NCBI RefSeq assembly: GCF_000733725.1
Contig: NZ_JMQM01000003.1
Span: 186,001-250,000 of the forward strand
Reading direction: 5' to 3'
DNA: 64,000 bases
From: Nitratireductor basaltis
GTDB lineage: Bacteria; Pseudomonadota; Alphaproteobacteria; Rhizobiales; Rhizobiaceae
Part shown: in pieces, positions 1 through 64,000 of the stretch
How positions within the stretch are numbered: position 1 is the first letter of the stretch
Layout: every line of letters starts with the position of its first letter
Notes under the pieces: model-generated
What the model saw: the letters and a program-made list of their open reading frames with translations, nothing else
Databases searched by the model: none
What the model was told of the DNA's origin: nothing
Translations under genes and position numbers: made by a program

Positions 1-1
1 C

Positions 2-1075
2 GAGGGACGATTGGGCGGCATCGACCACGACATGCTGGCGCGGATCATGCGCGCGGAGGATGCGCTTGCGCGTTTGGACGAGCGGATCGCCGCCTGTCCC
101 TTTGCTGACGGGTTCCGCGCGCGACAGCATTTTCATGAGGCGGCAGCCAGCCTGTGGCTGGAAGGCGAGCTGGTGCATGAGGAAGAACTCGTGCTGCACG
201 ATGCGCGCATGGATATCCGCCCGCCAAGCCACGAGCTGACGCGCGCCCATGAGGTGCTGCGCACGCGCAGGCGCATTGCGAGCGCTCCGGCGGGTTGGGC
301 CGCAAGCCGCGAAGGCGTGAACCATCTGGCCAGGCGCGAGGAAGCGAGCGGCGTGACGATGGAAGCGGCAACCGCTATATCCGGACAGGATGCGCTTGCG
401 CGCGAATTGGCAGACATGGACGCGCTTCTGGAGCGAACCGAGCAGGTTCTGCAGGGCGAAGTGCCTCCAGGTGGGAGGCTTCGCAAATCCTCGCCGGACC
501 CGGCATTGCATGATCCGCAATGGGGGGAGGGGGAACGCATCGCGCGATGGCTGGAGGTGGTGGAGCAGGCAGCACACGAAGCCGGTGCTCTGGTATTGGC
601 GGCGGCCTTGGTTTGGGACATATGGGAGGTTGAGACGCCGTTGCAGAACCAGCATTGGCTCGGGCTACAGCTTGCTGCTTCCTATCTGCGCCGCGCGAAC
701 AAGGCGCGCGCCCATCTGCCCGCCCTTGCACTGGGGCTGAAAACGATATCCCGCGAACGCCGGCGCTCAAGTGACCGGGACGTGCGGCTTTCAGCCCTCA
801 TCGAGGGGGTGGAGCTTTACGCCGAGCGCGGCATGAAGGAGTTGCAGCGCCTGACCCTTGCGCATGCCCGCATCATGCGCAAGCTCGAAGGGCGCAGGAC
901 AAGCTCCAGCCTGCCCGCACTCGTGGATCTGGTGATGGCGCGCCCGGTCGTATCGGCGGCCTTGATCGCGGGCGAGTTGAAGATTACCCAGCGCGCGGCC
1001 CTCAATCTCGTGGGCGAACTGGAGCTGCGCGAAGTTACGGGCCGCGGTCGTTTCAGGGCCTGGGGTGTGCTGTAA
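2..1075 (+). CDS. RHE_PE00001-family protein (DUF1612 plus C-terminal helix-turn-helix), 5' partial
   Basis: The frame is open to the left edge, so the true start probably lies outside the window; a TTG at 11 and an ATG at 32 are the internal alternatives. The N-terminal part carries the family's conserved run (EDALARLDERI, then LWLEGELVHEEELVLHDA and DIRPPSHELTRAHEVLR). The last 60 residues look like a small winged-helix domain (VVSAALIAGELKITQRAALNLV) ending in GRGRFRAWGVL, which also fits the family. These proteins are common on rhizobial replicons and are presumed DNA-binding; no function is established to my knowledge. The 3' end overlaps the convergent EamA gene by 23 bases. Confidence 0.8.
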   Translation, partial: EGRLGGIDHDMLARIMRAEDALARLDERIAACPFADGFRARQHFHEAAASLWLEGELVHEEELVLHDARMDIRPPSHELTRAHEVLRTRRRIASAPAGWAASREGVNHLARREEASGVTMEAATAISGQDALARELADMDALLERTEQVLQGEVPPGGRLRKSSPDPALHDPQWGEGERIARWLEVVEQAAHEAGALVLAAALVWDIWEVETPLQNQHWLGLQLAASYLRRANKARAHLPALALGLKTISRERRRSSDRDVRLSALIEGVELYAERGMKELQRLTLAHARIMRKLEGRRTSSSLPALVDLVMARPVVSAALIAGELKITQRAALNLVGELELREVTGRGRFRAWGVL

Positions 1076-2006
1076 CATTGGCACGGTTCGCTCGCATCTG
1101 TGCAAGCGTTGTCACCGCCACGCCGACGCCCAGGATCGCAGCGCCGGTCCAGGTGAGCAGCGCGTAATTTTCCCCGAGCCACAGGATGCCGATAACAAGG
1201 CCGACAGCAGAGCCGACATATCCGATCTGGCTGAGATAGACCGGTCCGCCAACGGATTGCAATCGGAAGAAAAGTGCGAACATGGCCGACGCTGCTGCAA
1301 TCTGCAGGAACACGATCATGGGGATCGAGGGGAGCAGGGTGAAAGCTGACATCTGCCCCGCAATGACAATGCCGATCAAAAGCTGGATGGCTGCGGCAAG
1401 GTGACTGCCCGCGGCAAGTTCAAACGGCCCGGAATCGCTCGGCCAGCGGGCGGTACGATAGATGTTTCCAGCCGCCAGCGATACGGGAATGGCAAGTCCG
1501 AGCAAGACCCAGATCATCTCGGCCGGTGCTCCGGTCTCGCCCCGCGTCAGGGCAACGGTCACAGCGCCTACGAAGCCGACCAGAATGCCTGCCAGGCCAA
1601 GGGCGCTTGGCCGCCTGACACCAAGCATGGTGGACAGCGCGAGGGTGAACACCGGCGACAGGGTGAACATGATGCCCGTATATCCCGCACCCAGATGCGG
1701 CACGACCGAGAAGATCAGGATATTCGGGATCGCGTAGGAGATCGCGGCCGTGACCGACAGATAGATGAGCGTAGCGCGGTCGAGCCTGATCCGCGCGCCG
1801 CGTGCGAGCACAACAGCGATCAGGACCAGCCCCGCCCCAGCCGATATGACAAAGGCCCATATCATGGGCGGCACGCCTGCCGCAGTCGCCAGCTTCCCAA
1901 GCGGAGGGGTGAGGCCCAGAAGGGCCCCATTGGCTACAAGCAGCGCGAGTGCGGAATTCCAGAGCGTTCTCACCTTCGGTCTCCGAAAATTGCAGGCTGG
2001 CGTCAT
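1053..2006 (-). CDS. EamA/DMT-superfamily transporter
   Basis: About 317 residues in ten hydrophobic segments arranged as two repeated halves, the usual size and layout of EamA metabolite exporters in the inner membrane. The substrate cannot be read from sequence. The start is uncertain: the ATG at 2006 has no good ribosome-binding site, whereas a GTG at 1973 is preceded by GGAG at ideal spacing and would give the more typical N-terminus VRTLWNSALALL. It lies 29 bases downstream of the FMN-reductase gene on the same strand and probably shares its transcript and MarR control. The 3' end overlaps the convergent RHE_PE00001 gene. Confidence 0.85.
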   Translation of the reverse strand: MTPACNFRRPKVRTLWNSALALLVANGALLGLTPPLGKLATAAGVPPMIWAFVISAGAGLVLIAVVLARGARIRLDRATLIYLSVTAAISYAIPNILIFSVVPHLGAGYTGIMFTLSPVFTLALSTMLGVRRPSALGLAGILVGFVGAVTVALTRGETGAPAEMIWVLLGLAIPVSLAAGNIYRTARWPSDSGPFELAAGSHLAAAIQLLIGIVIAGQMSAFTLLPSIPMIVFLQIAAASAMFALFFRLQSVGGPVYLSQIGYVGSAVGLVIGILWLGENYALLTWTGAAILGVGVAVTTLAQMRANRANVTAHPRP

Positions 2007-2035
2007 CCCGTAGTGGTGCGTGACGACGCAGGATT

Positions 2036-2593
2036 TCAGGCAGCCATGGCCCGTGCCTTCTCTCCGATGAACTGGCTGAAGCGGTGAATGAAGGATTTCA
2101 GGAACTCAGCCGTGTTCTCGTTGGAAAGACGTCCACCCTCATCGAAGAGAGTGGCGGAATTTCCGATATAGGCTTCAGGCTGACCGAGTGTCGGCATGTC
2201 GAGGGAGGCCAATGACTGGCGCAGGTGATGGTTTGCACCAAAGCCGCCAATGGCACCAAGTGAGGTGGAAATGATGGCGGCAGGCTTGCCGGTCAGCGCA
2301 CCTTTTCCATAAGGGCGCGAGCCGATGTCGATTGCGTTCTTCAGGACGCCGGGTACGGAACGCACATATTCCGGGGTGATGAACAGAACGGCCTCGCTCG
2401 CAGTGATGCGACTGCGAAATGCCGTCCAGCTCTCCGGCGGCGATGCTTCCAGATCTTCGGAGAAGAAGGACAGTTCGTCGATCGGGACAATCTCGAACTG
2501 GTGCTGGGGGACCAGCTCCGGCAAAGCCTCGGCGATCTTGCGGCTGTAGGAACCTTCACGGATGCTGCCAATGATGACGGCGATCTTGCTCAT
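2036..2593 (-). CDS. NADPH-dependent FMN reductase (flavodoxin-like)
   Basis: The start at 2593 is chosen because AAGGAAAT precedes it and the protein then opens with MSKIAVIIGSIREGSYSRKIAEAL, the phosphate-binding GSxRxxS loop that holds FMN in this family. The later motif FITPEYVRSVPGVLKNAID is also typical (consensus TPEYNxSxPGxLKNAIDW), as is the 185-residue length. It is probably a cytosolic quinone, chromate or azo reductase using NADPH; the substrate is unknown. It is divergent from a MarR gene and upstream of an EamA transporter, a common reactive-compound response arrangement in which reductase and exporter are co-repressed by MarR. Confidence 0.88.
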   Translation of the reverse strand: MSKIAVIIGSIREGSYSRKIAEALPELVPQHQFEIVPIDELSFFSEDLEASPPESWTAFRSRITASEAVLFITPEYVRSVPGVLKNAIDIGSRPYGKGALTGKPAAIISTSLGAIGGFGANHHLRQSLASLDMPTLGQPEAYIGNSATLFDEGGRLSNENTAEFLKSFIHRFSQFIGEKARAMAA

Positions 2594-2661
2594 CTCTATT
2601 TCCTTCAATGTGATTACCCATCTTTCAAGGAGGTGGGTTCGCGGGTAAAATAGTGATAAGA

Positions 2662-2677
2662 ATCTTAACGTCAAGAT
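2662..2677. promoter_or_regulatory. Probable MarR operator
   Basis: ATCTTAACGTCAAGAT is a 16-base near-perfect dyad (half-site ATCTTrACGT; only the sixth and eleventh bases break symmetry). It lies between the divergent FMN-reductase and MarR genes, 17 bases before the MarR start, where bound repressor could block both promoters. Length and half-site fit MarR-family operators. That the neighbouring MarR binds it is inference. Confidence 0.6.
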
Positions 2678-2694
2678 ACTTTAGGGGGAGAAAT

Positions 2695-3195
2695 ATGGGT
2701 CGCGCACTATTTGCGGTCGAGCAATGGAGGAAGGAAAAGCCTGATCTCGATCTTCTGCCGATGGAGGTGATCGGGCTTCTTTCGGAAGCATCATCAATGG
2801 TGACGCGGAACGGCCTTGCTCCCTTTTTCAAGCGCTGTTGCCTGCAGCCGGGCGAATTTGACGTGCTGGCGACATTGCGCCGGGCGGGCAAACCCCACGC
2901 CTTGACGCCCACGGAGCTTTACGAGGCGACGATGGTCACGTCGGGGGCGATGACCAATCGCATCGACCGGTTGGAACAGGCGGGGCTCGTCGCGCGCAAG
3001 GCCAATCCCCGGGACAGGCGGGGGGTGGTGGTCGAGCTCACGCAGAAAGGCTTCGAACTCATCGACAAGGCAATCGTGGATCACGTGGAGAACGAGAGAC
3101 GGCTGCTTTCCGGTCTTAACGAGACGGAGCAAAGACAATTGGCCGGCCTTCTTTGCAAGCTTGTGAGAAGCGAGGCTCTTCAGGACAGCGAGTGA
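2695..3195 (+). CDS. MarR-family transcriptional regulator
   Basis: The start at 2695 follows GGGGGAG at good spacing and gives 166 residues, normal for the family. The winged helix is visible in the middle (LTPTELYEATMVTSGAMTNRIDRLEQAGLV followed by the wing ANPRDRRGVVVELT); DxRxxxVxLT is the MarR wing signature. Flanking helices would form the dimer interface. It is divergent from the FMN reductase/EamA pair with a dyad between them, so it is the likely repressor of that pair and of itself. No redox-sensing cysteine pair of the OhrR type stands out, so a small-molecule ligand is more likely than peroxide. Confidence 0.92.
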   Translation: MGRALFAVEQWRKEKPDLDLLPMEVIGLLSEASSMVTRNGLAPFFKRCCLQPGEFDVLATLRRAGKPHALTPTELYEATMVTSGAMTNRIDRLEQAGLVARKANPRDRRGVVVELTQKGFELIDKAIVDHVENERRLLSGLNETEQRQLAGLLCKLVRSEALQDSE

Positions 3196-3205
3196 TGCCC
3201 CCGTC

Positions 3206-3964
3206 TCAGGCTCGCGCGGCCGCTGCCGTCTTGCTGCCCATGCGCCGCGCCAGTCGCGCTTCAAGTTGCACCAGCGCGTCATAGATGAGGACGGCGAAGA
3301 GGCCGACGATCAGGCCGCCTTGCAAGACATAGGCGGTGTTGTTGGTGAGCAGGCCTGCGATGATGACTTCGCCAAGCGTGCGCGCGGCAACCGTAGAGCC
3401 TATCGTGGCGGTGCCAAGGGCGATCACGACCGACAGGCGGACGCCCGTGAGGATGACGGGGAGTGCCAGCGGCAGTTCCACCTGGATGAGGCGCTGGCGG
3501 CGGTTGAGGCCTATGCCGCGCGCGGCCTCCATCGTGGCGGGGGGAAGGGTTGCAAGACCGGTCACCGCGTTTTCGAAGATGGGCAGCATGCCGTAGAGAA
3601 AGAGCGCGATGAGCGTCGGCCCGGCACCAAAGCCGAGCATGGGCACTGCAAGCGCCAGAACGGCGACCGGCGGAAAGGTCTGGCCGAGATTGGCAAGCGT
3701 GCGCGAAAGCGGGAGAAAGGCGGCACCCGCAGGCCGCGTGACCAGAATTGCAAGCGTGACGGCCACGAGCGTTGCAGCACCTGAGGCAAGCGCGACCAGC
3801 CCCAGATGGCTGAGCGAGAGATAGAGGAAGGAGGCGCGGTCATAGATCACCGGACCGTTCTCCGGCGCGAAGGGCGCAAAGAGCGGCGTGAACCACTCCG
3901 GTTGCAAGACAAGAGCCAGGAGCAGGGCAATCAGGACCAGGCGAAGAAGTGCTGCAGACCTCAT
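3206..3964 (-). CDS. yehW: Osmoprotectant-type ABC importer permease (YehW-like)
   Basis: 252 residues with about six hydrophobic segments and the binding-protein-dependent permease EAA loop (EAARGIGLNRRQR) that docks the ATPase. Length and last position in the operon match E. coli YehW. With its partner permease it forms the inner-membrane channel of a quaternary-amine-type importer. The start overlaps the ATPase stop by four bases, indicating translational coupling. The substrate is probably glycine betaine or another compatible solute by family, but the E. coli homologue is a low-affinity system, so the real substrate is open. Confidence 0.88.
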   Translation of the reverse strand: MRSAALLRLVLIALLLALVLQPEWFTPLFAPFAPENGPVIYDRASFLYLSLSHLGLVALASGAATLVAVTLAILVTRPAGAAFLPLSRTLANLGQTFPPVAVLALAVPMLGFGAGPTLIALFLYGMLPIFENAVTGLATLPPATMEAARGIGLNRRQRLIQVELPLALPVILTGVRLSVVIALGTATIGSTVAARTLGEVIIAGLLTNNTAYVLQGGLIVGLFAVLIYDALVQLEARLARRMGSKTAAAARA

Positions 3965-4896
3965 TGAAGGCTTTCCGCACGCGCCCGGATGGCATCAAGC
4001 GTCACCCGGCCGATTACCTGACCGTCACGACTGACAGGCACGGCCGCGCGCCCCGACCACAGACAGGCCGAAAGCGCGTCGCGCAGGCTGGTCCTTTCCG
4101 GCAGCGCCTCTCCTGATGCGGGGCCTTCCTCAACAAGCTCCGAAAGGGGAAAGAGCGACAGAAGGCGCAAGGGACGGTCGACGCCGCCAACCATTTCGGC
4201 AACAAAGTCCGTCGCCGGGCGGGCGATGATCTCGGCTGGCGTCGCATATTGCACAAGTCGCCCCGCATCCATCACTGCCACGCGGTCGCCGAGATGAATG
4301 GCCTCTTCCATGTCGTGGGTGACGAGCAGGATCGTGGAGCCCAGGGTGCGCTGGATGCGCTTCAGGTCCGCCTGTGCACGGGTGCGAATGATGGGATCAA
4401 GCGCGCCGAACGGCTCGTCCATCAGAAGCAGGTCGGGACGTGAGGCAAGCGCGCGCGCCACGCCCACACGCTGTTGTTGACCGCCTGAAAGTTCTGCGGG
4501 AAAGCGGTTGCGGAATTCCTCCGGCGGCATGGAGAAGAGGTTAAGCAGTTCGTCCACGCGATTGCGTATCTTTTCCTTCGACCAGCCGAGAAGGCGCGGC
4601 ACCGCGCCGATATTGCGCGCGACCGTGTGGTGGGGAAAAAGCCCATGTCCCTGGATCGCATAACCGATGCGTCGGCGCAGAATGTGCTTGGCAAGGTCTG
4701 TTGTCGGCTCGCCATTGATACGCACGCTGCCGGAACTCGGCTCCACCAGCCGGTTGATCATGCGCAACAGAGTGCTCTTGCCCGAACCGGAAGTGCCGAC
4801 AATGGCCGTAATGGTGCCGGTCTCGACCGTCATCGAGACGGCATCCACGGCAGCCCGTTCGTCATAAAGCTTGGTGATCTTGTCGATCTCGATCAT
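3961..4896 (-). CDS. yehX: Osmoprotectant-type ABC importer ATP-binding subunit (YehX-like)
   Basis: Complete ABC ATPase: Walker A GTSGSGKST at residues 34-42, signature LSGGQQQRVGVARAL, Walker B LLMDEPFGALD and the switch histidine in LLVTHDMEEA. The family's MIRTRAQADLKRIQ insert is replaced by IIRTRAQADLKRIQ. A C-terminal tail of roughly 90 residues resembles half of a CBS-type regulatory region (VIGRVTLDAIRARAE at the end), as in OpuCA/YehX proteins. It energises the two flanking permeases, overlapping each by four bases. Confidence 0.92.
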   Translation of the reverse strand: MIEIDKITKLYDERAAVDAVSMTVETGTITAIVGTSGSGKSTLLRMINRLVEPSSGSVRINGEPTTDLAKHILRRRIGYAIQGHGLFPHHTVARNIGAVPRLLGWSKEKIRNRVDELLNLFSMPPEEFRNRFPAELSGGQQQRVGVARALASRPDLLLMDEPFGALDPIIRTRAQADLKRIQRTLGSTILLVTHDMEEAIHLGDRVAVMDAGRLVQYATPAEIIARPATDFVAEMVGGVDRPLRLLSLFPLSELVEEGPASGEALPERTSLRDALSACLWSGRAAVPVSRDGQVIGRVTLDAIRARAESLQ

Positions 4897-6062
4897 CTTT
4901 GGCTCCCGGATTGCGGGCTCGACAGCTCGACGAGAATGTCCATCACGATGGCCGAGACGAGGGCCAGCAGCACCGTGGGCAATGCGCCGAGCAGGATGAG
5001 GTCGGTGGCGGTCTGGTTGAGACCTTGGAAAACGAAGGTGCCAAAGCCGCCGCCGCCGATAAGGCCCGCAATGACTGCAAGGCCGATATTCTGCACCAGA
5101 ACGATGCGCAGCCCGGCGAGGATGACAGGCAGGCCAAGCGGCAGTTCCACGCGCAGGAGGCGCTGCAATTCCGTCATGCCCATGCCGCGCGCAGCCTCGA
5201 AGGCGGCTGGTGGCGTCGCATCAAGCCCCGCCACCGTATTGGCGACGACGGGCAGCAGCGAATAGAGAACGAGTGCGAGAAAGGCGGGCATGAAGCCGAT
5301 GCCCGCAACACCCATTTCGCGCGCGCCGGGCACGGTGGCCGCGACCCAGGCGAGAATGGGGATCATGATGCCGAACATGGCAAGCGACGGGATCGTCTGC
5401 AGAAAGCTCAAGACCGGCAAAAGCGAGCGTTGCAGACGGTCGCTGCGATGGCTCAATATGCCGAGTGGAAATCCGATCAGTGCTGCCGCACCCAGTGAGC
5501 CAAAGGCGAGCCACAGATGGCGCACCCCCGCATCCCAGAAGGAAGCGGCCCGGCTTGCATATTCCTGCATGATGGAAAGATCGGCGAGTGCGCCCGAGGT
5601 CAGGACCGCGGCAAGTGCGGCGAGTGCAGTGAGCAGAACGCCAAGTCGGGTGAGGGGTCCCGGCGAAAGATTGGTCAGCGCATCAGCCAGCAGGAGCGAG
5701 AGCACGACGAGCAGGCACCAGAAGCCCGCCCCGGGCGAGACGCGCGCGAATTCGCCTGCTTCGCCAAGAAGGGAGGATGTGCCGGCAACAAGCAGCCAGA
5801 CGAGCCCTGCAAAACCGATGAAGGCACCGCCAAGGCGCAAGGCGGGCCGCCCTGCGGGAAGCCCGAGAGCAAGCCCCCCGATCAATGCCGCAAGCCCACC
5901 TAGGCTCGTGCCGGGCGAGCCGAGAGACCAGGCGGGCACACCTTCACCCGCGACAATGCGATTTGCCGCGAGCGTCATGTAAGGGGCCAGCAGACTGGCC
6001 AGCCCCAGAACGGCAAACAGGACGCCCGGTGGTGAGAGGGCGGGCTGGCTGCGCGGCGACAT
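4893..6062 (-). CDS. yehY: Osmoprotectant-type ABC importer permease with N-terminal extension (YehY-like)
   Basis: 389 residues, close to E. coli YehY and much longer than YehW. The first 170 residues hold several extra hydrophobic segments, then comes a standard permease domain with EAA loop EAARGMGMTELQR. The long first permease and short second one is the diagnostic layout of YehZYXW systems and separates them from OpuA/ProU. It lies 11 bases downstream of the binding-protein gene and overlaps the ATPase gene by four bases. Confidence 0.9.
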   Translation of the reverse strand: MSPRSQPALSPPGVLFAVLGLASLLAPYMTLAANRIVAGEGVPAWSLGSPGTSLGGLAALIGGLALGLPAGRPALRLGGAFIGFAGLVWLLVAGTSSLLGEAGEFARVSPGAGFWCLLVVLSLLLADALTNLSPGPLTRLGVLLTALAALAAVLTSGALADLSIMQEYASRAASFWDAGVRHLWLAFGSLGAAALIGFPLGILSHRSDRLQRSLLPVLSFLQTIPSLAMFGIMIPILAWVAATVPGAREMGVAGIGFMPAFLALVLYSLLPVVANTVAGLDATPPAAFEAARGMGMTELQRLLRVELPLGLPVILAGLRIVLVQNIGLAVIAGLIGGGGFGTFVFQGLNQTATDLILLGALPTVLLALVSAIVMDILVELSSPQSGSQR

Positions 6063-6073
6063 GGGTGGAAAGA

Positions 6074-6982
6074 TCAGTCCAGAACGCCGGTCTGGGTGAG
6101 ATATTCACGCGCAACGGCTTCCGCCGGCTCGCCACCCACCTGGATGCGGCCATTGAGCTTCTGCAGCGTCGCCATGTCGAGGCCGGAGAAGATGGGGTTC
6201 AGCACCGCTGCGATGGCCGGATATTCGTCGAGCACTTCCTTGCGGACCACAGGTGCGGGCTCATAGACAGGCTGCACGCCCTTGTCGTCCTCCATCACCA
6301 CAAGACCTGCCGCGCCAACGCCGCCATCCGTGCCATAGGCCATGGCCGCATTGACACCGGATGTGCCGCGCGCGGCTGCCTGGATGGTCGCCGCCGTGTC
6401 GCCGCCCGAAAGCACGACAGTCTGATCGGATGAGAGTTCGAAACCGTACGCCTCCTGCATGGCAGGCAGGACGGCAGGGGAGGAGACAAATTCGGTCGAG
6501 GCGGCAAGCTTCACCTCACCACCTTCCGACACCCATTTGCCGAAATCGGACATGGTCTTCAGCCCATGTTCCTCGGCGAGCGCACCGGTAACTGCGATGG
6601 CCCAGGTGTTGTTGGCGGGGGCAGATTCAAGCCAGATGACGTTATTGGCCTCGGCATCGAGTTCAGCGGCGCGCTTGTAGGCGGCTTCGGCATCCTTCCA
6701 GACCTCGCTGTCGGCCTCGTTGAAGAAGAAGGCGGCATTGCCGGTATATTCCGGATAGATGTCGATCTGCCCGGCCAGAATGGCCTCGCGCACCACCTGC
6801 GTTCCGCCAAGCTGCAGGCGGCGTTCGACGGGAAGACCGGCATCTTCCAAAGCAAGCGCGATCATGTTGCCGAGCAGGCCGCCTTCCGTGTCGATTTTTG
6901 AGGAAACGACGATGTCGGCCTGGGCGGTTGTCGTCAGTGCTGCCGAAAGCCCGAGGGCGGCGAGGGCGAAACGCAGTTTCAT
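6074..6982 (-). CDS. osmF: Osmoprotectant-type ABC importer substrate-binding protein (YehZ/OsmF-like)
   Basis: A Sec signal peptide (MKLRFALAALGLSAALTTTAQA, likely cut after residue 22) is followed by an OpuAC-type domain. Conserved stretches include SSKIDTEGGLLGNMI, the Y-P-E-Y-T-G segment (IDIYPEYTGNAAFF) and GTDGGVGAAGL. 302 residues matches E. coli OsmF/YehZ. It captures the substrate in the periplasm and is first gene of the yehZYXW operon, with 161 bases upstream in which I found no clear promoter. Exact ligand unknown. Confidence 0.9.
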   Translation of the reverse strand: MKLRFALAALGLSAALTTTAQADIVVSSKIDTEGGLLGNMIALALEDAGLPVERRLQLGGTQVVREAILAGQIDIYPEYTGNAAFFFNEADSEVWKDAEAAYKRAAELDAEANNVIWLESAPANNTWAIAVTGALAEEHGLKTMSDFGKWVSEGGEVKLAASTEFVSSPAVLPAMQEAYGFELSSDQTVVLSGGDTAATIQAAARGTSGVNAAMAYGTDGGVGAAGLVVMEDDKGVQPVYEPAPVVRKEVLDEYPAIAAVLNPIFSGLDMATLQKLNGRIQVGGEPAEAVAREYLTQTGVLD

Positions 6983-7143
6983 GGAAGTGCTCCTAAACGG
7001 GATCAGTGAATGCTATCTGGAAGATGATCTAGGGCTGCACCGGCAGCTTGGCGACGGGACGGGCGAAAATTTGCTGACAATGGTGGCAGGAACCGGGCGG
7101 TCCGGCAAATAAGCGTTTTGTGAAAGGGCGAAATCTGCAGCTC

Positions 7144-8373
7144 TCACTTCGCTACAACAGGGGGTCGGCTGCGCAGGGCGGCAAACCAGAAACCGGCGCA
7201 GAATGTGAGCGAGCCGATGAAGATGGCTGCGAGAACCGGGCCATAGCTGCCCGTGGCCTGCCACAGCAATGCAGCGCCCAGCGGTGCCAATGCCTGCATC
7301 ACGGTCATGGGGGCGACAATCGAGCCGTTGACCGCACCATAGGCGTGGCGGGTGACCATTTCGGGAATGGCTGCGCCGCGTATGATGGTGGTCATGCCAT
7401 TGGCCGCACCGTAACCGGCGGCAAGGCAGGCGATGATGAGGAGATTGGGTGGCGCATAGGCAAAGCCGATCACCACCAGCGGAAAGACAATAACGATGGC
7501 CGAGCCGAGCTGGCGCACGGAAAGATCGTGTGCGAGCGCACGGACGGCGATGCGGCCGGCGACCTGCGCGGGGCCTATGACGGTCAGCACCATCACGGTT
7601 GCCGCAGCATCAAGACCCCGTTCCAGAAGCAGCGGATAGAAGTGATAGGTCAGCGCGGAGAAGGTGCCCACATAGGAAATCCATGCGACCATCAGACCCC
7701 AATAGGCGGGCAGCCGCATGGCCGCGCGCACCGCTGCGCGTCCGGCAAGGGGTGCGGCTTCGTCGGCTGCAAGCGGTACGGGGGCAGCATCGCGGTCCGG
7801 GTCGATCGCCCGTGCATAGAGCGTGCCGCATATGACGATATTGACGCCGGCCATGGCGAGCAGCGCGCCGCGCCAGCCCTGGGTATCGATGAGGTACTGG
7901 ATGAGCGGTATGAAGACCGTGCTGGCAAAGCCGCCCCAAAGCGTGAGCGCGGTGATCGCTCCGCGCGCCCTTGTCGGGCCGACCCTGCGGGTGACCACTG
8001 CGAAAGCCGGCTCATATAGCACCGCGGCCTGCGTACAGCCGAGAAAGGCAAGCACGGGGTAGTAGAGCCAAAGCGTGTCCACTTGTGACCAGAGCGCCAG
8101 AAGCAGGCCGGCGGCAATGGATGCACCCGCCATGACCTTTCGGCCATGGCCACGGTCGATGGCAGCACCTACCGGATAGGCGGCAAGACTGGCGAGCAGC
8201 ATGCCAAGCGTGGCCGCGGCATAGATCTCGGTTTTGGTCCAGCCGAGATCACCACGCATGGCTTCTGCAATGAGCGGGAAGCCGTACCAGATCGTGCCCC
8301 ATGAGCAGATTTGCGCGGCACCAAGCATGTTGATGAAGCGGCGTTCGCCGCGCGGGGCAGAGGCGGCGGTCAT
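7144..8373 (-). CDS. MFS transporter in an arsenic-resistance operon
   Basis: 409 residues with about twelve hydrophobic segments and the MFS loop 2-3 motif degenerated to GAAIDRGHGRKVM. The start at 8373 is nine bases past the arsR stop; its ribosome-binding site is weak, suggesting coupling to arsR. Because it is third in an arsH-arsR-MFS operon it probably exports an arsenic species, perhaps an organoarsenical or trivalent arsenite as proposed for some MFS efflux proteins in agrobacteria. That role rests on context only. It is not ArsB or Acr3, neither of which is present here. Confidence 0.8.
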   Translation of the reverse strand: MTAASAPRGERRFINMLGAAQICSWGTIWYGFPLIAEAMRGDLGWTKTEIYAAATLGMLLASLAAYPVGAAIDRGHGRKVMAGASIAAGLLLALWSQVDTLWLYYPVLAFLGCTQAAVLYEPAFAVVTRRVGPTRARGAITALTLWGGFASTVFIPLIQYLIDTQGWRGALLAMAGVNIVICGTLYARAIDPDRDAAPVPLAADEAAPLAGRAAVRAAMRLPAYWGLMVAWISYVGTFSALTYHFYPLLLERGLDAAATVMVLTVIGPAQVAGRIAVRALAHDLSVRQLGSAIVIVFPLVVIGFAYAPPNLLIIACLAAGYGAANGMTTIIRGAAIPEMVTRHAYGAVNGSIVAPMTVMQALAPLGAALLWQATGSYGPVLAAIFIGSLTFCAGFWFAALRSRPPVVAK

Positions 8374-8381
8374 GATGTCGA

Positions 8382-8711
8382 TCAGCCGCAGCCGGTGAGC
8401 GCGGGGGTGATTGCTCGAGGAGGAGACCCTTCCACGCAACATTCATCCACCAGATAACCGATGAGCGCGTTCATCGCCGTATAGTTGGCGCGGCAGATCA
8501 GCGTGGTCGCACGGCGTTCACGGGTGATCAGCCGGGTCTCGTCCAGCCGCTTTAGGTGATGGGACAGCGTGGAGGCGGGGATTTCCAGCTTCTGCTGGAT
8601 CGTGCCGACGGGCAGCCCCTCGTCACCGGCGCGCACAAGGGCGCGGTAAAGCTTGAGACGGATCGGATGGCCCAGGGCCTCAAGCTGCATCACTGCGGTG
8701 TCGAGTTCCAT
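8382..8711 (-). CDS. arsR: ArsR-family metalloregulator
   Basis: 109 residues with a winged helix (IPASTLSHHLKRLDETRLI as recognition region, then wing RERRATTLI). A vicinal cysteine pair C91-C92 (VDECCVEG) and C108 sit at the C-terminus, reminiscent of the AfArsR class that binds As(III) through C-terminal cysteines, rather than the CxC in helix 4 of plasmid R773 ArsR. Here the DNA-contact helix lacks that CxC. It should release DNA when As(III) or Sb(III) binds. It lies 10 bases after arsH and is probably autoregulatory through the two dyads upstream of arsH. Confidence 0.9.
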   Translation of the reverse strand: MELDTAVMQLEALGHPIRLKLYRALVRAGDEGLPVGTIQQKLEIPASTLSHHLKRLDETRLITRERRATTLICRANYTAMNALIGYLVDECCVEGSPPRAITPALTGCG

Positions 8712-8721
8712 GGCGGTCCTC

Positions 8722-9453
8722 TCAGATCGAGCGCTGATTGACGCGTCGGGAAACTTGCTCCGCCGTCTCCACGCGCTCGGAATAGCGGTCGACAAGGTAG
8801 TCGGAACGCTCGCGAAGCAGAAGCGTGAACTTCATCAGCTCCTCCATCACGTCCACGATGCGGTTGTAATAGGGCGACGGCTTCATCCGGCCGTTTGCGT
8901 CAAATTCATTGAAGGCCTTGGCGACGGAAGACTGGTTGGGAATGGTGAACATGCGCATCCAGCGGCCGAGTATGCGAAGCTGGTTCACCGCATTGAACGA
9001 CTGCGAACCACCACAAACCTGCATGACAGCAAGCGTGCGGCCCTGGGTCGGGCGCACTCCGCCAAGCGACAGCGGCAGCCAGTCGATCTGCGCCTTCATG
9101 ATGCCGGTCATGGAGCCGTGGCGTTCCGGCGAACACCAGACCTGTCCCTCCGACCACATGGAAAGTTCGCGCAGCTCCTTCACCTTCGGATGATCGGGTG
9201 TCTCGGCATCGGGAAGCGGCAGTCCGCTCGGATTGAAGATGCGCACCTCCGCACCTAGCCGGCGAAGAATCCGCGCCGCCTCTTCCGTAGCGAAGCGCGA
9301 ATAGGAGCGTTCGCGAAGCGACCCATAGAGCATGAGGATGCGCGGTGCATGGCGCATGCGCGGCGCGTTGAACAGCCTGTCCTCGTCAACGGGCGGGAAA
9401 AGCTCGCTCTCCAGATTGGGAAGGTCGGAAAGGGATGAGGGGCTGTTAGACAT
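8722..9453 (-). CDS. arsH: ArsH, NADPH-dependent FMN reductase for organoarsenicals
   Basis: 243 residues. Diagnostic motifs are the FMN phosphate loop [12 protein letters not shown], then [25 protein letters not shown], and the strongly conserved [20 protein letters not shown]. ArsH proteins oxidise trivalent methylated or aromatic arsenicals and are tetrameric cytosolic flavoproteins. The start at 9453 gives the usual short polar N-terminal tail before the NxPR(I) strand. It leads the operon with arsR and an MFS gene; no arsC arsenate reductase gene is nearby. Confidence 0.95.
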
Positions 9454-9468
9454 TCTGCGTGCTCTGAT

Positions 9469-9490
9469 TATTTCGAATATAATCGAAATA
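9469..9490. promoter_or_regulatory. Candidate ArsR operator 1
   Basis: TATTTCGA and TCGAAATA form a perfect eight-base inverted repeat with a six-base spacer. The dyad begins 16 bases upstream of the arsH start and covers the likely -10 region, so a bound ArsR would shut the operon. A second TTCGA-N6-TCGAA copy 49 bases further upstream supports it. Confidence 0.65.
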
Positions 9491-9520
9491 GAGGCGAAAG
9501 GCCTCACGGTCAACTGTTTG

Positions 9521-9536
9521 TTCGAAGAATATCGAA
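9521..9536. promoter_or_regulatory. Candidate ArsR operator 2
   Basis: TTCGA-N6-TCGAA repeats the core and spacer of the dyad at 9469-9490, centre to centre 49 bases away (roughly five helical turns), just upstream of the likely -35 element at 9508-9513. The equal spacer and phasing suggest two ArsR dimers on one face of the helix. Confidence 0.5.
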
Positions 9537-9729
9537 ATAGGGTTTACGGAGGTGGTGCGCAACAAGGGAAATCGCGCATGAATTGCATTTGCGACAGTTC
9601 GCAGTCGTTTTTGCATGTCCGCGCGCAGAAAAATGTTCCGAATGATCTGTCGCTCAAGTGTCTGATATTGCAGGCTGCTGCCGATTGGATTCGGTGACGC
9701 GGCCACCGTCGAACCTATCTCGCCGCAAA

Positions 9730-9743
9730 TTTGGTATTCCAAA
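9730..9743. promoter_or_regulatory. Candidate GntR operator of the sugar-acid operon
   Basis: TTTGGTATTCCAAA has perfect five-base arms around a four-base centre, resembling the TGGTATACCA-type sites of FCD GntR regulators. It lies 46 bases before the first gene of the 9790-18084 operon, which encodes an FCD GntR at 16324. The pairing is inference. Confidence 0.45.
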
Positions 9744-9789
9744 ATTCCAAAATGCCGATTAGTGTCCTCTCGAAGTCGGGGGGACGAGC

Positions 9790-11238
9790 GTGAATTACGA
9801 ATTGCGATACAAGGGTGCGGCGCCGGTTTCGGTTTGTCTGGCAGGGGCAGGGGGCTTTGGCCGCAGCTTTCTGGTGCAGAGCCGCTCCATACCACTGATC
9901 GCGGTACGTATCGTGGTGGAGCGTGACGCTTCCATCGCTGTCGCCACGCTCAAGGCTGTCGGGCTTGAGGAAAGCGAGATCGCACTTTGCGCCTCGCCCG
10001 CCGAGGCCGCGGCGGCATGGGAGCGCGGTAACATGGTCGTTGTGGACGACATGGCTCATGTGGCCGCACTTCCCTATCAGGTGCTTGTCGAAGCCACGGG
10101 GCATCCGGAGGCGGGAGCGCGTCACGCGCATATGGCGGTCTCCGCGGGCCGCCACGTGGCCCTTGTCTCCAAGGAAGTGGACAGCGTTATCGGTCCCGGT
10201 CTTTCCGCGATGGCGCAGTCGAATGGCTGTGTCGCGACACCCGTGGACGGCGACCAGCCGAGCCTGCTGATCAGCCTCATCACCTGGGCGCGCGTCCTGG
10301 GACTTGAGATCATCGGCGCGGGCAAGTCCAGTGAATATGACTTTGTCTATGATCCCGACGCAAAAGAGCTGACCTGCAATGGCCGCGTGATTTCACTGCC
10401 CGGTATGGCAGAGCTTATGAGCGGTCCGGACGTGACGCTGCTCGACCGCGTTGCCCGCCGCGCGCAAGTCGCTTCCATGATCAATCAGCGTGCAGTGCCG
10501 GATCTGTGCGAACTGTCCGTCGTTGCCAATGCAACGGGCCTCCAGCCCGACCGCGCGGATTTTCACTCACCGATCGCCCGTATTCAGGAGGTGCCGTCGC
10601 TGTTCCGCCCCGCGGAAGAAGGTGGACTGTTTGCAAATGGTGGAGTGCTGGACGTCTTCCACTGCCTGCGGCTGCCCACCGAGTTGAGCCTGGCCGGCGG
10701 TGTCTTCATCACCGTGCGCTGCAATGATGCCGAGACATGGAAGATGCTGGGCGAGAAAGGCCACACTCTGGCGCCCGACGGCAGGACGGCGATGATTGCC
10801 ACGCCACGCCATTTGTTAGGCGTTGAGGCCGCGACCACCATTCTCGATGCCGCAATTCTGAACGAGACCAATGGCGGCGTGAAGCCGGCTCATCATGTGG
10901 ATCTGGTGGCTTGTGCCACTGCCGACCTGCCTGCGGGGACCGTGCTTTCCATGGGCGGTCATCATCACACGATCGACAATGTCGCCGCGCGCATACTGCC
11001 AGCCCGCAGGCTAGATGAAGATGCACCGGCACCTTTCTATCTCGCCGCCAATCGCCGGCTGAGACAGGCCGTTCGCGCGGGCGCGAATATCACGATGCAG
11101 GATCTGGAAATTCCCGAAGAAGACGAGCTGCTCGGTCTCCGGCGCTGGCAGGACGGGCACTTCTTCGGGTTGAGCGATGCCCCCGCTCGAAATGAGGGCT
11201 TGGAAGTTCACCAACAGAGGGAGGAGAAGGTTCGATGA
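9790..11238 (+). CDS. DXR-like (DRL) NAD(P)-dependent oxidoreductase with C-terminal SAF domain
   Basis: A GTG start preceded by GGGGGACGAG gives 482 residues. The N-terminus is a Rossmann fold (VCLAGAGGFGRSF, nucleotide loop near residues 19-24), followed by EATGHPEAG and LVSKEVDS, and a homoserine-dehydrogenase-like middle (TPVDGDQPSLL, GAGKSSEYDF). The end (DLPAGTVLSMGG to RAGANITMQDLEI) looks like an SAF/antifreeze-like domain. This architecture is that of the Brucella DXR-like protein, which can make methylerythritol phosphate; annotation pipelines often call it FlgA-like or homoserine dehydrogenase-like. As first gene of a TTT/dehydratase operon, a redox step on an imported polyhydroxy acid is more likely than isoprenoid synthesis. 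It overlaps the next gene by four bases. Confidence 0.75.
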   Translation: MNYELRYKGAAPVSVCLAGAGGFGRSFLVQSRSIPLIAVRIVVERDASIAVATLKAVGLEESEIALCASPAEAAAAWERGNMVVVDDMAHVAALPYQVLVEATGHPEAGARHAHMAVSAGRHVALVSKEVDSVIGPGLSAMAQSNGCVATPVDGDQPSLLISLITWARVLGLEIIGAGKSSEYDFVYDPDAKELTCNGRVISLPGMAELMSGPDVTLLDRVARRAQVASMINQRAVPDLCELSVVANATGLQPDRADFHSPIARIQEVPSLFRPAEEGGLFANGGVLDVFHCLRLPTELSLAGGVFITVRCNDAETWKMLGEKGHTLAPDGRTAMIATPRHLLGVEAATTILDAAILNETNGGVKPAHHVDLVACATADLPAGTVLSMGGHHHTIDNVAARILPARRLDEDAPAPFYLAANRRLRQAVRAGANITMQDLEIPEEDELLGLRRWQDGHFFGLSDAPARNEGLEVHQQREEKVR

Positions 11239-12188
11239 AACAGATGTTCAAGGCAGCGGTTGCTGTCGCAGCAGTCGTGGCAGCCATGCCGGCCATGGCG
11301 CAGGACGAATACCCCAACAAGACGGTTGAAGTGATCACCCATGCCGGTGCCGGTGGCGGTACCGACGTTACCACTCGCATGATGATGATCCGCGGACGTC
11401 GCCTGCTTGGTCAGGACATGGTCGTGGTCAACAAGAGCGGCGGTGCCGGTGTTGTCGCCATGAACTACTTCAAGGACAATATCGACAACGACCACATGCT
11501 CATGACCTTCACCAGCGGTCATGCAATCCAGATCGCGGCTGGCAAGACCGGCCTGACCATGGACGAAATGCGCCCCATCGCGCGTGGCACCGACGATCCG
11601 CAGATCTTCATGACGCGCTGTGACAGCGAGTACAACTCGCCGCAGAAGCTCGTCGATGCGATGAAGGACAATGCCATCAAGTTCGGCACCGCCAATCTCG
11701 GCGATATCGACCAGATTTCCACCTATGTTTTCGCCAAGGAAGCAGGCCTGACCCAACCGACCATCGTGCCGTTCTCCGGCGGTGGCGAAGTGGCAACGCA
11801 GCTCGTCGCGGGCTCGGTCGATGTCGGCGTGCTCAACCTTGCCGAAGCCGCAGCCCAGATCGAGGCAGGCGATATCTGCCCGCAGATCATCCTTGCCGAA
11901 GAAGGCATGTCGGTGATCCCCGATGCGGTAACGTCCTACTCGCTGGAAATCCCCGTGTCATTCTCGACCATCCGCGGTTTCGTGGCACCGGCCACCATCA
12001 CCGACGAACAGGCCGCGATCCTGGAAGAGAAGCTGGTCGAAGCGATGAATCACTCCGTCTACCAGGGCTACCTGACCTCGGTCGGTCTTGATGGAAAATC
12101 CGTTGTCGGCTCGGAAGCCTGGGGCAAGCAGATGTCCAACATGGTGAAAGCCATGGGGCCTGCACTCGAAGAACTCGGCCTGAAGTAA
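11235..12188 (+). CDS. TTT-family periplasmic substrate-binding protein (TctC/Bug)
   Basis: A signal peptide (MKQMFKAAVAVAAVVAAMPAMA, cut near residue 22) precedes a Bug-family domain beginning YPNKTVEVITHAGAGGGTDVTTR, where the GGGTD loop binds a carboxylate group. 317 residues is normal. It delivers a carboxylic acid to the TctA/TctB membrane pair encoded next. The overlap with the oxidoreductase gene and the following dehydratase genes suggest a sugar acid as ligand; that is inference. Unusually two cysteine-containing segments (FMTRCDSEY and GDICPQII) could form a disulfide. Confidence 0.9.
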   Translation: MKQMFKAAVAVAAVVAAMPAMAQDEYPNKTVEVITHAGAGGGTDVTTRMMMIRGRRLLGQDMVVVNKSGGAGVVAMNYFKDNIDNDHMLMTFTSGHAIQIAAGKTGLTMDEMRPIARGTDDPQIFMTRCDSEYNSPQKLVDAMKDNAIKFGTANLGDIDQISTYVFAKEAGLTQPTIVPFSGGGEVATQLVAGSVDVGVLNLAEAAAQIEAGDICPQIILAEEGMSVIPDAVTSYSLEIPVSFSTIRGFVAPATITDEQAAILEEKLVEAMNHSVYQGYLTSVGLDGKSVVGSEAWGKQMSNMVKAMGPALEELGLK

Positions 12189-12203
12189 TCGGAGCGGTCC
12201 GGC

Positions 12204-12728
12204 ATGTCACATCTGGAAGAACTGCAGTCAGACCTGCCGGACCGCAAGACCGGCACGAGGGAGAAACCGGCGCTCGCCGATCTCCTGGTGCCGGTCTTCA
12301 TCTTCATCTTTGCCGGCGTGGTGACCGCGCTGGCACTGACCTTCGATCGCGCGCCTGCCGCCTTTGTCGGCTCCGGCATGCAGCCGCGTGCCTTTCCAAT
12401 TTTTCTGATGGGGGCGGTGATCATTCTCAACCTCTTCCTCATTCGAGAAACCATCAAGAACCCGCCGGAGAGGCGCGAGCCCCTGGACGGCATGGTCTGG
12501 ATCACCATCGCACTGATGGGCGTGTTCGCGCTCGTCACCACGTTCGCGGACATGATGCTGGCGCTGGCGATCACGATCTTCGCCAAGTCGCTTCTGTGGG
12601 GCGAGAGGCGCGTCTGGGTGGCGCTTGCGCTGGCGATCCTGACGCCGCTGACGATCCTTCTGTTCTTCGATCTCGTGCTTGAAGTCCGCTTTCCCCGCGG
12701 CTGGCTGACCAACATCTATTACGGCTGA
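12204..12728 (+). CDS. TTT-family small membrane subunit (TctB)
   Basis: 174 residues with four hydrophobic segments and an N-terminal polar tail, the normal size and layout for TctB. Characteristic is the A-F-P motif after the first helix (GSGMQPRAFPIFLMGAVI). It sits 15 bases behind the binding protein and 11 bases before the large permease, completing a TctC-TctB-TctA set in the order usual for the family. Confidence 0.88.
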   Translation: MSHLEELQSDLPDRKTGTREKPALADLLVPVFIFIFAGVVTALALTFDRAPAAFVGSGMQPRAFPIFLMGAVIILNLFLIRETIKNPPERREPLDGMVWITIALMGVFALVTTFADMMLALAITIFAKSLLWGERRVWVALALAILTPLTILLFFDLVLEVRFPRGWLTNIYYG

Positions 12729-12739
12729 GGAGAAGCAGG

Positions 12740-14221
12740 ATGTATGACGCGATTGCCGCCATGGGGTCGGTGTTTCTCGATCCCTATCTGATCTTCCTCG
12801 TGGCCATAACAACAGTCGGTGGCGTGATTATCGGAGCGTTGCCCGGTCTGGGTGCGACGACAGGTGCGGCGCTGCTGCTGTCTTTCACGCTGACCATGGA
12901 GCCGATCCACGCGATCACGGTCCTGACGACGATCTATGTCTCCGCGACCTTTGCGGGGTCGATTACAGCAATCCTGATCAACACACCGGGAACATCCTCT
13001 TCCGCCGTGACCTGTCTGGACGGCTATCCGCTGGCGCAGCGCGGGGAGGCGGGGCGTGCGCTCGGCGTGGCGGTGGTTTCCTCCACATTTGGCGGCATCT
13101 TTTCGGTGATCGCGCTCGCCATTGCAGCACCGATGATGGCATCGGTCGCCTATGAATTCCGCCCGCCGGAATATTTTGCCCTGACACTGTTCGGCCTCTC
13201 AATGCTCGCAACCATCTCCGGCGGCGGTGCGGTGAAGAACCTGATCGGCGGCATGTTCGGCGTTTGGCTGGCAACGATCGGAGCAGACAAGTCTACCTCC
13301 ATCGAGCGCTTCATGTTCGGCCAGTACGAACTTTACGAAGGTTTGGACTTCATCTCCGTCATGATCGGTCTGTTCGCCATGTCGGAACTGCTGGTTCAGG
13401 CGGGGGCGCTGAAAAATTCGGCCGCCGTGGTGCGGATGAAGGCGATCAAGCTTCCCTCCATGGACGACTATCGCAAGATCTGGCGCGCGGTGCTGCGCTC
13501 CTGCGGCATCGGCACTTTTGTCGGCATCCTGCCGGCGGAAGGCGCGACCGTCGCCTCCATGATCGGCTATTCCGAAGCCCGCCGCTGGTCGAAGAATCCG
13601 GAAGAGTTCGGCAAGGGCTCCATCGAGGGCATTGCCGGTGCGGAGGCCGCAAACAATGCGGCAACCGGTGGCGCGATGGTGCCGACCATGGTGCTGGGCA
13701 TTCCAGGCTCCGGCACGGCGGCGGTCATCCTGGTTGGCCTGCTGGTGCACGGTCTTCGCCCCGGCCCCTATCTCTTCACCGAGCAGGTGGACACGGTCTA
13801 CGGCATTTTCGGCGCCATGCTGCTTGCCAATCTGATGTTCCTGGTCATCGGCCTTTTCTTTGCCAAGCAGTTTGCCCGCGTCTCGCTTATCCCGATCCCG
13901 ATCCTGTGGCCGATCGTGTTCGCGCTGTCGATCATCGGTGCCTATGCGCTCAACCAGTCAATGCTGGATGTGTGGCTCGTGCTGATCTTCGGCGTGGTCG
14001 GCTTCTTCATGCGCCGCTTCGGCTTTGACGTGGCGCCGGTCGCCATCGGCCTGATCCTTGGTCACATGGTCGAGACCAATCTGCAGAACTCGCTGAAGAT
14101 CTTCGACGGCGCGTGGTGGATGATCCTCACCCAGCCTTTGGCCCTGCTTTTCATCGTGCTTTCCGCAATCACCCTTTTCGGTCCGGCCCTGCTTGCGCGC
14201 TTCAAGCGCCGGGCAGCCTGA
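12740..14221 (+). CDS. TTT-family large permease (TctA)
   Basis: 493 residues, about twelve hydrophobic segments. Family hallmarks are [16 protein letters not shown] near residue 35, [28 protein letters not shown], and the repeated-half version [20 protein letters not shown] and [16 protein letters not shown]. It is the ion-coupled channel of the transporter. The stop is 22 bases upstream of the enolase-family gene, whose ribosome-binding site (CGAGGAG) lies in the gap. Confidence 0.95.
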
Positions 14222-14243
14222 CCGCAGTTACGAGGAGTATTTC

Positions 14244-15419
14244 ATGACCAAGATAAAATCCGTTCGCACGCGTGTCTGGACCTGGAAGGGGCCGACCGTT
14301 CCGCCCACCGGCAATTTCTGCACAAATGCTTCGGATGCCCTGCGCATCGAGGGTGACGCGATGGCCTCCTTCCGCTTTCACCAGTGGCTGACCTGCGAGG
14401 TCGAGGCCGAGGACGGTACGATCGGTATCGGCAATGCGGCCCTGGCGCCGACCGTCGTCAAGCAGGCGATCGACGAATGGTATGCACCGCTGGTTATCGG
14501 CGAAGACCCGTTCGACTACGCCTATATCTGGGAGAAGATGTATCGGCGCAGCCATGCCTGGGGCCGCAAGGGCATCGGCATGACCGCGATCTCGGCGGTG
14601 GACATCGCCATCTGGGACCTGATGGGCAAGCTGGTCGGAAAGCCGGTCTTCAAGCTTCTGGGCGGACGGACAAAGGACAAGATCCCGGTCTATTATTCCA
14701 AGCTCTATGCAGGACCGATCGAGAGCATGCAGCGTGAGGCCGAGGAAGCCATGAAGAATGGCTACAAGGGCTACAAGTCCCGCTTCGGCTTCGGCCCGAA
14801 GGACGGCATGCCGGGCATGCGCGAGAATCTCAAGCGTGTCGAGGCCGTGCGCGAGGTCATCGGTTACGACAACGACCTGATGCTTGAATGCTATATGGGC
14901 TGGAACCTCGATTACGCGAAGCGCATGCTGCCCAAGCTGGAGAAATACGAGCCGCGCTGGGTCGAGGAGCCGGTCATTGCCGATGACGTGGAAGGCTATG
15001 CCGAGCTTAACGCAATGGGCAGTGTTCCGATCTCCGGCGGCGAGCACGAATTTTCCGTCATCGGCTGTGCCGAGTTGATCCGGCGCAAGGCCGTCAGCGT
15101 CCTGCAATATGACACCAATCGGGTGGGTGGCATCACTGCGGCGCAGAAGATCAACGCCATTGCCGAAGCAGCCCAGATCCCCGTCATCCCGCATGCCGGA
15201 CAGGCCCACAACTATCACCTGACCATGTCGAACGTGAACTGCCCGATCGCCGAGTATTTCCCGGTGCACGACGTCGAAGTAGGCAACGAGCTGTTCTACT
15301 ATATCTTCGAGGGTGACCCGGAGGCTGTGGACGGCTTCCTGCAGCTTGACGATGACAAGCCGGGGCTCGGCATCACAATCACCGACAAGCATCTGAGCAA
15401 TTTCGAGATCACGGAATGA
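14244..15419 (+). CDS. Enolase-superfamily sugar-acid dehydratase, L-rhamnonate-dehydratase-like
   Basis: 391 residues with the start chosen from CGAGGAG upstream. The N-terminal capping domain is followed by the (beta/alpha)7-beta barrel. Predicted metal ligands are E215 (LMLECYMG), E241 (WVEEPV) and E267 (SGGEHEF), with H268 beside it; the D290-H317 pair ([17 protein letters not shown]) would be the general base dyad. This order, including the EH pair, is that of L-rhamnonate dehydratases, though the first ligand is Glu where many have Asp. It should turn an aldonic acid into its 2-keto-3-deoxy acid. Together with the next gene an L-pentonate such as L-lyxonate or L-arabinonate is a reasonable guess. 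It overlaps that gene by four bases. Confidence 0.82.
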
Positions 15420-16327
15420 CGACCTATAGCGGCATCTGGCCGGTTGCGCCGACACCCTTCAACGAGGATGGCAGCGTCGACTACGAGGGCATGAAACGGG
15501 TGATCGACTGCATGGTCGATCAGGGCAATGACGGCATCTGCATCCTCGCCAATTTCTCCGAGCAGTTCCTGATTTCCGACGAGGAAAGACGCAAGCTGAC
15601 GGAGCTTTCGCTAAAGCATCTGGCGGGACGTCTTCCCTGCATCGTCACGATCAGCCATTACGCAACGGATATCGCGGTGGATCGCGCGGCCCACGCCAAG
15701 GCAAATGGCGCGGATATCGTGATGATGATGCCGCCCTATCATGGCGCGCTGCTGAAGGGTACGCCGGAGCAGACCTTCGAGCAGTTTGCCCGCGTGGGCG
15801 AAGTGGGCATTCCTATCATGGTGCAGGATGCGCCGCTTTCGGGCGTCGAGCTCTCCGTGCCGCTTCTGGTGAGGATGGCGCGCGAGATCGAGATGGTGAA
15901 GCTTTTCAAGATCGAGTGTCCGCAGGCCGCAGCAAAGCTGCGCACGCTGATTGCCGAAGGCGGTGATGCCATTGAAGGTCCGTTCGACGGTGAGGAGGCG
16001 ATAACGCTCCTGGCCGACCTCGAGGCGGGTGCCACCGGCACGATGACATCGGCCATGATCCCGGACCAGATCAAGCCGGTACTTGAGCGTCATGCCGCCG
16101 GCGACCGCGACGGAATGATCGCGGCCTATGAACGTGTGGCGCTTGCCATCAATCACGAAAACCGCCAATGCGGTTTCCGTTCGGCCAAGGCTGCAATGGT
16201 TGAAGGCGGCGTGATCCGTTCGGAATTCTGCCGTCATCCGATACCGCCGCTGCATCCGCAGACGCGGGACCTGCTCTTGCGTCTCATCCGGCCACTGGAT
16301 CCGGTGGTTCTGAACTGGGGGAAATGA
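15416..16327 (+). CDS. DHDPS/NAL-superfamily dehydratase or aldolase, likely 2-keto-3-deoxy-pentonate dehydratase
   Basis: 303-residue single TIM barrel opening [17 protein letters not shown]. The Schiff-base lysine is K165 (KLFKIE). At the place of the DHDPS catalytic tyrosine, 28 residues earlier, is Q137 (IMVQDAP), so the enzyme is not a dihydrodipicolinate synthase. The VQDAPLSG and [12 protein letters not shown] stretches look like L-2-keto-3-deoxyarabonate dehydratase (product 2-oxoglutarate semialdehyde), which I recognise from memory only. It is coupled by four-base overlaps to the upstream sugar-acid dehydratase and to the downstream GntR gene. Confidence 0.78.
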
Positions 16328-17049
16328 TCGTGGTCACGAATTCCGCATTGTCAGACCTTCAGGGAAGCGATCTGGAACTGCAGCGCCCGCGCGCGACGCT
16401 GGTCGAGATCGCCGCCGACAAGTTGCGCGAATTCATCTTGCTGGAAAAGCTTCCACCCGGGGCCAGCATCTCGGAGCGTGACGTGGCTGCCGCCCTTGGC
16501 ATCAGCCGCACACCCCTGCGCGGTGCGCTGACGCTCCTGGAGCAGGATGGGCTGGTCGAATATTCGGTAACGCGCCGACCGCATGTCGCCGATCCTTCCC
16601 TGGAAGAAGTGACAGAGAACCTCGTCGTCATGGGGGCGCTTGAAGCGCTTGGCGGCGAACTTGCCTGCGCCAATGCGAGCGACGAGGAAGTGAACAATAT
16701 CGTCGACCTCCAGCAGAAGATGGCGGCTGGGGCCGATACACTCGAGCCCCTGGAATTCTTCCGCACCGACATGGCGATGCATCAGATGATCATCAAGGCA
16801 AGCGGAAACCGCGCCCTTATCGAGACCCACGCACGGTTCAATGCGCGTCTGTGGCGGGCGCGCTTCGTATCCTCGCGACGCAGCGACGGCCGCCAGCAGA
16901 CGCTTGCCGAACATGCAGCCATCGTCGACGCCTTGAAGCGCCGCGATGCCAGGGCAACCGCAGGTGCCTTGCGTGAACATCTCAGATCAGCCGTGACGAA
17001 CATTTCCGTAGCGCTCGAAGAACGGCGCGCGGCAAAGGAAAAGGAATAG
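16324..17049 (+). CDS. GntR-family (FCD) transcriptional regulator
   Basis: 241 residues. Winged helix around residues 25-85 (ISERDVAAALGISRTPLRGALTLLE, then wing RRPHVADPS), then an all-helical FCD effector domain whose metal-binding residues are visible as FRTDMAMHQMI and the later LAEHAAIVDAL. FCD domains bind carboxylates, fitting control by the operon's own substrate. It is the only regulator in the 9790-18084 operon and is read from within it. A candidate operator lies at 9730. Confidence 0.92.
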   Translation: MIVVTNSALSDLQGSDLELQRPRATLVEIAADKLREFILLEKLPPGASISERDVAAALGISRTPLRGALTLLEQDGLVEYSVTRRPHVADPSLEEVTENLVVMGALEALGGELACANASDEEVNNIVDLQQKMAAGADTLEPLEFFRTDMAMHQMIIKASGNRALIETHARFNARLWRARFVSSRRSDGRQQTLAEHAAIVDALKRRDARATAGALREHLRSAVTNISVALEERRAAKEKE

Positions 17050-17052
17050 ATC

Positions 17053-18084
17053 ATGCGCCCGAAAATTGGCCTTATACCTGGCGATCCGAGCGGAATCGGG
17101 CCTGAACTCTGCGCACGGTTGCTTTCGGAAAACTGCACTGCAGATGCCGACATCCTGCTTTTGGGTGACAGGCATGTCTTCGAACGCGGCCAGGAGCAGG
17201 CTGGACTCAGCCATCTGATGGTCGAGGTGGATGCGGCGAGCGAAGACTGGACGAAAACGCCCCGTTTCGCCTTTCACCCGATGCAGACCATCGCACCGGA
17301 CGAGGTCGAGATCGCGAAGAACACAAAAGCTTCCGGCAGTTCCACGCTCAAGGTTCTCGATCAGGCGCTCGAATTCGTCCAGGCGGGCGTGATCGACGCC
17401 ATATGCTTTGCGCCCTTCAACAAGGCCTCCATGCATCTGGCGGGCATCGGCCATGCGGACGAGCTTCATTACATGGCGGAGAAGCTTGGAGCCACCGGCT
17501 ATATCTCGGAGCTCAACACGCTTGACGGCATGTGGACGAGCCGCGTGACGAGCCATATCGCGCTTCGTGAAGTTGCCGACGTGATCGACGGCGAGCGCAT
17601 CAAGGAAGCAACCCATCTCATCCATGATGTCCTGCGCCGCGCCGGCTATGAGCGCCCGCGCATCGCGGTCGCAGCACTCAATCCTCATGCAGGTGACAAT
17701 GGCAATTTCGGCCGCGAGGAGATCGACGTGATCGAGCCTGCTGTGCGCGAAATGGCCGAAAGCCAGATGGCGGTGGAAGGGCCGACACCCTCGGATACGG
17801 TCTTTCTGAAGGTGACCCGGGGCGAGCTGGACGCGGTGGTGACCATGTATCACGACCAGGGCCAGATCGCGCTGAAACTGCTTGGCTTCGACCGCGGCGT
17901 TACTGTCCAGGGCGGTTTGCCCGTGCCCGTCACCACGCCGGCCCACGGCACCGCCTTCGATATCGCGGGGCAGGGTGTTGCCGATGTCGGCGCGATGAAA
18001 GCCGCCTTCCAGATTGCCTGCAACATGGTGAAGAACTGGGACCGGGAGCAAATGTCCGGCACCCGCGAAGCAGCTACCGCATAA
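17053..18084 (+). CDS. PdxA-family dehydrogenase (4-hydroxythreonate-phosphate dehydrogenase-like)
   Basis: 343 residues, opening with KIGLIPGDPSGIGPELCARLL, the PdxA N-terminus. The three metal-binding histidines are present: H168 (VTSHIALREV), H212 (ALNPHAGDNG) and H267 (TMYHDQGQ). Also conserved is PAHGTAFDIAGQGVAD. PdxA proteins oxidise a hydroxyacid and decarboxylate the product; paralogues act outside vitamin B6 synthesis, for example on D-threonate 4-phosphate or in terephthalate breakdown (TphB). Its place last in a sugar-acid operon, with no kinase gene beside it, suggests a catabolic, perhaps non-phosphorylated substrate. Confidence 0.88.
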   Translation: MRPKIGLIPGDPSGIGPELCARLLSENCTADADILLLGDRHVFERGQEQAGLSHLMVEVDAASEDWTKTPRFAFHPMQTIAPDEVEIAKNTKASGSSTLKVLDQALEFVQAGVIDAICFAPFNKASMHLAGIGHADELHYMAEKLGATGYISELNTLDGMWTSRVTSHIALREVADVIDGERIKEATHLIHDVLRRAGYERPRIAVAALNPHAGDNGNFGREEIDVIEPAVREMAESQMAVEGPTPSDTVFLKVTRGELDAVVTMYHDQGQIALKLLGFDRGVTVQGGLPVPVTTPAHGTAFDIAGQGVADVGAMKAAFQIACNMVKNWDREQMSGTREAATA

Positions 18085-18136
18085 GACCCTGAAGCGCAGA
18101 CCGTTCGTTCTCCCGCGGTGAAACCAGCGCCAACTC

Positions 18137-18174
18137 AAAGCCCCGCCGACCTGCCGGTCCGCGGGGCTTTTTTT
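18137..18174 (+). terminator. Intrinsic terminator of the sugar-acid operon
   Basis: AAAGCCCCGC pairs with GCGGGGCTTT (10 bp, 14-base loop) and runs into a T tract, 52 bases after the PdxA-like stop. The A-rich left side would also allow termination for the convergent ABC ATPase gene. Confidence 0.9.
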
Positions 18175-18215
18175 GTATTGAAGGAGGTAAAGCGCCGGTT
18201 CGATTGATGCGGCTG

Positions 18216-19283
18216 CTATTGCAGCCTGCGCCCATCATCCGTTGCGAAGTAGTGCAGATGGGTTGGATCGAAGTTCAGCGGGATCTGCTCGCCGCGCTTG
18301 AGATGAACGTCAGGGGCGAGACGTGCAGTCAGTTCCTGTCCGCCGAACGCACAGATTGCCATCGTGTCGGAGCCGAGCGGTTCCTCCACCTCGAGCGTCG
18401 CCGTGATGCTGTTTGTTGCCGATCCGAGAGCGAAATGTTCCGGCCTGATACCCACATCGAGCGTTTGCCCATCGGCTGCAGCGATCTCGCCCAGGGGCAG
18501 TGAAGCGCCTCCCACCCGCAAGATGGGCCGGCTACCCGATCGGTCGACAATGCCGGAAAACAGGTTCATCTGTGGAGAGCCGATGAATTCTGCCACGAAG
18601 CGGCAATTCGGCCTGTTGTAAAGCTGGATTGGCGGGCCCTCCTGCACGATATGCCCGTCGCGCAGCACCACGACGCGATCGGCCAATGTCATCGCCTCGG
18701 TCTGGTCGTGCGTCACATAGATGGTGGTGGTCTGCAACAGGGCGTGCAGCCGCTTGATCTGGGTGCGCATCTCGACGCGCAGCTTCGCATCGAGGTTCGA
18801 AAGGGGCTCATCGAAGAGGAAGACGGAAGGCTCACGAACAATCGCGCGCCCCATGGCCACCCTCTGCCGCTGGCCACCTGAAAGCTGTCCCGGCCTTCGA
18901 TCAAGATAGGGCGCGATCTGCAGCATTTCGGCCGCTTCCTCCACTCGCGGTCGGATCTTGTCAGCGCTCCAGCCTCGCATTTTCAGGCCAAAGCTGATGT
19001 TTTCCGCGACCGTCATGTTCGGATAGAGCGCGTAGTCCTGGAAGACCATGGCCACATCCCGGTCGCGCGGTTCCATCTCGTTGACCACGCGGTCGCCAAT
19101 GCGCAGCACGCCGTCCGAAATCGTCTCCAGGCCCGCGATCATGCGCAGCATCGTGGATTTGCCGCAGCCGGACGGACCCACGAAAGCGACGAACTCGCCA
19201 TCTGCCACATCGAGATCCACACCATGGATCGCCCGGACGGTCCCGTAGTCTTTGACGATCCGGCTCATTCGGATCTCTGCCAT
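18216..19283 (-). CDS. CUT1 sugar ABC importer ATP-binding subunit (UgpC/MalK type)
   Basis: 355 residues from the ATG at 19283, which follows GGGAGGAG. Walker A GPSGCGKST at 36-44, Q loop FQDYALYP, signature [15 protein letters not shown], Walker B FLFDEPLSNLDAKL, switch YVTHDQTEA. The C-terminal 110 residues form the OB-type regulatory domain (DVGIRPEHF). It is divergent from the GntR-led operon carrying the two permeases and binding protein of the same class, and should energise them; the importer genes are thus split over two transcripts that share one control region. The frame stays open far upstream of the start, but that extension has no family resemblance. Confidence 0.93.
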   Translation of the reverse strand: MAEIRMSRIVKDYGTVRAIHGVDLDVADGEFVAFVGPSGCGKSTMLRMIAGLETISDGVLRIGDRVVNEMEPRDRDVAMVFQDYALYPNMTVAENISFGLKMRGWSADKIRPRVEEAAEMLQIAPYLDRRPGQLSGGQRQRVAMGRAIVREPSVFLFDEPLSNLDAKLRVEMRTQIKRLHALLQTTTIYVTHDQTEAMTLADRVVVLRDGHIVQEGPPIQLYNRPNCRFVAEFIGSPQMNLFSGIVDRSGSRPILRVGGASLPLGEIAAADGQTLDVGIRPEHFALGSATNSITATLEVEEPLGSDTMAICAFGGQELTARLAPDVHLKRGEQIPLNFDPTHLHYFATDDGRRLQ

Positions 19284-19316
19284 GCCCGCTCCTCCCAACA
19301 TCAAGTTGACGGTTGC

Positions 19317-19351
19317 ATTATCGATAATAAGAGTGTTATCGATATTGATAA
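19317..19351. promoter_or_regulatory. Paired dyads between the CUT1 ATPase and GntR genes
   Basis: ATTATCGATAAT (19317-19328) is a perfect 12-base palindrome, and TTATC-N6-GATAA (19336-19351) is a second dyad with the same TTATC/GATAA half-sites. Both lie in the 111-base divergent control region, upstream of both genes. The adjacent GntR is the obvious candidate ligand. Confidence 0.6.
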
Positions 19352-19394
19352 TGGAAGCAAGCCCCATCCTCAAGTTCCAGGGAGGAGCGTTACG

Positions 19395-20099
19395 ATGGCA
19401 GTCGAAACCTTCAGCAGTGCCCAGGTGGTTGATCTCGTCCCGCGGCAGTCCAATCGGCGTAGCCACGCGGTGTTTGTCGCGCTGCAGAAAGAAATCGTCC
19501 TTGGCGTGCTGAAGCCCGACCAGGTGCTGACGGAGCTTGATCTGGCAGAACGCTTCAATTGCAGTCAGGGGACCGTACGCGAGGCATTGTTGCAGCTGAG
19601 CGAGGAAGGACTTGTCAATCGGCAGCCACATCGCGGTACCCGCGTCGCTCCCTGTCGAAGTCACGATGCGCGGGCCTTGCTTCAGATACGGCGCGAAGTC
19701 GAGTGCGGCTATCTCTCCCGCGTGCTGGAGCGCACCGATGACGCGCTTCTCGCACGGTTGCGGGAGCTGCTCGACGGAATGCGCAATGCCGCGCGCGACA
19801 ATGACGAGTACCGTCTGTCCGTCCATGATCGGGCATTTCATCTCACGCTGTTCGAGACAGCGGACCTGGCTCTGGTCACGCCGATCCTGGCGCGCTGCCT
19901 CATTCACAATCACCGGTTCAAGATCCTGAATTCGAAGCCCAACCGGGCGCTGGTCGAGACAGCCGAGCGTCATCTGCCGATCATCGCTGCCTTGGAGCAG
20001 CGCGATGAAGGCGGGCTGCATCAGGTTCTGTCGCACCACATCGCCACGATCGTGGATCTAGGGCCTGATCTGACCCTGGGCGAGGGGAGTGCCCGATGA
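19395..20099 (+). CDS. GntR-family (FCD) transcriptional regulator
   Basis: Start at 19395 after GGGAGGAG; 234 residues. The winged helix spans about residues 25-80 (LTELDLAERFNCSQGTVREALLQLSEEGLV, wing RQPHRGTRVAP), followed by an FCD-type helical domain with HDRAFHLTLFE and VETAERHLPIIAALE, the positions where metal-binding histidines lie. It heads the CUT1 sugar operon, is divergent from its ATPase gene, and overlaps the alpha/beta hydrolase gene by four bases. Confidence 0.9.
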   Translation: MAVETFSSAQVVDLVPRQSNRRSHAVFVALQKEIVLGVLKPDQVLTELDLAERFNCSQGTVREALLQLSEEGLVNRQPHRGTRVAPCRSHDARALLQIRREVECGYLSRVLERTDDALLARLRELLDGMRNAARDNDEYRLSVHDRAFHLTLFETADLALVTPILARCLIHNHRFKILNSKPNRALVETAERHLPIIAALEQRDEGGLHQVLSHHIATIVDLGPDLTLGEGSAR

Positions 20100-21034
20100 G
20101 CGCGCCCAGTCCCGGTATGAAGGCGCTTCTCGACAGGCTTTCCGTAGAGGATGCAGGCCTGCCCGATCCTACCACGCTGCCCGCGTTCCAGGGGCGCGCC
20201 CTTGCCGCCTTGAGCAATCTTCGGTGGAACGAAAACCTCCCCGAGATGGCCGAAGCCAGAACTGTTTCCATTGCCGATATGGCCGCCCGATGGGTGGTGC
20301 CTCCGAAGGGGTCTGGCGACAGGGTGATACTTTACGTTCATGGAGGCGGCTGGGCGTTCTGTTCGGCTGCAACCCACGAAGGTGCCGCGCGCAGGCTGGC
20401 GCTTGCCTGCGAGGCACCCGTCCTGAGCCTGGAGTACCGTCTGGCTCCCGAGCACCCGTTCCCGGCAGGGCTGCAGGATGTGCTTGAAGCGTGGTCGGCA
20501 CGCAGTCGTGATCGCCGCTGGACGCTGGCGGGTGACAGCGCCGGGGCAAATCTTGCGCTTGCTGCGATGCTCCAGATGCAACAGGAAGACCTGCCCGAGT
20601 GCGCGCTGCTGTTCTACGGGGTTTACGGAGCCGATTTCAGCACGCCGTCCTACAGGAAATACGCGGATGGTCCGGGTCTCAGCCGCGCGAAGATGATGCG
20701 TTACTGGGACTGGTATGCCTCACACGAACAGCGCGGCGATCCACAGGTCGCACCGCTTGGTGCCAGCGATGCACAGCTGTCGCGGCTTCCACCACTTTAC
20801 CTGAACGCGGCGGAAATCGACCCGCTGCATTCGGACACCGAGGCATTGGCCGAAAGGTTGGCGGCGCTTGGGCGCTCCGACCGTTTCGATCACGTGGAGG
20901 GCGTGGTCCACGGCTTCATGCAAATGGGCGCTTTTCTTCCGGAGGCGAGGGAAGCCTTCCGCAAGGCGGGAGCCTTTTTCAAAGACGTGCCGCACGAGTT
21001 TCGCAGCACGCACAACAGGGAGGAGATATCATGA
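20096..21034 (+). CDS. Alpha/beta hydrolase of the hormone-sensitive-lipase family
   Basis: 312 residues. The oxyanion-hole motif HGGGW is at 82-86 and the nucleophile elbow GDSAG at 146-150 (Ser148). The acid and base are expected in AEIDPLHSD and VVHGFMQMG. These are cytosolic carboxylesterases for short acyl esters. It is read between the regulator and binding-protein genes of a sugar importer, with four-base overlaps on both sides, so it probably removes an ester (acetyl, feruloyl or similar) from the imported compound; that is inference. No signal peptide. Confidence 0.9.
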   Translation: MSAPSPGMKALLDRLSVEDAGLPDPTTLPAFQGRALAALSNLRWNENLPEMAEARTVSIADMAARWVVPPKGSGDRVILYVHGGGWAFCSAATHEGAARRLALACEAPVLSLEYRLAPEHPFPAGLQDVLEAWSARSRDRRWTLAGDSAGANLALAAMLQMQQEDLPECALLFYGVYGADFSTPSYRKYADGPGLSRAKMMRYWDWYASHEQRGDPQVAPLGASDAQLSRLPPLYLNAAEIDPLHSDTEALAERLAALGRSDRFDHVEGVVHGFMQMGAFLPEAREAFRKAGAFFKDVPHEFRSTHNREEIS

Positions 21035-22245
21035 GAATGCTTAAAGTCCTGACGCTCGCGTCAGCAATGGCCCTGAGTGCCGGGTTGGCGCATGCCGACA
21101 GCACCGTGCGCTTCTGGTACCACTTCGACAATGCAGACAACCCCATGGATGCGTTGGTCGAAAAGTTTGAGGCTGCCAATCCGGGCATCACCGTGGAAGC
21201 GGAAAACGTGCCGTGGAACAGCTATTACGACCAGCTCTACACTTCGATCATCGGCGGCAATGCACCTGATGCCGCGATGGTGAAGATGTTCGCTCTGCCG
21301 CGGCTGGCCGAAATGGGAGCGCTGGAACCTCTTGATGCCATGCTCGAGAGCTGGGACGGGACCGCAAACCTCCAGGACAATCTACTGGAACTGACCAAGG
21401 GCCCCGACGGGAAGCACTACTATCTTCCGGTGCAATATGTGGTCCTGTATCTCTACTACCGGACCGACATGTTCGAGGAACTGGGTCTTTCCGTTCCAAA
21501 GACCTGCGACGAGTTTCGTGAGGCGGCGAAAGCCCTGACGCGCGACACCGACGGGGACGGACAGATCGATACCTACGGTTTCGGAATGCGCGGCGGCAAG
21601 GGTGGGCACGATCATTGGGCCACTTTTACGCTTTCGCGTGAAGGCGTCACGCTGGAAGAAGGACTGGATTCGGAAGCGGGAGTGGCTGGCACGCAGTATG
21701 TCGTTGACCTGTTCCGTCAGGACGAAGTGTTCCCTCCATCCGCACCGAATGATGGCTTCCAGGAGATCATCGGCGCCTTCAAGGCAGGCAAGACCGCGAT
21801 GACCATCCACCATATCGGCAGTGCCAACGGCATGGTTGAAGCACTGGGCGACAAGGTCAGTGCCGCTCCCGTACCGGAATGTGGTGGTGGCCGCTGGACC
21901 GGCTTTGGCGACGAAAGCACCGCCATTCTTTCGAGTGCAGAAGACAAGGAAGCAGCCTGGAAGTGGATCTCCTTCCTTTCTTCGGAAGGTAACAACACCA
22001 CTTTCAACGAAGCGACGGGTCAGCTCCCCGTGGTCAAGGCTGACAGCGAGAACTGGAGCCTGCATCCGCAGCGTTTCGTGAAGGCCACTGTCGACAGCCT
22101 TCCCTTCGCGGAACTCTTGCCGAACGTGCCGGAGACCTCCGATTTCGTGAACACGGTATGGCCGGTCTCGATGCAACGTGCGCTCACAGGTGAGATCACG
22201 GCAGAAGAGATGAATGCCGAGATCAGCGAGTTGTTCGCGAAGTAG
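21031..22245 (+). CDS. CUT1 sugar ABC importer substrate-binding protein
   Basis: 404 residues; the start at 21031 follows GGGAGGAG and opens a signal peptide ending at LSAGLAHA-D (about residue 22). The mature part is a family 1 extracellular solute-binding protein: TVRFWYHFDN, then FEAANPGITVEAENVPWNSYYDQL and GGNAPDAAMV are typical of MalE/UgpB relatives. The aromatic-rich YLPVQYVVLYLYYRTD segment would line a sugar site. Ligand unknown; the hydrolase, epimerase and dehydrogenase genes around it suggest a modified sugar or polyol. The same frame stays open well upstream inside the hydrolase gene without meaning. Confidence 0.93.
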   Translation: MRMLKVLTLASAMALSAGLAHADSTVRFWYHFDNADNPMDALVEKFEAANPGITVEAENVPWNSYYDQLYTSIIGGNAPDAAMVKMFALPRLAEMGALEPLDAMLESWDGTANLQDNLLELTKGPDGKHYYLPVQYVVLYLYYRTDMFEELGLSVPKTCDEFREAAKALTRDTDGDGQIDTYGFGMRGGKGGHDHWATFTLSREGVTLEEGLDSEAGVAGTQYVVDLFRQDEVFPPSAPNDGFQEIIGAFKAGKTAMTIHHIGSANGMVEALGDKVSAAPVPECGGGRWTGFGDESTAILSSAEDKEAAWKWISFLSSEGNNTTFNEATGQLPVVKADSENWSLHPQRFVKATVDSLPFAELLPNVPETSDFVNTVWPVSMQRALTGEITAEEMNAEISELFAK

Positions 22246-22254
22246 AGCGTTCAG

Positions 22255-22280
22255 GGCGGAGCGCGCCCAAGCGCTCCGCC
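22255..22280 (+). other. Intercistronic stem-loop after the CUT1 binding-protein gene
   Basis: GGCGGAGCGC pairs perfectly with GCGCTCCGCC around a six-base loop, ten bases past the stop and 20 bases before the first permease start. There is no T tract, so it is more likely an mRNA 3'-end stabiliser or partial attenuator that raises binding-protein level over permease level. Confidence 0.75.
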
Positions 22281-22300
22281 ATCAAAGCCGAGGCAAATTC

Positions 22301-23218
22301 ATGAGTGACCTAACCGTACTAGCGGGGCCATCGCGGCCGCGCCGGAACCTCGCGCGCGAGATCATGCCCTATGCGATGCTCACGCCAGCCGTTCTGGTGA
22401 CGCTTGCCATCGTCTTCCTGCCCATGGTGCAGACGGCGTGGATGAGCCTCCACGAATATGTGCTCTTCCGGCCGAACGATTTCGTTTGGGTCGGGCTGGA
22501 AAACTTCAAGGCGGCGCTTCAGGACGAGGTCTTCTGGATTTCGCTCAGGCATACCATCATCTGGATGGCCACGACCATTCCAGCGCAGCTGCTGCTCGGC
22601 TTGATAACGGCACTTCTGCTCAATCAGGACTTTCCCTGGCGCCCGGTCGCACGTGCCCTCATCATCATCCCCTGGGCGCTGCCATCGGTCGTGATCGCAC
22701 TGATGTGGGTGTGGATCTATGACAGCAATTACGGGGTGGCCAACGAGTTCCTGCTGCGTCTCGGGCTCATACAGCGTGCCGTGCCCTGGTTGGCCGATCC
22801 CGATACGGCTCTTGCAGCGATCATCCTGACGCTGACATGGCAGGGTTTCCCGTTTTTCGCGGTCATGATCCTTGCGGGATTGCAGTCGATCCCGCGCAGC
22901 TATTACGAGGCGGCATCCATTGATGGCGCGTCGGCGTGGCGGCAGTTCTGGCACATCACCTTGCCCGGAATATCCGGTGTGATGATGACCGCCGTGCTGT
23001 TGCGCATGATCTGGGTCGCCAACAGCTTCGACGTGATCTTTGTCATGACCGGCGGCGGTCCGGGCTACGCGACCTATACCCTGCCGCTCTACGCTTTCGT
23101 CAAGGCGCGCACAAATCTCGATTTCGGCTACGGATCAGCTCTGGCAGTCCTGTTCACGATGCTGCTCATGGTGGTCGTGCTGTTCTATCTCCGGCGTACC
23201 AGAAAGGCGATGGACTGA
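22301..23218 (+). CDS. CUT1 sugar ABC importer permease (MalF type)
   Basis: 305 residues, six hydrophobic segments after a short polar N-terminus (REIMPYAMLTPAVLV), with EAA loop EAASIDGASAWRQFW near the C-terminus and the usual GGGP...T segment (MTGGGPGYATYTLPLY). The start at 22301 is chosen because it matches the typical N-terminus; its ribosome-binding site is weak. It pairs with the next permease, whose start overlaps its stop by one base. Confidence 0.92.
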   Translation: MSDLTVLAGPSRPRRNLAREIMPYAMLTPAVLVTLAIVFLPMVQTAWMSLHEYVLFRPNDFVWVGLENFKAALQDEVFWISLRHTIIWMATTIPAQLLLGLITALLLNQDFPWRPVARALIIIPWALPSVVIALMWVWIYDSNYGVANEFLLRLGLIQRAVPWLADPDTALAAIILTLTWQGFPFFAVMILAGLQSIPRSYYEAASIDGASAWRQFWHITLPGISGVMMTAVLLRMIWVANSFDVIFVMTGGGPGYATYTLPLYAFVKARTNLDFGYGSALAVLFTMLLMVVVLFYLRRTRKAMD

Positions 23219-24051
23219 TGGCCCTTCACACGCGTCCCCTGCATAAACGGATATTGCTGGTCGAGCTGCCGATGCTCGCAATCCTGATATTCACGCTCGG
23301 CCCCTATCTGTGGATGTTTCTCACCTCGGTCAGCGATGAAGCGACACTGTTCACCGAAGGCCCTTCCATCTGGAACGCGACGCTTGAAAACTATTCCCGC
23401 CTGTTCCGCACTGTCGGGTTCGGCTCAAATCTGCTGGACAGCTTCATTGTTGCACTGGGAACGGTAGCGGTGGGACTGTCCCTCAGCGTGACAGCCGCCT
23501 ACGCCTTCTCGCGTTTCAATTTTCGCGGCAAACGCATCCTGATGCTGCAGTTCCTGCTCATCAACATGTTCCCGCTCGTGCTTCTCATCCTGCCGCTCTT
23601 CGTCCTCATGCGCGTCCTGGGGCTGTTGGATACGCATCTGGCCCTGATCATCGCCAACTCCACCATCGCCATACCGTTCTCCATCTGGATGATGGTCAGC
23701 TACATGAACGGCATTCCGCGCTCATTGGACGAGGCTGCAATGACGGATGGCTGCACGCGTCTGCAGGCGCTGCGACGGGTGGTCCTGCCGCTTTGCATGC
23801 CGGGCATCATTGCCACGGGCATCTACATCTTCATCACCGCCTGGAACGAATATCTCTACGCACTGACACTCGGCGGACGGAACGTGCGCACCATCACTGT
23901 GGCCGTGCAGACACTCATCGGTGAATACGAGGTGCAGTGGGGCTTGCTGACAGCGGGCGGCATTGTCGGTGCCATGCCTGCCACCGTGCTCTTCCTTCTG
24001 GTGCAACGACGTCTCATCTCGGGCCTGACTCAGGGCGCAGTCAAAGGCTAG
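23218..24051 (+). CDS. CUT1 sugar ABC importer permease (MalG type)
   Basis: 277 residues beginning MALHTRPLHKRILLVE and continuing with GPYLWMFLTSVSDE, a MalG-type first helix and loop. Six hydrophobic segments and EAA loop EAAMTDGCTRLQAL. The C-terminus (LLVQRRLISGLTQGAVKG) is the standard ending of this permease class. Translation is coupled to the MalF-type gene by a TGATG overlap. Confidence 0.93.
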   Translation: MALHTRPLHKRILLVELPMLAILIFTLGPYLWMFLTSVSDEATLFTEGPSIWNATLENYSRLFRTVGFGSNLLDSFIVALGTVAVGLSLSVTAAYAFSRFNFRGKRILMLQFLLINMFPLVLLILPLFVLMRVLGLLDTHLALIIANSTIAIPFSIWMMVSYMNGIPRSLDEAAMTDGCTRLQALRRVVLPLCMPGIIATGIYIFITAWNEYLYALTLGGRNVRTITVAVQTLIGEYEVQWGLLTAGGIVGAMPATVLFLLVQRRLISGLTQGAVKG

Positions 24052-24066
24052 GAAAAGGATATTATC

Positions 24067-24954
24067 TTGGAAAACCCTATAGGTATCATTTCCATGCAGT
24101 TCACGCGGCCATTCACGGGCGCGGACCTGCACTATTTCAGCCGCGCGGCTGATCTTGGTTTCGATTTCGTGGAACTGCTTGTTCCCGAGCCCGAGGACAA
24201 ACTGCCCTTGTCGGATGCCAGAAAGGCTGCCGAAGATGCCGGGATTTTTCTCGTATTGGCGGCCCGCGTAAATCCGCAACGCTCCATCGCCTCCGACGAT
24301 GAGGCAGCGCGCGCCGGTGGACTGGACTACCTGAAGCATACGGTCGATGTGGCCGCAGAACTGGGCGCAAGGATCGTCGGCGGCCCGCTTTATGGCGAGC
24401 CGATGGTGTTTGCCGGGCGCCCTCCGGTGCCACGCAGCGATGATGAGATAGCGGTGCGTGCCGAACGTACCGTGTCAGGTCTGTCGCAAGTGGCTCCACG
24501 TGCAAGGGCTGCCGGCGTGACCTTCGCATTGGAGGCGCTGAACAGGTTCGAGACCGACATCGTTTCCACGACACGCCAATGTGTGGAGGTCGTCGACGCG
24601 GTGAATGATGAGGGCCTTGGCGTGATGCTCGACACATTCCACATGAACATGGAAGACCGCTCCATTCCCGATGCGATCCGCCTGGCGGGCGACCGAATTG
24701 TTCATTTTCAGGCCAACGAAAATCACCGTGGCCATCCGGGGACGGGGCACCTCGACTGGCCTGCAATCATGCGTGCGCTCCACCAGGTCGGTTACGCGGG
24801 CCCGATCTCGCTCGAACCGTTCCGTCGTGCAGACGACCGGGTCGCGCTTCCCATAGCCCACTGGCGAGCGCCGCGTGAGGATGAGGGCCCCAAGCTGCGC
24901 GCCGGGTTGGGCGTAATCCGCAATGCGCTATCGCTGGCAGGAGTGGATCAATGA
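24067..24954 (+). CDS. Sugar phosphate isomerase/epimerase-type TIM barrel protein
   Basis: 295 residues from a TTG start at 24067, chosen because AAAAGGA sits at good spacing and the first beta strand ([13 protein letters not shown]) begins immediately; an ATG at 24094 would cut into that strand. Metal ligands expected for D-tagatose 3-epimerase and xylose-isomerase-like folds are present: Glu in [12 protein letters not shown], Asp and His in [11 protein letters not shown], His in [10 protein letters not shown] and Glu in ISLEPF. It probably epimerises or isomerises a keto-sugar formed by the next gene's product. Overlaps that gene by four bases. Confidence 0.85.
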
Positions 24955-25946
24955 TCAATATTGGCTGGATCGGTTGCGGCCGTCATGCACGGCAGATGCT
25001 TCTGCCGCAACTTGGACGCAACGATATTCGCATCGCGGCTTTGTGCGATCAGGACCATGCCGCACTGACGCGGACTGCCCACGAATATGGAGTGAGTGCC
25101 ACTTTCGGCGACTTTCGCGAACTCATCAACGCGCCGGGCCTAGACGCGATCGGCATGGCGGTGGGACCGCAGTTGCACGAAGCCGCAACCATTGCCGCTC
25201 TTCGCAAGGGTCTCCCCGTCTTTCAGGAAAAGCCGCCTGCTGCGACGGCCGAAGGTGCCCGGCAGGTTGCTGCCGCAGCCGTCAAGGCCCGCAAGCCGGT
25301 GGTCACCGGTTTCATGAAACGGTACTCGACCGGCAACAAGATCGCCCGCAACGTGATTGAAGGTGGCAATTTCGGCGCGATCCATGGCGTAACCGCAACC
25401 TATATGACAGCTCCGACCTATTTCGTCGGGGAACCGGACTACACCGGGTTCTTCCTGCATCACTGCGTCCACTATATGGACCTGATCCCCTGGTTCATGG
25501 GCGAGGACTTCGGCGACATGAATGTGCGCGCCGTTTCCCCCACGCCGGGCAAGCTGCTCCTGCATCTTAATTTCACGGCCAATAGCGGCACGATTGGAAA
25601 TATCGTGATGGGCACGATCCAGTCCCGTGGTACGCCAATGGAAGAAATTCGCATCATGGGCGATCACGCGCGCCTTCATGTGGACAATGTGATCGATGTC
25701 GCTCTCTACCGGGATCCGCCATTCAAGGCAGATGATCCAGCTGCCACGCTCGATCCGGCTTGCGACACGATGGTCTGGCGGCCCAATTTCACAGCAGCCG
25801 CGAATGAGGATCACAAGGGCTATGCAGCGCTGCTTGCCGATGCTGCCGCAGTTCTCAAGGGCGAAGATCGTTCGGCGCCGGACATTGGCGATGGCGTCCG
25901 GGCGATGGAGCGATTGGAGCGCATGATAGCGCAGATTGACGTATAG
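24951..25946 (+). CDS. Gfo/Idh/MocA-family NAD(P)-dependent dehydrogenase
   Basis: 331 residues. N-terminal Rossmann domain with [15 protein letters not shown] (GxGxxxR near residues 8-13) and the conserved EKPPA motif, whose lysine is catalytic in this family. The C-terminal sheet contains [19 protein letters not shown], where HxxD-type residues contact substrate. It should oxidise a hydroxyl of a sugar, inositol or similar polyol. Last gene of the CUT1 operon; 28 bases further the convergent GntR gene ends. Confidence 0.9.
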
Positions 25947-25974
25947 ATTCTGCCGGTGACCGGTAGGGGCTGGT

Positions 25975-26670
25975 TCAGATCGCGCTGAAGCCGTGGGAGG
26001 CGATGAGCTCGATCATGAGCTCCTTGGCCTTTATCCGATGCTGGCGGTGGATTTCGCGGGCCTCGTCGGCCTTGCCGGCGGCAATGGCTTCCACCAGAGC
26101 GCGGTGGTCGGCGTTGGATTTGTGCGGAGCAGGGCGGATATAGAGCGTCAGCAGGCGGGCGCGATGCACCTGGTCGGAATAGGTTGAAACGATGCTTTCG
26201 AGCCGCCTGTTGCCGGCAAGCTGGATCAGGCGGCGGTGGAAGCGGTCATCCACCTGCGCCCAGAGCTGGCGGTCATCACGCCCAAGCGCCTTCTCCATAT
26301 CATCGATATGGCTGCGCAACTCGTCGAGCTCATCTTCGCTCAGACCCTTTAGGGCCAGGTCATGCGCGGCAAGCGATTCAAGCTCGGTGAGGATCGAATA
26401 GATCTCTTCCATGTCCTTGGGCGAGATCGGCAGAATGCGGATGCCGCGGCGCGGGCGCACTTCCACAAGCCCCTGACCTTCAAGAATGATGGCTGCTTCA
26501 CGCACGGGCGTACGCGACATGCCAAGCATTTCGGCCAGTTCCGCCTCCAGATGGTTGGAGCCGGGCAGGAGCTTGTTCGAGATCACCATCTCACGCAGAA
26601 GCATCACCGCACGCTGTGTCTGCGATTGCGGCTTGTTCTCCGGTGTTGTGGTCGAAAGCGTCTCGCCCAT
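25975..26670 (-). CDS. GntR-family (FCD) transcriptional regulator
   Basis: 231 residues from the ATG at 26670. Winged helix near residues 20-80 (LEAELAEMLGMSRTPVREAAIIL, wing RPRRGIRILPI). The FCD domain shows VDDRFHRRLIQLAG and NADHRALVEAIAAG, the usual metal/carboxylate-binding positions. It is third in an operon behind the isopropylmalate-dehydrogenase-like and Gfo/Idh genes, and is likely to control that operon plus the divergent second TTT system. The longer upstream frame runs into the Gfo/Idh gene and is not part of it. Confidence 0.92.
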   Translation of the reverse strand: MGETLSTTTPENKPQSQTQRAVMLLREMVISNKLLPGSNHLEAELAEMLGMSRTPVREAAIILEGQGLVEVRPRRGIRILPISPKDMEEIYSILTELESLAAHDLALKGLSEDELDELRSHIDDMEKALGRDDRQLWAQVDDRFHRRLIQLAGNRRLESIVSTYSDQVHRARLLTLYIRPAPHKSNADHRALVEAIAAGKADEAREIHRQHRIKAKELMIELIASHGFSAI

Positions 26671-26683
26671 GAAGCCTGAAACC

Positions 26684-27715
26684 CTATTTCGGCCCAAGCG
26701 ATACCATGCTGCCCGTCTCGGCGGAATGGTAGATGGCGTTTTCGATCTGGATATTGCGCAGATAGGAAGCGGCATCATTCTCGATGGCGCTGCCGTTGAG
26801 CAGATGATCGCTAACATGCTGCTGCAGGAAATAGACGCAGTCACCGCCAAAACGGCTTTTGTCGAATTCGAGCGGGATTTCTTGCCATTCCTTCGCACCG
26901 CGCCTGCGTGAGGTGAGCCTGCCGAAACCGTCGAGCGCGATCGTGCCTTCGCTGCCTTCAACGAGGCATTCGCCCATGGTCAGGCGCGGATTGTCGGCCG
27001 CGTGATCGGCAAGGCGGTTTCCATCGAAGAGCGCGCGCCTTCCGTCGCCGAAACGGTAGATGAAATAGCCGGCGTCTTCGCCGGCAATCACCGAATTGAG
27101 CTTGCGCAGATCGGCGAACACATCCTCCGGCTCGCCCAACAGGAATCGGAAAGTGTCGATCCAGTGCACCGCGGTCTCGTGCACCAGGAAGCGCTCCATC
27201 TTCTGGAAATAGGGCTGTCGTGACAAATAGGCTTCCGCTCCCTGTCCGTCGCCGGGGCGCAGACGGAAGGTCACCTGATAGAGCTGCCCGATGCGCCCGT
27301 TCTCGATCTCGCGGCGCATGACGCGGTACCAGGGCTGGAAGCGGAAATTCTCGTGGATCACGAGCAGCTTGCCAGCCTTCCGCGCTTCGTCGGTAACAGC
27401 TTCGGCTTCCTCAAGCGAGGTGCAAAAGGGCTTCTGGCAGATGATCGCTCGTGCGTCGGTGCGAAGCGCCTGACGTACCAGTTCAGCATGGGCGACGGGC
27501 GGAGCAGCGATGTCGATGATGTCGAATCCGCCCTCCTCGGGCAGGCGCTCCGCCACAACTGCCTGCCTTGCCCCATGTTCCGTCAAAAGGTTTTCAGCCT
27601 TGCGCCGGTCAAGATCGATAAGCGCCTTGAGTGCGACGTCCGGATTGCGCTGCCAGGCTTCAACATGGAAGCCGGCAAAATAGCCTGCACCTATGACGGC
27701 AACCGAAAGCGTCAT
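26684..27715 (-). CDS. Gfo/Idh/MocA-family oxidoreductase
   Basis: 343 residues, Rossmann start SVAVIGAGYFAGFHVEAW, catalytic-lysine motif QKPFCTSLEEAEAV, and a C-terminal alpha/beta domain with HETAVHWIDTFRFLLGE (HxxD substrate-binding pair). It is about 10 residues longer than, and clearly different from, the Gfo/Idh enzyme at 24951. It overlaps the upstream isopropylmalate-dehydrogenase-like gene by four bases, so the two oxidoreductases should work together on one acid or polyol imported by the divergent TTT system. Confidence 0.9.
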   Translation of the reverse strand: MTLSVAVIGAGYFAGFHVEAWQRNPDVALKALIDLDRRKAENLLTEHGARQAVVAERLPEEGGFDIIDIAAPPVAHAELVRQALRTDARAIICQKPFCTSLEEAEAVTDEARKAGKLLVIHENFRFQPWYRVMRREIENGRIGQLYQVTFRLRPGDGQGAEAYLSRQPYFQKMERFLVHETAVHWIDTFRFLLGEPEDVFADLRKLNSVIAGEDAGYFIYRFGDGRRALFDGNRLADHAADNPRLTMGECLVEGSEGTIALDGFGRLTSRRRGAKEWQEIPLEFDKSRFGGDCVYFLQQHVSDHLLNGSAIENDAASYLRNIQIENAIYHSAETGSMVSLGPK

Positions 27716-28866
27716 GCTGCGGCCTTGAGTCGACGGTTGAAGGCTTCCAGAACAGCACCCGCAACGGCTTCCGTATTGGCGCTGCCGCCGAGATCGGGCG
27801 TCATGATGCGGCCTTCGCCGATCACGTCATTGACGGCAGCCGTCACCCGTTCGGATGCATCGAGCATTTCCGCTACCCCATGCTCATGTCCAAGCCATTC
27901 CAGCATCATGGATGCAGAGAGGATCATGGCAAGCGGGTTTGCAAGACCCTTTCCGGCAATATCCGGCGCGCTGCCATGGCAGGGCTGGAAGACCGCACTG
28001 TCGAGGCCGATATCGGCGGATGGGGCAAGGCCGAGGCTGCCCATGATGCCAGCACCAAGGTCGGACAGGATGTCGCCGAACATGTTTTCCGTCACCATCA
28101 CGTCGAACATCTCGGGCCGCTGCACCATCCAGAGCGCCGTTGCGTCCACATAGGCCGTCTGCGCCTCGATGTCGGTATGCCGCTCGGCGACCTCGTGAAA
28201 GATCTTGCGGAAAAAGGCGAAGGCCTGGAAGACATTGGCCTTGTCCACGCAATGCACCTTTCCGGGGCCCTTGCCCGTCTCCTTGCGGCGACGCGCGAGA
28301 TTGAAGGCGAACTCGAAAAGCTTTTCCGACACCTCGCGCGTGATGACCAGCGTTTCTTCCGCCGACTGGTCACCATTCACGCGGCCCTTGCCGTGAGAGG
28401 CGAAGAGGCCTTCGGTGGATTCGCGGATGATGACGAAATCGAAGCCCTTCTTTTCAGCGACCTTCAGCGGCGAACCCTGGCCGGGGTGGATAAGCACCGG
28501 GCGGACGCCCGCAAAAAGGCCAAGCTCCATGCGCAACTCGATCTGGGGAGAAATCTCCGTGCCGTCGGGGTAGCGCACTTCCGGAAGGCCCATGGCCGAT
28601 AGAAGTATCGCATCTGATTTGCGGGCGATTTCCATCGATTCTTCAGGCAGGGATACACCGTAGTCACGATAATGACCCGCGCCTGCGGGTACCGATGTGA
28701 AATCGAGCCCGAAAGCGCCGCTTGCTGCGGCGACCTCGCTCAGCAGATCCACCGTCGGCGCCATGATTTCCGGCCCGATGCCATCGCCTTCGAACACGGC
28801 CACTGAAAATCGCGGCGGCGCGTTGCGCCCGTTGGTGCTGCCAGAAGGTGGGTTTGAAACACTCAT
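27712..28866 (-). CDS. Isocitrate/isopropylmalate dehydrogenase-family hydroxyacid dehydrogenase
   Basis: 384 residues. FSVAVFEGDGIGPEIM starts the fold; substrate region IELRMELGLFAGVRPV (RxxxxLxxxxRP) and RESTEGLFASHGKG mark the family; metal-binding aspartates lie in DVMVTENMFGDILSDLGAG; the cofactor segment is CHGSAPDIAGKGLANPLAMILS. The ESTEGLF segment differs from LeuB and Icd, placing it with tartrate-dehydrogenase-like or uncharacterised members. It would oxidise a 2-hydroxyacid, often with decarboxylation. An N-terminal 17-residue polar extension precedes the fold. Confidence 0.88.
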   Translation of the reverse strand: MSVSNPPSGSTNGRNAPPRFSVAVFEGDGIGPEIMAPTVDLLSEVAAASGAFGLDFTSVPAGAGHYRDYGVSLPEESMEIARKSDAILLSAMGLPEVRYPDGTEISPQIELRMELGLFAGVRPVLIHPGQGSPLKVAEKKGFDFVIIRESTEGLFASHGKGRVNGDQSAEETLVITREVSEKLFEFAFNLARRRKETGKGPGKVHCVDKANVFQAFAFFRKIFHEVAERHTDIEAQTAYVDATALWMVQRPEMFDVMVTENMFGDILSDLGAGIMGSLGLAPSADIGLDSAVFQPCHGSAPDIAGKGLANPLAMILSASMMLEWLGHEHGVAEMLDASERVTAAVNDVIGEGRIMTPDLGGSANTEAVAGAVLEAFNRRLKAAA

Positions 28867-28921
28867 CGATCGTCGTCCTCCGATTTCACCGCAGACTTAT
28901 CGGCAAACAATGTCGTTGACA

Positions 28922-28939
28922 ATGCATAAATTAATGCAT
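28922..28939. promoter_or_regulatory. Candidate GntR operator between divergent operons
   Basis: ATGCATAAATTAATGCAT holds two ATGCAT boxes with a six-base AT-only centre. A plus-strand TTGACA (28916-28921) abuts it, so bound regulator would cover the promoter of the second TTT operon. It lies between the 28866 and 29010 starts; the GntR at 25975 is the nearest regulator. Confidence 0.5.
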
Positions 28940-29009
28940 ACGCAATTTATGACCTTGTGATGTGGCTGACGCCGCGCAAGTGTTGAACGCAATCTCGGGA
29001 GGAACCGAA

Positions 29010-30020
29010 ATGAAGCTCGGACTTGGAACTTGGGGTGCGCTTGCAGCCCTTTCGGCTGCCGTCATGGCTGCACCTGCGCAGGCGCAGGAATATCCCTATC
29101 GCGACATCACGACCGTCGTTGTCTGGGGTGCAGGCGGGGGTACCGATTCCATCAACCGCATGATCATGGCGGAGATGGAAAAGGAGCTGCCGGTCAATAT
29201 CACGGTCACCAACACCACCGGCGGCGTCGCCGGCTCAAACGGCATGACCTATGTGCTGAACCAGCCTGCTGATGGCTACACGCTTGCAGGCATTTCCGAA
29301 TCCAACGTAACCGCTGCCGTGCAGGGCGGCTGGGACAAGAAGTTCGATGTCTGGCATCCCTTCATCGTCGGTGGCTCGCCGGATCTGATATCGGTGACGG
29401 CAGATTCCGAATATGAGAGCCTGGAAGCGCTGATCGAAGCCGCGAAGAAGGAGCCGGGTTCGGTTACTGCAGCGGCTTCCGGTGCCGGCTCGATCCACCA
29501 CCTGAACCTGCTTGCGCTGGAGAATGGCACCGGTGCCAAGTTCAAATTCGTGCCCTACGGTGGCTCAGGTCCTGCACAGGAAGCAGCCGTTGCCGGTGAA
29601 GTGGACGTAATCGTTACTTCGCTTGCCGAGCAGCAGGGCCTCATCAAGGGTGGCCAGCTGAAGCCGCTCGCGATGCTTGTTCCTGAAAAGGGTGATATTG
29701 ACGGCACGGAGATCCCGTCCGCCTTCGACAGCTATTCGGACCTTTCCAAGTATCTTCCGCTGAAGCAGGCCATCGGCTTTGCGGTTCTGGCCGATGCGCC
29801 GGATGAGGCCAAGAAGGTGCTTGAGGAAGCCTTTGCCAAGGCCATGCAGTCGGAAAAGGTGAAGGAGTGGGCCGCGTCGAACTATTACGACCTGTCCGGC
29901 CTTGCAGGTGCGGAAGCTTCCGAGCAGTTCGCCAAGCTTGAAAGCAACTTCGCCTGGACACTGAAGGAGCTGGACTCTGCCGCAGTCGATCCAGCCGAAC
30001 TGGGTATTCCCAAGCCTTGA
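29010..30020 (+). CDS. TTT-family periplasmic substrate-binding protein (TctC/Bug), second system
   Basis: 336 residues from the ATG at 29010, preceded by GGGAGGAA. Signal peptide MKLGLGTWGALAALSAAVMAAPAQA, then YPYRDITTVVVWGAGGGTDSINR with the family GGGTD loop. It shares only the fold with the first TTT binding protein (11235), so a different acid is expected. First gene of its TTT operon; a stem-loop follows the stop. Confidence 0.9.
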   Translation: MKLGLGTWGALAALSAAVMAAPAQAQEYPYRDITTVVVWGAGGGTDSINRMIMAEMEKELPVNITVTNTTGGVAGSNGMTYVLNQPADGYTLAGISESNVTAAVQGGWDKKFDVWHPFIVGGSPDLISVTADSEYESLEALIEAAKKEPGSVTAAASGAGSIHHLNLLALENGTGAKFKFVPYGGSGPAQEAAVAGEVDVIVTSLAEQQGLIKGGQLKPLAMLVPEKGDIDGTEIPSAFDSYSDLSKYLPLKQAIGFAVLADAPDEAKKVLEEAFAKAMQSEKVKEWAASNYYDLSGLAGAEASEQFAKLESNFAWTLKELDSAAVDPAELGIPKP

Positions 30021-30042
30021 CCGCCATGTGATGCGGGGGCGT

Positions 30043-30073
30043 CTGCACCGGGTGTTTGAAGCGCCCGGTGCAG
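30043..30073 (+). other. Intercistronic stem-loop after the second TTT binding-protein gene
   Basis: CTGCACCGGG pairs perfectly with CCCGGTGCAG around an 11-base loop, between the binding-protein stop and the TctB start. No T tract directly follows the stem. It probably protects the 3' end of the binding-protein message or limits read-through to the membrane genes. Confidence 0.75.
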
Positions 30074-30103
30074 TGATCTTTTGACAAGCAGAGGCGCTTG
30101 GTA

Positions 30104-30880
30104 ATGCAAGACAAGACGAGGCTGCGGCAGCAGGATTTCTGGACGGCTCTTGTGCTGATCGCGATCAGCATCTTCTTTCTCTACAAGACGAGCGAGATCC
30201 CGTTTTTCCGCGCCAATGCCGCAGGCGTTGAATCGGGCCAGTGGTACAATTCGGCGGCCCTTGTTCCCTATGGCATCTTCGCGGCCATACTTCTTCTGGG
30301 CCTGAGCCTTCTGCTCACCGCAATCCGCCAGGGCGGGGCGCCCAATGCGCTTCAGGTGCAGGCCGTGCGCGACTGGATGTTCTCGTCATCGGCTGGCCGC
30401 ATGGGAGCGGTGGCGCTGATCCTGCTTTGCTACATCTTCTGCCTGGTCCCGCGCGTAGACTTCATCATCGGCAGCGCGCTGGTCATTCTGGCATTGACCT
30501 ATGGCTTCCATGTTCAGCGTCCGCGCGCGACCTTCATCGCGCTTGTCGCGGTTCTCATTCCGTCGATCTACGCTCTGCTTTTCCACTTCCCGCAATCGGA
30601 ATGGAACACGCCGCATGATGACGACTGGCTGGCGCTGGCCGCCTTCTTCGTCCTCACAATCACCATGTTCATCGACATCCGCATGGCTGGCGAGAAACCG
30701 GATGGCTTCCTGAAAGCCGCACCGCTCGTGGCGCTTCTTGTGCCAGCCTTGCTGATCGTCGCCATGGCTTTCGGCTTCCGGCAGAACGTGCCGAACCGCA
30801 CCGGTCTCTTCTTCAAGCAGATCGAGTACCAGTATTACGTCAATGTCCGGCCCTGGCTTTCGGGGAAGAAGGGCGGCTGA
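30104..30880 (+). CDS. TTT-family small membrane subunit (TctB-like), long form
   Basis: 258 residues from the ATG at 30104 (an upstream TTG at 30098 is possible). An N-terminal TctB-like part (DFWTALVLIAISIFFLYKTSEIPF, then WYNSAALVPYGIFAAILL) is followed by more hydrophobic segments than the usual four, and an 80-residue tail ending in NVRPWLSGKKGG. It is about 80 residues longer than the TctB at 12204. Two bases separate it from the TctA gene. Confidence 0.8.
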   Translation: MQDKTRLRQQDFWTALVLIAISIFFLYKTSEIPFFRANAAGVESGQWYNSAALVPYGIFAAILLLGLSLLLTAIRQGGAPNALQVQAVRDWMFSSSAGRMGAVALILLCYIFCLVPRVDFIIGSALVILALTYGFHVQRPRATFIALVAVLIPSIYALLFHFPQSEWNTPHDDDWLALAAFFVLTITMFIDIRMAGEKPDGFLKAAPLVALLVPALLIVAMAFGFRQNVPNRTGLFFKQIEYQYYVNVRPWLSGKKGG

Positions 30881-30882
30881 TC

Positions 30883-32430
30883 ATGTTCGAATTCCTCCTG
30901 TCCCAGTTCGCAAGCTTCGGCATGATCTTCGCCGAACTCGCGCTTGATCCGGTCACCTATCTCTATCTCGTCGGCTCGGTCGCGCTTGGTATCATTTTCG
31001 GCGCACTACCGGGCCTCACAGCCACGCTCGCGGTCACCATCCTGACCGGTTTTTTCGGCAACAAGTTTCCGGTCGAGCAATCGCTTATCGCGCTCATTGG
31101 CGCCTATGTCGGTGCGATCTATGGCGGCTCCTATCCATCAATCCTGTTGAACATTCCCGGCACCGCCGCGTCTGCCGCAACCGCGATGGATGGCCATCCG
31201 CTTGCCAGGCAGGGCAGGGGCGGCGAAGCGCTCGGCATGACGACCACGGCCTCTTTCATCGGGACCATGATCGGCACTTTTTGCCTTCTGATCTTCGTCT
31301 GGGTGCTGATGGCGGTATCCAAGCAGATTGCGTCGCCCGAAAAGGCGCTGCTCGCCCTGTTTGGCATTCTCGTGTCCGGCACACTGATGAGCTCCGATCT
31401 CGTGGTGAAGGGCTGGATCGCGGGGCTTATCGGACTGGCAATGGCGATGGTCGGACTTGACCCTATCCTGTCTGAGCAGCGCTACACCTTCGGCTGGTCC
31501 TATCTGCTCTCCGGCTTCATGGTCGTTCCGGTCCTGATGGGCGCATTTGCCATTCCGCAGATCCTTTACGGCCTGCGTGAAGGTGCACAGGCAGCGAACC
31601 CCATCCAGATCGGGCGCATAGTGCCAAGTTTCGGCAAGATCCGGAAATACCTCCCCACCATCACACGTTCCGGCGCAATTGGCGTTGGCATCGGCTCGCT
31701 GCCCGGCGTTGGTGAGGATGTCTCCGGCTGGGTATCCTATGGCGTGGGTAAAAGCTTTTCCAAGGAACCGGAGAAGTTCGGCAAGGGTTCGCTTGAGGGA
31801 TTGCTCTCTTCGGAGACGGCGAACAATGCCTGTATCGGTGGTGCGCTTATTCCGCTTCTCGTGCTCGGCATTCCCGGCTCACCGCCGGCAGCCGCATTGC
31901 TTGGCGCGCTGATGATCAACAATGTGACGCCGGGGCCGACCATCGACCCGATGCTCATCATTCGCATCGTTGCCATTCTGGTGCTGGCCTCCTTCACCAT
32001 GTTCGTGCTTGGCCTCTTCATGGCGCGGGTATTCATCACCGTTCTGCGCCTGCCTCAGACGATCTTTCTGCCTATCGTCATGGTGCTCACCACGATTGGC
32101 TCCTTTTCGGTCGGCGGCGGGGTCAACGACCTCTTCCTGATGGTCGTTGTCGGCCTTGTCTCCTTCGCGCTGATCCGCATGGAATATCCGATTGCACCGC
32201 TTGTGATCGGCGTGATCCTCGGCGGGCTCTTCGACGAGACCTTCCGGCGCTCGCTTCTGGTCTCTGACGGTGATCTGAGCACTTTCATAACGCGTCCGGG
32301 TGCGGCCATACTGGTCGTCCTGAACCTGCTTCTGATCCTGTCGCAGATCCCCGCCGTGAAGCGCGCGGCAAGCCGTTTTTTCAGGCGGAAAGCACCCGCA
32401 GTCCTGCCTGCCAACAATGAGAGTGCCTGA
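30883..32430 (+). CDS. TTT-family large permease (TctA), second system
   Basis: 515 residues with about twelve hydrophobic segments. Hallmarks: GIIFGALPGLTATLAV, then SILLNIPGTAASAATAMDGHPLARQG, and the second-half copies GVGIGSLPGVGEDVSGWVSYG and VLGIPGSPPAAALLG. It forms the channel of the second TTT importer. The TGATG overlap with the following monooxygenase-fold gene suggests cotranslation. Confidence 0.95.
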   Translation: MFEFLLSQFASFGMIFAELALDPVTYLYLVGSVALGIIFGALPGLTATLAVTILTGFFGNKFPVEQSLIALIGAYVGAIYGGSYPSILLNIPGTAASAATAMDGHPLARQGRGGEALGMTTTASFIGTMIGTFCLLIFVWVLMAVSKQIASPEKALLALFGILVSGTLMSSDLVVKGWIAGLIGLAMAMVGLDPILSEQRYTFGWSYLLSGFMVVPVLMGAFAIPQILYGLREGAQAANPIQIGRIVPSFGKIRKYLPTITRSGAIGVGIGSLPGVGEDVSGWVSYGVGKSFSKEPEKFGKGSLEGLLSSETANNACIGGALIPLLVLGIPGSPPAAALLGALMINNVTPGPTIDPMLIIRIVAILVLASFTMFVLGLFMARVFITVLRLPQTIFLPIVMVLTTIGSFSVGGGVNDLFLMVVVGLVSFALIRMEYPIAPLVIGVILGGLFDETFRRSLLVSDGDLSTFITRPGAAILVVLNLLLILSQIPAVKRAASRFFRRKAPAVLPANNESA

Positions 32431-32717
32431 TGTATTGTGTCGCCGTCACCTTCCGCCTTCACGCAGAGAATTTTTCGGCGTTCGAAAAGCGCGTGGTCCA
32501 GCAGGCCAGGGATTCGCTTGAGAAGGAACCCGGCTGCTCCGTCTTTGATGTATGGACGGATGCAGAGCGCCCGAACGAGGTATTCCTCTACGAGATCTAT
32601 GACGACCGGGCAGCCTTCGACGCGCATCTGGCGAGCAAGCATTTCAAGTCATTCGATGCGGAGGTCGCGGACTGGGTTGCGGACAAGAAGGTACTGACCT
32701 GGAGCGCGAAGGCATGA
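32430..32717 (+). CDS. Antibiotic-biosynthesis-monooxygenase (ABM) fold protein
   Basis: 95 residues: MYCVAVTFRLHAENFSAFEKRVVQQARDSLEKEPGCSVFDVWTD, with the conserved E-x-G-C segment and the later FLYEIYDDRAAFDAHLASKHF. This is a dimeric ferredoxin-like fold found in YgiN-type quinol monooxygenases, LsrG isomerases and others; the reaction cannot be named from sequence. It is cotranslated with the TTT permease and overlaps the aldo/keto reductase gene by four bases, so it probably acts on the imported compound or on a reactive intermediate. Confidence 0.85.
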   Translation: MYCVAVTFRLHAENFSAFEKRVVQQARDSLEKEPGCSVFDVWTDAERPNEVFLYEIYDDRAAFDAHLASKHFKSFDAEVADWVADKKVLTWSAKA

Positions 32718-33730
32718 TGCTCCCGCGCAACGAACTGGCTCCGAAGGGCCCGGAAGTGTCACGCCTGTGCCTTGGCACGATGATGTTCGGCGATCAGGCA
32801 GACGAAGCCGCCTCTGCCGCCATACTGAATCGCTACCTGGAGGCGGGTGGCAACTTCATTGATACCGCTGACTCCTATGCGGGTACGCGTTCAGAGTCGA
32901 TTCTGGGCAGGCTGCTTGCCGGTCGCGATCAGAACGTGGTTCTCGCCACGAAATGCGGCAACCCCCTTCCCGGTGTGGAAGGCAGTGGAGGTCTCTCACC
33001 GGAATGGATCAGCCGCGCGGCAGAACTTTCACGCGAAAGGCTGCAATGCGAGGTGATCGACCTCTATTATCTCCATCACGACGACAACCTTACGCCACTC
33101 GATGAAGTAATGGGTGCCATTGGTGCGCTACTGGAGCGAGGGATCATCCGCTTCTGGGGTGTTTCCAATTTCCGGCCATGGAAGATCGTGGAGATGGTGC
33201 GGCTGGCTGATCGTGCCGGCATTGCCCGTCCTGTTGCCGCGCAGCCCTATTACCACATGCTCAATCGCATGGCGGAAGCCGACTACCTTCCCGCATGCCA
33301 GCATTTCGGCATCGGGGTGGTGCCCTATTCGCCGCTCGCCCGTGGTGTGCTGACCGGCAAATACCGTGCCGGCACGCCCGAAGGCTCGCGCGCGGCCCGC
33401 GGCGACAAGCGCATGCTTGAGACCGAGTTTCATCCGGCCACGCTTGAACTTGCCGCAAGGGCAGCAGATCATGCCGATACCAAAGGCCGGACCCCGGCGC
33501 ATCTGGCACTTCAATGGGTGCTCGCCAATTCCGCCGTCAAAAGCGTGCTGATCGGTCCCCGCACGCTGGAGCAACTTGAAGCCTATCTGGGCGCGGTGAA
33601 CGCGCCCTATGATGCCGACGACGAGGCCTTTCTTAGCGCGCTCTGTTCGCCGGGCACCACGCCCGTGCCGAACTATTGGGACCCGCGTGCACCGCTTTAC
33701 GGGCGCAAGGTTTCATTTCCGGGGGAATGA
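32714..33730 (+). CDS. Aldo/keto reductase
   Basis: 338 residues, single TIM barrel. The catalytic tetrad is visible: D50 (NFIDTAD), Y55, K80 (LATKCG) and H121 (YYLHHDDN). The C-terminal PHxxLGxxxL-type cofactor region reads KSVLIGPRTLEQLEAYLGAV, giving NADPH preference by family. It reduces or oxidises a sugar-like carbonyl; context suggests the substrate of the second TTT system. Two bases separate it from the next gene's start. Confidence 0.92.
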   Translation: MMLPRNELAPKGPEVSRLCLGTMMFGDQADEAASAAILNRYLEAGGNFIDTADSYAGTRSESILGRLLAGRDQNVVLATKCGNPLPGVEGSGGLSPEWISRAAELSRERLQCEVIDLYYLHHDDNLTPLDEVMGAIGALLERGIIRFWGVSNFRPWKIVEMVRLADRAGIARPVAAQPYYHMLNRMAEADYLPACQHFGIGVVPYSPLARGVLTGKYRAGTPEGSRAARGDKRMLETEFHPATLELAARAADHADTKGRTPAHLALQWVLANSAVKSVLIGPRTLEQLEAYLGAVNAPYDADDEAFLSALCSPGTTPVPNYWDPRAPLYGRKVSFPGE

Positions 33731-33732
33731 GG

Positions 33733-34557
33733 ATGCACGACACATATCAAGTCTTTGCCCTGAAATATGCCGAGCGCAACACGCGCACCCGCGCGGACTC
33801 CTTCCTCTTCGACGATGACCATGCAAGCCCGCATGACATGGACTATTCCATCTGGGTCATCCGCAACGACGATCGCGTCATCGTTGTCGATACCGGCTAT
33901 GACGAGGTAGAAGCCAGGCGCAGGGGCCGGCCGATCCTGCAGTCACCGGCGAAGTGCCTTGCCGATTTCGGCATTGATCCGGCAAGTGTCGATACGGTTA
34001 TCATCACCCATCTGCACTACGACCATGCGGGATCGCTTGGCGACTTCCCCAATGCCCGCTTCCATCTGCAGGCTGCTGAGATGGCCTTCGCCACCGGTCC
34101 CTGCATGTGTCACGGCGTGCTACAGGCACCTTTCAGCGTTGAGCATGTGGTGGGTATGGTCCGCCATGTCTATTCGGGCCGGGTCGTTTTCCATGAGGGA
34201 AACAGCGAAGTTGCGCCGGGTATCGAAGTTCATGCGGTCGGTGGCCATTCTCGCGGACTGCAATGTGTGCGTGTGAAGACCGCGCGAGGGTGGCTCGTGC
34301 TGGCGTCCGACGCCTCGCATTACTACGAGAACTTCCTGCGCAAGAAGCTTTTCCCCATCGTGGAAAACAGCCAAGCCATGCTGGATGGTTTCGAGCTTCT
34401 GCCGCAGCTCGCGGGTGGCCCGTCGCTCATCATTCCCGGCCACGACCCGCTCGTGCGCAAGTTGTTCCCGCTCGTCGCTTCCAGCAACAAGCTGACCGTC
34501 AACCGGCTGGATGTCGAACCCGCAGCCGATTTCCTGCAGCAGACGGGGCAGGCTTAG
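33733..34557 (+). CDS. Metallo-beta-lactamase-fold hydrolase, AHL-lactonase-like
   Basis: 274 residues from the ATG at 33733, spaced correctly from GGGGGA. The zinc motif HxHxDH is at 93-98 (THLHYDHAG), with further ligands in VGGHSRG, SDASHYYEN and PGHDPLV. The N-terminal FALKYAERNTRTRADSFL is like the AiiA/AttM lactonase branch. Besides quorum-signal lactones such enzymes open sugar-acid lactones, which would suit this locus. Last gene of the second TTT operon, convergent with livF. Confidence 0.88.
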   Translation: MHDTYQVFALKYAERNTRTRADSFLFDDDHASPHDMDYSIWVIRNDDRVIVVDTGYDEVEARRRGRPILQSPAKCLADFGIDPASVDTVIITHLHYDHAGSLGDFPNARFHLQAAEMAFATGPCMCHGVLQAPFSVEHVVGMVRHVYSGRVVFHEGNSEVAPGIEVHAVGGHSRGLQCVRVKTARGWLVLASDASHYYENFLRKKLFPIVENSQAMLDGFELLPQLAGGPSLIIPGHDPLVRKLFPLVASSNKLTVNRLDVEPAADFLQQTGQA

Positions 34558-34611
34558 GCCTGATGCCTCGCCCCATGGGGAGAGGCAGGTTTGTCCGATA
34601 GCGTCTGGCGC

Positions 34612-35361
34612 CTAGAGCGCCAAATACTCGTTTCGCAGTTCTGCGTTTTCCAGAACCGATGCGGCCGTGCCGTCATAGACGATCTGGCCCATGTCGAGGA
34701 TCAGCGCGCGGTTGGCCAGTTCGAGGGCGGCAACCGCATTCTGCTCGACGATGATCGTGGTGATGCCAAGATCCTTGATCTGGCGCACGATCTTCTCGAT
34801 CTCCTGTACGATGACAGGTGCCAGCCCTTCATAGGGCTCGTCTAGGAGAAGAAGCTTGATATCGCGGGCGAGTGCGCGGGCAACCGCCAGCATCTGCTGT
34901 TCGCCGCCTGAAAGCGTGACGCCCTCCTGCTTGCGGCGTTCGGCCAGGCGCGGGAAGTGGTCATAGATCTTTTCAAGCGACCAGCCCTTCGGCTCGGCGA
35001 TCTGCGCAAGCTGCAGATTTTCCTCCACGGTGAGGCCGGGGATGATGCGCCGATCTTCCTGCACGAACTGGATGCCGGCATTGGAAGCCTGGAAGTCCTT
35101 GAGCTTGTGGATCGCCGTGTCGCCGAGCCAGATTTCGCCGCCCTTCAGTTCCGGATCGGTCGCGCGCGCAAGGGTGCGCAGCGTCGAGGTCTTGCCTGCC
35201 CCGTTTCGTCCGAGAAGCGCGACGATATCGCCTTCGTTGATCTCGAAGCTCACGCCCTGGACGATATAGCTTTCGCCGTAATAGGCATGGATGTCGCGCA
35301 CCGAGAAAAAGGGCGTGCGTGTGGCCGTTTCAGTGTCAGGCATTGTCATTGCATTCATCAA
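34612..35361 (-). CDS. livF: Branched-chain-amino-acid-type ABC importer ATPase (LivF)
   Basis: 249 residues. Walker A GRNGAGKTS at 51-59, signature TLSGGEQQMLAVARAL, Walker B LLLLDEPYEGLAP, switch region IIVEQNAVAAL, all LivF-like. The N-terminal 18 residues are an extra polar stretch, and initiation may also be at residue 5 or 7. Its start overlaps livG by four bases. The binding protein, not this subunit, decides the substrate. Confidence 0.92.
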   Translation of the reverse strand: MMNAMTMPDTETATRTPFFSVRDIHAYYGESYIVQGVSFEINEGDIVALLGRNGAGKTSTLRTLARATDPELKGGEIWLGDTAIHKLKDFQASNAGIQFVQEDRRIIPGLTVEENLQLAQIAEPKGWSLEKIYDHFPRLAERRKQEGVTLSGGEQQMLAVARALARDIKLLLLDEPYEGLAPVIVQEIEKIVRQIKDLGITTIIVEQNAVAALELANRALILDMGQIVYDGTAASVLENAELRNEYLAL

Positions 35362-36119
35362 TGCGCTCCTCCCAGATAGGCTTCCTGCACGACCGGGTTC
35401 CCACGCACCTCCTCCGGTTTCCCATCGGCGATGATACGCCCCTGGGCCAGAACCGTCACGCGGTCGGCGAGCGAAAAGACGACATGCATGTCGTGTTCGA
35501 TGATGACCTTGGTCATGCCGCGCTCCTTGAACTTCTTCAGAAGATCGACGGTCGAGTTGGTGTCGTGGCGTGACATGCCTGCCGTCGGCTCGTCGAGAAG
35601 CAGGAGGCGCGGATGCTGGACCAGGCCCATTGCAAGCTCAAGCCGGCGCTTGTCGCCCCGCGACAGGCTTGCCGCGATCGTATCGCGTTGTGCATCAAGC
35701 CCCACATCGGCCAGCCAGTGTTCGGCTTCCTCGCGGATTTCAGCCTGGTTGTTGGCGCTCTGGAAGGCGTTGACGGTGAAGGAGCCATCGCGCTTGGCGA
35801 AGGCGGGAACCATCACGTTTTGCAGAAGCGTGAGATCGGGGAAGATCTCCGGCGTCTGGAAAACGCGCACGATCCCCATCTGGTTGATCTCGTGCGGTTT
35901 CTTGCCGGTGATAACCTCGCCGTCAAAGACGACCGCGCCGGAACTGGGCGCAATGCGCCCGATACACACATTGAGAAGGGTCGATTTTCCTGCCCCGTTG
36001 GGGCCGATAATCGCGTGGGTGGTGCCTTCCTCGACCTGCAGATCGATATCGGAGAGGGCATGGAGGCCGCCGAAATTCTTGTGCACGTCGGCAACGTGAA
36101 GCACTGCGTTTGCTGGCAT
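35358..36119 (-). CDS. livG: Branched-chain-amino-acid-type ABC importer ATPase (LivG)
   Basis: 253 residues from the ATG at 36119. Walker A GPNGAGKST at 39-47, signature SLSRGDKRRLELAMGL (an SRGDK form rather than SGGQQ, seen in some LivG proteins), Walker B LLLLDEPTAGMS, switch VIIEHDMHVVF. It pairs with LivF as a heterodimer under LivH-LivM. It lies 10 bases after the livM stop. Confidence 0.9.
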   Translation of the reverse strand: MPANAVLHVADVHKNFGGLHALSDIDLQVEEGTTHAIIGPNGAGKSTLLNVCIGRIAPSSGAVVFDGEVITGKKPHEINQMGIVRVFQTPEIFPDLTLLQNVMVPAFAKRDGSFTVNAFQSANNQAEIREEAEHWLADVGLDAQRDTIAASLSRGDKRRLELAMGLVQHPRLLLLDEPTAGMSRHDTNSTVDLLKKFKERGMTKVIIEHDMHVVFSLADRVTVLAQGRIIADGKPEEVRGNPVVQEAYLGGAH

Positions 36120-36129
36120 GGACCTGTTC

Positions 36130-37266
36130 CTATTCCGCAGGTGCGAGCTGTTCGGAGCGCGCGGCACTTGGCGGTTGCCCCCCGGAGAATTTCGCCTTGA
36201 TGCGACGTGCACCTTCCATCAGCCCGCCGGGCAGGAAGATGACAATCGCCATGAAGATGAGACCAAGCGTCAGATGCCATCCTTCACCGACAAAAGGTGC
36301 GGTGATGGTGACGACGAAGTCTCTTAGGCCGTCGGGCAGGAAGGAGAAGATGGCGTTCAGCTTCATCTCGTGGAAGGCGGAGAAGATGTTCTCGAAATAT
36401 TTGATGACGACCGCACCGATGAAGGGACCGACAAGCGTGCCCACCCCGCCGAGAATGGTCATCAGAACCACTTCGCCGGAGGCCGTCCACTGCATGCGTT
36501 CCGCACCTGCAAGCGGGTCTGTGACCGCAAGCAGCCCGCCCGCAAGACCTGCATACATGCCCGAAATGACAAACGCCGTCAGCGCATAGGGCCGCGTGTT
36601 GAAGCCCGTATACATCATGCGCGTCTGGTTCGACTTGATCGCGCGGAGCATCAGCCCGAAGGGCGAGCGGTCGATGCGAAGCGCGATGAAGAAGCAGACG
36701 ATCAGGATGACGGCGCAGAAATAGAAGCCTTCCATGCCGGTGAAGCCGTCACCGAAGAGACCTGGAGAGGGAATGCCCGGACCTTGTGCGGCAAGTGCAC
36801 GGTCGATTACGCGCGGATCGCTGATGGCAAGCTGCAGGCCCGTTTCGCCATTGGTGATCGGGGTGAGCACCGAATAGGCGAGATTGTAGGACATCTGCGC
36901 GAAGGCAAGTGTCAGGATCGAGAAATAGATGCCCGACCGGCGCAGGCTGATGAAGCCGATTGCCGCCGCGAAGAGGCCGGAGACCAGCACCGCCAGAAAA
37001 AGCGCGGGGATCGCGTTCATGGTCAGAAGCTTGAAGGACCAGACGGCGGCATAGGAGCCGACACCCAGAAAGGCGGCATGGCCGAAGGACAGATAGCCGG
37101 TCATGCCGAACAGGATGTTGAAGCCGATGGCGAAGATGCCGTAGATCGCGAATTTCTGCATCAGGTCCGGATAGCTGGCGCCAAAGGGCGCAAGCCAGAG
37201 CGGCATTGTGAGAACAACGAGCGCGAAAAGGGCGACGAAGACGTAGTCGTTGCGGATTGCGGCCAT
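36130..37266 (-). CDS. livM: Branched-chain-amino-acid-type ABC importer permease (LivM)
   Basis: 378 residues. The LivM core ([47 protein letters not shown]) is clear, with about nine hydrophobic segments. A long external loop of about 40 residues ([27 protein letters not shown]...) holds few hydrophobic residues. The C-terminal tail ends in a polar, probably cytosolic run. Separated by one base from the livH stop. Confidence 0.92.
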
Positions 37267-37267
37267 G

Positions 37268-38290
37268 TCAGTTCTCCATGACGCCTTTGCGTCCCATCAG
37301 ACCGCGCGGCAGAACCAGCAGCACGACGACGGCGACGAGATAGATGATGACCTGGTCGATGCCGGGCAGGATGCTTTTCACCTCGTTCATGGAGGCGAAG
37401 GACTGCAGTATGCCGAGCAGGAAGCCGGCAAAGACGGCACCGGGCACCGATCCCATGCCTCCGACGACGACGACGACGAAGGAGAGCACCAGGAAGTCCA
37501 TGCCGATATGGTAGTTCGGCGGAACGATGGGCGTGTACATGACACCCGCAAGACCCGCCACGACCGCAGCGATGCCGAAGACAACCGTGAAGCGCTTCTG
37601 GATGTCGATGCCAAGGAAGCCGACGGTCTGGCGGTCTTCCATGCCGGCGCGCACCACCATGCCGTAGGTGGTGAAGCGCAGAAAGGCCATCACACCACCG
37701 ACCAGCACGAAGGCGAAGGCGAGATAGACCAGACGCCACCAGGGATAATAGATGCCAGGGAAGCCAAGCCAGGCGCCCACATCCGCACTGCCTGCAAGGG
37801 CTGAAGGCGCACTCATCGGGATCGGGTTGGCACCGAAATTGGCCTTGACGAGTTCCTGCAGGACGATGGCCAGACCGAAGGTCACGAGGATCTGCTCGGC
37901 ATGTGGTCTGCGATAGAAAAAGCGAATGAGACCGCGCTCCATGGCGATGCCGATCAGAAGCATCACGGGAATGGCGATCAGGATGGACAGTGGCACCGAC
38001 CACTGCACCAGAAAGGCGCCGAAGTCGCCAAGCCATGCCTGGACCAGCGGCGTCCGGATCTCCATGGGAGAACCCCACGGGGTCAGCTTGTCGGGATCAA
38101 CCGTAACTGTCTCGAGCTGGATGAGACGGCTGAACACGACCGCGCAGAAGGCGCCAATCATGAACAGCGCGCCATGGGCGAAATTGACGACGCCAAGCGT
38201 GCCGAAAACGAGGGTAAGGCCAAGCGCGATCAGCGCATAGGCACCGCCCTTGTCGAGGCCGTTGAGCAATTGCAGGACGAGCTGGTCCAT
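37268..38290 (-). CDS. livH: Branched-chain-amino-acid-type ABC importer permease (LivH)
   Basis: 340 residues. The N-terminus [41 protein letters not shown] is diagnostic for LivH. An extra loop ([22 protein letters not shown], residues 55-80) between the second and third segments is longer than in E. coli LivH and could extend into the periplasm. First membrane gene of the operon, behind a stem-loop after the binding-protein gene. Confidence 0.92.
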
Positions 38291-38322
38291 CTTCTTCTAC
38301 ATGTCCATTTGCAGGGGAGCGG

Positions 38323-38343
38323 CGGGCGGATCTTCTCCGCCCG
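38323..38343 (-). other. Intercistronic stem-loop after the Liv-type binding-protein gene
   Basis: CGGGCGGA pairs with TCCGCCCG around a five-base loop, in the 77-base gap between the binding-protein stop and the livH start. On the transcribed strand no T tract follows. The third stem-loop in this window placed directly after a binding-protein gene. Confidence 0.7.
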
Positions 38344-38367
38344 ACCGCCCGTTTCATTCTCGGCGGA

Positions 38368-39708
38368 TCAGCACTGGGAGGAGACAGGCCCCAGTTCGCC
38401 ACCGAAGATGGACGGGTCGTAGCTCACGACATCCGTCTCGACCTGCTTGACCACCTGCAACAGATCATATTTGTCGCGCGGGTCTTCCTTGCCCTGCACG
38501 ACGAGCACAGGCTTGAAGCACTGATGGTCCTCGGCGCGATAGGTCGTTGGACCGTTGCCAAGACCGTCGAATTCCAGCCCTTCAAGGGCCTGAACGACGC
38601 CTTCGGGATGGAATGTGCCGGCGGTCTCACAGGCATGGGCATAAAGCAGCGCCTGCACATAGCCGGTATGGGCGGCCTGCGAGGGCGGCGTGCCATATTC
38701 CTCGCCGAACGACTTGGTAAAGGCCTTGGTGCCTTCATTGTCGAGCTGCCAGTCCCAGTTGGCCGTGCCGAAAATGCCCTTGATGGCGTCGCCTGCACCC
38801 TGCGCCATGAGCTCGGAGAAGAGCGGCACGACGATCTCGAAATTCTTGCCGTTGACCTGCTTTTCGCGCAGACCGAACTGCACGGCCTGACGCAGCGAGT
38901 TCACCATGTCATTGCCGTAGTGGTTGAGGATGAGAACATCCGCGCCGGAATTGAGCACCGGTGTCAGATATTGCGAGAAGTCGGCGGCACCGAGCGGGGT
39001 GCGAACGGCCTCGACGGTCTCCCAGCCAAGAGCCTCGGTCGCCTGCTTGATCGATTCTTCCTGCGTCCAGCCCCAGTTGTAGTCGGCTGTCAGGTGGTAG
39101 GCGCGGCGGTCCTTGCCGTAGTTTTCGGCCAGCACCGGCGCGATGGCCTGACCGGACATATAGGCGTTGAAGAAGTGACGGAAGCCGTTCTTCTTCTTGT
39201 CCTTGCCGGTCGTGTCGTTGGAGTGGGTCAGGCCTGCCATGAAGATGACGCCCATGTCCTGGCACAGCGACTGCACGGCCACGGCAACGCCCGAGGACGA
39301 GCCGCCGGAGATCATAATCGCGCCGTCGCGTTCGATCATGCGGTTGGCCGATGCACGTGCGGCGTCGGATTTGGTCTGGGTGTCGCCGGTCACATATTCG
39401 ACCTTCTTGCCCAGAATGCCGTTGCCCTTGAGCGCCGAGCCCTTGAAGGTGTTCAGCATGCCGCCGTCACCTTCGCCATTCAGGTGCTTGACCGCGAGCT
39501 GATATGCCTTGAGCTGGTCCTTGCCCTCCTCTGCATAGGGACCGGTCTGCGGGCAGTTGAAGCCAAGAACCACGCTGGATCCCGTCGGATTGTTACAGAA
39601 ATCCTGGGCCTTGGACTGGCTGGTGAAAATCGTCGGCATGGCCAGGCCAGCACCGATAATGCCGGTGCTTCTCAGGAAGACGCGCCGGTTGATCCTGTCG
39701 AATTTCAT
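38368..39708 (-). CDS. Liv-family ABC substrate-binding protein with Tat signal
   Basis: 446 residues. The N-terminus has a twin-arginine signal (NRRVFLRS, then a modestly hydrophobic core and FTSQSKA-QD, cut near residue 35), so it should be exported folded. The mature protein is a type 1 periplasmic-binding fold (VLGFNCPQTGPYAEEGKDQL, MISGGSSSGVAVAVQSL). The long length and the many cysteines (near both ends) differ from LivJ. The ligand may be an amide, short peptide or amino acid; no enzyme gene in the operon tells which. First gene of the livHMGF operon. Confidence 0.9.
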   Translation of the reverse strand: MKFDRINRRVFLRSTGIIGAGLAMPTIFTSQSKAQDFCNNPTGSSVVLGFNCPQTGPYAEEGKDQLKAYQLAVKHLNGEGDGGMLNTFKGSALKGNGILGKKVEYVTGDTQTKSDAARASANRMIERDGAIMISGGSSSGVAVAVQSLCQDMGVIFMAGLTHSNDTTGKDKKKNGFRHFFNAYMSGQAIAPVLAENYGKDRRAYHLTADYNWGWTQEESIKQATEALGWETVEAVRTPLGAADFSQYLTPVLNSGADVLILNHYGNDMVNSLRQAVQFGLREKQVNGKNFEIVVPLFSELMAQGAGDAIKGIFGTANWDWQLDNEGTKAFTKSFGEEYGTPPSQAAHTGYVQALLYAHACETAGTFHPEGVVQALEGLEFDGLGNGPTTYRAEDHQCFKPVLVVQGKEDPRDKYDLLQVVKQVETDVVSYDPSIFGGELGPVSSQC

Positions 39709-40105
39709 ATTTCTCCTCCCATTGAGAGCCAGCTGGCATCAGGCCAGCACGGTTCATGGCATTGCTGCCGGGATGAGATGTTCGCGGATTCTGGGCTTCA
39801 CGCAATAAGACCATGGTTTAATGCGTGTGAGGGGGGGCGGCGGCAGGGGGCACCCCCTCTGCCTTGCCAGGCTGCGCTCCGCTTTCGCTCCGCGCGTTCG
39901 AGCGCTGACAAAGCCAAATCGTTGGCTTTGTCTTGACCTCCGGTAAACCGCTACTCACCCCCCACAAGGGGGGAGATTGGCTGCGTTCAATGCAGCTCCT
40001 CTTTATCAAAGGAAAGCGTGAAGCTCTCCACGACCAATCTCCCCCCTTGTGGGGGAGATGTCCGGCAGGACAGAGGGGGCCGCGAAAGGGCACCAAGCCC
40101 CACAA
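39709..40105. other. 397-base intergenic region with a mosaic RIME-like repeat
   Basis: It carries the upstream region of the Liv operon at its left (about 140 bases, no promoter I could fix) and then the RIME-like repeat at 39853-40079. The repeat contains an 11-bp perfect hairpin at 39907-39932. No plausible coding sequence. Confidence 0.7.
39853..40079. repeat. RIME-like palindromic intergenic repeat, copy A (mosaic)
   Basis: The ends (CCCCCTCTGCCTTGCC at left, CAGAGGGGG at right) and the two inner palindromes (CCCCACAAGGGGGGAGATTGG and CCAATCTCCCCCC-TTGTGGGGGAGA) match copies at 44633 and 48288. Here about 90 extra bases lie between the left end and the first palindrome, including a hairpin of GACAAAGCCAA and TTGGCTTTGTC with a four-base loop. 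Such interrupted copies are what the name mosaic element refers to. Confidence 0.75.
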
Positions 40106-41098
40106 CTACCCCCGCAATTCCCGCATCACCTCTGCCGCGATCTCGAAGCTGCGCAGTCTTGCGGAATGGTCGTGGATCTGGCCCGTAATGATGACTTCGT
40201 CCGGCGCGTAAAGGTCGATCAGCTTCTGGATTTCACCGCGCACCGTCTCCTTCTCACCCGTGGCCGAAACACTGAGCGCCTCTTCCACGGCGGCGAGAAT
40301 GGACGCGTCGTAATGGGCGCTGATGTCGTCAAGCGGCGCGGGGAAGGGGCCTGGGCGGCCGGAGCGCAGATTGATGAAGGCCTGCTGCATGGAGCTTTTG
40401 AGGCGCACGGCCTCCTCATCGCTGTCGGCGGCAAAGACGTTCATGGCCATCATGAAGCGCGGTCTGTCGAGGAACTTCGATGGCTGGAAGCTCTGGCGAT
40501 AGACGGAGGCTGCCTGTTCGAGTGCGGCGGGCGCGAAATGGGAAGCGAAGGCGTAGGGCAGTCCCAGATGCGCGGCAAGCTGGGCGCCGTAGAGGCTGGA
40601 ACCGAGGATCCACAATGGCACGCCCGTACCTTCACCGGGAATGGCACGCACCTGCGGCGTCGGCTCCACGCGGTCGAAATATTGCAGAAGCTCCACCACA
40701 TCGCCGGGGAAGCCGTCGGCGTGATCGCGCCCGCGGCGCAGCGCGCGCATGGTCGCCATGTCGGTTCCGGGCGCACGGCCAAGGCCGAGATCAATGCGAT
40801 CCGGATAGAGTGTTGCGAGCGTGCCGAACTGCTCCGCAATGACGAGGGGCGCATGGTTGGGCAGCATGATGCCGCCAGCGCCCACGCGCATATGCTTGGT
40901 AACGGCCGCCACCTGCCCGATCAGGACGGCAGTCGCGGCACTTGCGATACCGGGCATGTTGTGATGCTCGGCCAGCCAGTAGCGGTGATAGCCCCATTCT
41001 TCCGCATGTTGCGCCAGATCGAGCGTGTTTCTCAGTGCATCCGCGACGGTGAGGCCGGCGGGCACGGGTGCGAGGTCGAGCAGGGAATATGGGATCAT
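40106..41098 (-). CDS. LLM-class flavin-dependent monooxygenase (luciferase-like)
   Basis: 330 residues, opening [46 protein letters not shown], the signature of YhbW-type alkanal-monooxygenase-like proteins. [43 protein letters not shown] is the flavin-binding region. It uses reduced FMN supplied by a partner reductase. It stands alone between a RIME-like repeat and a GntR gene, with no reductase beside it, so the substrate is open. Confidence 0.92.
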
Positions 41099-41189
41099 GC
41101 GGTGGGCCTTCAGTCTTCGTTGACGGCCATATGGGAATTGTTCAGGACCATCCCAACCCCCGATGTTGAAATGGACGGTGCTTCACACG

Positions 41190-41930
41190 TCACGGATTGG
41201 TGCGGCGTCTGATTTCGGTGAAGAGTTCCACCACCTGATGCTGCGCTTCCACGATGTGATAACGCACCGCTGCGGTCAGCTTTTCCGCATTGCGTTCACG
41301 CAGGGCATCCAGTACCGGCTCGTGCGTTTCGGCCAGACGGTGGGCGCTGTCGAAAAGGCGGCCGATCAGCGCGATGCCGCAGCGCATTTCCGTGGCCAGC
41401 TCGTCATAGACCTTCAATAGCCTTCGATTGCCACTTGCCGCGCAGAGCAGCCGGTGAAAGGTGAAATCCTCCATGATCTGCTGTTCGAGCGAACCTTCGT
41501 CGGCGAGCGCATACATCTTCTGGATCTGGCGCTGCAGCCGATCAAGTTCCGGTTCGGTTATACGGTCCACGGCCAGGAGAGCGGCATGGACTTCCAGCCC
41601 GATGCGCAATTCATAGATGTCGTGGAGATCCTGCGGCTCGAGTGTGCGCACGAAGAAACCGCGGCGCGGGCTGGATACCACGAGCCCCTGGCTTTCAAGC
41701 AGCCTTGCAGCCTCTCGCACCGGGGCGCGGCTGGTGCCAAATTCGCGTGACAGCTGAAGCTCGGTCAGACGGGCGCCGGGTCGCAGGCTGCCGGACACGA
41801 TGGCTTCCGTGATCTGGCGGGCAATCTGGGTGACGAGATCGGTCGAAGAGATCGTGTGGAAGACCCCGGTGGCGGGTTCGTCTTCCCCGTTGGCTGCGGC
41901 CATCTCCGGCTGATCTGCCTGCTTGTCCAT
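41190..41930 (-). CDS. GntR-family (FCD) transcriptional regulator
   Basis: 246 residues. Winged helix near residues 35-95 (TELQLSREFGTSRAPVREAARLLESQGLV, wing SPRRGFFVRTL), then an FCD domain (EDFTFHRLLCAASG and LAETHEPVLDALRER carry the metal-binding positions). It is divergent from the class II aldolase gene that opens the long peptide/polyamine locus, with a perfect palindrome in the 243-base gap. It likely controls that locus. Confidence 0.92.
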   Translation of the reverse strand: MDKQADQPEMAAANGEDEPATGVFHTISSTDLVTQIARQITEAIVSGSLRPGARLTELQLSREFGTSRAPVREAARLLESQGLVVSSPRRGFFVRTLEPQDLHDIYELRIGLEVHAALLAVDRITEPELDRLQRQIQKMYALADEGSLEQQIMEDFTFHRLLCAASGNRRLLKVYDELATEMRCGIALIGRLFDSAHRLAETHEPVLDALRERNAEKLTAAVRYHIVEAQHQVVELFTEIRRRTNP

Positions 41931-42059
41931 CCGCTCATTCCCCTTAGGCCAGTTGCAAGGGCTCTCACGCCCCAGCAGTCTTCCAGGCTGCTTATCGACT
42001 TATGGTGGCAGGATCGACGTCCTGCACCCGTTTTCCACGATGGTTACATCATTTTTGCA

Positions 42060-42073
42060 AATTGTCGACAATT
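42060..42073. promoter_or_regulatory. Probable GntR operator
   Basis: AATTGTCGACAATT is a perfect 14-base palindrome in the 243-base region between the divergent GntR and class II aldolase genes. TTGT-n2-ACAA cores of this kind are typical FCD GntR sites. The rest of this gap shows no second clear dyad. Confidence 0.65.
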
Positions 42074-42173
42074 GACACTGCGGCTGGCCTGTGTTTGCCT
42101 GACGCACGAAATCGGCTGCGCCAAGAACAACAAGAAGCATAAAAGGCGCGGTCATCTCAGGAAGAGGGGACCC

Positions 42174-42965
42174 ATGAGCACGCACCGGCTCGAATCGGCG
42201 AATGAATCAGTTGCACCCGGCTCCACACAGCCGCGCGAGCGGATCGAACTGGCGGCAGCCTACCGGCTGATCGCGCATTACAATCTTGACGACAGCATCT
42301 TCACACATATCTCCAGCCGCGCACCGGCAGATGAGGGCGAGCACGCTTTCCTGATCAATCCGTTCGGCCTGCGCTTTGATGAGGTGACGGCTTCTAGCCT
42401 TGTGACCGTGGACATCAATGGTGACATCCTGCGCGACGAGTACGGCGCGGGCATCAACAAGGCAGGCTTCACGATCCACTCCGCTGTCCATGCCGCACGG
42501 CCGGACGTCCATTGCGTTCTCCACACGCACACGGTCGCCGGTGTCGCGATCTCCTCGATGGAAGAAGGCATCCTGCCTTTGAACCAGTGGTCGCTGCAGT
42601 TCTACAACCGCATGGCCTATCACGACTATGAGGGCATCGCGCTCGATCTGGGCGAACGCGAGCGGCTGGTCGCCGATCTTGGCGACCGCAATGTCATGAT
42701 CCTGCGCAATCACGGTCTGCTCACCTGCGGGCGCACCGTGGGCGAGGCCTTCGCGCTGATGTTCAACATGGAGCGCGCCTGCCGTGCGCAACTCGCCATC
42801 ATGTCTTCAGGCGGCACGCAGCGGCGGATCGATCCTGAACTCGCAGAGAAGACTGCCAGGCAATATGAGGGCTGGGACAGCCATCACACGGGCAACAAAC
42901 CCGATCCGCAATGGGAGGCGTTCCAGCGCCTTGCCATAAAGCACTATCCTGACCTGGTCGAGTAA
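42174..42965 (+). CDS. Class II aldolase/adducin-family protein
   Basis: 263 residues from the ATG at 42174 (GAAGAGGGGA upstream). The zinc-binding histidines are in HCVLHTHTVAGVA, and the third in NHGLLTCGRTVGEAF; FLINPFGLRFDEVTASSLVTVD is the substrate-phosphate side. Family members are aldolases (fuculose phosphate), decarboxylases or epimerases. The adducin-like subgroup to which this belongs by length is mostly uncharacterised. First gene of the GntR-controlled locus. Confidence 0.88.
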   Translation: MSTHRLESANESVAPGSTQPRERIELAAAYRLIAHYNLDDSIFTHISSRAPADEGEHAFLINPFGLRFDEVTASSLVTVDINGDILRDEYGAGINKAGFTIHSAVHAARPDVHCVLHTHTVAGVAISSMEEGILPLNQWSLQFYNRMAYHDYEGIALDLGERERLVADLGDRNVMILRNHGLLTCGRTVGEAFALMFNMERACRAQLAIMSSGGTQRRIDPELAEKTARQYEGWDSHHTGNKPDPQWEAFQRLAIKHYPDLVE

Positions 42966-43049
42966 CTGCCACCCGCATCAAACAGCAAGCCACTTGCCGG
43001 AAAGACAGAGGCAAAAGCCCGCGCCGGCCCAACAGGGGAACGAAAAGCC

Positions 43050-44597
43050 ATGCTGAAACGACTGACAACATTAGCCGCCGCCCTTCTGGTGTCGACGGCG
43101 CTCCACGCCGAGCCCGTCTCGGGCGGACGCGCCAATGTGGTGATCCAGCCCGAGCCGCCAAGCCTTATGGTGGGTCTCGTGCAGAACGGCCCGACCCAGA
43201 TGGTTGCCGGCAACATTTACGAGGGTCTGCTGCGCTACGACAACGACCTCAACCCCATGCCGCAGCTTGCCAAGGAGTGGGAGGTTTCGGAAGACGGCCT
43301 GACCTATACGTTCAAGCTGCATGAGAATGTGAAATGGCATGACGGTGAGCCCTTCACCTCTGCCGATGTGGTTTTTTCCGCCGACCAGTTCCTGCGCGAA
43401 ACCCATGCCCGCCTGCGCACCTCTCTCGAGCATGTGGAATCGATCACTGCACCCGACGATTACACCGTCGTCTTCAAGCTGAAGCAGCCCTTCGGGCCGT
43501 TCCTCGGCATCTTCGAGGTCGGCACCATGCCGATGATCCCGAAGCACATTTATGAAGGCACCGACTACAAGACGAACGAGGCGAACAACACGCCGATCGG
43601 CACCGGTCCCTTCAAGTTCGAGGAATGGGTGAAGGGCTCGCATATTCTTCTCACGAAGAACGAAGACTACTATGAGGAAGGCAAGCCCTATCTCGACGAG
43701 ATCTATTGGCATGTAATCCCGGATGCCGCCTCGCGTGCGGTTGCCTATGAGACGGGCGTGGTCGACATTCTTCCCGGTGGTTCCATCGAGAATTTCGACG
43801 TGCCGCGCATCACCGAGATGGACAATACCTGCGTCACCGACGCCGGTTGGGAATATTTCGGTCCGCTGTCCTGGATGTGGCTGAACAACCGTGAAGGCCC
43901 GACGGCCGACAAGCGTTTCCGCCAGGCGGTAATGTATGCCATGGACCGCGAATTCGCCAAGTCCGCGCTCTGGAACGATCTGGGCAAGGTTTCGACCGGT
44001 CCCGTCTCCTCCTCCACGCGCTTCTATACCGATGACGTGAACACCTACGAGTATAATCCGGACAAGGCGAAGGAGCTGCTCGAGGAAATGGGCTATGACG
44101 GCGAGACCGTCCGCCTGCTGCCGCTTCCCTATGGCGAGACCTGGCAGCGCTGGGCGGAAGCCGTTAAGCAGAATCTCGGTGAAGTCGGCATCAATGTCGA
44201 GATCGTTTCCACCGATGTCGCCGGCTGGAACCAGAAGCTGGCCGAGTGGGACTACGACATGGCCTTCACCTATCTCTACCAGTATGGTGATCCCGCACTT
44301 GGCGTGGCGCGTACCTATATCTCTTCCAACATCGCCAAGGGTTCCCAGTGGAACAATGTCGAAGGCTATGAGAACGAGAAGGTCGACGAGCTCTTCGCCA
44401 AGGCCGCTGTCGCGGTAACGGCGGAGGAACGTCAGGAAATTTACACCGAGCTGCAGAAGATCCTGACCGATGACGTGCCGGTCGCATGGCTCCTCGAACT
44501 CGGCTTCCCGACGATCTATCGCTGCAACGTCAAGGACCTCGTCACCACCGCCATCGGTGTGAACGACGGCTTCAAGGACGCGTATATCGAGAAGTGA
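43050..44597 (+). CDS. Peptide-type (family 5) ABC substrate-binding protein
   Basis: 515 residues with a signal peptide (MLKRLTTLAAALLVSTALHA-E). Family 5 signatures: LAKEWEVSEDGLTYTFKLHENVKWHDGEPFTSADVVFS, then FRQAVMYAMDREF. These proteins bind oligopeptides, opines, nickel or other amines in a large cleft. The enzymes encoded downstream (deacylase, acetylpolyamine amidohydrolase, aminotransferase) suggest an acylated amine as ligand, which is inference. A RIME-like repeat separates it from the permease genes. Confidence 0.92.
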   Translation: MLKRLTTLAAALLVSTALHAEPVSGGRANVVIQPEPPSLMVGLVQNGPTQMVAGNIYEGLLRYDNDLNPMPQLAKEWEVSEDGLTYTFKLHENVKWHDGEPFTSADVVFSADQFLRETHARLRTSLEHVESITAPDDYTVVFKLKQPFGPFLGIFEVGTMPMIPKHIYEGTDYKTNEANNTPIGTGPFKFEEWVKGSHILLTKNEDYYEEGKPYLDEIYWHVIPDAASRAVAYETGVVDILPGGSIENFDVPRITEMDNTCVTDAGWEYFGPLSWMWLNNREGPTADKRFRQAVMYAMDREFAKSALWNDLGKVSTGPVSSSTRFYTDDVNTYEYNPDKAKELLEEMGYDGETVRLLPLPYGETWQRWAEAVKQNLGEVGINVEIVSTDVAGWNQKLAEWDYDMAFTYLYQYGDPALGVARTYISSNIAKGSQWNNVEGYENEKVDELFAKAAVAVTAEERQEIYTELQKILTDDVPVAWLLELGFPTIYRCNVKDLVTTAIGVNDGFKDAYIEK

Positions 44598-44632
44598 GTG
44601 GGAGCCAATCGCCGGAGTTCGCTTTCTTCACG

Positions 44633-44761
44633 CCCCCCTCTGGCCTGCCGGCCATCTCGCCCACAAGGGGAGAGAACAGCCTTCAGACAGGTGAGGCGCG
44701 ACAATGATGAAGCGATAATCTCCCCCCTTGTGGGGGAGATGCCTGGCAAGGCAGAGGGGGG
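44633..44761. repeat. RIME-like palindromic intergenic repeat, copy B
   Basis: 129 bases bounded by CCCCCCTCTGGCCTGCCGGC and GGCAAGGCAGAGGGGG, with inner palindromes around GCCCACAAGGGG and CCCCCCTTGTGGGGGAG. It lies between the binding-protein and DppB-type genes, so its stems would form in the operon mRNA. Confidence 0.8.
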
Positions 44762-44812
44762 TGACTGCGCGCATCCCCCGTTCATGAGACGATCAGCCAG
44801 TTCCGAGACCCG

Positions 44813-45781
44813 ATGCTACGCTTTATCCTGATGCGACTGGGAAAGGCGGTGATCATATTGATCGCCATCCTGATCCTGAATTTCTTCCTCATCCATGCAG
44901 CACCCGGTGACCCGGCTGCGGTTATGGCAGGTGAGGCCGGTGCGGCGGATGAGAAATTCATCGCCGATCTGCGCGAGCAGTTCGGGCTGGACAAGCCGCT
45001 TCTGACGCAGCTTGGCATCTATCTCGGTGGCGTGTTGCAGCTTGACCTAGGCTTTTCCTACCGCCAGCAGATGCCGGTGGCGGACCTGATCTTCGACCGG
45101 TTGCCCGCAACGCTCATCCTGACTTTGACGGCATTCGTGATCGCATTGACGCTCGGCACGATCGCAGGTGTTCTGGCCTCTGCCCGTGTCGGCAAATGGT
45201 CCGACACCTTCATCTCCACGCTGGCGCTCCTGTTTTACGCCACGCCGCTTTATTGGGCCGCGCTGATGGCGGTGCTGGTGTTCTCCGTCTACCTCAACTG
45301 GCTGCCGGGCTTCGGATATGAGACGGTCGGTGCCGATCATGAGGGTTTCGCGCGACTGCTCGATATAGCCAAGCACCTGATATTGCCGGCAACCACGCTC
45401 GGCCTCTTCTTCATGGCGGTCTATATGCGCATGACGCGCGCTTCCATGCTGGAGGTGAGCCAGCTTGATTTCGTTAAGACTGCGCGGGCCAAGGGCCTGA
45501 AGCCCGGCATCATCCAGCGCCGCCACATCTTCCGCAACGCGATGCTTCCCGTTGTCACTCTTGCAGGCCTGCAGGCGGGGCAGCTCGTGGGTGGTGCGGT
45601 GCTGACAGAGACGGTCTTTGCGTGGCCGGGCATCGGGCGGCTGATGTTCGAGGCGCTCGCACAGCGTGACTATAACGTGCTTTTGGGCGTCTTCTTCGTT
45701 TCCGCCGCCATGGTGCTTCTGTTCAACCTGATCACGGACATTCTCTACCGGTTCGTCGATCCGCGCATCCGGGTGGGCTGA
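44813..45781 (+). CDS. Dipeptide/oligopeptide-type ABC permease (DppB-like)
   Basis: 322 residues, six hydrophobic segments, N-terminal LRFILMRLGKAVIILIAILILNFFLIHAAPGDPAAVM typical of DppB, a coupling loop FVKTARAKGLKP, and the end motif FNLITDILYRFVDPRIR. It forms the membrane pore with the next permease. Three bases separate them. Confidence 0.93.
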   Translation: MLRFILMRLGKAVIILIAILILNFFLIHAAPGDPAAVMAGEAGAADEKFIADLREQFGLDKPLLTQLGIYLGGVLQLDLGFSYRQQMPVADLIFDRLPATLILTLTAFVIALTLGTIAGVLASARVGKWSDTFISTLALLFYATPLYWAALMAVLVFSVYLNWLPGFGYETVGADHEGFARLLDIAKHLILPATTLGLFFMAVYMRMTRASMLEVSQLDFVKTARAKGLKPGIIQRRHIFRNAMLPVVTLAGLQAGQLVGGAVLTETVFAWPGIGRLMFEALAQRDYNVLLGVFFVSAAMVLLFNLITDILYRFVDPRIRVG

Positions 45782-45784
45782 GCC

Positions 45785-46624
45785 ATGAAGGATTTCTGGA
45801 AACGCTACTCCCGCAATCGCGGCGCCGTTATCGGCCTCGTCATCCTCGCCATCGTGGTGGTGGTCGCAATCCTCGCGCCACTCGTCTTTCCGCAGTCGCC
45901 ATGGCGCATGGTGCAGCGGCCATTCCTGCCGCCGCTTTTCATGGACCAGTATCCGCTGGGCACCGACGCGCTTGGCCGCGACGTGATGGCGGGGCTCGCC
46001 TATGGCGCACAGGTTTCGCTGCTTGTCGGCCTGGTCTCGACCGTTGCGGCCCTTCTGATCGGCATACCGATTGGCGCGCTTGCAGGCTATTTCGGCGGCT
46101 GGGCCGATGATGCGCTGATGCGCTTCACCGAGTTCTTCCAGACCGTGCCGAGTTTCGCGCTGGCCATCGTGCTTGTCGCGATCTTCCAGCCGAGCATCTA
46201 TTCCATCATTGCGGCCATCGCCATTGTCAGTTGGCCGCCCGTGGCGCGTCTGGTGCGCGGCGAGGTCCTGTCGCTGCGCTCGCGCGAATATGTCGAGGCG
46301 GCGATCCTTTCGGGCCAGAAAAGCGGCACCATCATCATGCGGCAGGTGCTGCCCAACACGATCTCGCCGATCATCGTTCTGGCCTCGCTGATGGTGGCAA
46401 CCGCGATCCTGCTGGAATCGTCACTGTCCTTTCTGGGTCTGGGCGATCCCAACATGATGTCCTGGGGCTACATGATCGGTGCGGCGCGCACCGTTATCCG
46501 GCAGGCCTGGTGGCTGTCCTTCTTCCCCGGCGTGGCAATCCTGCTCACGGTTCTGGCGCTCAATCTCATCGGCGAAGGCCTGAATGACGCGCTCAATCCG
46601 CGCCTTGCACGGAAAGGAAAGTGA
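45785..46624 (+). CDS. Dipeptide/oligopeptide-type ABC permease (DppC-like)
   Basis: 279 residues with six hydrophobic segments. N-terminal FWKRYSRNRGAVIGLVILAIVVVVAILAP and YPLGTDALGRDVMAGLAYG are the DppC hallmarks; coupling loop EYVEAAILSGQKSG. The stop overlaps the ATPase gene start by one base. Confidence 0.93.
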   Translation: MKDFWKRYSRNRGAVIGLVILAIVVVVAILAPLVFPQSPWRMVQRPFLPPLFMDQYPLGTDALGRDVMAGLAYGAQVSLLVGLVSTVAALLIGIPIGALAGYFGGWADDALMRFTEFFQTVPSFALAIVLVAIFQPSIYSIIAAIAIVSWPPVARLVRGEVLSLRSREYVEAAILSGQKSGTIIMRQVLPNTISPIIVLASLMVATAILLESSLSFLGLGDPNMMSWGYMIGAARTVIRQAWWLSFFPGVAILLTVLALNLIGEGLNDALNPRLARKGK

Positions 46625-48255
46625 TGATGAGCAATCCCGTCCTTTCCATCCGCAAGCTGCGCATCGCGCTGCCTGAAGGTGCGGACCGCGAATTTGCCGT
46701 CGACGATGTGAGCTACGACCTCAACAAGGGCGAGATCCTGTGCATCGTGGGTGAATCCGGCTCCGGCAAATCCATGTCTGCCAATGCCATGATGGGGCTC
46801 TTGCCCGATCTGGTGCGGCCGGTGGGCGGCGAAATCATGTTCGACGGCATCGACCTGCTCACGCTTTCGGAACACCAGCTCATGGATCTGCGCGGCCGGC
46901 GCATCGCCATGATCTTCCAGGAGCCGATGTCCGCGCTCAATCCGCTGATGCGGATCGAAGACCAGATCGCCGAGGTCTTCGAGGCGCACAGTCTGCTTTC
47001 ACCGAAGGAGCGGTCCGCTCGGGCGCTGGAGCTTTTGAAGGAAGTCGGAATTCCCGATCCCGAAAAGGCCATGCGGGCCTATCCGTTCCAGCTTTCCGGC
47101 GGTCAGCGCCAGCGCGTGATGATCGCCATGGCCCTTGCGCTAGAACCGGAAATCCTGATCGCCGACGAGCCGACAACCGCGCTCGACGTGACGACGCAGG
47201 CGCAGATCCTCGAACTCATTCGTGTGCTGCAGAAGAAGCACGGCATGGCGGTGATGTTCATCACCCATGATTTCGGTGTCGTGGCCGAGATCGCCGACCG
47301 TGTGGCGGTCATGCAATATGGCCGCATCGTCGAAGCCGGAACGGCGGACGAGGTGCTCGACAATCCAAGCCACGACTACACGAAGAAGCTTATTGCCGCG
47401 ATCCCGACACTGGCCACAGATCAGGCGGTGGCAGGCATCGACAAGGCGCCGGTGCTGGAGGTGGAAGTCCTTTGCAAGACCTATGTGACGGGCGGCGGAT
47501 TCTTTAATCGCAATCCGCGCGTGGTGAAGGCGGTGCAGCATGTTTCCTTCACGCTTGCGGAAGGCGAAACGCTTGGCATCGTGGGTGAATCCGGTTCCGG
47601 CAAGTCAAGCGTCGGGCGCTGTCTCGTCCGCCTGATGGAGCCGGACGAGGGCATGGTGCGCCTTGGCGGCCACGACATGGCAAAGCTGAAGGGCGAGGCG
47701 CTGCGCGAGGCGCGCAAGTCGATCCAGATGATCTTCCAGGATCCTTATGCCTCACTCAATCCGCGCTCAAAGATCGGCCGCATCATTGCCGAAGGGCCGA
47801 TGGCCCATGGTGTTTCGAAGGGGGAAGCCTATGCCAATGCGGAGCGGCTTCTCGAACTCGTCGGCCTCGACGCCTCAGCAATTGATCGCTACCCGCACGA
47901 GTTTTCCGGCGGTCAGCGCCAGCGCATCGGCATCGCCCGCGCGCTTGCGCTGGAGCCGCGGGTGATCATCGCGGACGAGGCGGTCTCCGCGCTCGATGTT
48001 TCCATTCAGGCGCAGGTACTTGATCTGCTGGCCGAGCTGAAGGAGCGGCTGAACCTCGCCCTCATCTTCATCACCCACGACCTGCGCGTCGCCGCCCAGA
48101 TCTGCGACCGTATCGCGGTGATGCAGAAGGGCGAGGTGGTGGAGCTTGGGCCGGCATATGACATCTTCAACAACCCCAAAAGCGCCTATACCCGGTCCCT
48201 GATCGAGGCCATTCCCGGCCGCGAGAAGGATCTGGCGGCCGTGACTGTGGGGTGA
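46624..48255 (+). CDS. Fused double ATP-binding subunit of peptide-type ABC importer (DppD-DppF fusion)
   Basis: 543 residues containing two complete ATPase domains: Walker A at 43-51 and 321-329 (both GESGSGKS), signatures [15 protein letters not shown] and [15 protein letters not shown], and two Walker B motifs ([22 protein letters not shown]; the second has Ala in place of Pro after DE). In E. coli Dpp these are separate genes; the fused form resembles GsiA. Start taken at the ATG at 46624 rather than the preceding GTG. Followed by a RIME-like repeat. Confidence 0.93.
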
Positions 48256-48287
48256 GGGAAAGTGTTTTTGCGTTTGCGCGTGGGAGA

Positions 48288-48429
48288 CCCCCCTCTGCCC
48301 TGCCGGGCATCTCCCCCACGAGGGGGAGATTGGCTGCTTTGGGTGCACCTCCCCATCCTGATAGGAAGCTGCGATTTCAGCGATTGATCTCCCCCCGTGT
48401 GGGGGAGATGGCCGGCAGGCCAGAGGGGG
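48288..48429. repeat. RIME-like palindromic intergenic repeat, copy C
   Basis: 142 bases bounded by CCCCCCTCTGCCCTGCCGGGC and GCCGGCAGGCCAGAGGGGG, with inner palindromes CTCCCCCACGAGGGGGAG and TCTCCCCCCGTGTGGGGGAGA. It sits between the ABC ATPase and deacylase genes, so the Dpp membrane/ATPase genes are bracketed by copies B and C. Confidence 0.8.
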
Positions 48430-48468
48430 TGCTGCCGGGCTCTACCTACCAACCACGGACAAGCCGCA

Positions 48469-49770
48469 ATGAACCAGGAACTCGCCCAACAGATCCTCGC
48501 AGCCGTCGAGGAAGGTTTTGAAGAGCAGATTAGCTTCACCGAAGACCTGATCCGCTTCCCCTCGCTGCGCGGCAAGGAAAAGCCCGCGCAGGATTTCGTG
48601 CACAAGGCGCTGGAAGCGCGCGGCTATGACGTGACGACGTTCCGTATCGATGAAGAAAAGATCAAGGATCATCCGGGGTTCTCGCCTGTCGCAGTCGATT
48701 ACTCCGAAGCGGTCAATGTCGTAGCCACGCATGAGCCGCGCGAGGCGAAGGGGCGCTCGCTGATCCTCAACGGACACATGGATGTGGTGCCGGAAGGCCC
48801 GCATGACATGTGGGAGGTGTCACCACCCTATGAGCCCAAACGCGTCGGCGACTGGCTTTATGGCCGCGGCGGCGGTGACATGAAGGCTGGCATTGCCGCC
48901 AACATCTTCGCGCTCGACGCCTTGCGGCGACTGGGCCTCCAGCCGGCGGCAAAGGTGCATGTGCAGTCCGTCGTCGAAGAGGAGTGCACCGGCAATGGCG
49001 CGCTTGCCTGCCTGGTGGAAGGCTATACGGCCGATGCCGCGATCATCCCCGAGCCGGAAGACGAAATGCTGGTGCGCGCCAATTGCGGCGTGCTCTGGTT
49101 TGATGTGGAAGTGTCCGGCCATCCCGTTCATGTGCGCGAAGCAGGCAGCGGCGCGAACGCCATCGAGGCGACCTACCGCGTCATCGAAAGCCTGAAGCGG
49201 CTGACCGAGGAGTGGAACGCGCAAAAGGCGAATTATCCCTATTTCGAGGATCTGGAGCACCCGATCAATTTCAATGTCGGCAAGATTGAGGGCGGCGACT
49301 GGGCGTCGAGCGTTCCGGCCTGGTGCCGTATCTCTTGCCGCATCGCGATCTATCCCGGCGACGAGCCGAAGGAGCGTGCGGCAGAGATCGAGGTGCATCT
49401 GGCGCGCGAACTGGCAAGCGACGCGTTCCTGGGCAACCGCCCGCCCAAGATTACCTGGAACGGCTTCTTCGCACGCGGCTATGTGCTGGACGAGGGATCG
49501 GATGCGGAGGCGGCCCTTGCTGCGGCGCACCGCCGCGCAACCTCGTCTGAATTGCAGAGCTTTGTCACGCCCGGCTATCTCGACGCCCGCGTCTTCGTAA
49601 TCTATGCGGACATGCCCTGCCTCGTCTACGGACCCATCACCGAGAATATTCACGGCTTTGACGAGCGGGTAAGCCTTTCGTCCATCAAACGTGTCACCGG
49701 CGCAATTGCGCTTTTCATCGCCGACTGGTGCGGCGTGGAACCGATCGAGGCGGAGGGCGCGAATGGGTGA
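48469..49770 (+). CDS. M20-family deacylase (ArgE/DapE-like)
   Basis: 433 residues. Metal ligands and catalytic residues are in place: H103 and D105 (LNGHMDVVP), D137 (GRGGGDMKAG), catalytic E170 and ligand E171 (SVVEEECTG), E195 (IPEPEDE), and a C-terminal His in ENIHGFDE. The dimerisation lid lies between. It hydrolyses an N-acyl amino acid or amine in the cytosol. The stop overlaps the next gene by eight bases. An N-terminal extension in the same frame lies inside the repeat and is rejected. Confidence 0.92.
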   Translation: MNQELAQQILAAVEEGFEEQISFTEDLIRFPSLRGKEKPAQDFVHKALEARGYDVTTFRIDEEKIKDHPGFSPVAVDYSEAVNVVATHEPREAKGRSLILNGHMDVVPEGPHDMWEVSPPYEPKRVGDWLYGRGGGDMKAGIAANIFALDALRRLGLQPAAKVHVQSVVEEECTGNGALACLVEGYTADAAIIPEPEDEMLVRANCGVLWFDVEVSGHPVHVREAGSGANAIEATYRVIESLKRLTEEWNAQKANYPYFEDLEHPINFNVGKIEGGDWASSVPAWCRISCRIAIYPGDEPKERAAEIEVHLARELASDAFLGNRPPKITWNGFFARGYVLDEGSDAEAALAAAHRRATSSELQSFVTPGYLDARVFVIYADMPCLVYGPITENIHGFDERVSLSSIKRVTGAIALFIADWCGVEPIEAEGANG

Positions 49771-50722
49771 GGTGATCGAAGGCGTCTATCTGTCCACGAC
49801 GCTGGATCTTGAAGCAATGTATGCGCCTTATTTCGCAGCCCATGCGGACGAGGTGCGGCTGCGCAAGCCCGAGGACATTGACGATCCGGAACAGGTGCGC
49901 TTCGCGCTCGCCTGGTTGCCAGCTGCCAACGCCTTTGCGCCCTATCCCAATCTGAGGCTCGCCTCGTCCATTGCGGCGGGCGTGGATTCCATCGTCAATT
50001 GCCCGAGTTTGCCGAAAGACGCCGTCGTGGCGCGTATTCGCGACGAGAACCAGGCCGATTTCATGGCCGGGTTCGCCGCGTGGCATGTGGTCTGGCACCA
50101 CCGCAATATGGGCCATCACATCAGGCACGAAGCCAGGCAGGAATGGTCGCGGCTGGGCATCGACGCCTTCATCCCGCCGCGTGAATGCACGGTCGGCATC
50201 CTGGGCTTCGGGATGATGGGTCAGGCCATTGCACGCGCGGTCATGGGCATGGGCTTCCAGGTCGCGGCAGGCGTGCGCTCGATGCCGGACCATCCGGTTG
50301 CCGGTGTTGAATATCACGCAGGCGAACACTCGGCCTATGATGTCGCTGCGGTGTCCGACATTCTTGTCAATGTGCTGCCGCTCACCCGCCAGACACGCGG
50401 CCTGCTCGACGCGCGCTTCTTTGCGGCCATGAAGAAAGGGGCGGCGCTGATCCAGCTTGGGCGGGGCGAACATCTGGTGGAGCGTGACCTCGTGGCGGCA
50501 CTTGATGCCGGTCATGTCCGCAGTGCCTCTCTCGACGTGTTCGAGCGCGAACCACTGCCGCCCGAACATCCGTTCTGGCGCGATGAACGCGTGCTCGTCA
50601 CGCCGCATCAGGCTTGCGAATGCTCACCCACAAAGACGGCCGAACAGGTGAGCGAGGCTGCACTTGCTGTTGTCAGAGGCGAAACCCCGCGCACGGCTGT
50701 CGACCGCGCAAGCGGCTATTGA
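49763..50722 (+). CDS. D-2-hydroxyacid dehydrogenase (GhrA-like)
   Basis: 319 residues. NAD(P) loop GFGMMG at 148-153 (GILGFGMMGQAIARAV), catalytic triad R234 (LGRGEHLV), E261 (DVFEREPLP) and H282 (TPHQACEC). It lacks the N-terminal subdomain length of SerA and is like glyoxylate/hydroxypyruvate reductase A. It would reduce a 2-keto acid formed in this locus, for example by the aminotransferase or amine oxidase. Coupled to the deacylase gene by an eight-base overlap. Confidence 0.9.
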   Translation: MGEVIEGVYLSTTLDLEAMYAPYFAAHADEVRLRKPEDIDDPEQVRFALAWLPAANAFAPYPNLRLASSIAAGVDSIVNCPSLPKDAVVARIRDENQADFMAGFAAWHVVWHHRNMGHHIRHEARQEWSRLGIDAFIPPRECTVGILGFGMMGQAIARAVMGMGFQVAAGVRSMPDHPVAGVEYHAGEHSAYDVAAVSDILVNVLPLTRQTRGLLDARFFAAMKKGAALIQLGRGEHLVERDLVAALDAGHVRSASLDVFEREPLPPEHPFWRDERVLVTPHQACECSPTKTAEQVSEAALAVVRGETPRTAVDRASGY

Positions 50723-50745
50723 ATTTTCGAGGAGGCGAAGGGTCC

Positions 50746-51789
50746 ATGAAGGCCATTTTTGACGAGCGTCAGCTCAAGCACAATCCGGAGCGTTATTTCC
50801 GGCGCGGGGCTTATATTCCCCATCCCGAACAGCCACAGCGCGCCATCCTGATCCGCGACATGCTGAAGAAGAACGGCTTCCCGATCGAGACACCACGCGA
50901 TTTCGGCGAAGCTCCGATCAGGGCGGTGCATGATGGTGCTTACGTCGATTTCTGGAAGGATGCCTATCAGCGCTGGAAGGCGGAAGCCGGCAACCAGGAG
51001 CCAATCCCGAACTGCCATCCGGGCAGACGGGCAGGCCGTCCTTCCGCGTCCATTTTCGGGCAGCTTGGCTGGTATGCGACCGACACCTCCGTGCCGCTGA
51101 CGGAAGGCACCTGGGAAGCCATCTACTGGTCAGCCCAAACGGCCGTCGAGACGGCGGAGCGGGTGAAGGCTGGCGAGCGCGCCGTCTACGGACTTTGCCG
51201 CCCGCCGGGCCATCATGCGCTGTCGGACGCTTCCAACGGGTTCTGCGCCTTCAACAATGCGGCTATTGCCGCGCAGGTGTTGCGCGGGAAATTCTCCAAG
51301 GTCGCGGTGCTCGACATCGACACCCATACCGGTAATGGCACGCTCGACATCTTCTATGAGCGCGGCGACGTGTTTGTCTGTTCGCTGCACACCGACCCCA
51401 CCAACTATCCCACCTACTATCTCGGATATGAGGACGAGCGTGGTGAGGGAGAGGGCGTGGGCGCAACGCTCAATCTCTGTCTGCAACCCGGCGCCGATGT
51501 GGACACGATCCTTGGCCGTTTCCGCGAGGGGCTGCAGGCGATCCGGGATTTCGGTGCCGAAGCGATTGTCATTTCGCTCGGCTTCGACATGGCAGATGAC
51601 GACCCGCTTTCGGAAGTGAAGATGACGGGCCAGGGCTTTGCCACAATGGCGCGGGAAATCGTGGCTCTTGGCCTGCCCACCGCCCTCATTCAGGAAGGTG
51701 GCTATCTGGGGCCGTCGCTGACGGACAATGCGGAAATCTATCTGACGGCCACGCGCGACGCGTTGGCTGCAACGCCCGAAGAGGTGTAA
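50746..51789 (+). CDS. Histone-deacetylase-family amidohydrolase, acetylpolyamine amidohydrolase-like
   Basis: 347 residues from the ATG at 50746 (GGAGGCGAAGG upstream). Active-site H156-H157 (RPPGHHAL), zinc ligands D192 and H194 (DIDTHTGNGT) and D281 (LGFDMADDDPL), and a late Tyr in QEGGYLG. The N-terminal loop with GAYIPHPEQPQRAILI is like acetylpolyamine amidohydrolases, which deacetylate acetylputrescine, acetylcadaverine and relatives. The usual second His of the DxHHGNG motif is Thr195. Four bases separate it from the aminotransferase gene. Confidence 0.92.
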   Translation: MKAIFDERQLKHNPERYFRRGAYIPHPEQPQRAILIRDMLKKNGFPIETPRDFGEAPIRAVHDGAYVDFWKDAYQRWKAEAGNQEPIPNCHPGRRAGRPSASIFGQLGWYATDTSVPLTEGTWEAIYWSAQTAVETAERVKAGERAVYGLCRPPGHHALSDASNGFCAFNNAAIAAQVLRGKFSKVAVLDIDTHTGNGTLDIFYERGDVFVCSLHTDPTNYPTYYLGYEDERGEGEGVGATLNLCLQPGADVDTILGRFREGLQAIRDFGAEAIVISLGFDMADDDPLSEVKMTGQGFATMAREIVALGLPTALIQEGGYLGPSLTDNAEIYLTATRDALAATPEEV

Positions 51790-51793
51790 TGCC

Positions 51794-53149
51794 ATGAACA
51801 AGCCACTGCCCAATTCCATAGAGGCACGTGACGTCGCCTATCACCTGCATTCCTACACCGATGCCCGCAAGCACGAGGAGGCTGGCCCGCTTATCGTCGA
51901 GAAGGGCGAGGGCATCTATGTCGAGGACAATAACGGCAAGCGCTATATCGAGGGCATGGCTGGCCTGTGGAGCGTGGCGCTCGGTTTTGGCGAGCAGCGC
52001 CTGATCGATGCGGCAACGCGCCAGATGCAGAAGCTGCCCTATTATCACACCTTCACCCACAAGGGGCACGGACCCTCTGCCGAGCTGGCCGAAAAGCTCG
52101 TCAACATGGCTCCGGTGCCCATGTCCAAGGCCTATTTCACCAATTCCGGTTCCGAGGCCAACGACACGGCGATCAAGCTGATCTGGTACCGCTCCAATGC
52201 GCTCGGCCAGCCGGAGCGCAAGAAGATCATCTCGCGGGTAAAAGGCTATCATGGCGTCACGCTGGCTGCCGCCAGCCTTACGGGCCTTCCCAACAATCAC
52301 CGCTCCTTCGATCTGCCCATCGAGGGCGTGCTGCACACGACCTGCCCGCATTACCGCACCATGAAGAAGGAGGGCGAGAGCGAGCAGGATTTCGCGAAGC
52401 GCTGTGCGGTCGACCTGGAAGAGCTGATCCTGAAGGAAGGCCCGGAAACCATCGCCGCCTTCTTCGCCGAACCCGTGATGGGTGCCGGCGGCGTGATAGT
52501 GCCGCCCGACGGCTATTGGGAAGCGGTGCAGCCGGTCCTGAAGAAATACGACATTCTCTTCGTGGCCGATGAGGTGATTTGCGGTTTCGGGCGCACAGGC
52601 AACATGTTCGGCACCGAAACCTACAAACTGCAGCCAGACATCATGACGCTGTCGAAGCAGCTTTCCTCGTCCTACATGCCGGTCTCCGCCCTTCTGGTGA
52701 ACGAGAAGGTTTATGGCCCGGTAGCCGACGAGTCCCACAAGATCGGGGTCTGGGGCCACGGCTATACGGGCAGCGGCCATCCGGTCGGCGCAGCCGTGGC
52801 ACTCGAAAACCTCAAGATCATCGAGGAGCGTGATCTGATCTCCCATGTGAGGGACATCAGCCCGCAATTCATGAAGCGCCTGAAGCAGCTTGGCGAGCAG
52901 GACATGGCCGTGGAAGCGCGCGGCATCGGCCTGATCGGAGCGGTGGAATTCGCCCATGAAAAGGCACCGGATGTCGGTGCCGTGGGCGGACGCATCAACC
53001 GCGCCATGCAGGAGCGTGGACTCATCTCGCGCAATATGGGTGACGCACTCGCCTTCTGCCCGCCGCTCATCATTTCCGAAGCCCAGGTCAACGAGATGTT
53101 CGACATCGCGGAAGCCGCGGTGGCTGACGTTGCCAAAGATCTTGGCTGA
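51794..53149 (+). CDS. Class III aminotransferase (polyamine/omega-amino acid:pyruvate type)
   Basis: 451 residues. PLP lysine K288 (LSKQLSSS), DEVICGFGRTG motif, KAYFTNSGSEANDTAIKLIWY phosphate site and GHGYTGSGHPVGAAVALENL are all standard. It is of the SpuC/omega-aminotransferase kind, which moves a terminal amine of polyamines or beta-alanine to pyruvate. Next to an acetylpolyamine amidohydrolase gene this makes terminal-amine removal from a diamine the most likely step. A strong terminator follows within 25 bases. Confidence 0.92.
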   Translation: MNKPLPNSIEARDVAYHLHSYTDARKHEEAGPLIVEKGEGIYVEDNNGKRYIEGMAGLWSVALGFGEQRLIDAATRQMQKLPYYHTFTHKGHGPSAELAEKLVNMAPVPMSKAYFTNSGSEANDTAIKLIWYRSNALGQPERKKIISRVKGYHGVTLAAASLTGLPNNHRSFDLPIEGVLHTTCPHYRTMKKEGESEQDFAKRCAVDLEELILKEGPETIAAFFAEPVMGAGGVIVPPDGYWEAVQPVLKKYDILFVADEVICGFGRTGNMFGTETYKLQPDIMTLSKQLSSSYMPVSALLVNEKVYGPVADESHKIGVWGHGYTGSGHPVGAAVALENLKIIEERDLISHVRDISPQFMKRLKQLGEQDMAVEARGIGLIGAVEFAHEKAPDVGAVGGRINRAMQERGLISRNMGDALAFCPPLIISEAQVNEMFDIAEAAVADVAKDLG

Positions 53150-53171
53150 ACAGCAGCACGACTGACTTTTG

Positions 53172-53203
53172 ACCCGGCAGCCTGTCTGCCGGGTTCTTTT
53201 TTT
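53172..53203 (+). terminator. Intrinsic terminator abutting the FAD oxidase gene
   Basis: ACCCGGCAG pairs with CTGCCGGGT (9 bp, five-base loop) followed by TCTTTTTTT. It stands 22 bases after the aminotransferase stop and ends 15 bases before the FAD oxidase start, leaving no space for a promoter. CCGGGT (53189-53194) could alternatively pair with ACCCGG (53204-53209) beside the ribosome-binding site. Confidence 0.85.
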
Positions 53204-53218
53204 ACCCGGGAGGAAGCC

Positions 53219-54331
53219 ATGAAGGATGCGATCGAGACGGATATCCTCGTCATTGGCGGCGGCATGGCCGGTATCGGCTTTGCGGCAGCCCTTGGTGAAG
53301 GGCGTAAGGTGCTTGTGCTCGAACAGGAGCGCGACCTTGCCTATCACTCGACGGGTCGTTCGGCAGCGATCTATATCCGCAACTACGGCAATGGCCCGAT
53401 CCGCGCGCTCAACGAGGCGAGCGGGCCCATGTTCAAGGCTGAGAGCGAATACTTCCCGCATCCGCTGCTCACCCCGCGCGGCATTCTCTATATTGCTGAC
53501 GGCGCACGCGCGCATGAGATCGGCAAGCTGGCGGCAACCTCCGTTGGCGTCGAGGAGATCTCGGCGGATGCGGCGATTGCCAAGGTGCCGCTTCTTTCGC
53601 CCTATTACGTGAAGGCTGCGGCATTCGAGGCAGATGCGCAGGACATCGATGTCCACGCGCTGCATCAGGGTTGGCTGAAAAAGGCGAAGGGGCAGGGCGC
53701 TTCGGTGCTAACCGGGCAGGAGGTTCTGCGGGCCGAACGAGCGAATGGTTCCTGGCAGGTCGAAACGATGGATCACCAGATCACCGCGAACCTTATCGTC
53801 AATGCAGCCGGTGCATGGGCGGACGAACTCGCGCGGCGGTGCAACGTCGCGCCTGTCGGCCTGCAGCCACTGCGTCGGTCCATGGCTGTTCTGCCCGTGC
53901 CGAATGGTTATGACGCGGCGCACTGGCCGCTGGTCGACGAGGTGACCGAAGATTTCTACTTCAAGCCCGATGGCGGACGGCTTTTCGTGTCGCCCTGCGA
54001 TGAAGACCCCGTGGACCCGCATGATGCCTTTGCCGATGACATGGTGCTGGCAGAAGGTCTCCACCGCTTCGAGCAGGCGGTGAACATGGAAGTCACACGC
54101 GTCGAGCGGAGTTGGGCGGGCCTGCGCACCTTCGCGCCAGACCGCTCGCCCGTGGTCGGGTTCGACGGAGGGACGGAAGGCTTCTTCTGGCTTGCCGGTC
54201 AGGGTGGCTATGGCATCCAGACAGCGCCTGCCCTTTCGAAATTTGCAGCCGAACTTGCCGAAAATCGCACACCCGAGCTCCACCATCTGGTAGAGCCGCT
54301 TTCACCAACACGCTTCAACGAGGGAAATTGA
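53219..54331 (+). CDS. FAD-dependent amine/D-amino-acid oxidase (DAO family)
   Basis: 370 residues. Dinucleotide-binding GGGMAGIGFAAAL at about 13-25, the DAO-family HSTGRSAAIYIRNYG, and C-terminal FAPDRSPVVGFDGGTEGFFWLAGQGGYGIQTAPAL. It oxidises an amino acid or secondary amine to an imine, releasing hydrogen peroxide or passing electrons on. The next gene encodes a RidA protein, which hydrolyses such imines. The GGGAGGAAG ribosome-binding site lies next to the terminator, two bases separate the oxidase and RidA genes. Confidence 0.92.
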   Translation: MKDAIETDILVIGGGMAGIGFAAALGEGRKVLVLEQERDLAYHSTGRSAAIYIRNYGNGPIRALNEASGPMFKAESEYFPHPLLTPRGILYIADGARAHEIGKLAATSVGVEEISADAAIAKVPLLSPYYVKAAAFEADAQDIDVHALHQGWLKKAKGQGASVLTGQEVLRAERANGSWQVETMDHQITANLIVNAAGAWADELARRCNVAPVGLQPLRRSMAVLPVPNGYDAAHWPLVDEVTEDFYFKPDGGRLFVSPCDEDPVDPHDAFADDMVLAEGLHRFEQAVNMEVTRVERSWAGLRTFAPDRSPVVGFDGGTEGFFWLAGQGGYGIQTAPALSKFAAELAENRTPELHHLVEPLSPTRFNEGN

Positions 54332-54333
54332 CC

Positions 54334-54675
54334 ATGAGCGTAGAACGTCATCACAAGGGCCCGCGCATGAGCCAGATCGTCATTCATGGCGACACGGTCT
54401 ATCTGGCCGGCCAGGTCGGCGAAGGCAAGACGGTGAAGGAGCAGACGGAAGACATGCTTGCCTCCGTCGACAAGCTGCTTGCCGAGGCCGGAACGTCGAA
54501 GTCCAAGATCCTTCAGGCGATCATCTGGCTTGCCGACATGAAGGACTTTGCCGAGATGAATGCGGTCTGGGATGCCTGGGTCGATCCGGACAACACGCCC
54601 GCACGGGCCTGCGGCGAAGCAAAGCTTGCAACGCCGGACTACAAGGTGGAAGTCATCATCACGGCCGCGAAGTAA
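54334..54675 (+). CDS. RidA-family enamine/imine deaminase
   Basis: 113 residues, a chorismate-mutase-like trimer fold. R91 (NTPARACGEAKL) and E106 (YKVEVIIT) are the residues that position the imine in active RidA proteins, and both are kept. The opening RMSQIVIHGDTVYLAGQVG is also typical. It probably clears the imine made by the FAD oxidase encoded just upstream. It belongs to a subgroup that differs from E. coli RidA near the N-terminus. Confidence 0.92.
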   Translation: MSVERHHKGPRMSQIVIHGDTVYLAGQVGEGKTVKEQTEDMLASVDKLLAEAGTSKSKILQAIIWLADMKDFAEMNAVWDAWVDPDNTPARACGEAKLATPDYKVEVIITAAK

Positions 54676-54681
54676 TGCCAA

Positions 54682-54720
54682 GCCAGTTGGCAGGGAAATT
54701 CGGTTTTCTTGCCAACTGGC
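54682..54720. promoter_or_regulatory. Inverted repeat overlapping the toxin-antitoxin promoter
   Basis: GCCAGTTGGCA and TGCCAACTGGC are perfect 11-base arms 17 bases apart. The right arm overlaps a -35 element TTGCCA (54709-54714), which is spaced 17 bases from TATATT (54732-54737). A repressor on this dyad would block the promoter; antitoxin autorepression is the obvious reading. It could also act as a weak 3' structure for the RidA operon. Confidence 0.65.
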
Positions 54721-54737
54721 ATTCGATGCTCTATATT
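54709..54737 (+). promoter_or_regulatory. Sigma-70-type promoter of the Xre-RES operon
   Basis: TTGCCA, 17-base spacer, TATATT, followed about 25 bases later by the AGGAGGT ribosome-binding site of the antitoxin gene. It is the best vegetative promoter match I found in the window. Confidence 0.65.
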
Positions 54738-54762
54738 CCTCTGTACCGCACAGGAGGTGCAG

Positions 54763-55176
54763 ATGGTCCTGCTACAGCCGATAGACACGAAAGCTGCCGA
54801 ATTCGTTCCCGCCCCCATCACGGATGAGGAAGGGGCGGCGATGTTTCGTGCCGTGGTGAATCTCTTCGCCCGCTGGAAACTGACCGAGGAGCAGGCCGCC
54901 ACGCTACTCGACATGACGCAGCGCAGCTATGCGCGCTGGAAGACTGATGGGCCGGGCCGCATGGACCGGGACATGAAGGCGCGGCTGTCCAACCTGATCG
55001 GCATTCACAAGGCATTGCGCATCATCTTTCGCGAGCCGCAACGCGCCTATGAGTGGGTGAGCCGCGCGAACGAGGCGTTTGGCGGACGTACCGCACTTGA
55101 TGTCATGCTGGGCGGTGAGCTGACCGATCTCATGCGCGTGCGGCGTTATCTCGATGCCGAGCGGGGCGGCTGGTGA
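54763..55176 (+). CDS. Xre/MbcA/ParS-type antitoxin (DUF2384)
   Basis: 137 residues from the ATG at 54763, which follows CAGGAGGTGC. The N-terminal half is a helical DNA-binding region (LTEEQAATLLDMTQRSYARWKT), the C-terminal half the toxin-binding DUF2384 domain (RLSNLIGIHKALRIIF, then WVSRANEAFGGRTALDVMLGGELTDLMRVRRYLDA). It neutralises the RES toxin encoded next and should repress its own promoter. Stop and toxin start overlap by four bases (GTGA). Confidence 0.92.
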   Translation: MVLLQPIDTKAAEFVPAPITDEEGAAMFRAVVNLFARWKLTEEQAATLLDMTQRSYARWKTDGPGRMDRDMKARLSNLIGIHKALRIIFREPQRAYEWVSRANEAFGGRTALDVMLGGELTDLMRVRRYLDAERGGW

Positions 55177-55904
55177 CGCCGGAAGCCTCCGACATTCCCG
55201 AAAGCCAAATTGTCTGGAAAGGCGCGGTGCGCATCATCCGCAGCCTTTATCCGCCGATCGATCTGTTCGAGGATATCGCGGACCCCTCCGACTGGCCGCT
55301 TCTGATTTCGGCGGAGCAGAAGACCAATCCGCGCCTGATGGAGACCATCGGCAATCTCGATCTCGTGCCGCCTGACCGCCGTGTGTCCGGTCCCGGTGCG
55401 ACATGGCTGATGGCGCCTTTCACCCATGTCAGCCCCGACCGCCCGAGCCGTTTCAGCGCAGGCCAGTTCGGCGTGCTTTATGTCGGCGACCGCTTTGAGG
55501 TCGCGCTGTTTGAAACCATCCACCACCATGCCCGCTTCATGGCGGCAACCAGGGAGCCTGCTGGCTGGACCTCGCAATTCCGCGAGATCGTGCTCGATGT
55601 GGATGCCATGCTGCATGATCTGCGCGGTGAAGAGGGTACGGCGTGTTTGCACGAAAGTGATTACGCTGCGCCTCAGAGGCTCGGCCTCGAACTCTACAAG
55701 TCAGGCTCGAACGGTGTCGTCTATCCAAGTGTGCGCTATCCGCAAGGCACCTGCGCCGGCCTGTTCTATCCCGATTGCGCGGCCAATCCCGTGCAGGGGC
55801 GTCATCTCGACTATCATTGGGACGGCAGCCGCGTGGACCTTGTGCGCGAGATTCGCGGCGATGGGCAGGAGGGGCAGGTCTTCCGCGTGGCAGACAGCGA
55901 CTAG
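55173..55904 (+). CDS. RES-domain toxin (NAD+ phosphorylase family)
   Basis: 243 residues from a GTG overlapping the antitoxin stop. RES motifs are visible: R in VRIIRSLYP, Y and E in FGVLYVGDRFEVALFETIHHHARFM, and S/N in YKSGSNGVVYPSVRYP. RES toxins such as MbcT deplete NAD+. The first 35 residues are an extension before the domain, within the normal size for the family. A short GTG-started coupling keeps antitoxin in excess. The 3' end overlaps the convergent response-regulator gene by four bases. Confidence 0.92.
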   Translation: MTPEASDIPESQIVWKGAVRIIRSLYPPIDLFEDIADPSDWPLLISAEQKTNPRLMETIGNLDLVPPDRRVSGPGATWLMAPFTHVSPDRPSRFSAGQFGVLYVGDRFEVALFETIHHHARFMAATREPAGWTSQFREIVLDVDAMLHDLRGEEGTACLHESDYAAPQRLGLELYKSGSNGVVYPSVRYPQGTCAGLFYPDCAANPVQGRHLDYHWDGSRVDLVREIRGDGQEGQVFRVADSD

Positions 55905-56626
55905 CCGCTCATCCGCTGCAGCCAGTTTCGCAGATCGCGCTCCGCACTTTCCAGACTTTCCGCATTGATCGCGCGCAAGCTGAGTGCACGGGTAAAGGCG
56001 CGCGTGCGCTTGTTGATCGGCAGGTCGTCCGGAGCCTCCTCGAGATCATCCACGCCGAGCTTGTCATAGAGCGAAAGCAGCCGGTTCTGCACCGTGCGCA
56101 GCGACATGTTCTGCCGCTTGGCGATCCATTTGTCCGGCAGACCGAGCGACATGTCGATCAGCACCGCATATTCACTGTCGGTGAGTGTGGCATGGGTGCG
56201 GGTCTGGCGTTGCTGCACGGAATGGATTTCGCGATCCACGACGATCTGGCTCTCCACCAGCACCGAACGCAGCGCCAGATGCAGCCGCTCGCGCGAGGCG
56301 GTTTTCAGCACGTAGCCATAGGATGTCTCGGCGGGCACGATGCGCGCGATCCCGCGCATATAGGCTTCGTCCGAATAATTCGACCAGAAGAGAATGCGCG
56401 TCGTGGGCCGCTCCGCCCAGATTGTGCGCGCGGCATCAATGCCGTTGCGCTCCTTCATTTGCAGGTCCATGACGATGGCTTCCACGCCATGCTCGCGCGC
56501 TTCCTCCTCGCCTACGCGCCCATTGAGCGCGTGCAATATCTCGTCCGCTTCGGGGATGGCTTGGGTGACTGCCTCGCGCAGATAGCTCAGATGGAACTTG
56601 TCGTCCTCTACGAGAAGGATCTTCAT
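55901..56626 (-). CDS. NarL/LuxR-type response regulator
   Basis: 241 residues. Receiver domain: acidic D8-D9 (LVEDDK), phospho-acceptor D54 (IVMDLQM), Ser82 or Ser85 and K108 (YVLKTAS). The effector domain near residues 147-195 is a LuxR-type helix-turn-helix (LTDSEYAVLIDMSLGLPDKWIAKR, MSLRTVQNRLLSLYDKLGV), then a 45-residue C-terminal tail that is longer than normal. Partner of the histidine kinase encoded immediately upstream with a four-base overlap. Likely target is the divergent sugar operon. Confidence 0.9.
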   Translation of the reverse strand: MKILLVEDDKFHLSYLREAVTQAIPEADEILHALNGRVGEEEAREHGVEAIVMDLQMKERNGIDAARTIWAERPTTRILFWSNYSDEAYMRGIARIVPAETSYGYVLKTASRERLHLALRSVLVESQIVVDREIHSVQQRQTRTHATLTDSEYAVLIDMSLGLPDKWIAKRQNMSLRTVQNRLLSLYDKLGVDDLEEAPDDLPINKRTRAFTRALSLRAINAESLESAERDLRNWLQRMSG

Positions 56627-57852
56627 GCGTCTTGCCTTGCAGGGCGTGAGGAGGGAGCGCTCTTGGCGAGCACGACCTCCACCGAGGTGCCCGTGTCGGT
56701 GTGAATATTGAATGCCGCGTCGATGAGGCGGGCGCGCGTGCGCATATGTGAAAGGCCGCCCGCGGCCTTGATGTCCTCGAAGCGCGGCACCCCGTTATCG
56801 CGGATGGAGAGTTTCAACCCCTTGCCGTGGGGCGCGACCAGAACTTCGATCCGATCTCCTCCGGAATGCCTTGCGGCATTGTTGATGGCCTCTTGCGCAA
56901 TGCGAAAAAGTGCGATGCGCGTAGTTGCATCCAGCCGGTCGATCAGCCCGTGGGTTTCGTCATGAACCGCGATTTCCACCTCGCCCTCGTCGCCAACCGC
57001 ACGCTCCAGATGAATGCGCAATGCGTGAACGAAGCCGAACATCTGCAACAGGGTCGGCACGGCGGTGTCGATGATCTGGCGCAGATCCTGAATGCAGTCC
57101 TGCAAGCGGTTGGAGATCGCCGCGCGCTCCTGCACGGTCTCCGCCCGCTCCAGGTCGCGCATGATGCGGGTGAGATCGGCAAGTGTCTGGTCGTGAAGAT
57201 CCATCCCGATGCGCTGGCGTTCCTGCTCCAGCGCGCGCGTGAGTTCGAGCGCCCCCTGGCGCAGACCTTCCTCGCGTGCCTGCGCTTCCGCACGGGTGAT
57301 CGCCGCCTGTTTCGCCTGCTCGTTTGCGCGCAGCGAATAGAAATAGGGTGCCAGCACATCAGCCACATGGCGCATGCGCTCCACATCCGCCTCGCTGTAG
57401 TGGTCGGGCTTGTTGGATGAACAGTTGAGTGCGCCGATGGTGCGGCCGAGCACCTTCATCGCAACATTGATGCGGCTTCGAAGCTGGTGGCGCAGGATCG
57501 GCTCGGAGATTGCGCCGGGAAACATGTAGCGCGGGTCTTCCATTGCATTGCCGGTCAGCATGTAGTCCGTCTCGCCATAGAGTATCGAGCGCACCGGCGA
57601 GATGTGCACCGAGGTTCGCCGCAGGCTCCAGCGCGTGTGAAGGCCGACCTCGTAGCTCGTGTTCCACTGCACTTCATCATCGATCAGGCAGACATCCAGA
57701 TGGTCGATCGGCAGCAGGTTCTCGATCTCCGCCTTTACCGCGCGCAGAGCCGATTTGATCTCCACCTGCCCGGCGAGATGGCTTGATATGCGCAGGAGCG
57801 AGAGAAGCGGGTTCGGCTCCTCCTCGCGCGCAAGCGCCTGTTCCTGTCCCAT
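56623..57852 (-). CDS. Soluble GAF-domain sensor histidine kinase (HisKA_3/NarX type)
   Basis: 409 residues with no membrane segment. A GAF domain spans about 20-170, a coiled region 175-215 follows, and the phospho-acceptor is H220 (GMDLHDQTLADL, HisKA_3). The ATP-binding domain shows N324 (EAINNAARHSGG), RDNG at 351-354 and GGLSHMRTRA. The GAF domain would sense a cytosolic small molecule, possibly a metabolite of the sugar taken up by the divergent operon. GGGAGGAG precedes the start. Confidence 0.92.
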   Translation of the reverse strand: MGQEQALAREEEPNPLLSLLRISSHLAGQVEIKSALRAVKAEIENLLPIDHLDVCLIDDEVQWNTSYEVGLHTRWSLRRTSVHISPVRSILYGETDYMLTGNAMEDPRYMFPGAISEPILRHQLRSRINVAMKVLGRTIGALNCSSNKPDHYSEADVERMRHVADVLAPYFYSLRANEQAKQAAITRAEAQAREEGLRQGALELTRALEQERQRIGMDLHDQTLADLTRIMRDLERAETVQERAAISNRLQDCIQDLRQIIDTAVPTLLQMFGFVHALRIHLERAVGDEGEVEIAVHDETHGLIDRLDATTRIALFRIAQEAINNAARHSGGDRIEVLVAPHGKGLKLSIRDNGVPRFEDIKAAGGLSHMRTRARLIDAAFNIHTDTGTSVEVVLAKSAPSSRPARQDA

Positions 57853-57892
57853 GTGACAAGCTCCTCCCGCTTATCCCGTTGTTTGCAGATTT

Positions 57893-57963
57893 TGGGGCAG
57901 CGTGCCCCAGGCGGCAAGCAAACTGTGGGATCAGGTCCGCATCTCAGTTGCGGGTTCCCGCAA
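57893..57963. promoter_or_regulatory. Two dyads between the histidine kinase and the CUT2 operon
   Basis: TGGGGCA-GCG-TGCCCCA (57893-57909) and TTGCGGG-TT-CCCGCAA (57948-57963) are both perfect inverted repeats in the 225-base divergent gap. They differ in sequence, so two regulators, or one regulator and one RNA structure, may be involved. The response regulator at 55901 is the local candidate. Confidence 0.5.
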
Positions 57964-58077
57964 TCAAGCTGCGCTGCGTGCGCTTTACCACATAACAGCG
58001 GATGCCTAGGCTTCCTGTCAGCGCATGGGAGAAATGGATGCGCTGGAGCAAAGGCGCCTTGCGCCATGGGAGGAACT

Positions 58078-59094
58078 ATGACCTTGAGGAACAAGCTCAT
58101 GGGCGCGGCCGCGCTCGTGGCAATTTGTGTGCCTGCAATCGCGCAGGCCGATACATCCGACAAGCGCATCGCGCTTTCAAACAACTATGCCGGCAATTCC
58201 TGGCGTCAGGCCATGCTTGAGAGCTGGAAGAAGGTCGGCGACCAGGCCGTCTCCGATGGCGTGATCGCTGCCGCCGACGCATTCACCACGTCGGAAAACC
58301 AGGCGACCGAACAGGCCGCGCAGATCCAGAACATGATCCTGCAGGGCTATGACGCCATTGTCGTCAATGCCGCTTCGCCGACGGCGCTCAACGGTGCGGT
58401 CAAGGAAGCCTGTGACGCAGGCATCACCGTCGTTTCCTTCGATGGCATCGTAACCGAGCCCTGCGCATGGCGCATCGCGGTCGATTTCCAGGAAATGGGC
58501 CGTCAGCAGGTGGAATATCTTGCCGGTCGTCTACCGGAGGGCGGCAATCTTCTGGAGATCCGTGGCCTCGCCGGAGTTTTCGTCGATGACGAAATCCACG
58601 CCGGTATCGCAGCAGGCGTAGAAGAGTATGACAAGTTCGAGATCGTCGGCGCGGTGCATGGCGACTGGGCGCAGGATGTGGCGCAGAAGGCTGTTGCCGG
58701 TATCCTGCCAAGCCTTCCCGACATTCAAGGCGTGGTTACCCAGGGCGGTGACGGCTATGGCGCCGCACAGGCCATTGCGGCTGCCGGCCGTGACACGCCG
58801 ATCATCGTCATGGGCAACCGCCAGGACGAGATGAAGTGGTGGGCCGAGCAGCGCGATGCCAATGGCTATGAGACGCTGTCGCTATCCATCGCGCCGGGTG
58901 TTTCCACGCTCGCTTTGTGGGTTGCACAGCAGGTTCTGGACGGTGCGGAAGTGCCCAAGGACTTGACCGTGCCATTCCTGAAGGTGACGCAGGACACGCT
59001 GGACGAAGCGCTCGAAACAACGCCTGAAGGCTCCGTGGCCAATGTCGAATACAGCCTTGAAGACGCCAAGGCCGTGATCGCCGACGCCAACTGA
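58078..59094 (+). CDS. CUT2-type sugar ABC substrate-binding protein
   Basis: 338 residues from the ATG at 58078 (GGGAGGAAC upstream); signal peptide ends at IAQA-D near residue 22. Type 1 periplasmic fold: RIALSNNYAGNSWRQAML, NMILQGYDAIVVNAASPTALNGAVKEACDAGITVVSFDG, and TQGGDGYGAAQAIAAAGRDTPIIVMGN. Aromatic and Asp/Arg residues in these loops fit a pentose or hexose. The cytosolic lactonase encoded later suggests the sugar is oxidised first. First gene of the CUT2 operon. Confidence 0.92.
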   Translation: MTLRNKLMGAAALVAICVPAIAQADTSDKRIALSNNYAGNSWRQAMLESWKKVGDQAVSDGVIAAADAFTTSENQATEQAAQIQNMILQGYDAIVVNAASPTALNGAVKEACDAGITVVSFDGIVTEPCAWRIAVDFQEMGRQQVEYLAGRLPEGGNLLEIRGLAGVFVDDEIHAGIAAGVEEYDKFEIVGAVHGDWAQDVAQKAVAGILPSLPDIQGVVTQGGDGYGAAQAIAAAGRDTPIIVMGNRQDEMKWWAEQRDANGYETLSLSIAPGVSTLALWVAQQVLDGAEVPKDLTVPFLKVTQDTLDEALETTPEGSVANVEYSLEDAKAVIADAN

Positions 59095-59108
59095 AAAGGG
59101 AGCACAGC

Positions 59109-60587
59109 TTGAAGCCGGATAGCCCAAGCGGCAGTCCGGCTCCTGCCCCACTGGTTTCCCTCTCCGACGTGCGCATGCAGTTTGGTGCGGTGCGCGCGCT
59201 GGATGGGGTGAGCCTGACCATCAGTCCCGGCGAATGTGTCGGGCTGATCGGGCATAACGGAGCCGGCAAGTCGACCGCAGTCAATGTCATCAATGGCGGC
59301 CTCACTCCGACCGGGGGCACCGTTGGATATCGCCTTGCCGATGGCAGCAGTGCCTCAGGCGCGGCAGGAGCAAGGGCAGCCGGCATCAGAAGCGTTTTCC
59401 AGGAGCTTTCGCTCTGCCCGAACCTGACGGTCGCGGAAAATCTGCGCATTCCCCAGCATGACCTGAAAGGCTGGGGCTGGCGCAGGCGGGCGACCAGGCG
59501 CATTGCACAGGCGCTCGACCAGATATTTCCCGGCCACCGCATCGAGCCGGGCATGGTGGTGGGCGATCTGACCCTCGCCGAGCGGCAGATGGTGGAGATC
59601 GCCACCGGTTTTGCCGAGGCAAGCGCGCCTGCAAAACTCGTCATTCTTGACGAGCCGACATCCTCGCTCGACGCCTCCATCGCCCGTCAGCTTCTCGACC
59701 ATGTGCGCGGTTTCTGCGCCAGGGGTGGCGCGGTTATCTTCATTTCGCACATGCTTGGCGAGGTGTTCGAGGTCGCAACCCGCATCGACGTGATGAAGGA
59801 TGGCCGCATCATTGATTCACGGCCCACATCAGGCTTTACCCAGCAAGGCCTCATCGACGCCATGGGCCATGTTGCTTCGCAGGAAGCCGTGACGGCTGTG
59901 CGCGAGAATGCGGAGGAGCGCATCGGCGAAGAAGTTCTGGCCACATCCGAGGGGCTGTCGGCCCGCAGCGGCGAGATCGTGGGGCTTGCAGGTCTTGCCG
60001 GTCACGGACAGGCGGAAGCGCTGTCGCGCTTCTTCATGTCGCGCTCTGGAACCATGCGCCAGGCCTCCAGGCCGGAAGTGGTTTTCGTGGCTGGCGACCG
60101 TGGCCGCGACGGCGTCATGCCGCTCTGGTCCATCCTGAAGAACCTGACGCTGACGCATCTGCCATCCCTTACGCAAAAGTCGCTGGTCGACAGTATCGCG
60201 GAAAAGACACTTGGCGCGGACTGGAAGGCGCGGATCGGCATTCGAACCGGTGACATGAACAATCCAATCCTTTCGCTTTCGGGCGGCAATCAGCAGAAAG
60301 TGCTCTTCGCCCGCGCGCTTGCCTCCACCGCACCCATCGTCGTCATGGACGACCCGATGCGCGGCGTGGATGTCGGTACCAAGCGCGAAGCCTATGAAAT
60401 GATCCGCCGCGAGGCGGCCTCAGGCCGCACATTCCTGTGGTATTCGACCGAGACGGAAGAGGTCTGCCAGTGCGACCGGGTCTTCGTCTATCGCAATGGC
60501 GAGATCTCGGCCGAACTGACCGGCGACCAGATCAATGAGGAGAACATCCTCGCAGCCTCCTTCGAAATGCAGGAGCACGCTGCATGA
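59109..60587 (+). CDS. CUT2 sugar ABC importer double ATP-binding subunit (RbsA type)
   Basis: 492 residues from a TTG start at 59109 (AAGGGAG upstream). The first domain has Walker A GHNGAGKST at 48-56, a signature reduced to LTLAERQMVEIATGF, and Walker B LVILDEPTSSLD. The second domain has a degenerate Walker A (GLAGHGQAEALS, no Lys or Thr), intact LSGGNQQKVLFARAL and VVMDDPMRGVD. The stretch after the second Walker A is about 25 residues shorter than in RbsA. Overlaps the first permease gene by four bases. Confidence 0.9.
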   Translation: MKPDSPSGSPAPAPLVSLSDVRMQFGAVRALDGVSLTISPGECVGLIGHNGAGKSTAVNVINGGLTPTGGTVGYRLADGSSASGAAGARAAGIRSVFQELSLCPNLTVAENLRIPQHDLKGWGWRRRATRRIAQALDQIFPGHRIEPGMVVGDLTLAERQMVEIATGFAEASAPAKLVILDEPTSSLDASIARQLLDHVRGFCARGGAVIFISHMLGEVFEVATRIDVMKDGRIIDSRPTSGFTQQGLIDAMGHVASQEAVTAVRENAEERIGEEVLATSEGLSARSGEIVGLAGLAGHGQAEALSRFFMSRSGTMRQASRPEVVFVAGDRGRDGVMPLWSILKNLTLTHLPSLTQKSLVDSIAEKTLGADWKARIGIRTGDMNNPILSLSGGNQQKVLFARALASTAPIVVMDDPMRGVDVGTKREAYEMIRREAASGRTFLWYSTETEEVCQCDRVFVYRNGEISAELTGDQINEENILAASFEMQEHAA

Positions 60588-61519
60588 ACGGAAAATTCCG
60601 CATTCTTCTGCCCGTGATCTCGCTGGGCGTGCTTCTGGCTGCGGTGTTTTACCTGCAGCCGCGCGCCATGAGTTATTTCGGGCTCAATCTCCTGTTCAAT
60701 CTGGCGGTGCCGATCGCACTGGCAACGATTGCGCAGATGATGATCATCATGGTCAACGACATCGATCTGTCGGTCGGCACATTCGTCAGCTTCGTGGCCT
60801 GTGTCACCGCCACATTCCTGAATGACTCACCGTTGATTGGTGTCCTCATCCTCGGTGCCTCGATCCTTACCTATGCAGCACTTGGTGCGCTGATCCATCT
60901 GCGCCAGTTGCCGGCCATTGTTGTCACGCTCGGCATGTCCTTCGTCTGGGGCGGACTTGCGGTGCTCATCCTGCCCTCGCCGGGCGGAGCCGCACCGGGC
61001 TGGATACGCACGCTCATGACGGTCAAACCGCCTCTCGTTCCCATGGCCATCGTTGCAAGTGTGTTGATTGCAGCACTTACGCATCTGCTCATCATGCGCT
61101 CGGCGACCGGCACGCTGCTGCGCGGCGTGGGTGGTAACACCAAGGCCGTCGCACGCTCGGGCTGGGAAATCGCCAAGCTGAAGGCGGGGGCATACGGGCT
61201 TGCCGGCTTCTTCGGCGTACTTTCGGGCGTTTGCCTCGTGGGACTGACAACCTCGGCAGACGCCAATATCGCGCTGCGCTATACGCTCTTGTCCATTGCA
61301 GGCGTCATTCTGGGCGGTGGTGAATTCACGGGTGGCCGCGTTTCGCCTGTGGGCGCGGTGCTTGGGGCACTGACCCTTGCCCTTGCAGGAAGCTTCCTTT
61401 CCTTCATGCGGCTGTCGCCGGACTGGCAGATCGGCGCGCAAGGCGCGATCCTGATCCTCGTTCTGGCGGTTCGGCTCATCTTTTCGCGCAAGGCAAGCGG
61501 ACAGGGAGGCGCGGCATGA
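60584..61519 (+). CDS. CUT2 sugar ABC importer permease 1 (RbsC type)
   Basis: 311 residues with eight to ten hydrophobic segments. IALATIAQMMIIMVNDIDLSVGTFVSFVACVTA carries the RbsC signature (DLSVG), and LLSIAGVILGGGEFTGGRVSPVGAVLGAL the conserved glycine-rich loop. It overlaps the ATPase and the second permease genes by four bases each. The two permeases should form a heterodimer. Confidence 0.92.
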   Translation: MNGKFRILLPVISLGVLLAAVFYLQPRAMSYFGLNLLFNLAVPIALATIAQMMIIMVNDIDLSVGTFVSFVACVTATFLNDSPLIGVLILGASILTYAALGALIHLRQLPAIVVTLGMSFVWGGLAVLILPSPGGAAPGWIRTLMTVKPPLVPMAIVASVLIAALTHLLIMRSATGTLLRGVGGNTKAVARSGWEIAKLKAGAYGLAGFFGVLSGVCLVGLTTSADANIALRYTLLSIAGVILGGGEFTGGRVSPVGAVLGALTLALAGSFLSFMRLSPDWQIGAQGAILILVLAVRLIFSRKASGQGGAA

Positions 61520-62475
61520 ACACGCTTTCGCAAAGCCTCTCCACCACATGGCGCAGGCCCTGGTTCTGGGCCTATGTGGCAAGCATGGCTGCCTTTGCCG
61601 CAACCCTGCTGCTCACCGAAGGGCGGGGCGGGGGCGAGCTGCTTTCCGCGGCCTTCACCTTTGCGGCCTTCTCCGCGATTGTCGGTATCGGGCAGATGTT
61701 CATCATCACGCTCGGACCCGGCAATGTAGACCTGTCGATTCCCGCGACCATGACCCTTGCGGGAACGCTCTCTCTGAAATTCATGGGCGGGGACGCAAGC
61801 CTCATCCTGCCGGGGCTGGCGGTGGCGCTTGGCGTCGGTTTCGGTGCGGGCGTCTTCAACTATCTGCTGATCCGCCTATTGCGGATTCCGCCGATCATCG
61901 CGACGCTTTCGGCCTCCTTCATCTACCAGTCCATCGCGATCTGGTCGAACCGCGGTTTGCGCATCAAGCCGCCGCAGGCGCTTAGCGATTTCGCGACCGG
62001 GGCGACGCTCGGCATTCCCAATGTCGCGCTGGTGGGGATCGCGATTGCGGTTCTCGCCTGGTTCATTCTTGAACGCTCGCTCTATGGCCGCTGGATTTCG
62101 GCCATCGGCCAGAACATGCGAGCCGCGCGCCTGAGCGGAATACCGGTGCAGCTCATGTTCGCTTCCACTTTCATCGGCGCAGCCGTGTTGGCGGGGCTGA
62201 CGGGCTATCTGCTCGCCAGCTTCTCCGGTGGGGCAGCACTGAACATGGGTGCGGAATATCTTCTGATCTCGATTGCGGTCGTCGTTATTGGCGGCTCCTC
62301 CATCGCGGGCGGCAATTCCAATGTGCCGGGCATCTGGGGCGGCGCGCTCCTGATGTTCCTGATCGTCTCCATGCTCAACTCCTACGGTCTGGGTGCGGGC
62401 GTCAGGCTCATCATGACAGGCGTCATCATCATCACCATCGTGGCCGCGGCGGCCGGAAAGGAGGGCTCGCGATGA
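61516..62475 (+). CDS. CUT2 sugar ABC importer permease 2 (RbsC type)
   Basis: 319 residues with eight to ten hydrophobic segments. The RbsC signature is shifted to IITLGPGNVDLSIPATMTLAGTLSLKFMGG (DLSIP instead of DLSVG), and the glycine-rich loop is VVVIGGSSIAGGNSNVPGIWGGALLM. It is clearly a paralogue of the gene before it. Overlaps the SMP-30 gene by four bases. Confidence 0.92.
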   Translation: MNTLSQSLSTTWRRPWFWAYVASMAAFAATLLLTEGRGGGELLSAAFTFAAFSAIVGIGQMFIITLGPGNVDLSIPATMTLAGTLSLKFMGGDASLILPGLAVALGVGFGAGVFNYLLIRLLRIPPIIATLSASFIYQSIAIWSNRGLRIKPPQALSDFATGATLGIPNVALVGIAIAVLAWFILERSLYGRWISAIGQNMRAARLSGIPVQLMFASTFIGAAVLAGLTGYLLASFSGGAALNMGAEYLLISIAVVVIGGSSIAGGNSNVPGIWGGALLMFLIVSMLNSYGLGAGVRLIMTGVIIITIVAAAAGKEGSR

Positions 62476-63386
62476 GCCAGGCAAATCCGTATCAGATCAT
62501 CGATCCGCGCTTTCGCCCGCTGATCCAGCCCAATGCGCATCTGCATCAGGTGGCTACCGGATTTGAGTGGACGGAAGGGCCGGTCTGGTTTGCCGACATG
62601 CAGGTGCTTCTGTTCTCCGACATTCCTGCCGAACGCATGATGCGGCTGACGCCAGACCGTCAGGTTTCAACCTTCCGCCAGCCGTCCAACTATTCCAACG
62701 GCAATACGCGCGACCGGCAGGGCCGGCTGGTTACCTGCGAGCATGGCAGCCGCTCGGTGATCCGCACCGAGATCGACGGCAGCCGCACGGTGCTGGCGGA
62801 CAGTTTCGAGGGCAAGCGGCTGAATTCCCCCAATGATGTCGTCGTGCAATCGAATGGTGCGATCTGGTTCACCGATCCGACATACGGCATCCTGTCGGAT
62901 TACGAAGGCTATGAGGCGAAGCCGGAGCAGGCGACCCACAATGTCTATCGCATCGATCCGCAAAGCGGGCATATGACCGCCGTCATCACGGATTTCGTCC
63001 AGCCAAACGGCCTAGCCTTCTCGGTGGATGAAAGCGTGCTCTATGTGGCCGAATCCGGTGCCAGCCACGATGACACAGTGCCAGCTGTCATCCGCGCCTT
63101 CAATGTCGGTGCGGACGGGACGGTCTCGGGCGGGCGCGTTTTTGCCGAAATCGACTGCGGCATTCCCGATGGAATGCGTGTCGACCATCTTGGCAATGTG
63201 TGGACCTCTGCGGGTGACGGCGTCCACTGTTTTGCGCCCGACGGGACACTTCTCGGCAAGATCCTCGTGCCGGAGGTTGTTGCCAATCTTTGCTTTGGCG
63301 GACCGAGGGGCAACCGCATGTTCATCACGGCCACGACCTCGGTCTATTCGGTCGGGCTCAATGTGCGCTCGGCGGTCCCGACCTAA
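62472..63386 (+). CDS. SMP-30/gluconolactonase-family lactonase
   Basis: 304 residues, six-bladed beta-propeller. The calcium/zinc ligands are expected at E35 (FEWTEGPVW), Asn in NSPNDVVV, Asn in QPNGLAFS and Asp in GMRVDHLGN. Such enzymes hydrolyse aldonolactones (from a dehydrogenase acting on a free sugar) to aldonic acids. No signal peptide, so cytosolic. The operon lacks the dehydrogenase, which must be elsewhere. Four-base overlap with the convergent siderophore-interacting gene. Confidence 0.93.
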   Translation: MSQANPYQIIDPRFRPLIQPNAHLHQVATGFEWTEGPVWFADMQVLLFSDIPAERMMRLTPDRQVSTFRQPSNYSNGNTRDRQGRLVTCEHGSRSVIRTEIDGSRTVLADSFEGKRLNSPNDVVVQSNGAIWFTDPTYGILSDYEGYEAKPEQATHNVYRIDPQSGHMTAVITDFVQPNGLAFSVDESVLYVAESGASHDDTVPAVIRAFNVGADGTVSGGRVFAEIDCGIPDGMRVDHLGNVWTSAGDGVHCFAPDGTLLGKILVPEVVANLCFGGPRGNRMFITATTSVYSVGLNVRSAVPT

Positions 63387-64000
63387 CCGCCTTCCTTGCC
63401 GCGCCGCCAATAGGCGGTGATCTGGTGGCGTTCGCGGGGAAGCTTCAGCGTGGTTTTGGCGAATTCGCGCAGGGCGGAAGCTGCCTTGTGCTCGCAGCCG
63501 ACCCAGAGAAACGAGCCGTCGCGCAGGCCGGTGAGAATGCACTCACCGCGAACCGAATTCTCAAGCAGATCGGTCGTGCCTGCCTGCCGGTCATTGCGAG
63601 ACAGCCAATGGATGCGGAAATTGCCGCGCGAGACGAGCTGCTGGCGCTCGCGGTCATTGGCGATCTCGAGGTAGACGGTGCCGGAAGCGTTTTCCGGCAT
63701 CTCCTCAAGCATACGGGAAATTGCGGGAATGGCGGTCTCGTCACCGGCCAGGATGAAGCGATCACCAGCCGGAAGACCGCCGCCGCCCGGGCCCATCATG
63801 CCGACAATGTCGCCGGGCCGCGCGGAGGCCGCAAAGCCCGCGCCGGGCATCTCATCGCCTTCATGCAGGACGAAATCCACGTCGATCAGACCGGCTTCCA
63901 CATCGATGCGGCGGATCGTGTAGACGCGCAGAAGCGGGCGCTCGCCTTCGGGCCATGCCTGACGCCCGTCACTTCCCATGACGGGCCATACGGGTGTGAC
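63383..64000 (-). CDS. Siderophore-interacting protein (FAD-type ferric reductase), 5' partial
   Basis: 206 residues are visible; the frame is open to the right edge (…VTPVWPVMGSDG), so the N-terminal part is outside. LRVYTIRRIDVEAGLIDVDFVLHEG is the FAD-binding barrel (RxYT motif), ILAGDETAIPAISRMLEEMP the NAD(P)H-binding start, and FLWVGCEHKAASALREFAKTTLKLPRERHQITAYWRRG the C-terminus of the ViuB/SIP family. These reduce Fe(III)-siderophores in the cytosol to free iron. A Met at 63979 is an internal residue, not the start. Confidence 0.92.
   Translation of the reverse strand, partial: VTPVWPVMGSDGRQAWPEGERPLLRVYTIRRIDVEAGLIDVDFVLHEGDEMPGAGFAASARPGDIVGMMGPGGGGLPAGDRFILAGDETAIPAISRMLEEMPENASGTVYLEIANDRERQQLVSRGNFRIHWLSRNDRQAGTTDLLENSVRGECILTGLRDGSFLWVGCEHKAASALREFAKTTLKLPRERHQITAYWRRGKEGG

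Follow-up and report, generated by a model that had tools for sequence, protein, structure and literature searches.

In the L-ascorbate pathway of Ralstonia eutropha H16, attributed to Stack et al. 2020, a PdxA-family enzyme reportedly turns 2-carboxy-L-lyxonate into L-lyxonate. The L-lyxonate pathway of Pseudomonas aeruginosa, said to have been described by Ghasempur et al. 2014, employs an enolase-type and a DHDPS-type dehydratase and leads to 2-oxoglutarate semialdehyde; neither a PdxA nor a DRL protein is known to take part in it. 2-Carboxy-L-lyxonate is presented in a part of PMC6225978 as a proposed non-oxidative by-product of diketogulonate, and the L-threonate/D-erythronate pathway is given in a section of PMC12540250 as LtnD-OtnI-OtnK-OtnC.

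The operon described here is located in a stretch of 64,000 nucleotides of Nitratireductor basaltis (contig NZ_JMQM01000003.1, positions 186,001 to 250,000), termed the window, and probably degrades an imported acid by the route known from vitamin C breakdown, plus one added enzyme. It comprises eight genes between 9790 and 18084 (Table 1), in the order given by an earlier sequence-only reading. The junctions from DRL to the PdxA-like gene measure -4, +15, +11, +22, -4, -4 and +3 bases and, together with coordinates and common strand, confirm the overlapping or closely spaced operon which that reading had claimed. The strong terminator it had placed behind the last gene is likewise found, as a stem-loop of -26.3 kcal/mol whose stability was reached by none of 200 shuffled sequences (mean -15.6, sd 2.86). 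For the enolase gene the open reading frame is listed from TTG 14193, the likelier start being ATG 14244. Upstream of DRL an inverted-repeat search yielded short palindromes only. TctC, TctB and TctA are predicted to import an acid.

Table 1. Genes of the operon and its terminator, in window positions.
Feature	Position	Strand	Remarks
DRL-family NAD(P)-dependent oxidoreductase (Pfam PF21135)	9790..11238	+	DXR-II-like
TctC substrate-binding protein, tripartite tricarboxylate transporter	11235..12188	+	
TctB small membrane subunit	12204..12728	+	
TctA large membrane subunit	12740..14221	+	
Enolase-superfamily acid-sugar dehydratase, predicted L-lyxonate dehydratase	14244..15419	+	K178-x-R180, D290, H317
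DHDPS-family protein, predicted L-2-keto-3-deoxypentonate dehydratase	15416..16327	+	
GntR/FCD transcription regulator	16324..17049	+	
PdxA-like oxidoreductase of the non-phosphate type, predicted to decarboxylate 2-carboxy-L-lyxonate or a similar acid	17053..18084	+	
Intrinsic terminator at operon end	18137..18170	+	stem-loop then U residues

The enolase-superfamily protein is closest to 3STP, 3SQS and 3SSZ (E 4e-250 to 1e-240), which we take to be L-lyxonate dehydratases. L-rhamnonate dehydratases are much more distant (E 7e-56 at best), so that this function was set aside and the RhmD-like assignment of the sequence-only reading does not hold. The catalytic set is present in the form of K178-S-R180 (K-x-R motif), D290 and H317 (His-Asp dyad), one position off R179 and H316, presumably the reference residues of L-lyxonate dehydratase, and the protein is predicted to be such a dehydratase of the MR subgroup. 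The DHDPS-family protein is closest to the L-2-keto-3-deoxyarabonate dehydratase entries 3FKK and 7C0C (E 8e-106 and 9e-106), with an aligned Lys in the 3FKK alignment that we take to be the Schiff-base Lys; it looks like an L-2-keto-3-deoxypentonate (L-KDA) dehydratase. The two predicted dehydratases are common to the operon and the P. aeruginosa pathway.

Where canonical PdxA has G-H-T, Asn and Arg, presumably the substrate-site residues for phosphorylated substrates, the PdxA-like protein of the window carries D-E-L, Thr and Val. The change from G-H to D-E recurs in 60/60 enolase-linked and 19/19 DRL-linked PdxA-like proteins as well as in that of locus L117 (counted apart; the 20 DRL rows include the window, hence 19 relatives). 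The canonical Arg is lost in every one of them, and the Asn is replaced by Thr with the exception of a single Ser. The changed substrate positions speak against a role as PdxA proper, acting on phosphorylated substrates, and the window protein belongs to a non-phosphate PdxA subfamily. Among 80 loci of this subfamily, an enolase (at least 45% identity) is found in 59, the DHDPS type in 51, an aldehyde dehydrogenase in 24, an amidohydrolase in 19 and a propeller in 17; in Ruegeria pomeroyi a propeller (84% identical), PdxA, enolase, DHDPS type, aldehyde dehydrogenase and gluconolactonase are grouped. A binomial figure for PdxA linkage was set aside, as it treats the loci as unrelated and uses a gene number that was guessed. 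DRL occurs in one of the 80 loci and is absent from the other 79 as fetched; the core therefore works without it. Linkage to the dehydratases, proposed in the sequence-only reading as a check on both oxidoreductase genes, is thus usual for the PdxA-like gene but not for DRL, an enolase of the window type (67% identical) being present in only 1 of 38 other DRL loci (L022 and L140 are left out of this and the following linkage counts).

Because of the linkage between PdxA subfamily and enolase, and because some loci contain propeller and amidohydrolase genes like those of the ascorbate route, the substrate of the operon is likely a 2-carboxy-pentonate-like acid. From the linkages of its subfamily, the PdxA-like enzyme is predicted to decarboxylate 2-carboxy-L-lyxonate or a similar acid, and a decarboxylating PdxA-like step ahead of the dehydratases, as had been suggested, is retained as the best reading. 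The operon might instead serve L-lyxonate or one of its epimers, a linear C5 acid that DRL and the PdxA-like enzyme would jointly epimerise or oxidise, with no branched acid involved. L-lyxonate dehydratase and ketodeoxypentonate dehydratase belong to the known L-lyxonate route, and where DRL relatives occur in OtnK/OtnC operons their substrates seem to be linear C4 acids; the PdxA subfamily, however, partly travels with branched-acid genes of the ascorbate route, and we regard a linear substrate as quite unlikely. With the R. eutropha H16 pathway the operon would share the PdxA-family decarboxylase, the L-lyxonate dehydratase and the ketodeoxypentonate dehydratase, all three predicted here. 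Related loci add the propeller and the amidohydrolase, and these two would be the enzymes of Stack 2020. In contrast to that pathway, the window operon contains no propeller, amidohydrolase or aldehyde dehydrogenase gene; its importer is of the TctABC type, and the DRL gene comes in addition. The earlier statement that no described pathway has this set consequently applies to the DRL gene only, since the other three enzymes make up the later steps of the L-ascorbate route that has reportedly been described.

Elsewhere in the genome an aldehyde dehydrogenase is encoded which is 71% identical to the one in the 24 related loci; it is proposed for the last step, and no NCBIfam model matched it near the cut-off. 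A genome search for a lactonase-type amidohydrolase gave only relatives of 29% and 31% identity. Since, in addition, the operon has no gene for the propeller, to which the diketogulonate rearrangement is ascribed, L-ascorbate itself is probably not the substrate.

The new part of the operon is the DRL protein, most of the rest being already known. It belongs by sequence to the same family as Brucella DXR-II (PDB 3UPL/3UPY, E 1e-27), in which Lys191, Lys193 and Thr229 anchor fosmidomycin according to a part of PMC3847144. Of these phosphate-side residues only Lys191 is kept, whereas Lys193 is replaced by Ser and Thr229 by Asp in 35/35 rows, window included (L136-L139, L185 and the DXR-II row are left out). 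Neither DLO1 nor DLO2 is credited with an Asp at 229 in that part of PMC3847144, whose alignment may differ from ours by one position. In the DRL tree, which was built without the published DLO1/DLO2 sequences, the window protein forms a long branch. Database names for this branch ('flagellar biosynthesis protein FlgA', 'SAF domain-containing protein', 'homoserine dehydrogenase') are misleading, and among the matches listed, literature titles and abstract openings give no function for DRL relatives other than DXR-II. In contrast to the Brucella enzyme, the window protein is encoded in a catabolic operon. That it serves as reductoisomerase (DXR-II) of the MEP pathway, or as a redundant copy, would agree with a genome search which found neither DXR-I nor HMG-CoA reductase, yet IspG. 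However, a separate true DXR-II is located at C3:128093-129370 (E 6e-205 to the solved Brucella DXR-II) and keeps the Lys/Lys/Thr set that the window DRL has lost in two positions; a MEP function is hardly credible and was rejected.

Relatives of DRL are found in other sugar-acid operons. A PdxA of the same subfamily is present in 20/38 other DRL loci, OtnK or OtnC (3-oxo-tetronate kinase/decarboxylase) in 10/38 and either of the two kinds in 27/38. Eight of the ten OtnK/OtnC-bearing loci show no LtnD or OtnI gene within the stretch, and on three plasmids no other oxidoreductase is annotated between DRL and the aldolase, which makes DRL a candidate for forming 3-oxo-tetronate. In contrast to the L-threonate/D-erythronate pathway, the window operon itself has no OtnK or OtnC gene; such a set is found elsewhere in the genome, which already has an L-threonate operon, and a C4 acid alone would therefore not explain DRL here. 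It is conceivable, though rather doubtful, that the DRL branch consists of catabolic oxidoisomerases, which would perform the work of LtnD and OtnI on C4 acids in one enzyme and, together with PdxA-like decarboxylases, would open or close branched vitamin-C-type skeletons, as an undescribed entry to L-lyxonate catabolism.

DRL might also retain DXR chemistry, converting a linear 2-keto acid by skeleton rearrangement and hydride transfer into a branched 2-carboxy polyol acid (as in the conversion of DXP to MEP, but with a carboxylate in place of the methyl group). The PdxA-like enzyme would then oxidise and decarboxylate this acid. Its homology to DXR-II is consistent with this, as is its occurrence with three separate PdxA lineages, all from a subfamily predicted to act on branched acids. 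Moreover, a dihydroxyacetone-kinase-type fusion adjoins PdxA and DRL in 5/38 other DRL loci, which would fit the formation of a C3 or C4 ketose; for the N-terminal 276 residues of the L128 fusion no solved structure matched at E 0.01. On the other hand, the product to be expected in OtnK/OtnC operons is a linear 3-oxo-tetronate, for which no skeleton change is needed, and the phosphate-side residues of DXR-II are replaced, so that we judge this chemistry unlikely.

The association of DRL with an enolase of this type is rare. In a set of 394 genomes 29 carry DRL, and 27 of these lack an enolase that reaches E 1e-150; the DRL-PdxA pair therefore needs no L-lyxonate route. The two genomes with both genes correspond to a hypergeometric p of 0.046, which is weak on its own. 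As to whether DRL and enolase were joined twice, the DRL tree is undecided, a topology holding the window and L117 together not being rejected (p-AU 0.41). Between the window and L117 only the PdxA and importer lineages differ. That this enolase accompanies DRL only in the window and in 1 of the 38 other DRL loci, along with the 79 PdxA loci lacking DRL, would be expected if DRL were a chance passenger or served another pathway under the same promoter. We consider this improbable, as DRL overlaps tctC by 4 bases and recurs with three different PdxA lineages.

DRL is best read as a sugar-acid dehydrogenase whose products are 3-oxo acids and which, in this operon, would supply the PdxA/L-lyxonate route. 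The suggestion that both oxidoreductases fit catabolism is upheld. Putative substrates and reactions can be assigned as follows to the observed families, operon structure, linkages and residue changes. Through TctABC the cell would take up a branched C6 sugar acid (2-carboxy-pentonate type), proposed to arise from non-enzymatic breakdown of vitamin C. The PdxA-like enzyme would decarboxylate it to L-lyxonate, the enolase-type enzyme would dehydrate L-lyxonate to L-2-keto-3-deoxypentonate, the DHDPS-type enzyme would dehydrate the latter to 2-oxoglutarate semialdehyde, and the aldehyde dehydrogenase encoded outside the operon would form 2-oxoglutarate. DRL, as an added NAD(P)-dependent enzyme with 3-oxo acids as products or substrates, may bring a further acid (a stereoisomer or oxo relative) into this route. 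Taken as a whole, degradation of a 2-carboxy-pentonate-like acid via the PdxA/L-lyxonate route with DRL as added sugar-acid dehydrogenase is held with slightly better than even confidence.

The DXR-II and PdxA families are best known for phosphorylated substrates, whereas their relatives in this operon are each missing phosphate-side residues and adjoin an importer of free acids. The neighbourhoods described above tie the DRL-type oxidoreductases to two concrete chemistries, putative 3-oxo-tetronate formation and PdxA-like decarboxylation, and their function is therefore directly testable. The operon points to bacterial use of the acids left behind by vitamin C.

The eight genes of the operon, with the order, spacing and terminator described in the sequence-only reading, were all borne out on inspection of the window. 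At three junctions the neighbouring genes overlap by 4 bases, and the remaining four gaps are no longer than 22 bases, an arrangement that favours a single transcript. The window also encodes an arsenical resistance protein, ArsH, recognised by NCBIfam; by eye, the open reading frames adjoining it resemble a small regulator and a membrane transporter.

The enolase-type protein carries the residues K178-S-R180, D290 and H317; R180 and H317 are spaced like R179 and H316 of the L-lyxonate dehydratase in the literature. The solved proteins 3STP, 3SQS and 3SSZ, whose titles are without proven function, are very near relatives. Enolase relatives, including the Ruegeria pomeroyi DSS-3 gene, carry the database name L-rhamnonate dehydratase. 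The DHDPS-family protein falls into the L-2-keto-3-deoxyarabonate dehydratase type, and the same ketodeoxy acid arises from both L-lyxonate and L-arabinonate.

With the PdxA-like protein as query, related loci were fetched and the best 80 of at least 592 confirmed relatives were kept; contig ends truncate several of these loci, and matches spanning at least half of the query were counted. Among these best 80 the enolase is present in 59 and the DHDPS type in 51 (both at ≥45% identity), TctA, down to 37% identity, in 33, one aldehyde dehydrogenase type in 24, an amidohydrolase in 19, a propeller in 17, and the DXR-II-like oxidoreductase (DRL) in one. The amidohydrolase and propeller queries were drawn from the same 80 loci, with best matches as low as 37–38% identity; the propeller falls slightly below the cut-off of Pfam YNCE and matches the solved propeller 1L0Q with an E-value of 1e-20. 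In R. pomeroyi DSS-3 a TRAP transporter, a propeller (84% identical to that of the PdxA loci), PdxA, enolase, the DHDPS type, aldehyde dehydrogenase and a gluconolactonase stand together. In the L-ascorbate route a PdxA-family enzyme converts 2-carboxy-L-lyxonate to L-lyxonate, and the R. pomeroyi gene set agrees with that route. Against such a route in the host, no NCBIfam model matches near its cut-off for the aldehyde dehydrogenase proposed for the final step. 2-Carboxy-L-threo-pentonate is provisionally taken as a synonym of 2-carboxy-L-lyxonate. A passage of PMC6225978 names it, with 2-oxo-L-threo-pentonate, among the diketogulonate products, and a passage of PMC10444878 cites an ascorbate degradation pathway needing an enzyme of COG4948, an enolase-superfamily group.

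In a tree of 103 PdxA rows, built by a quick method with a very distant outgroup and unsure in its root, the window protein clusters with two enolase-linked loci (L004, L005), the PdxA of 19 of the 20 PdxA-bearing DRL loci forms one cluster including the enolase-linked L179, and that of L117, a locus with both DRL and enolase, falls with the enolase-linked L058, L072 and L083. By these placements DRL accompanies three lineages of the PdxA subfamily. Compared with the canonical PdxA of the host's own genome, all 60 enolase-linked proteins, all 19 DRL-linked proteins, the L117 protein and that of the window have D-E in place of G-H, Thr (one Ser) in place of Asn and Ile, Val or Leu in place of Arg, a pattern that suits phosphate-free substrates.

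The window DRL matches Pfam DRL_cat, and Brucella DXR-II with an E-value of 1e-27. According to a passage of PMC3847144, Lys191, Lys193 and Thr229 of DXR-II anchor fosmidomycin. The window protein retains Lys191, but its residues at positions 193 and 229 are Ser and Asp; these Ser and Asp residues recur in 35 of 35 DRL rows, window included, five rows having been set apart beforehand (L136–L139, with Thr and Asp, and L185, with Met and Ala). Host isoprenoid synthesis appears to rely on a separate DXR-II, because this enzyme and IspG are found, while a search of the host genome found neither DXR-I nor HMG-CoA reductase.

Positions of features in the window, the host genome and a related locus
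Feature	Position	Strand	Observation
ArsH	window 8722-9450	-	
Separate DXR-II of host	C3:128093-129370 (= L140:9222-10565)		Lys191, Lys193 and Thr229 all kept
L-threonate type cluster of host	C2, about 289.7-293.4 kb (L188:8226-11912)		LtnD, OtnK and OtnC above NCBI cut-offs
Dihydroxyacetone-kinase-type protein of related locus	L128:2347-4893		beside PdxA

At E 1e-60 or better, DRL was found in 29 of the 394 family genomes searched; the seven other genomes of the window's genus in this set gave no such match. Wider searches found it in 6 of 385 genomes for the class (E 1e-50) and in 7 of 398 for the phylum (E 1e-45). Each of these counts includes the window. All 38 non-window matches were fetched, in stretches of 6.7–19.9 kb. 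TTT or TRAP transporter genes are present in 32 of them, PdxA in 20, the L-threonate/D-erythronate pathway genes OtnK or OtnC in 10, and either PdxA or these genes in 27; 11 stretches hold neither. The DRL tree, with 41 rows, places the window in a group of 20 (support 100/99). Sixteen members of that group have PdxA nearby; the window is among them, and so is L022, where PdxA belongs to a neighbouring operon. At its N-terminus the dihydroxyacetone-kinase-type protein of L128 is extended by nearly 280 residues that belong to no known family; it has relatives in L129–L131 and L133. A 'putative cyclase' type gene (PF04199) recurs near DRL and TRAP genes (L112–L116, L184).

Five of 27 plasmid records with DRL were inspected. 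Those of Paracoccus ferrooxidans, Palleronia and Alloyangia carry DRL, transporter, four-carbon acid sugar kinase and aldolase consecutively, and on a Comamonadaceae plasmid DRL is divergent from kinase and aldolase; an Agrobacterium plasmid has sugar ABC transporter genes, with neither kinase nor aldolase seen. In the plasmid records DRL goes under the names flagellar biosynthesis protein FlgA, SAF domain-containing protein or homoserine dehydrogenase.

All five Otn proteins compared (OtnK of L139, L183 and L128; OtnC of L112 and L183) pass the NCBI 3-oxo-tetronate cut-offs, and the single OtnC compared with Pfam belongs to the Aldolase_II type, which a passage of PMC12540250 associates with 3-oxo rather than 2-oxo substrates. 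Neither LtnD nor OtnI was seen in the fetched stretches of eight of the ten Otn-bearing loci; L119 and L126 have them. Since OtnK requires a 3-oxo acid and these eight loci show no alternative dehydrogenase of its pathway, DRL most likely converts a free sugar acid to the 3-oxo acid. PdxA enzymes likewise proceed via a 3-oxo acid. As the host already possesses an LtnD/OtnK/OtnC cluster, whose OtnI relative scores 278.5 bits, below the cut-off of 325, L-threonate alone gives no strong reason for the window DRL.

In the window, DRL would channel an additional acid into the PdxA/L-lyxonate route. Against this reading, the link between DRL and the enolase is seen in two loci, the window and L117, and most genomes with the DRL–PdxA pair lack a close L-lyxonate dehydratase: 27 of the 29 DRL genomes in the family set have none at E 1e-150. 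As read from its genes, the operon is a known lower pathway joined by an added enzyme from a group without assigned function.
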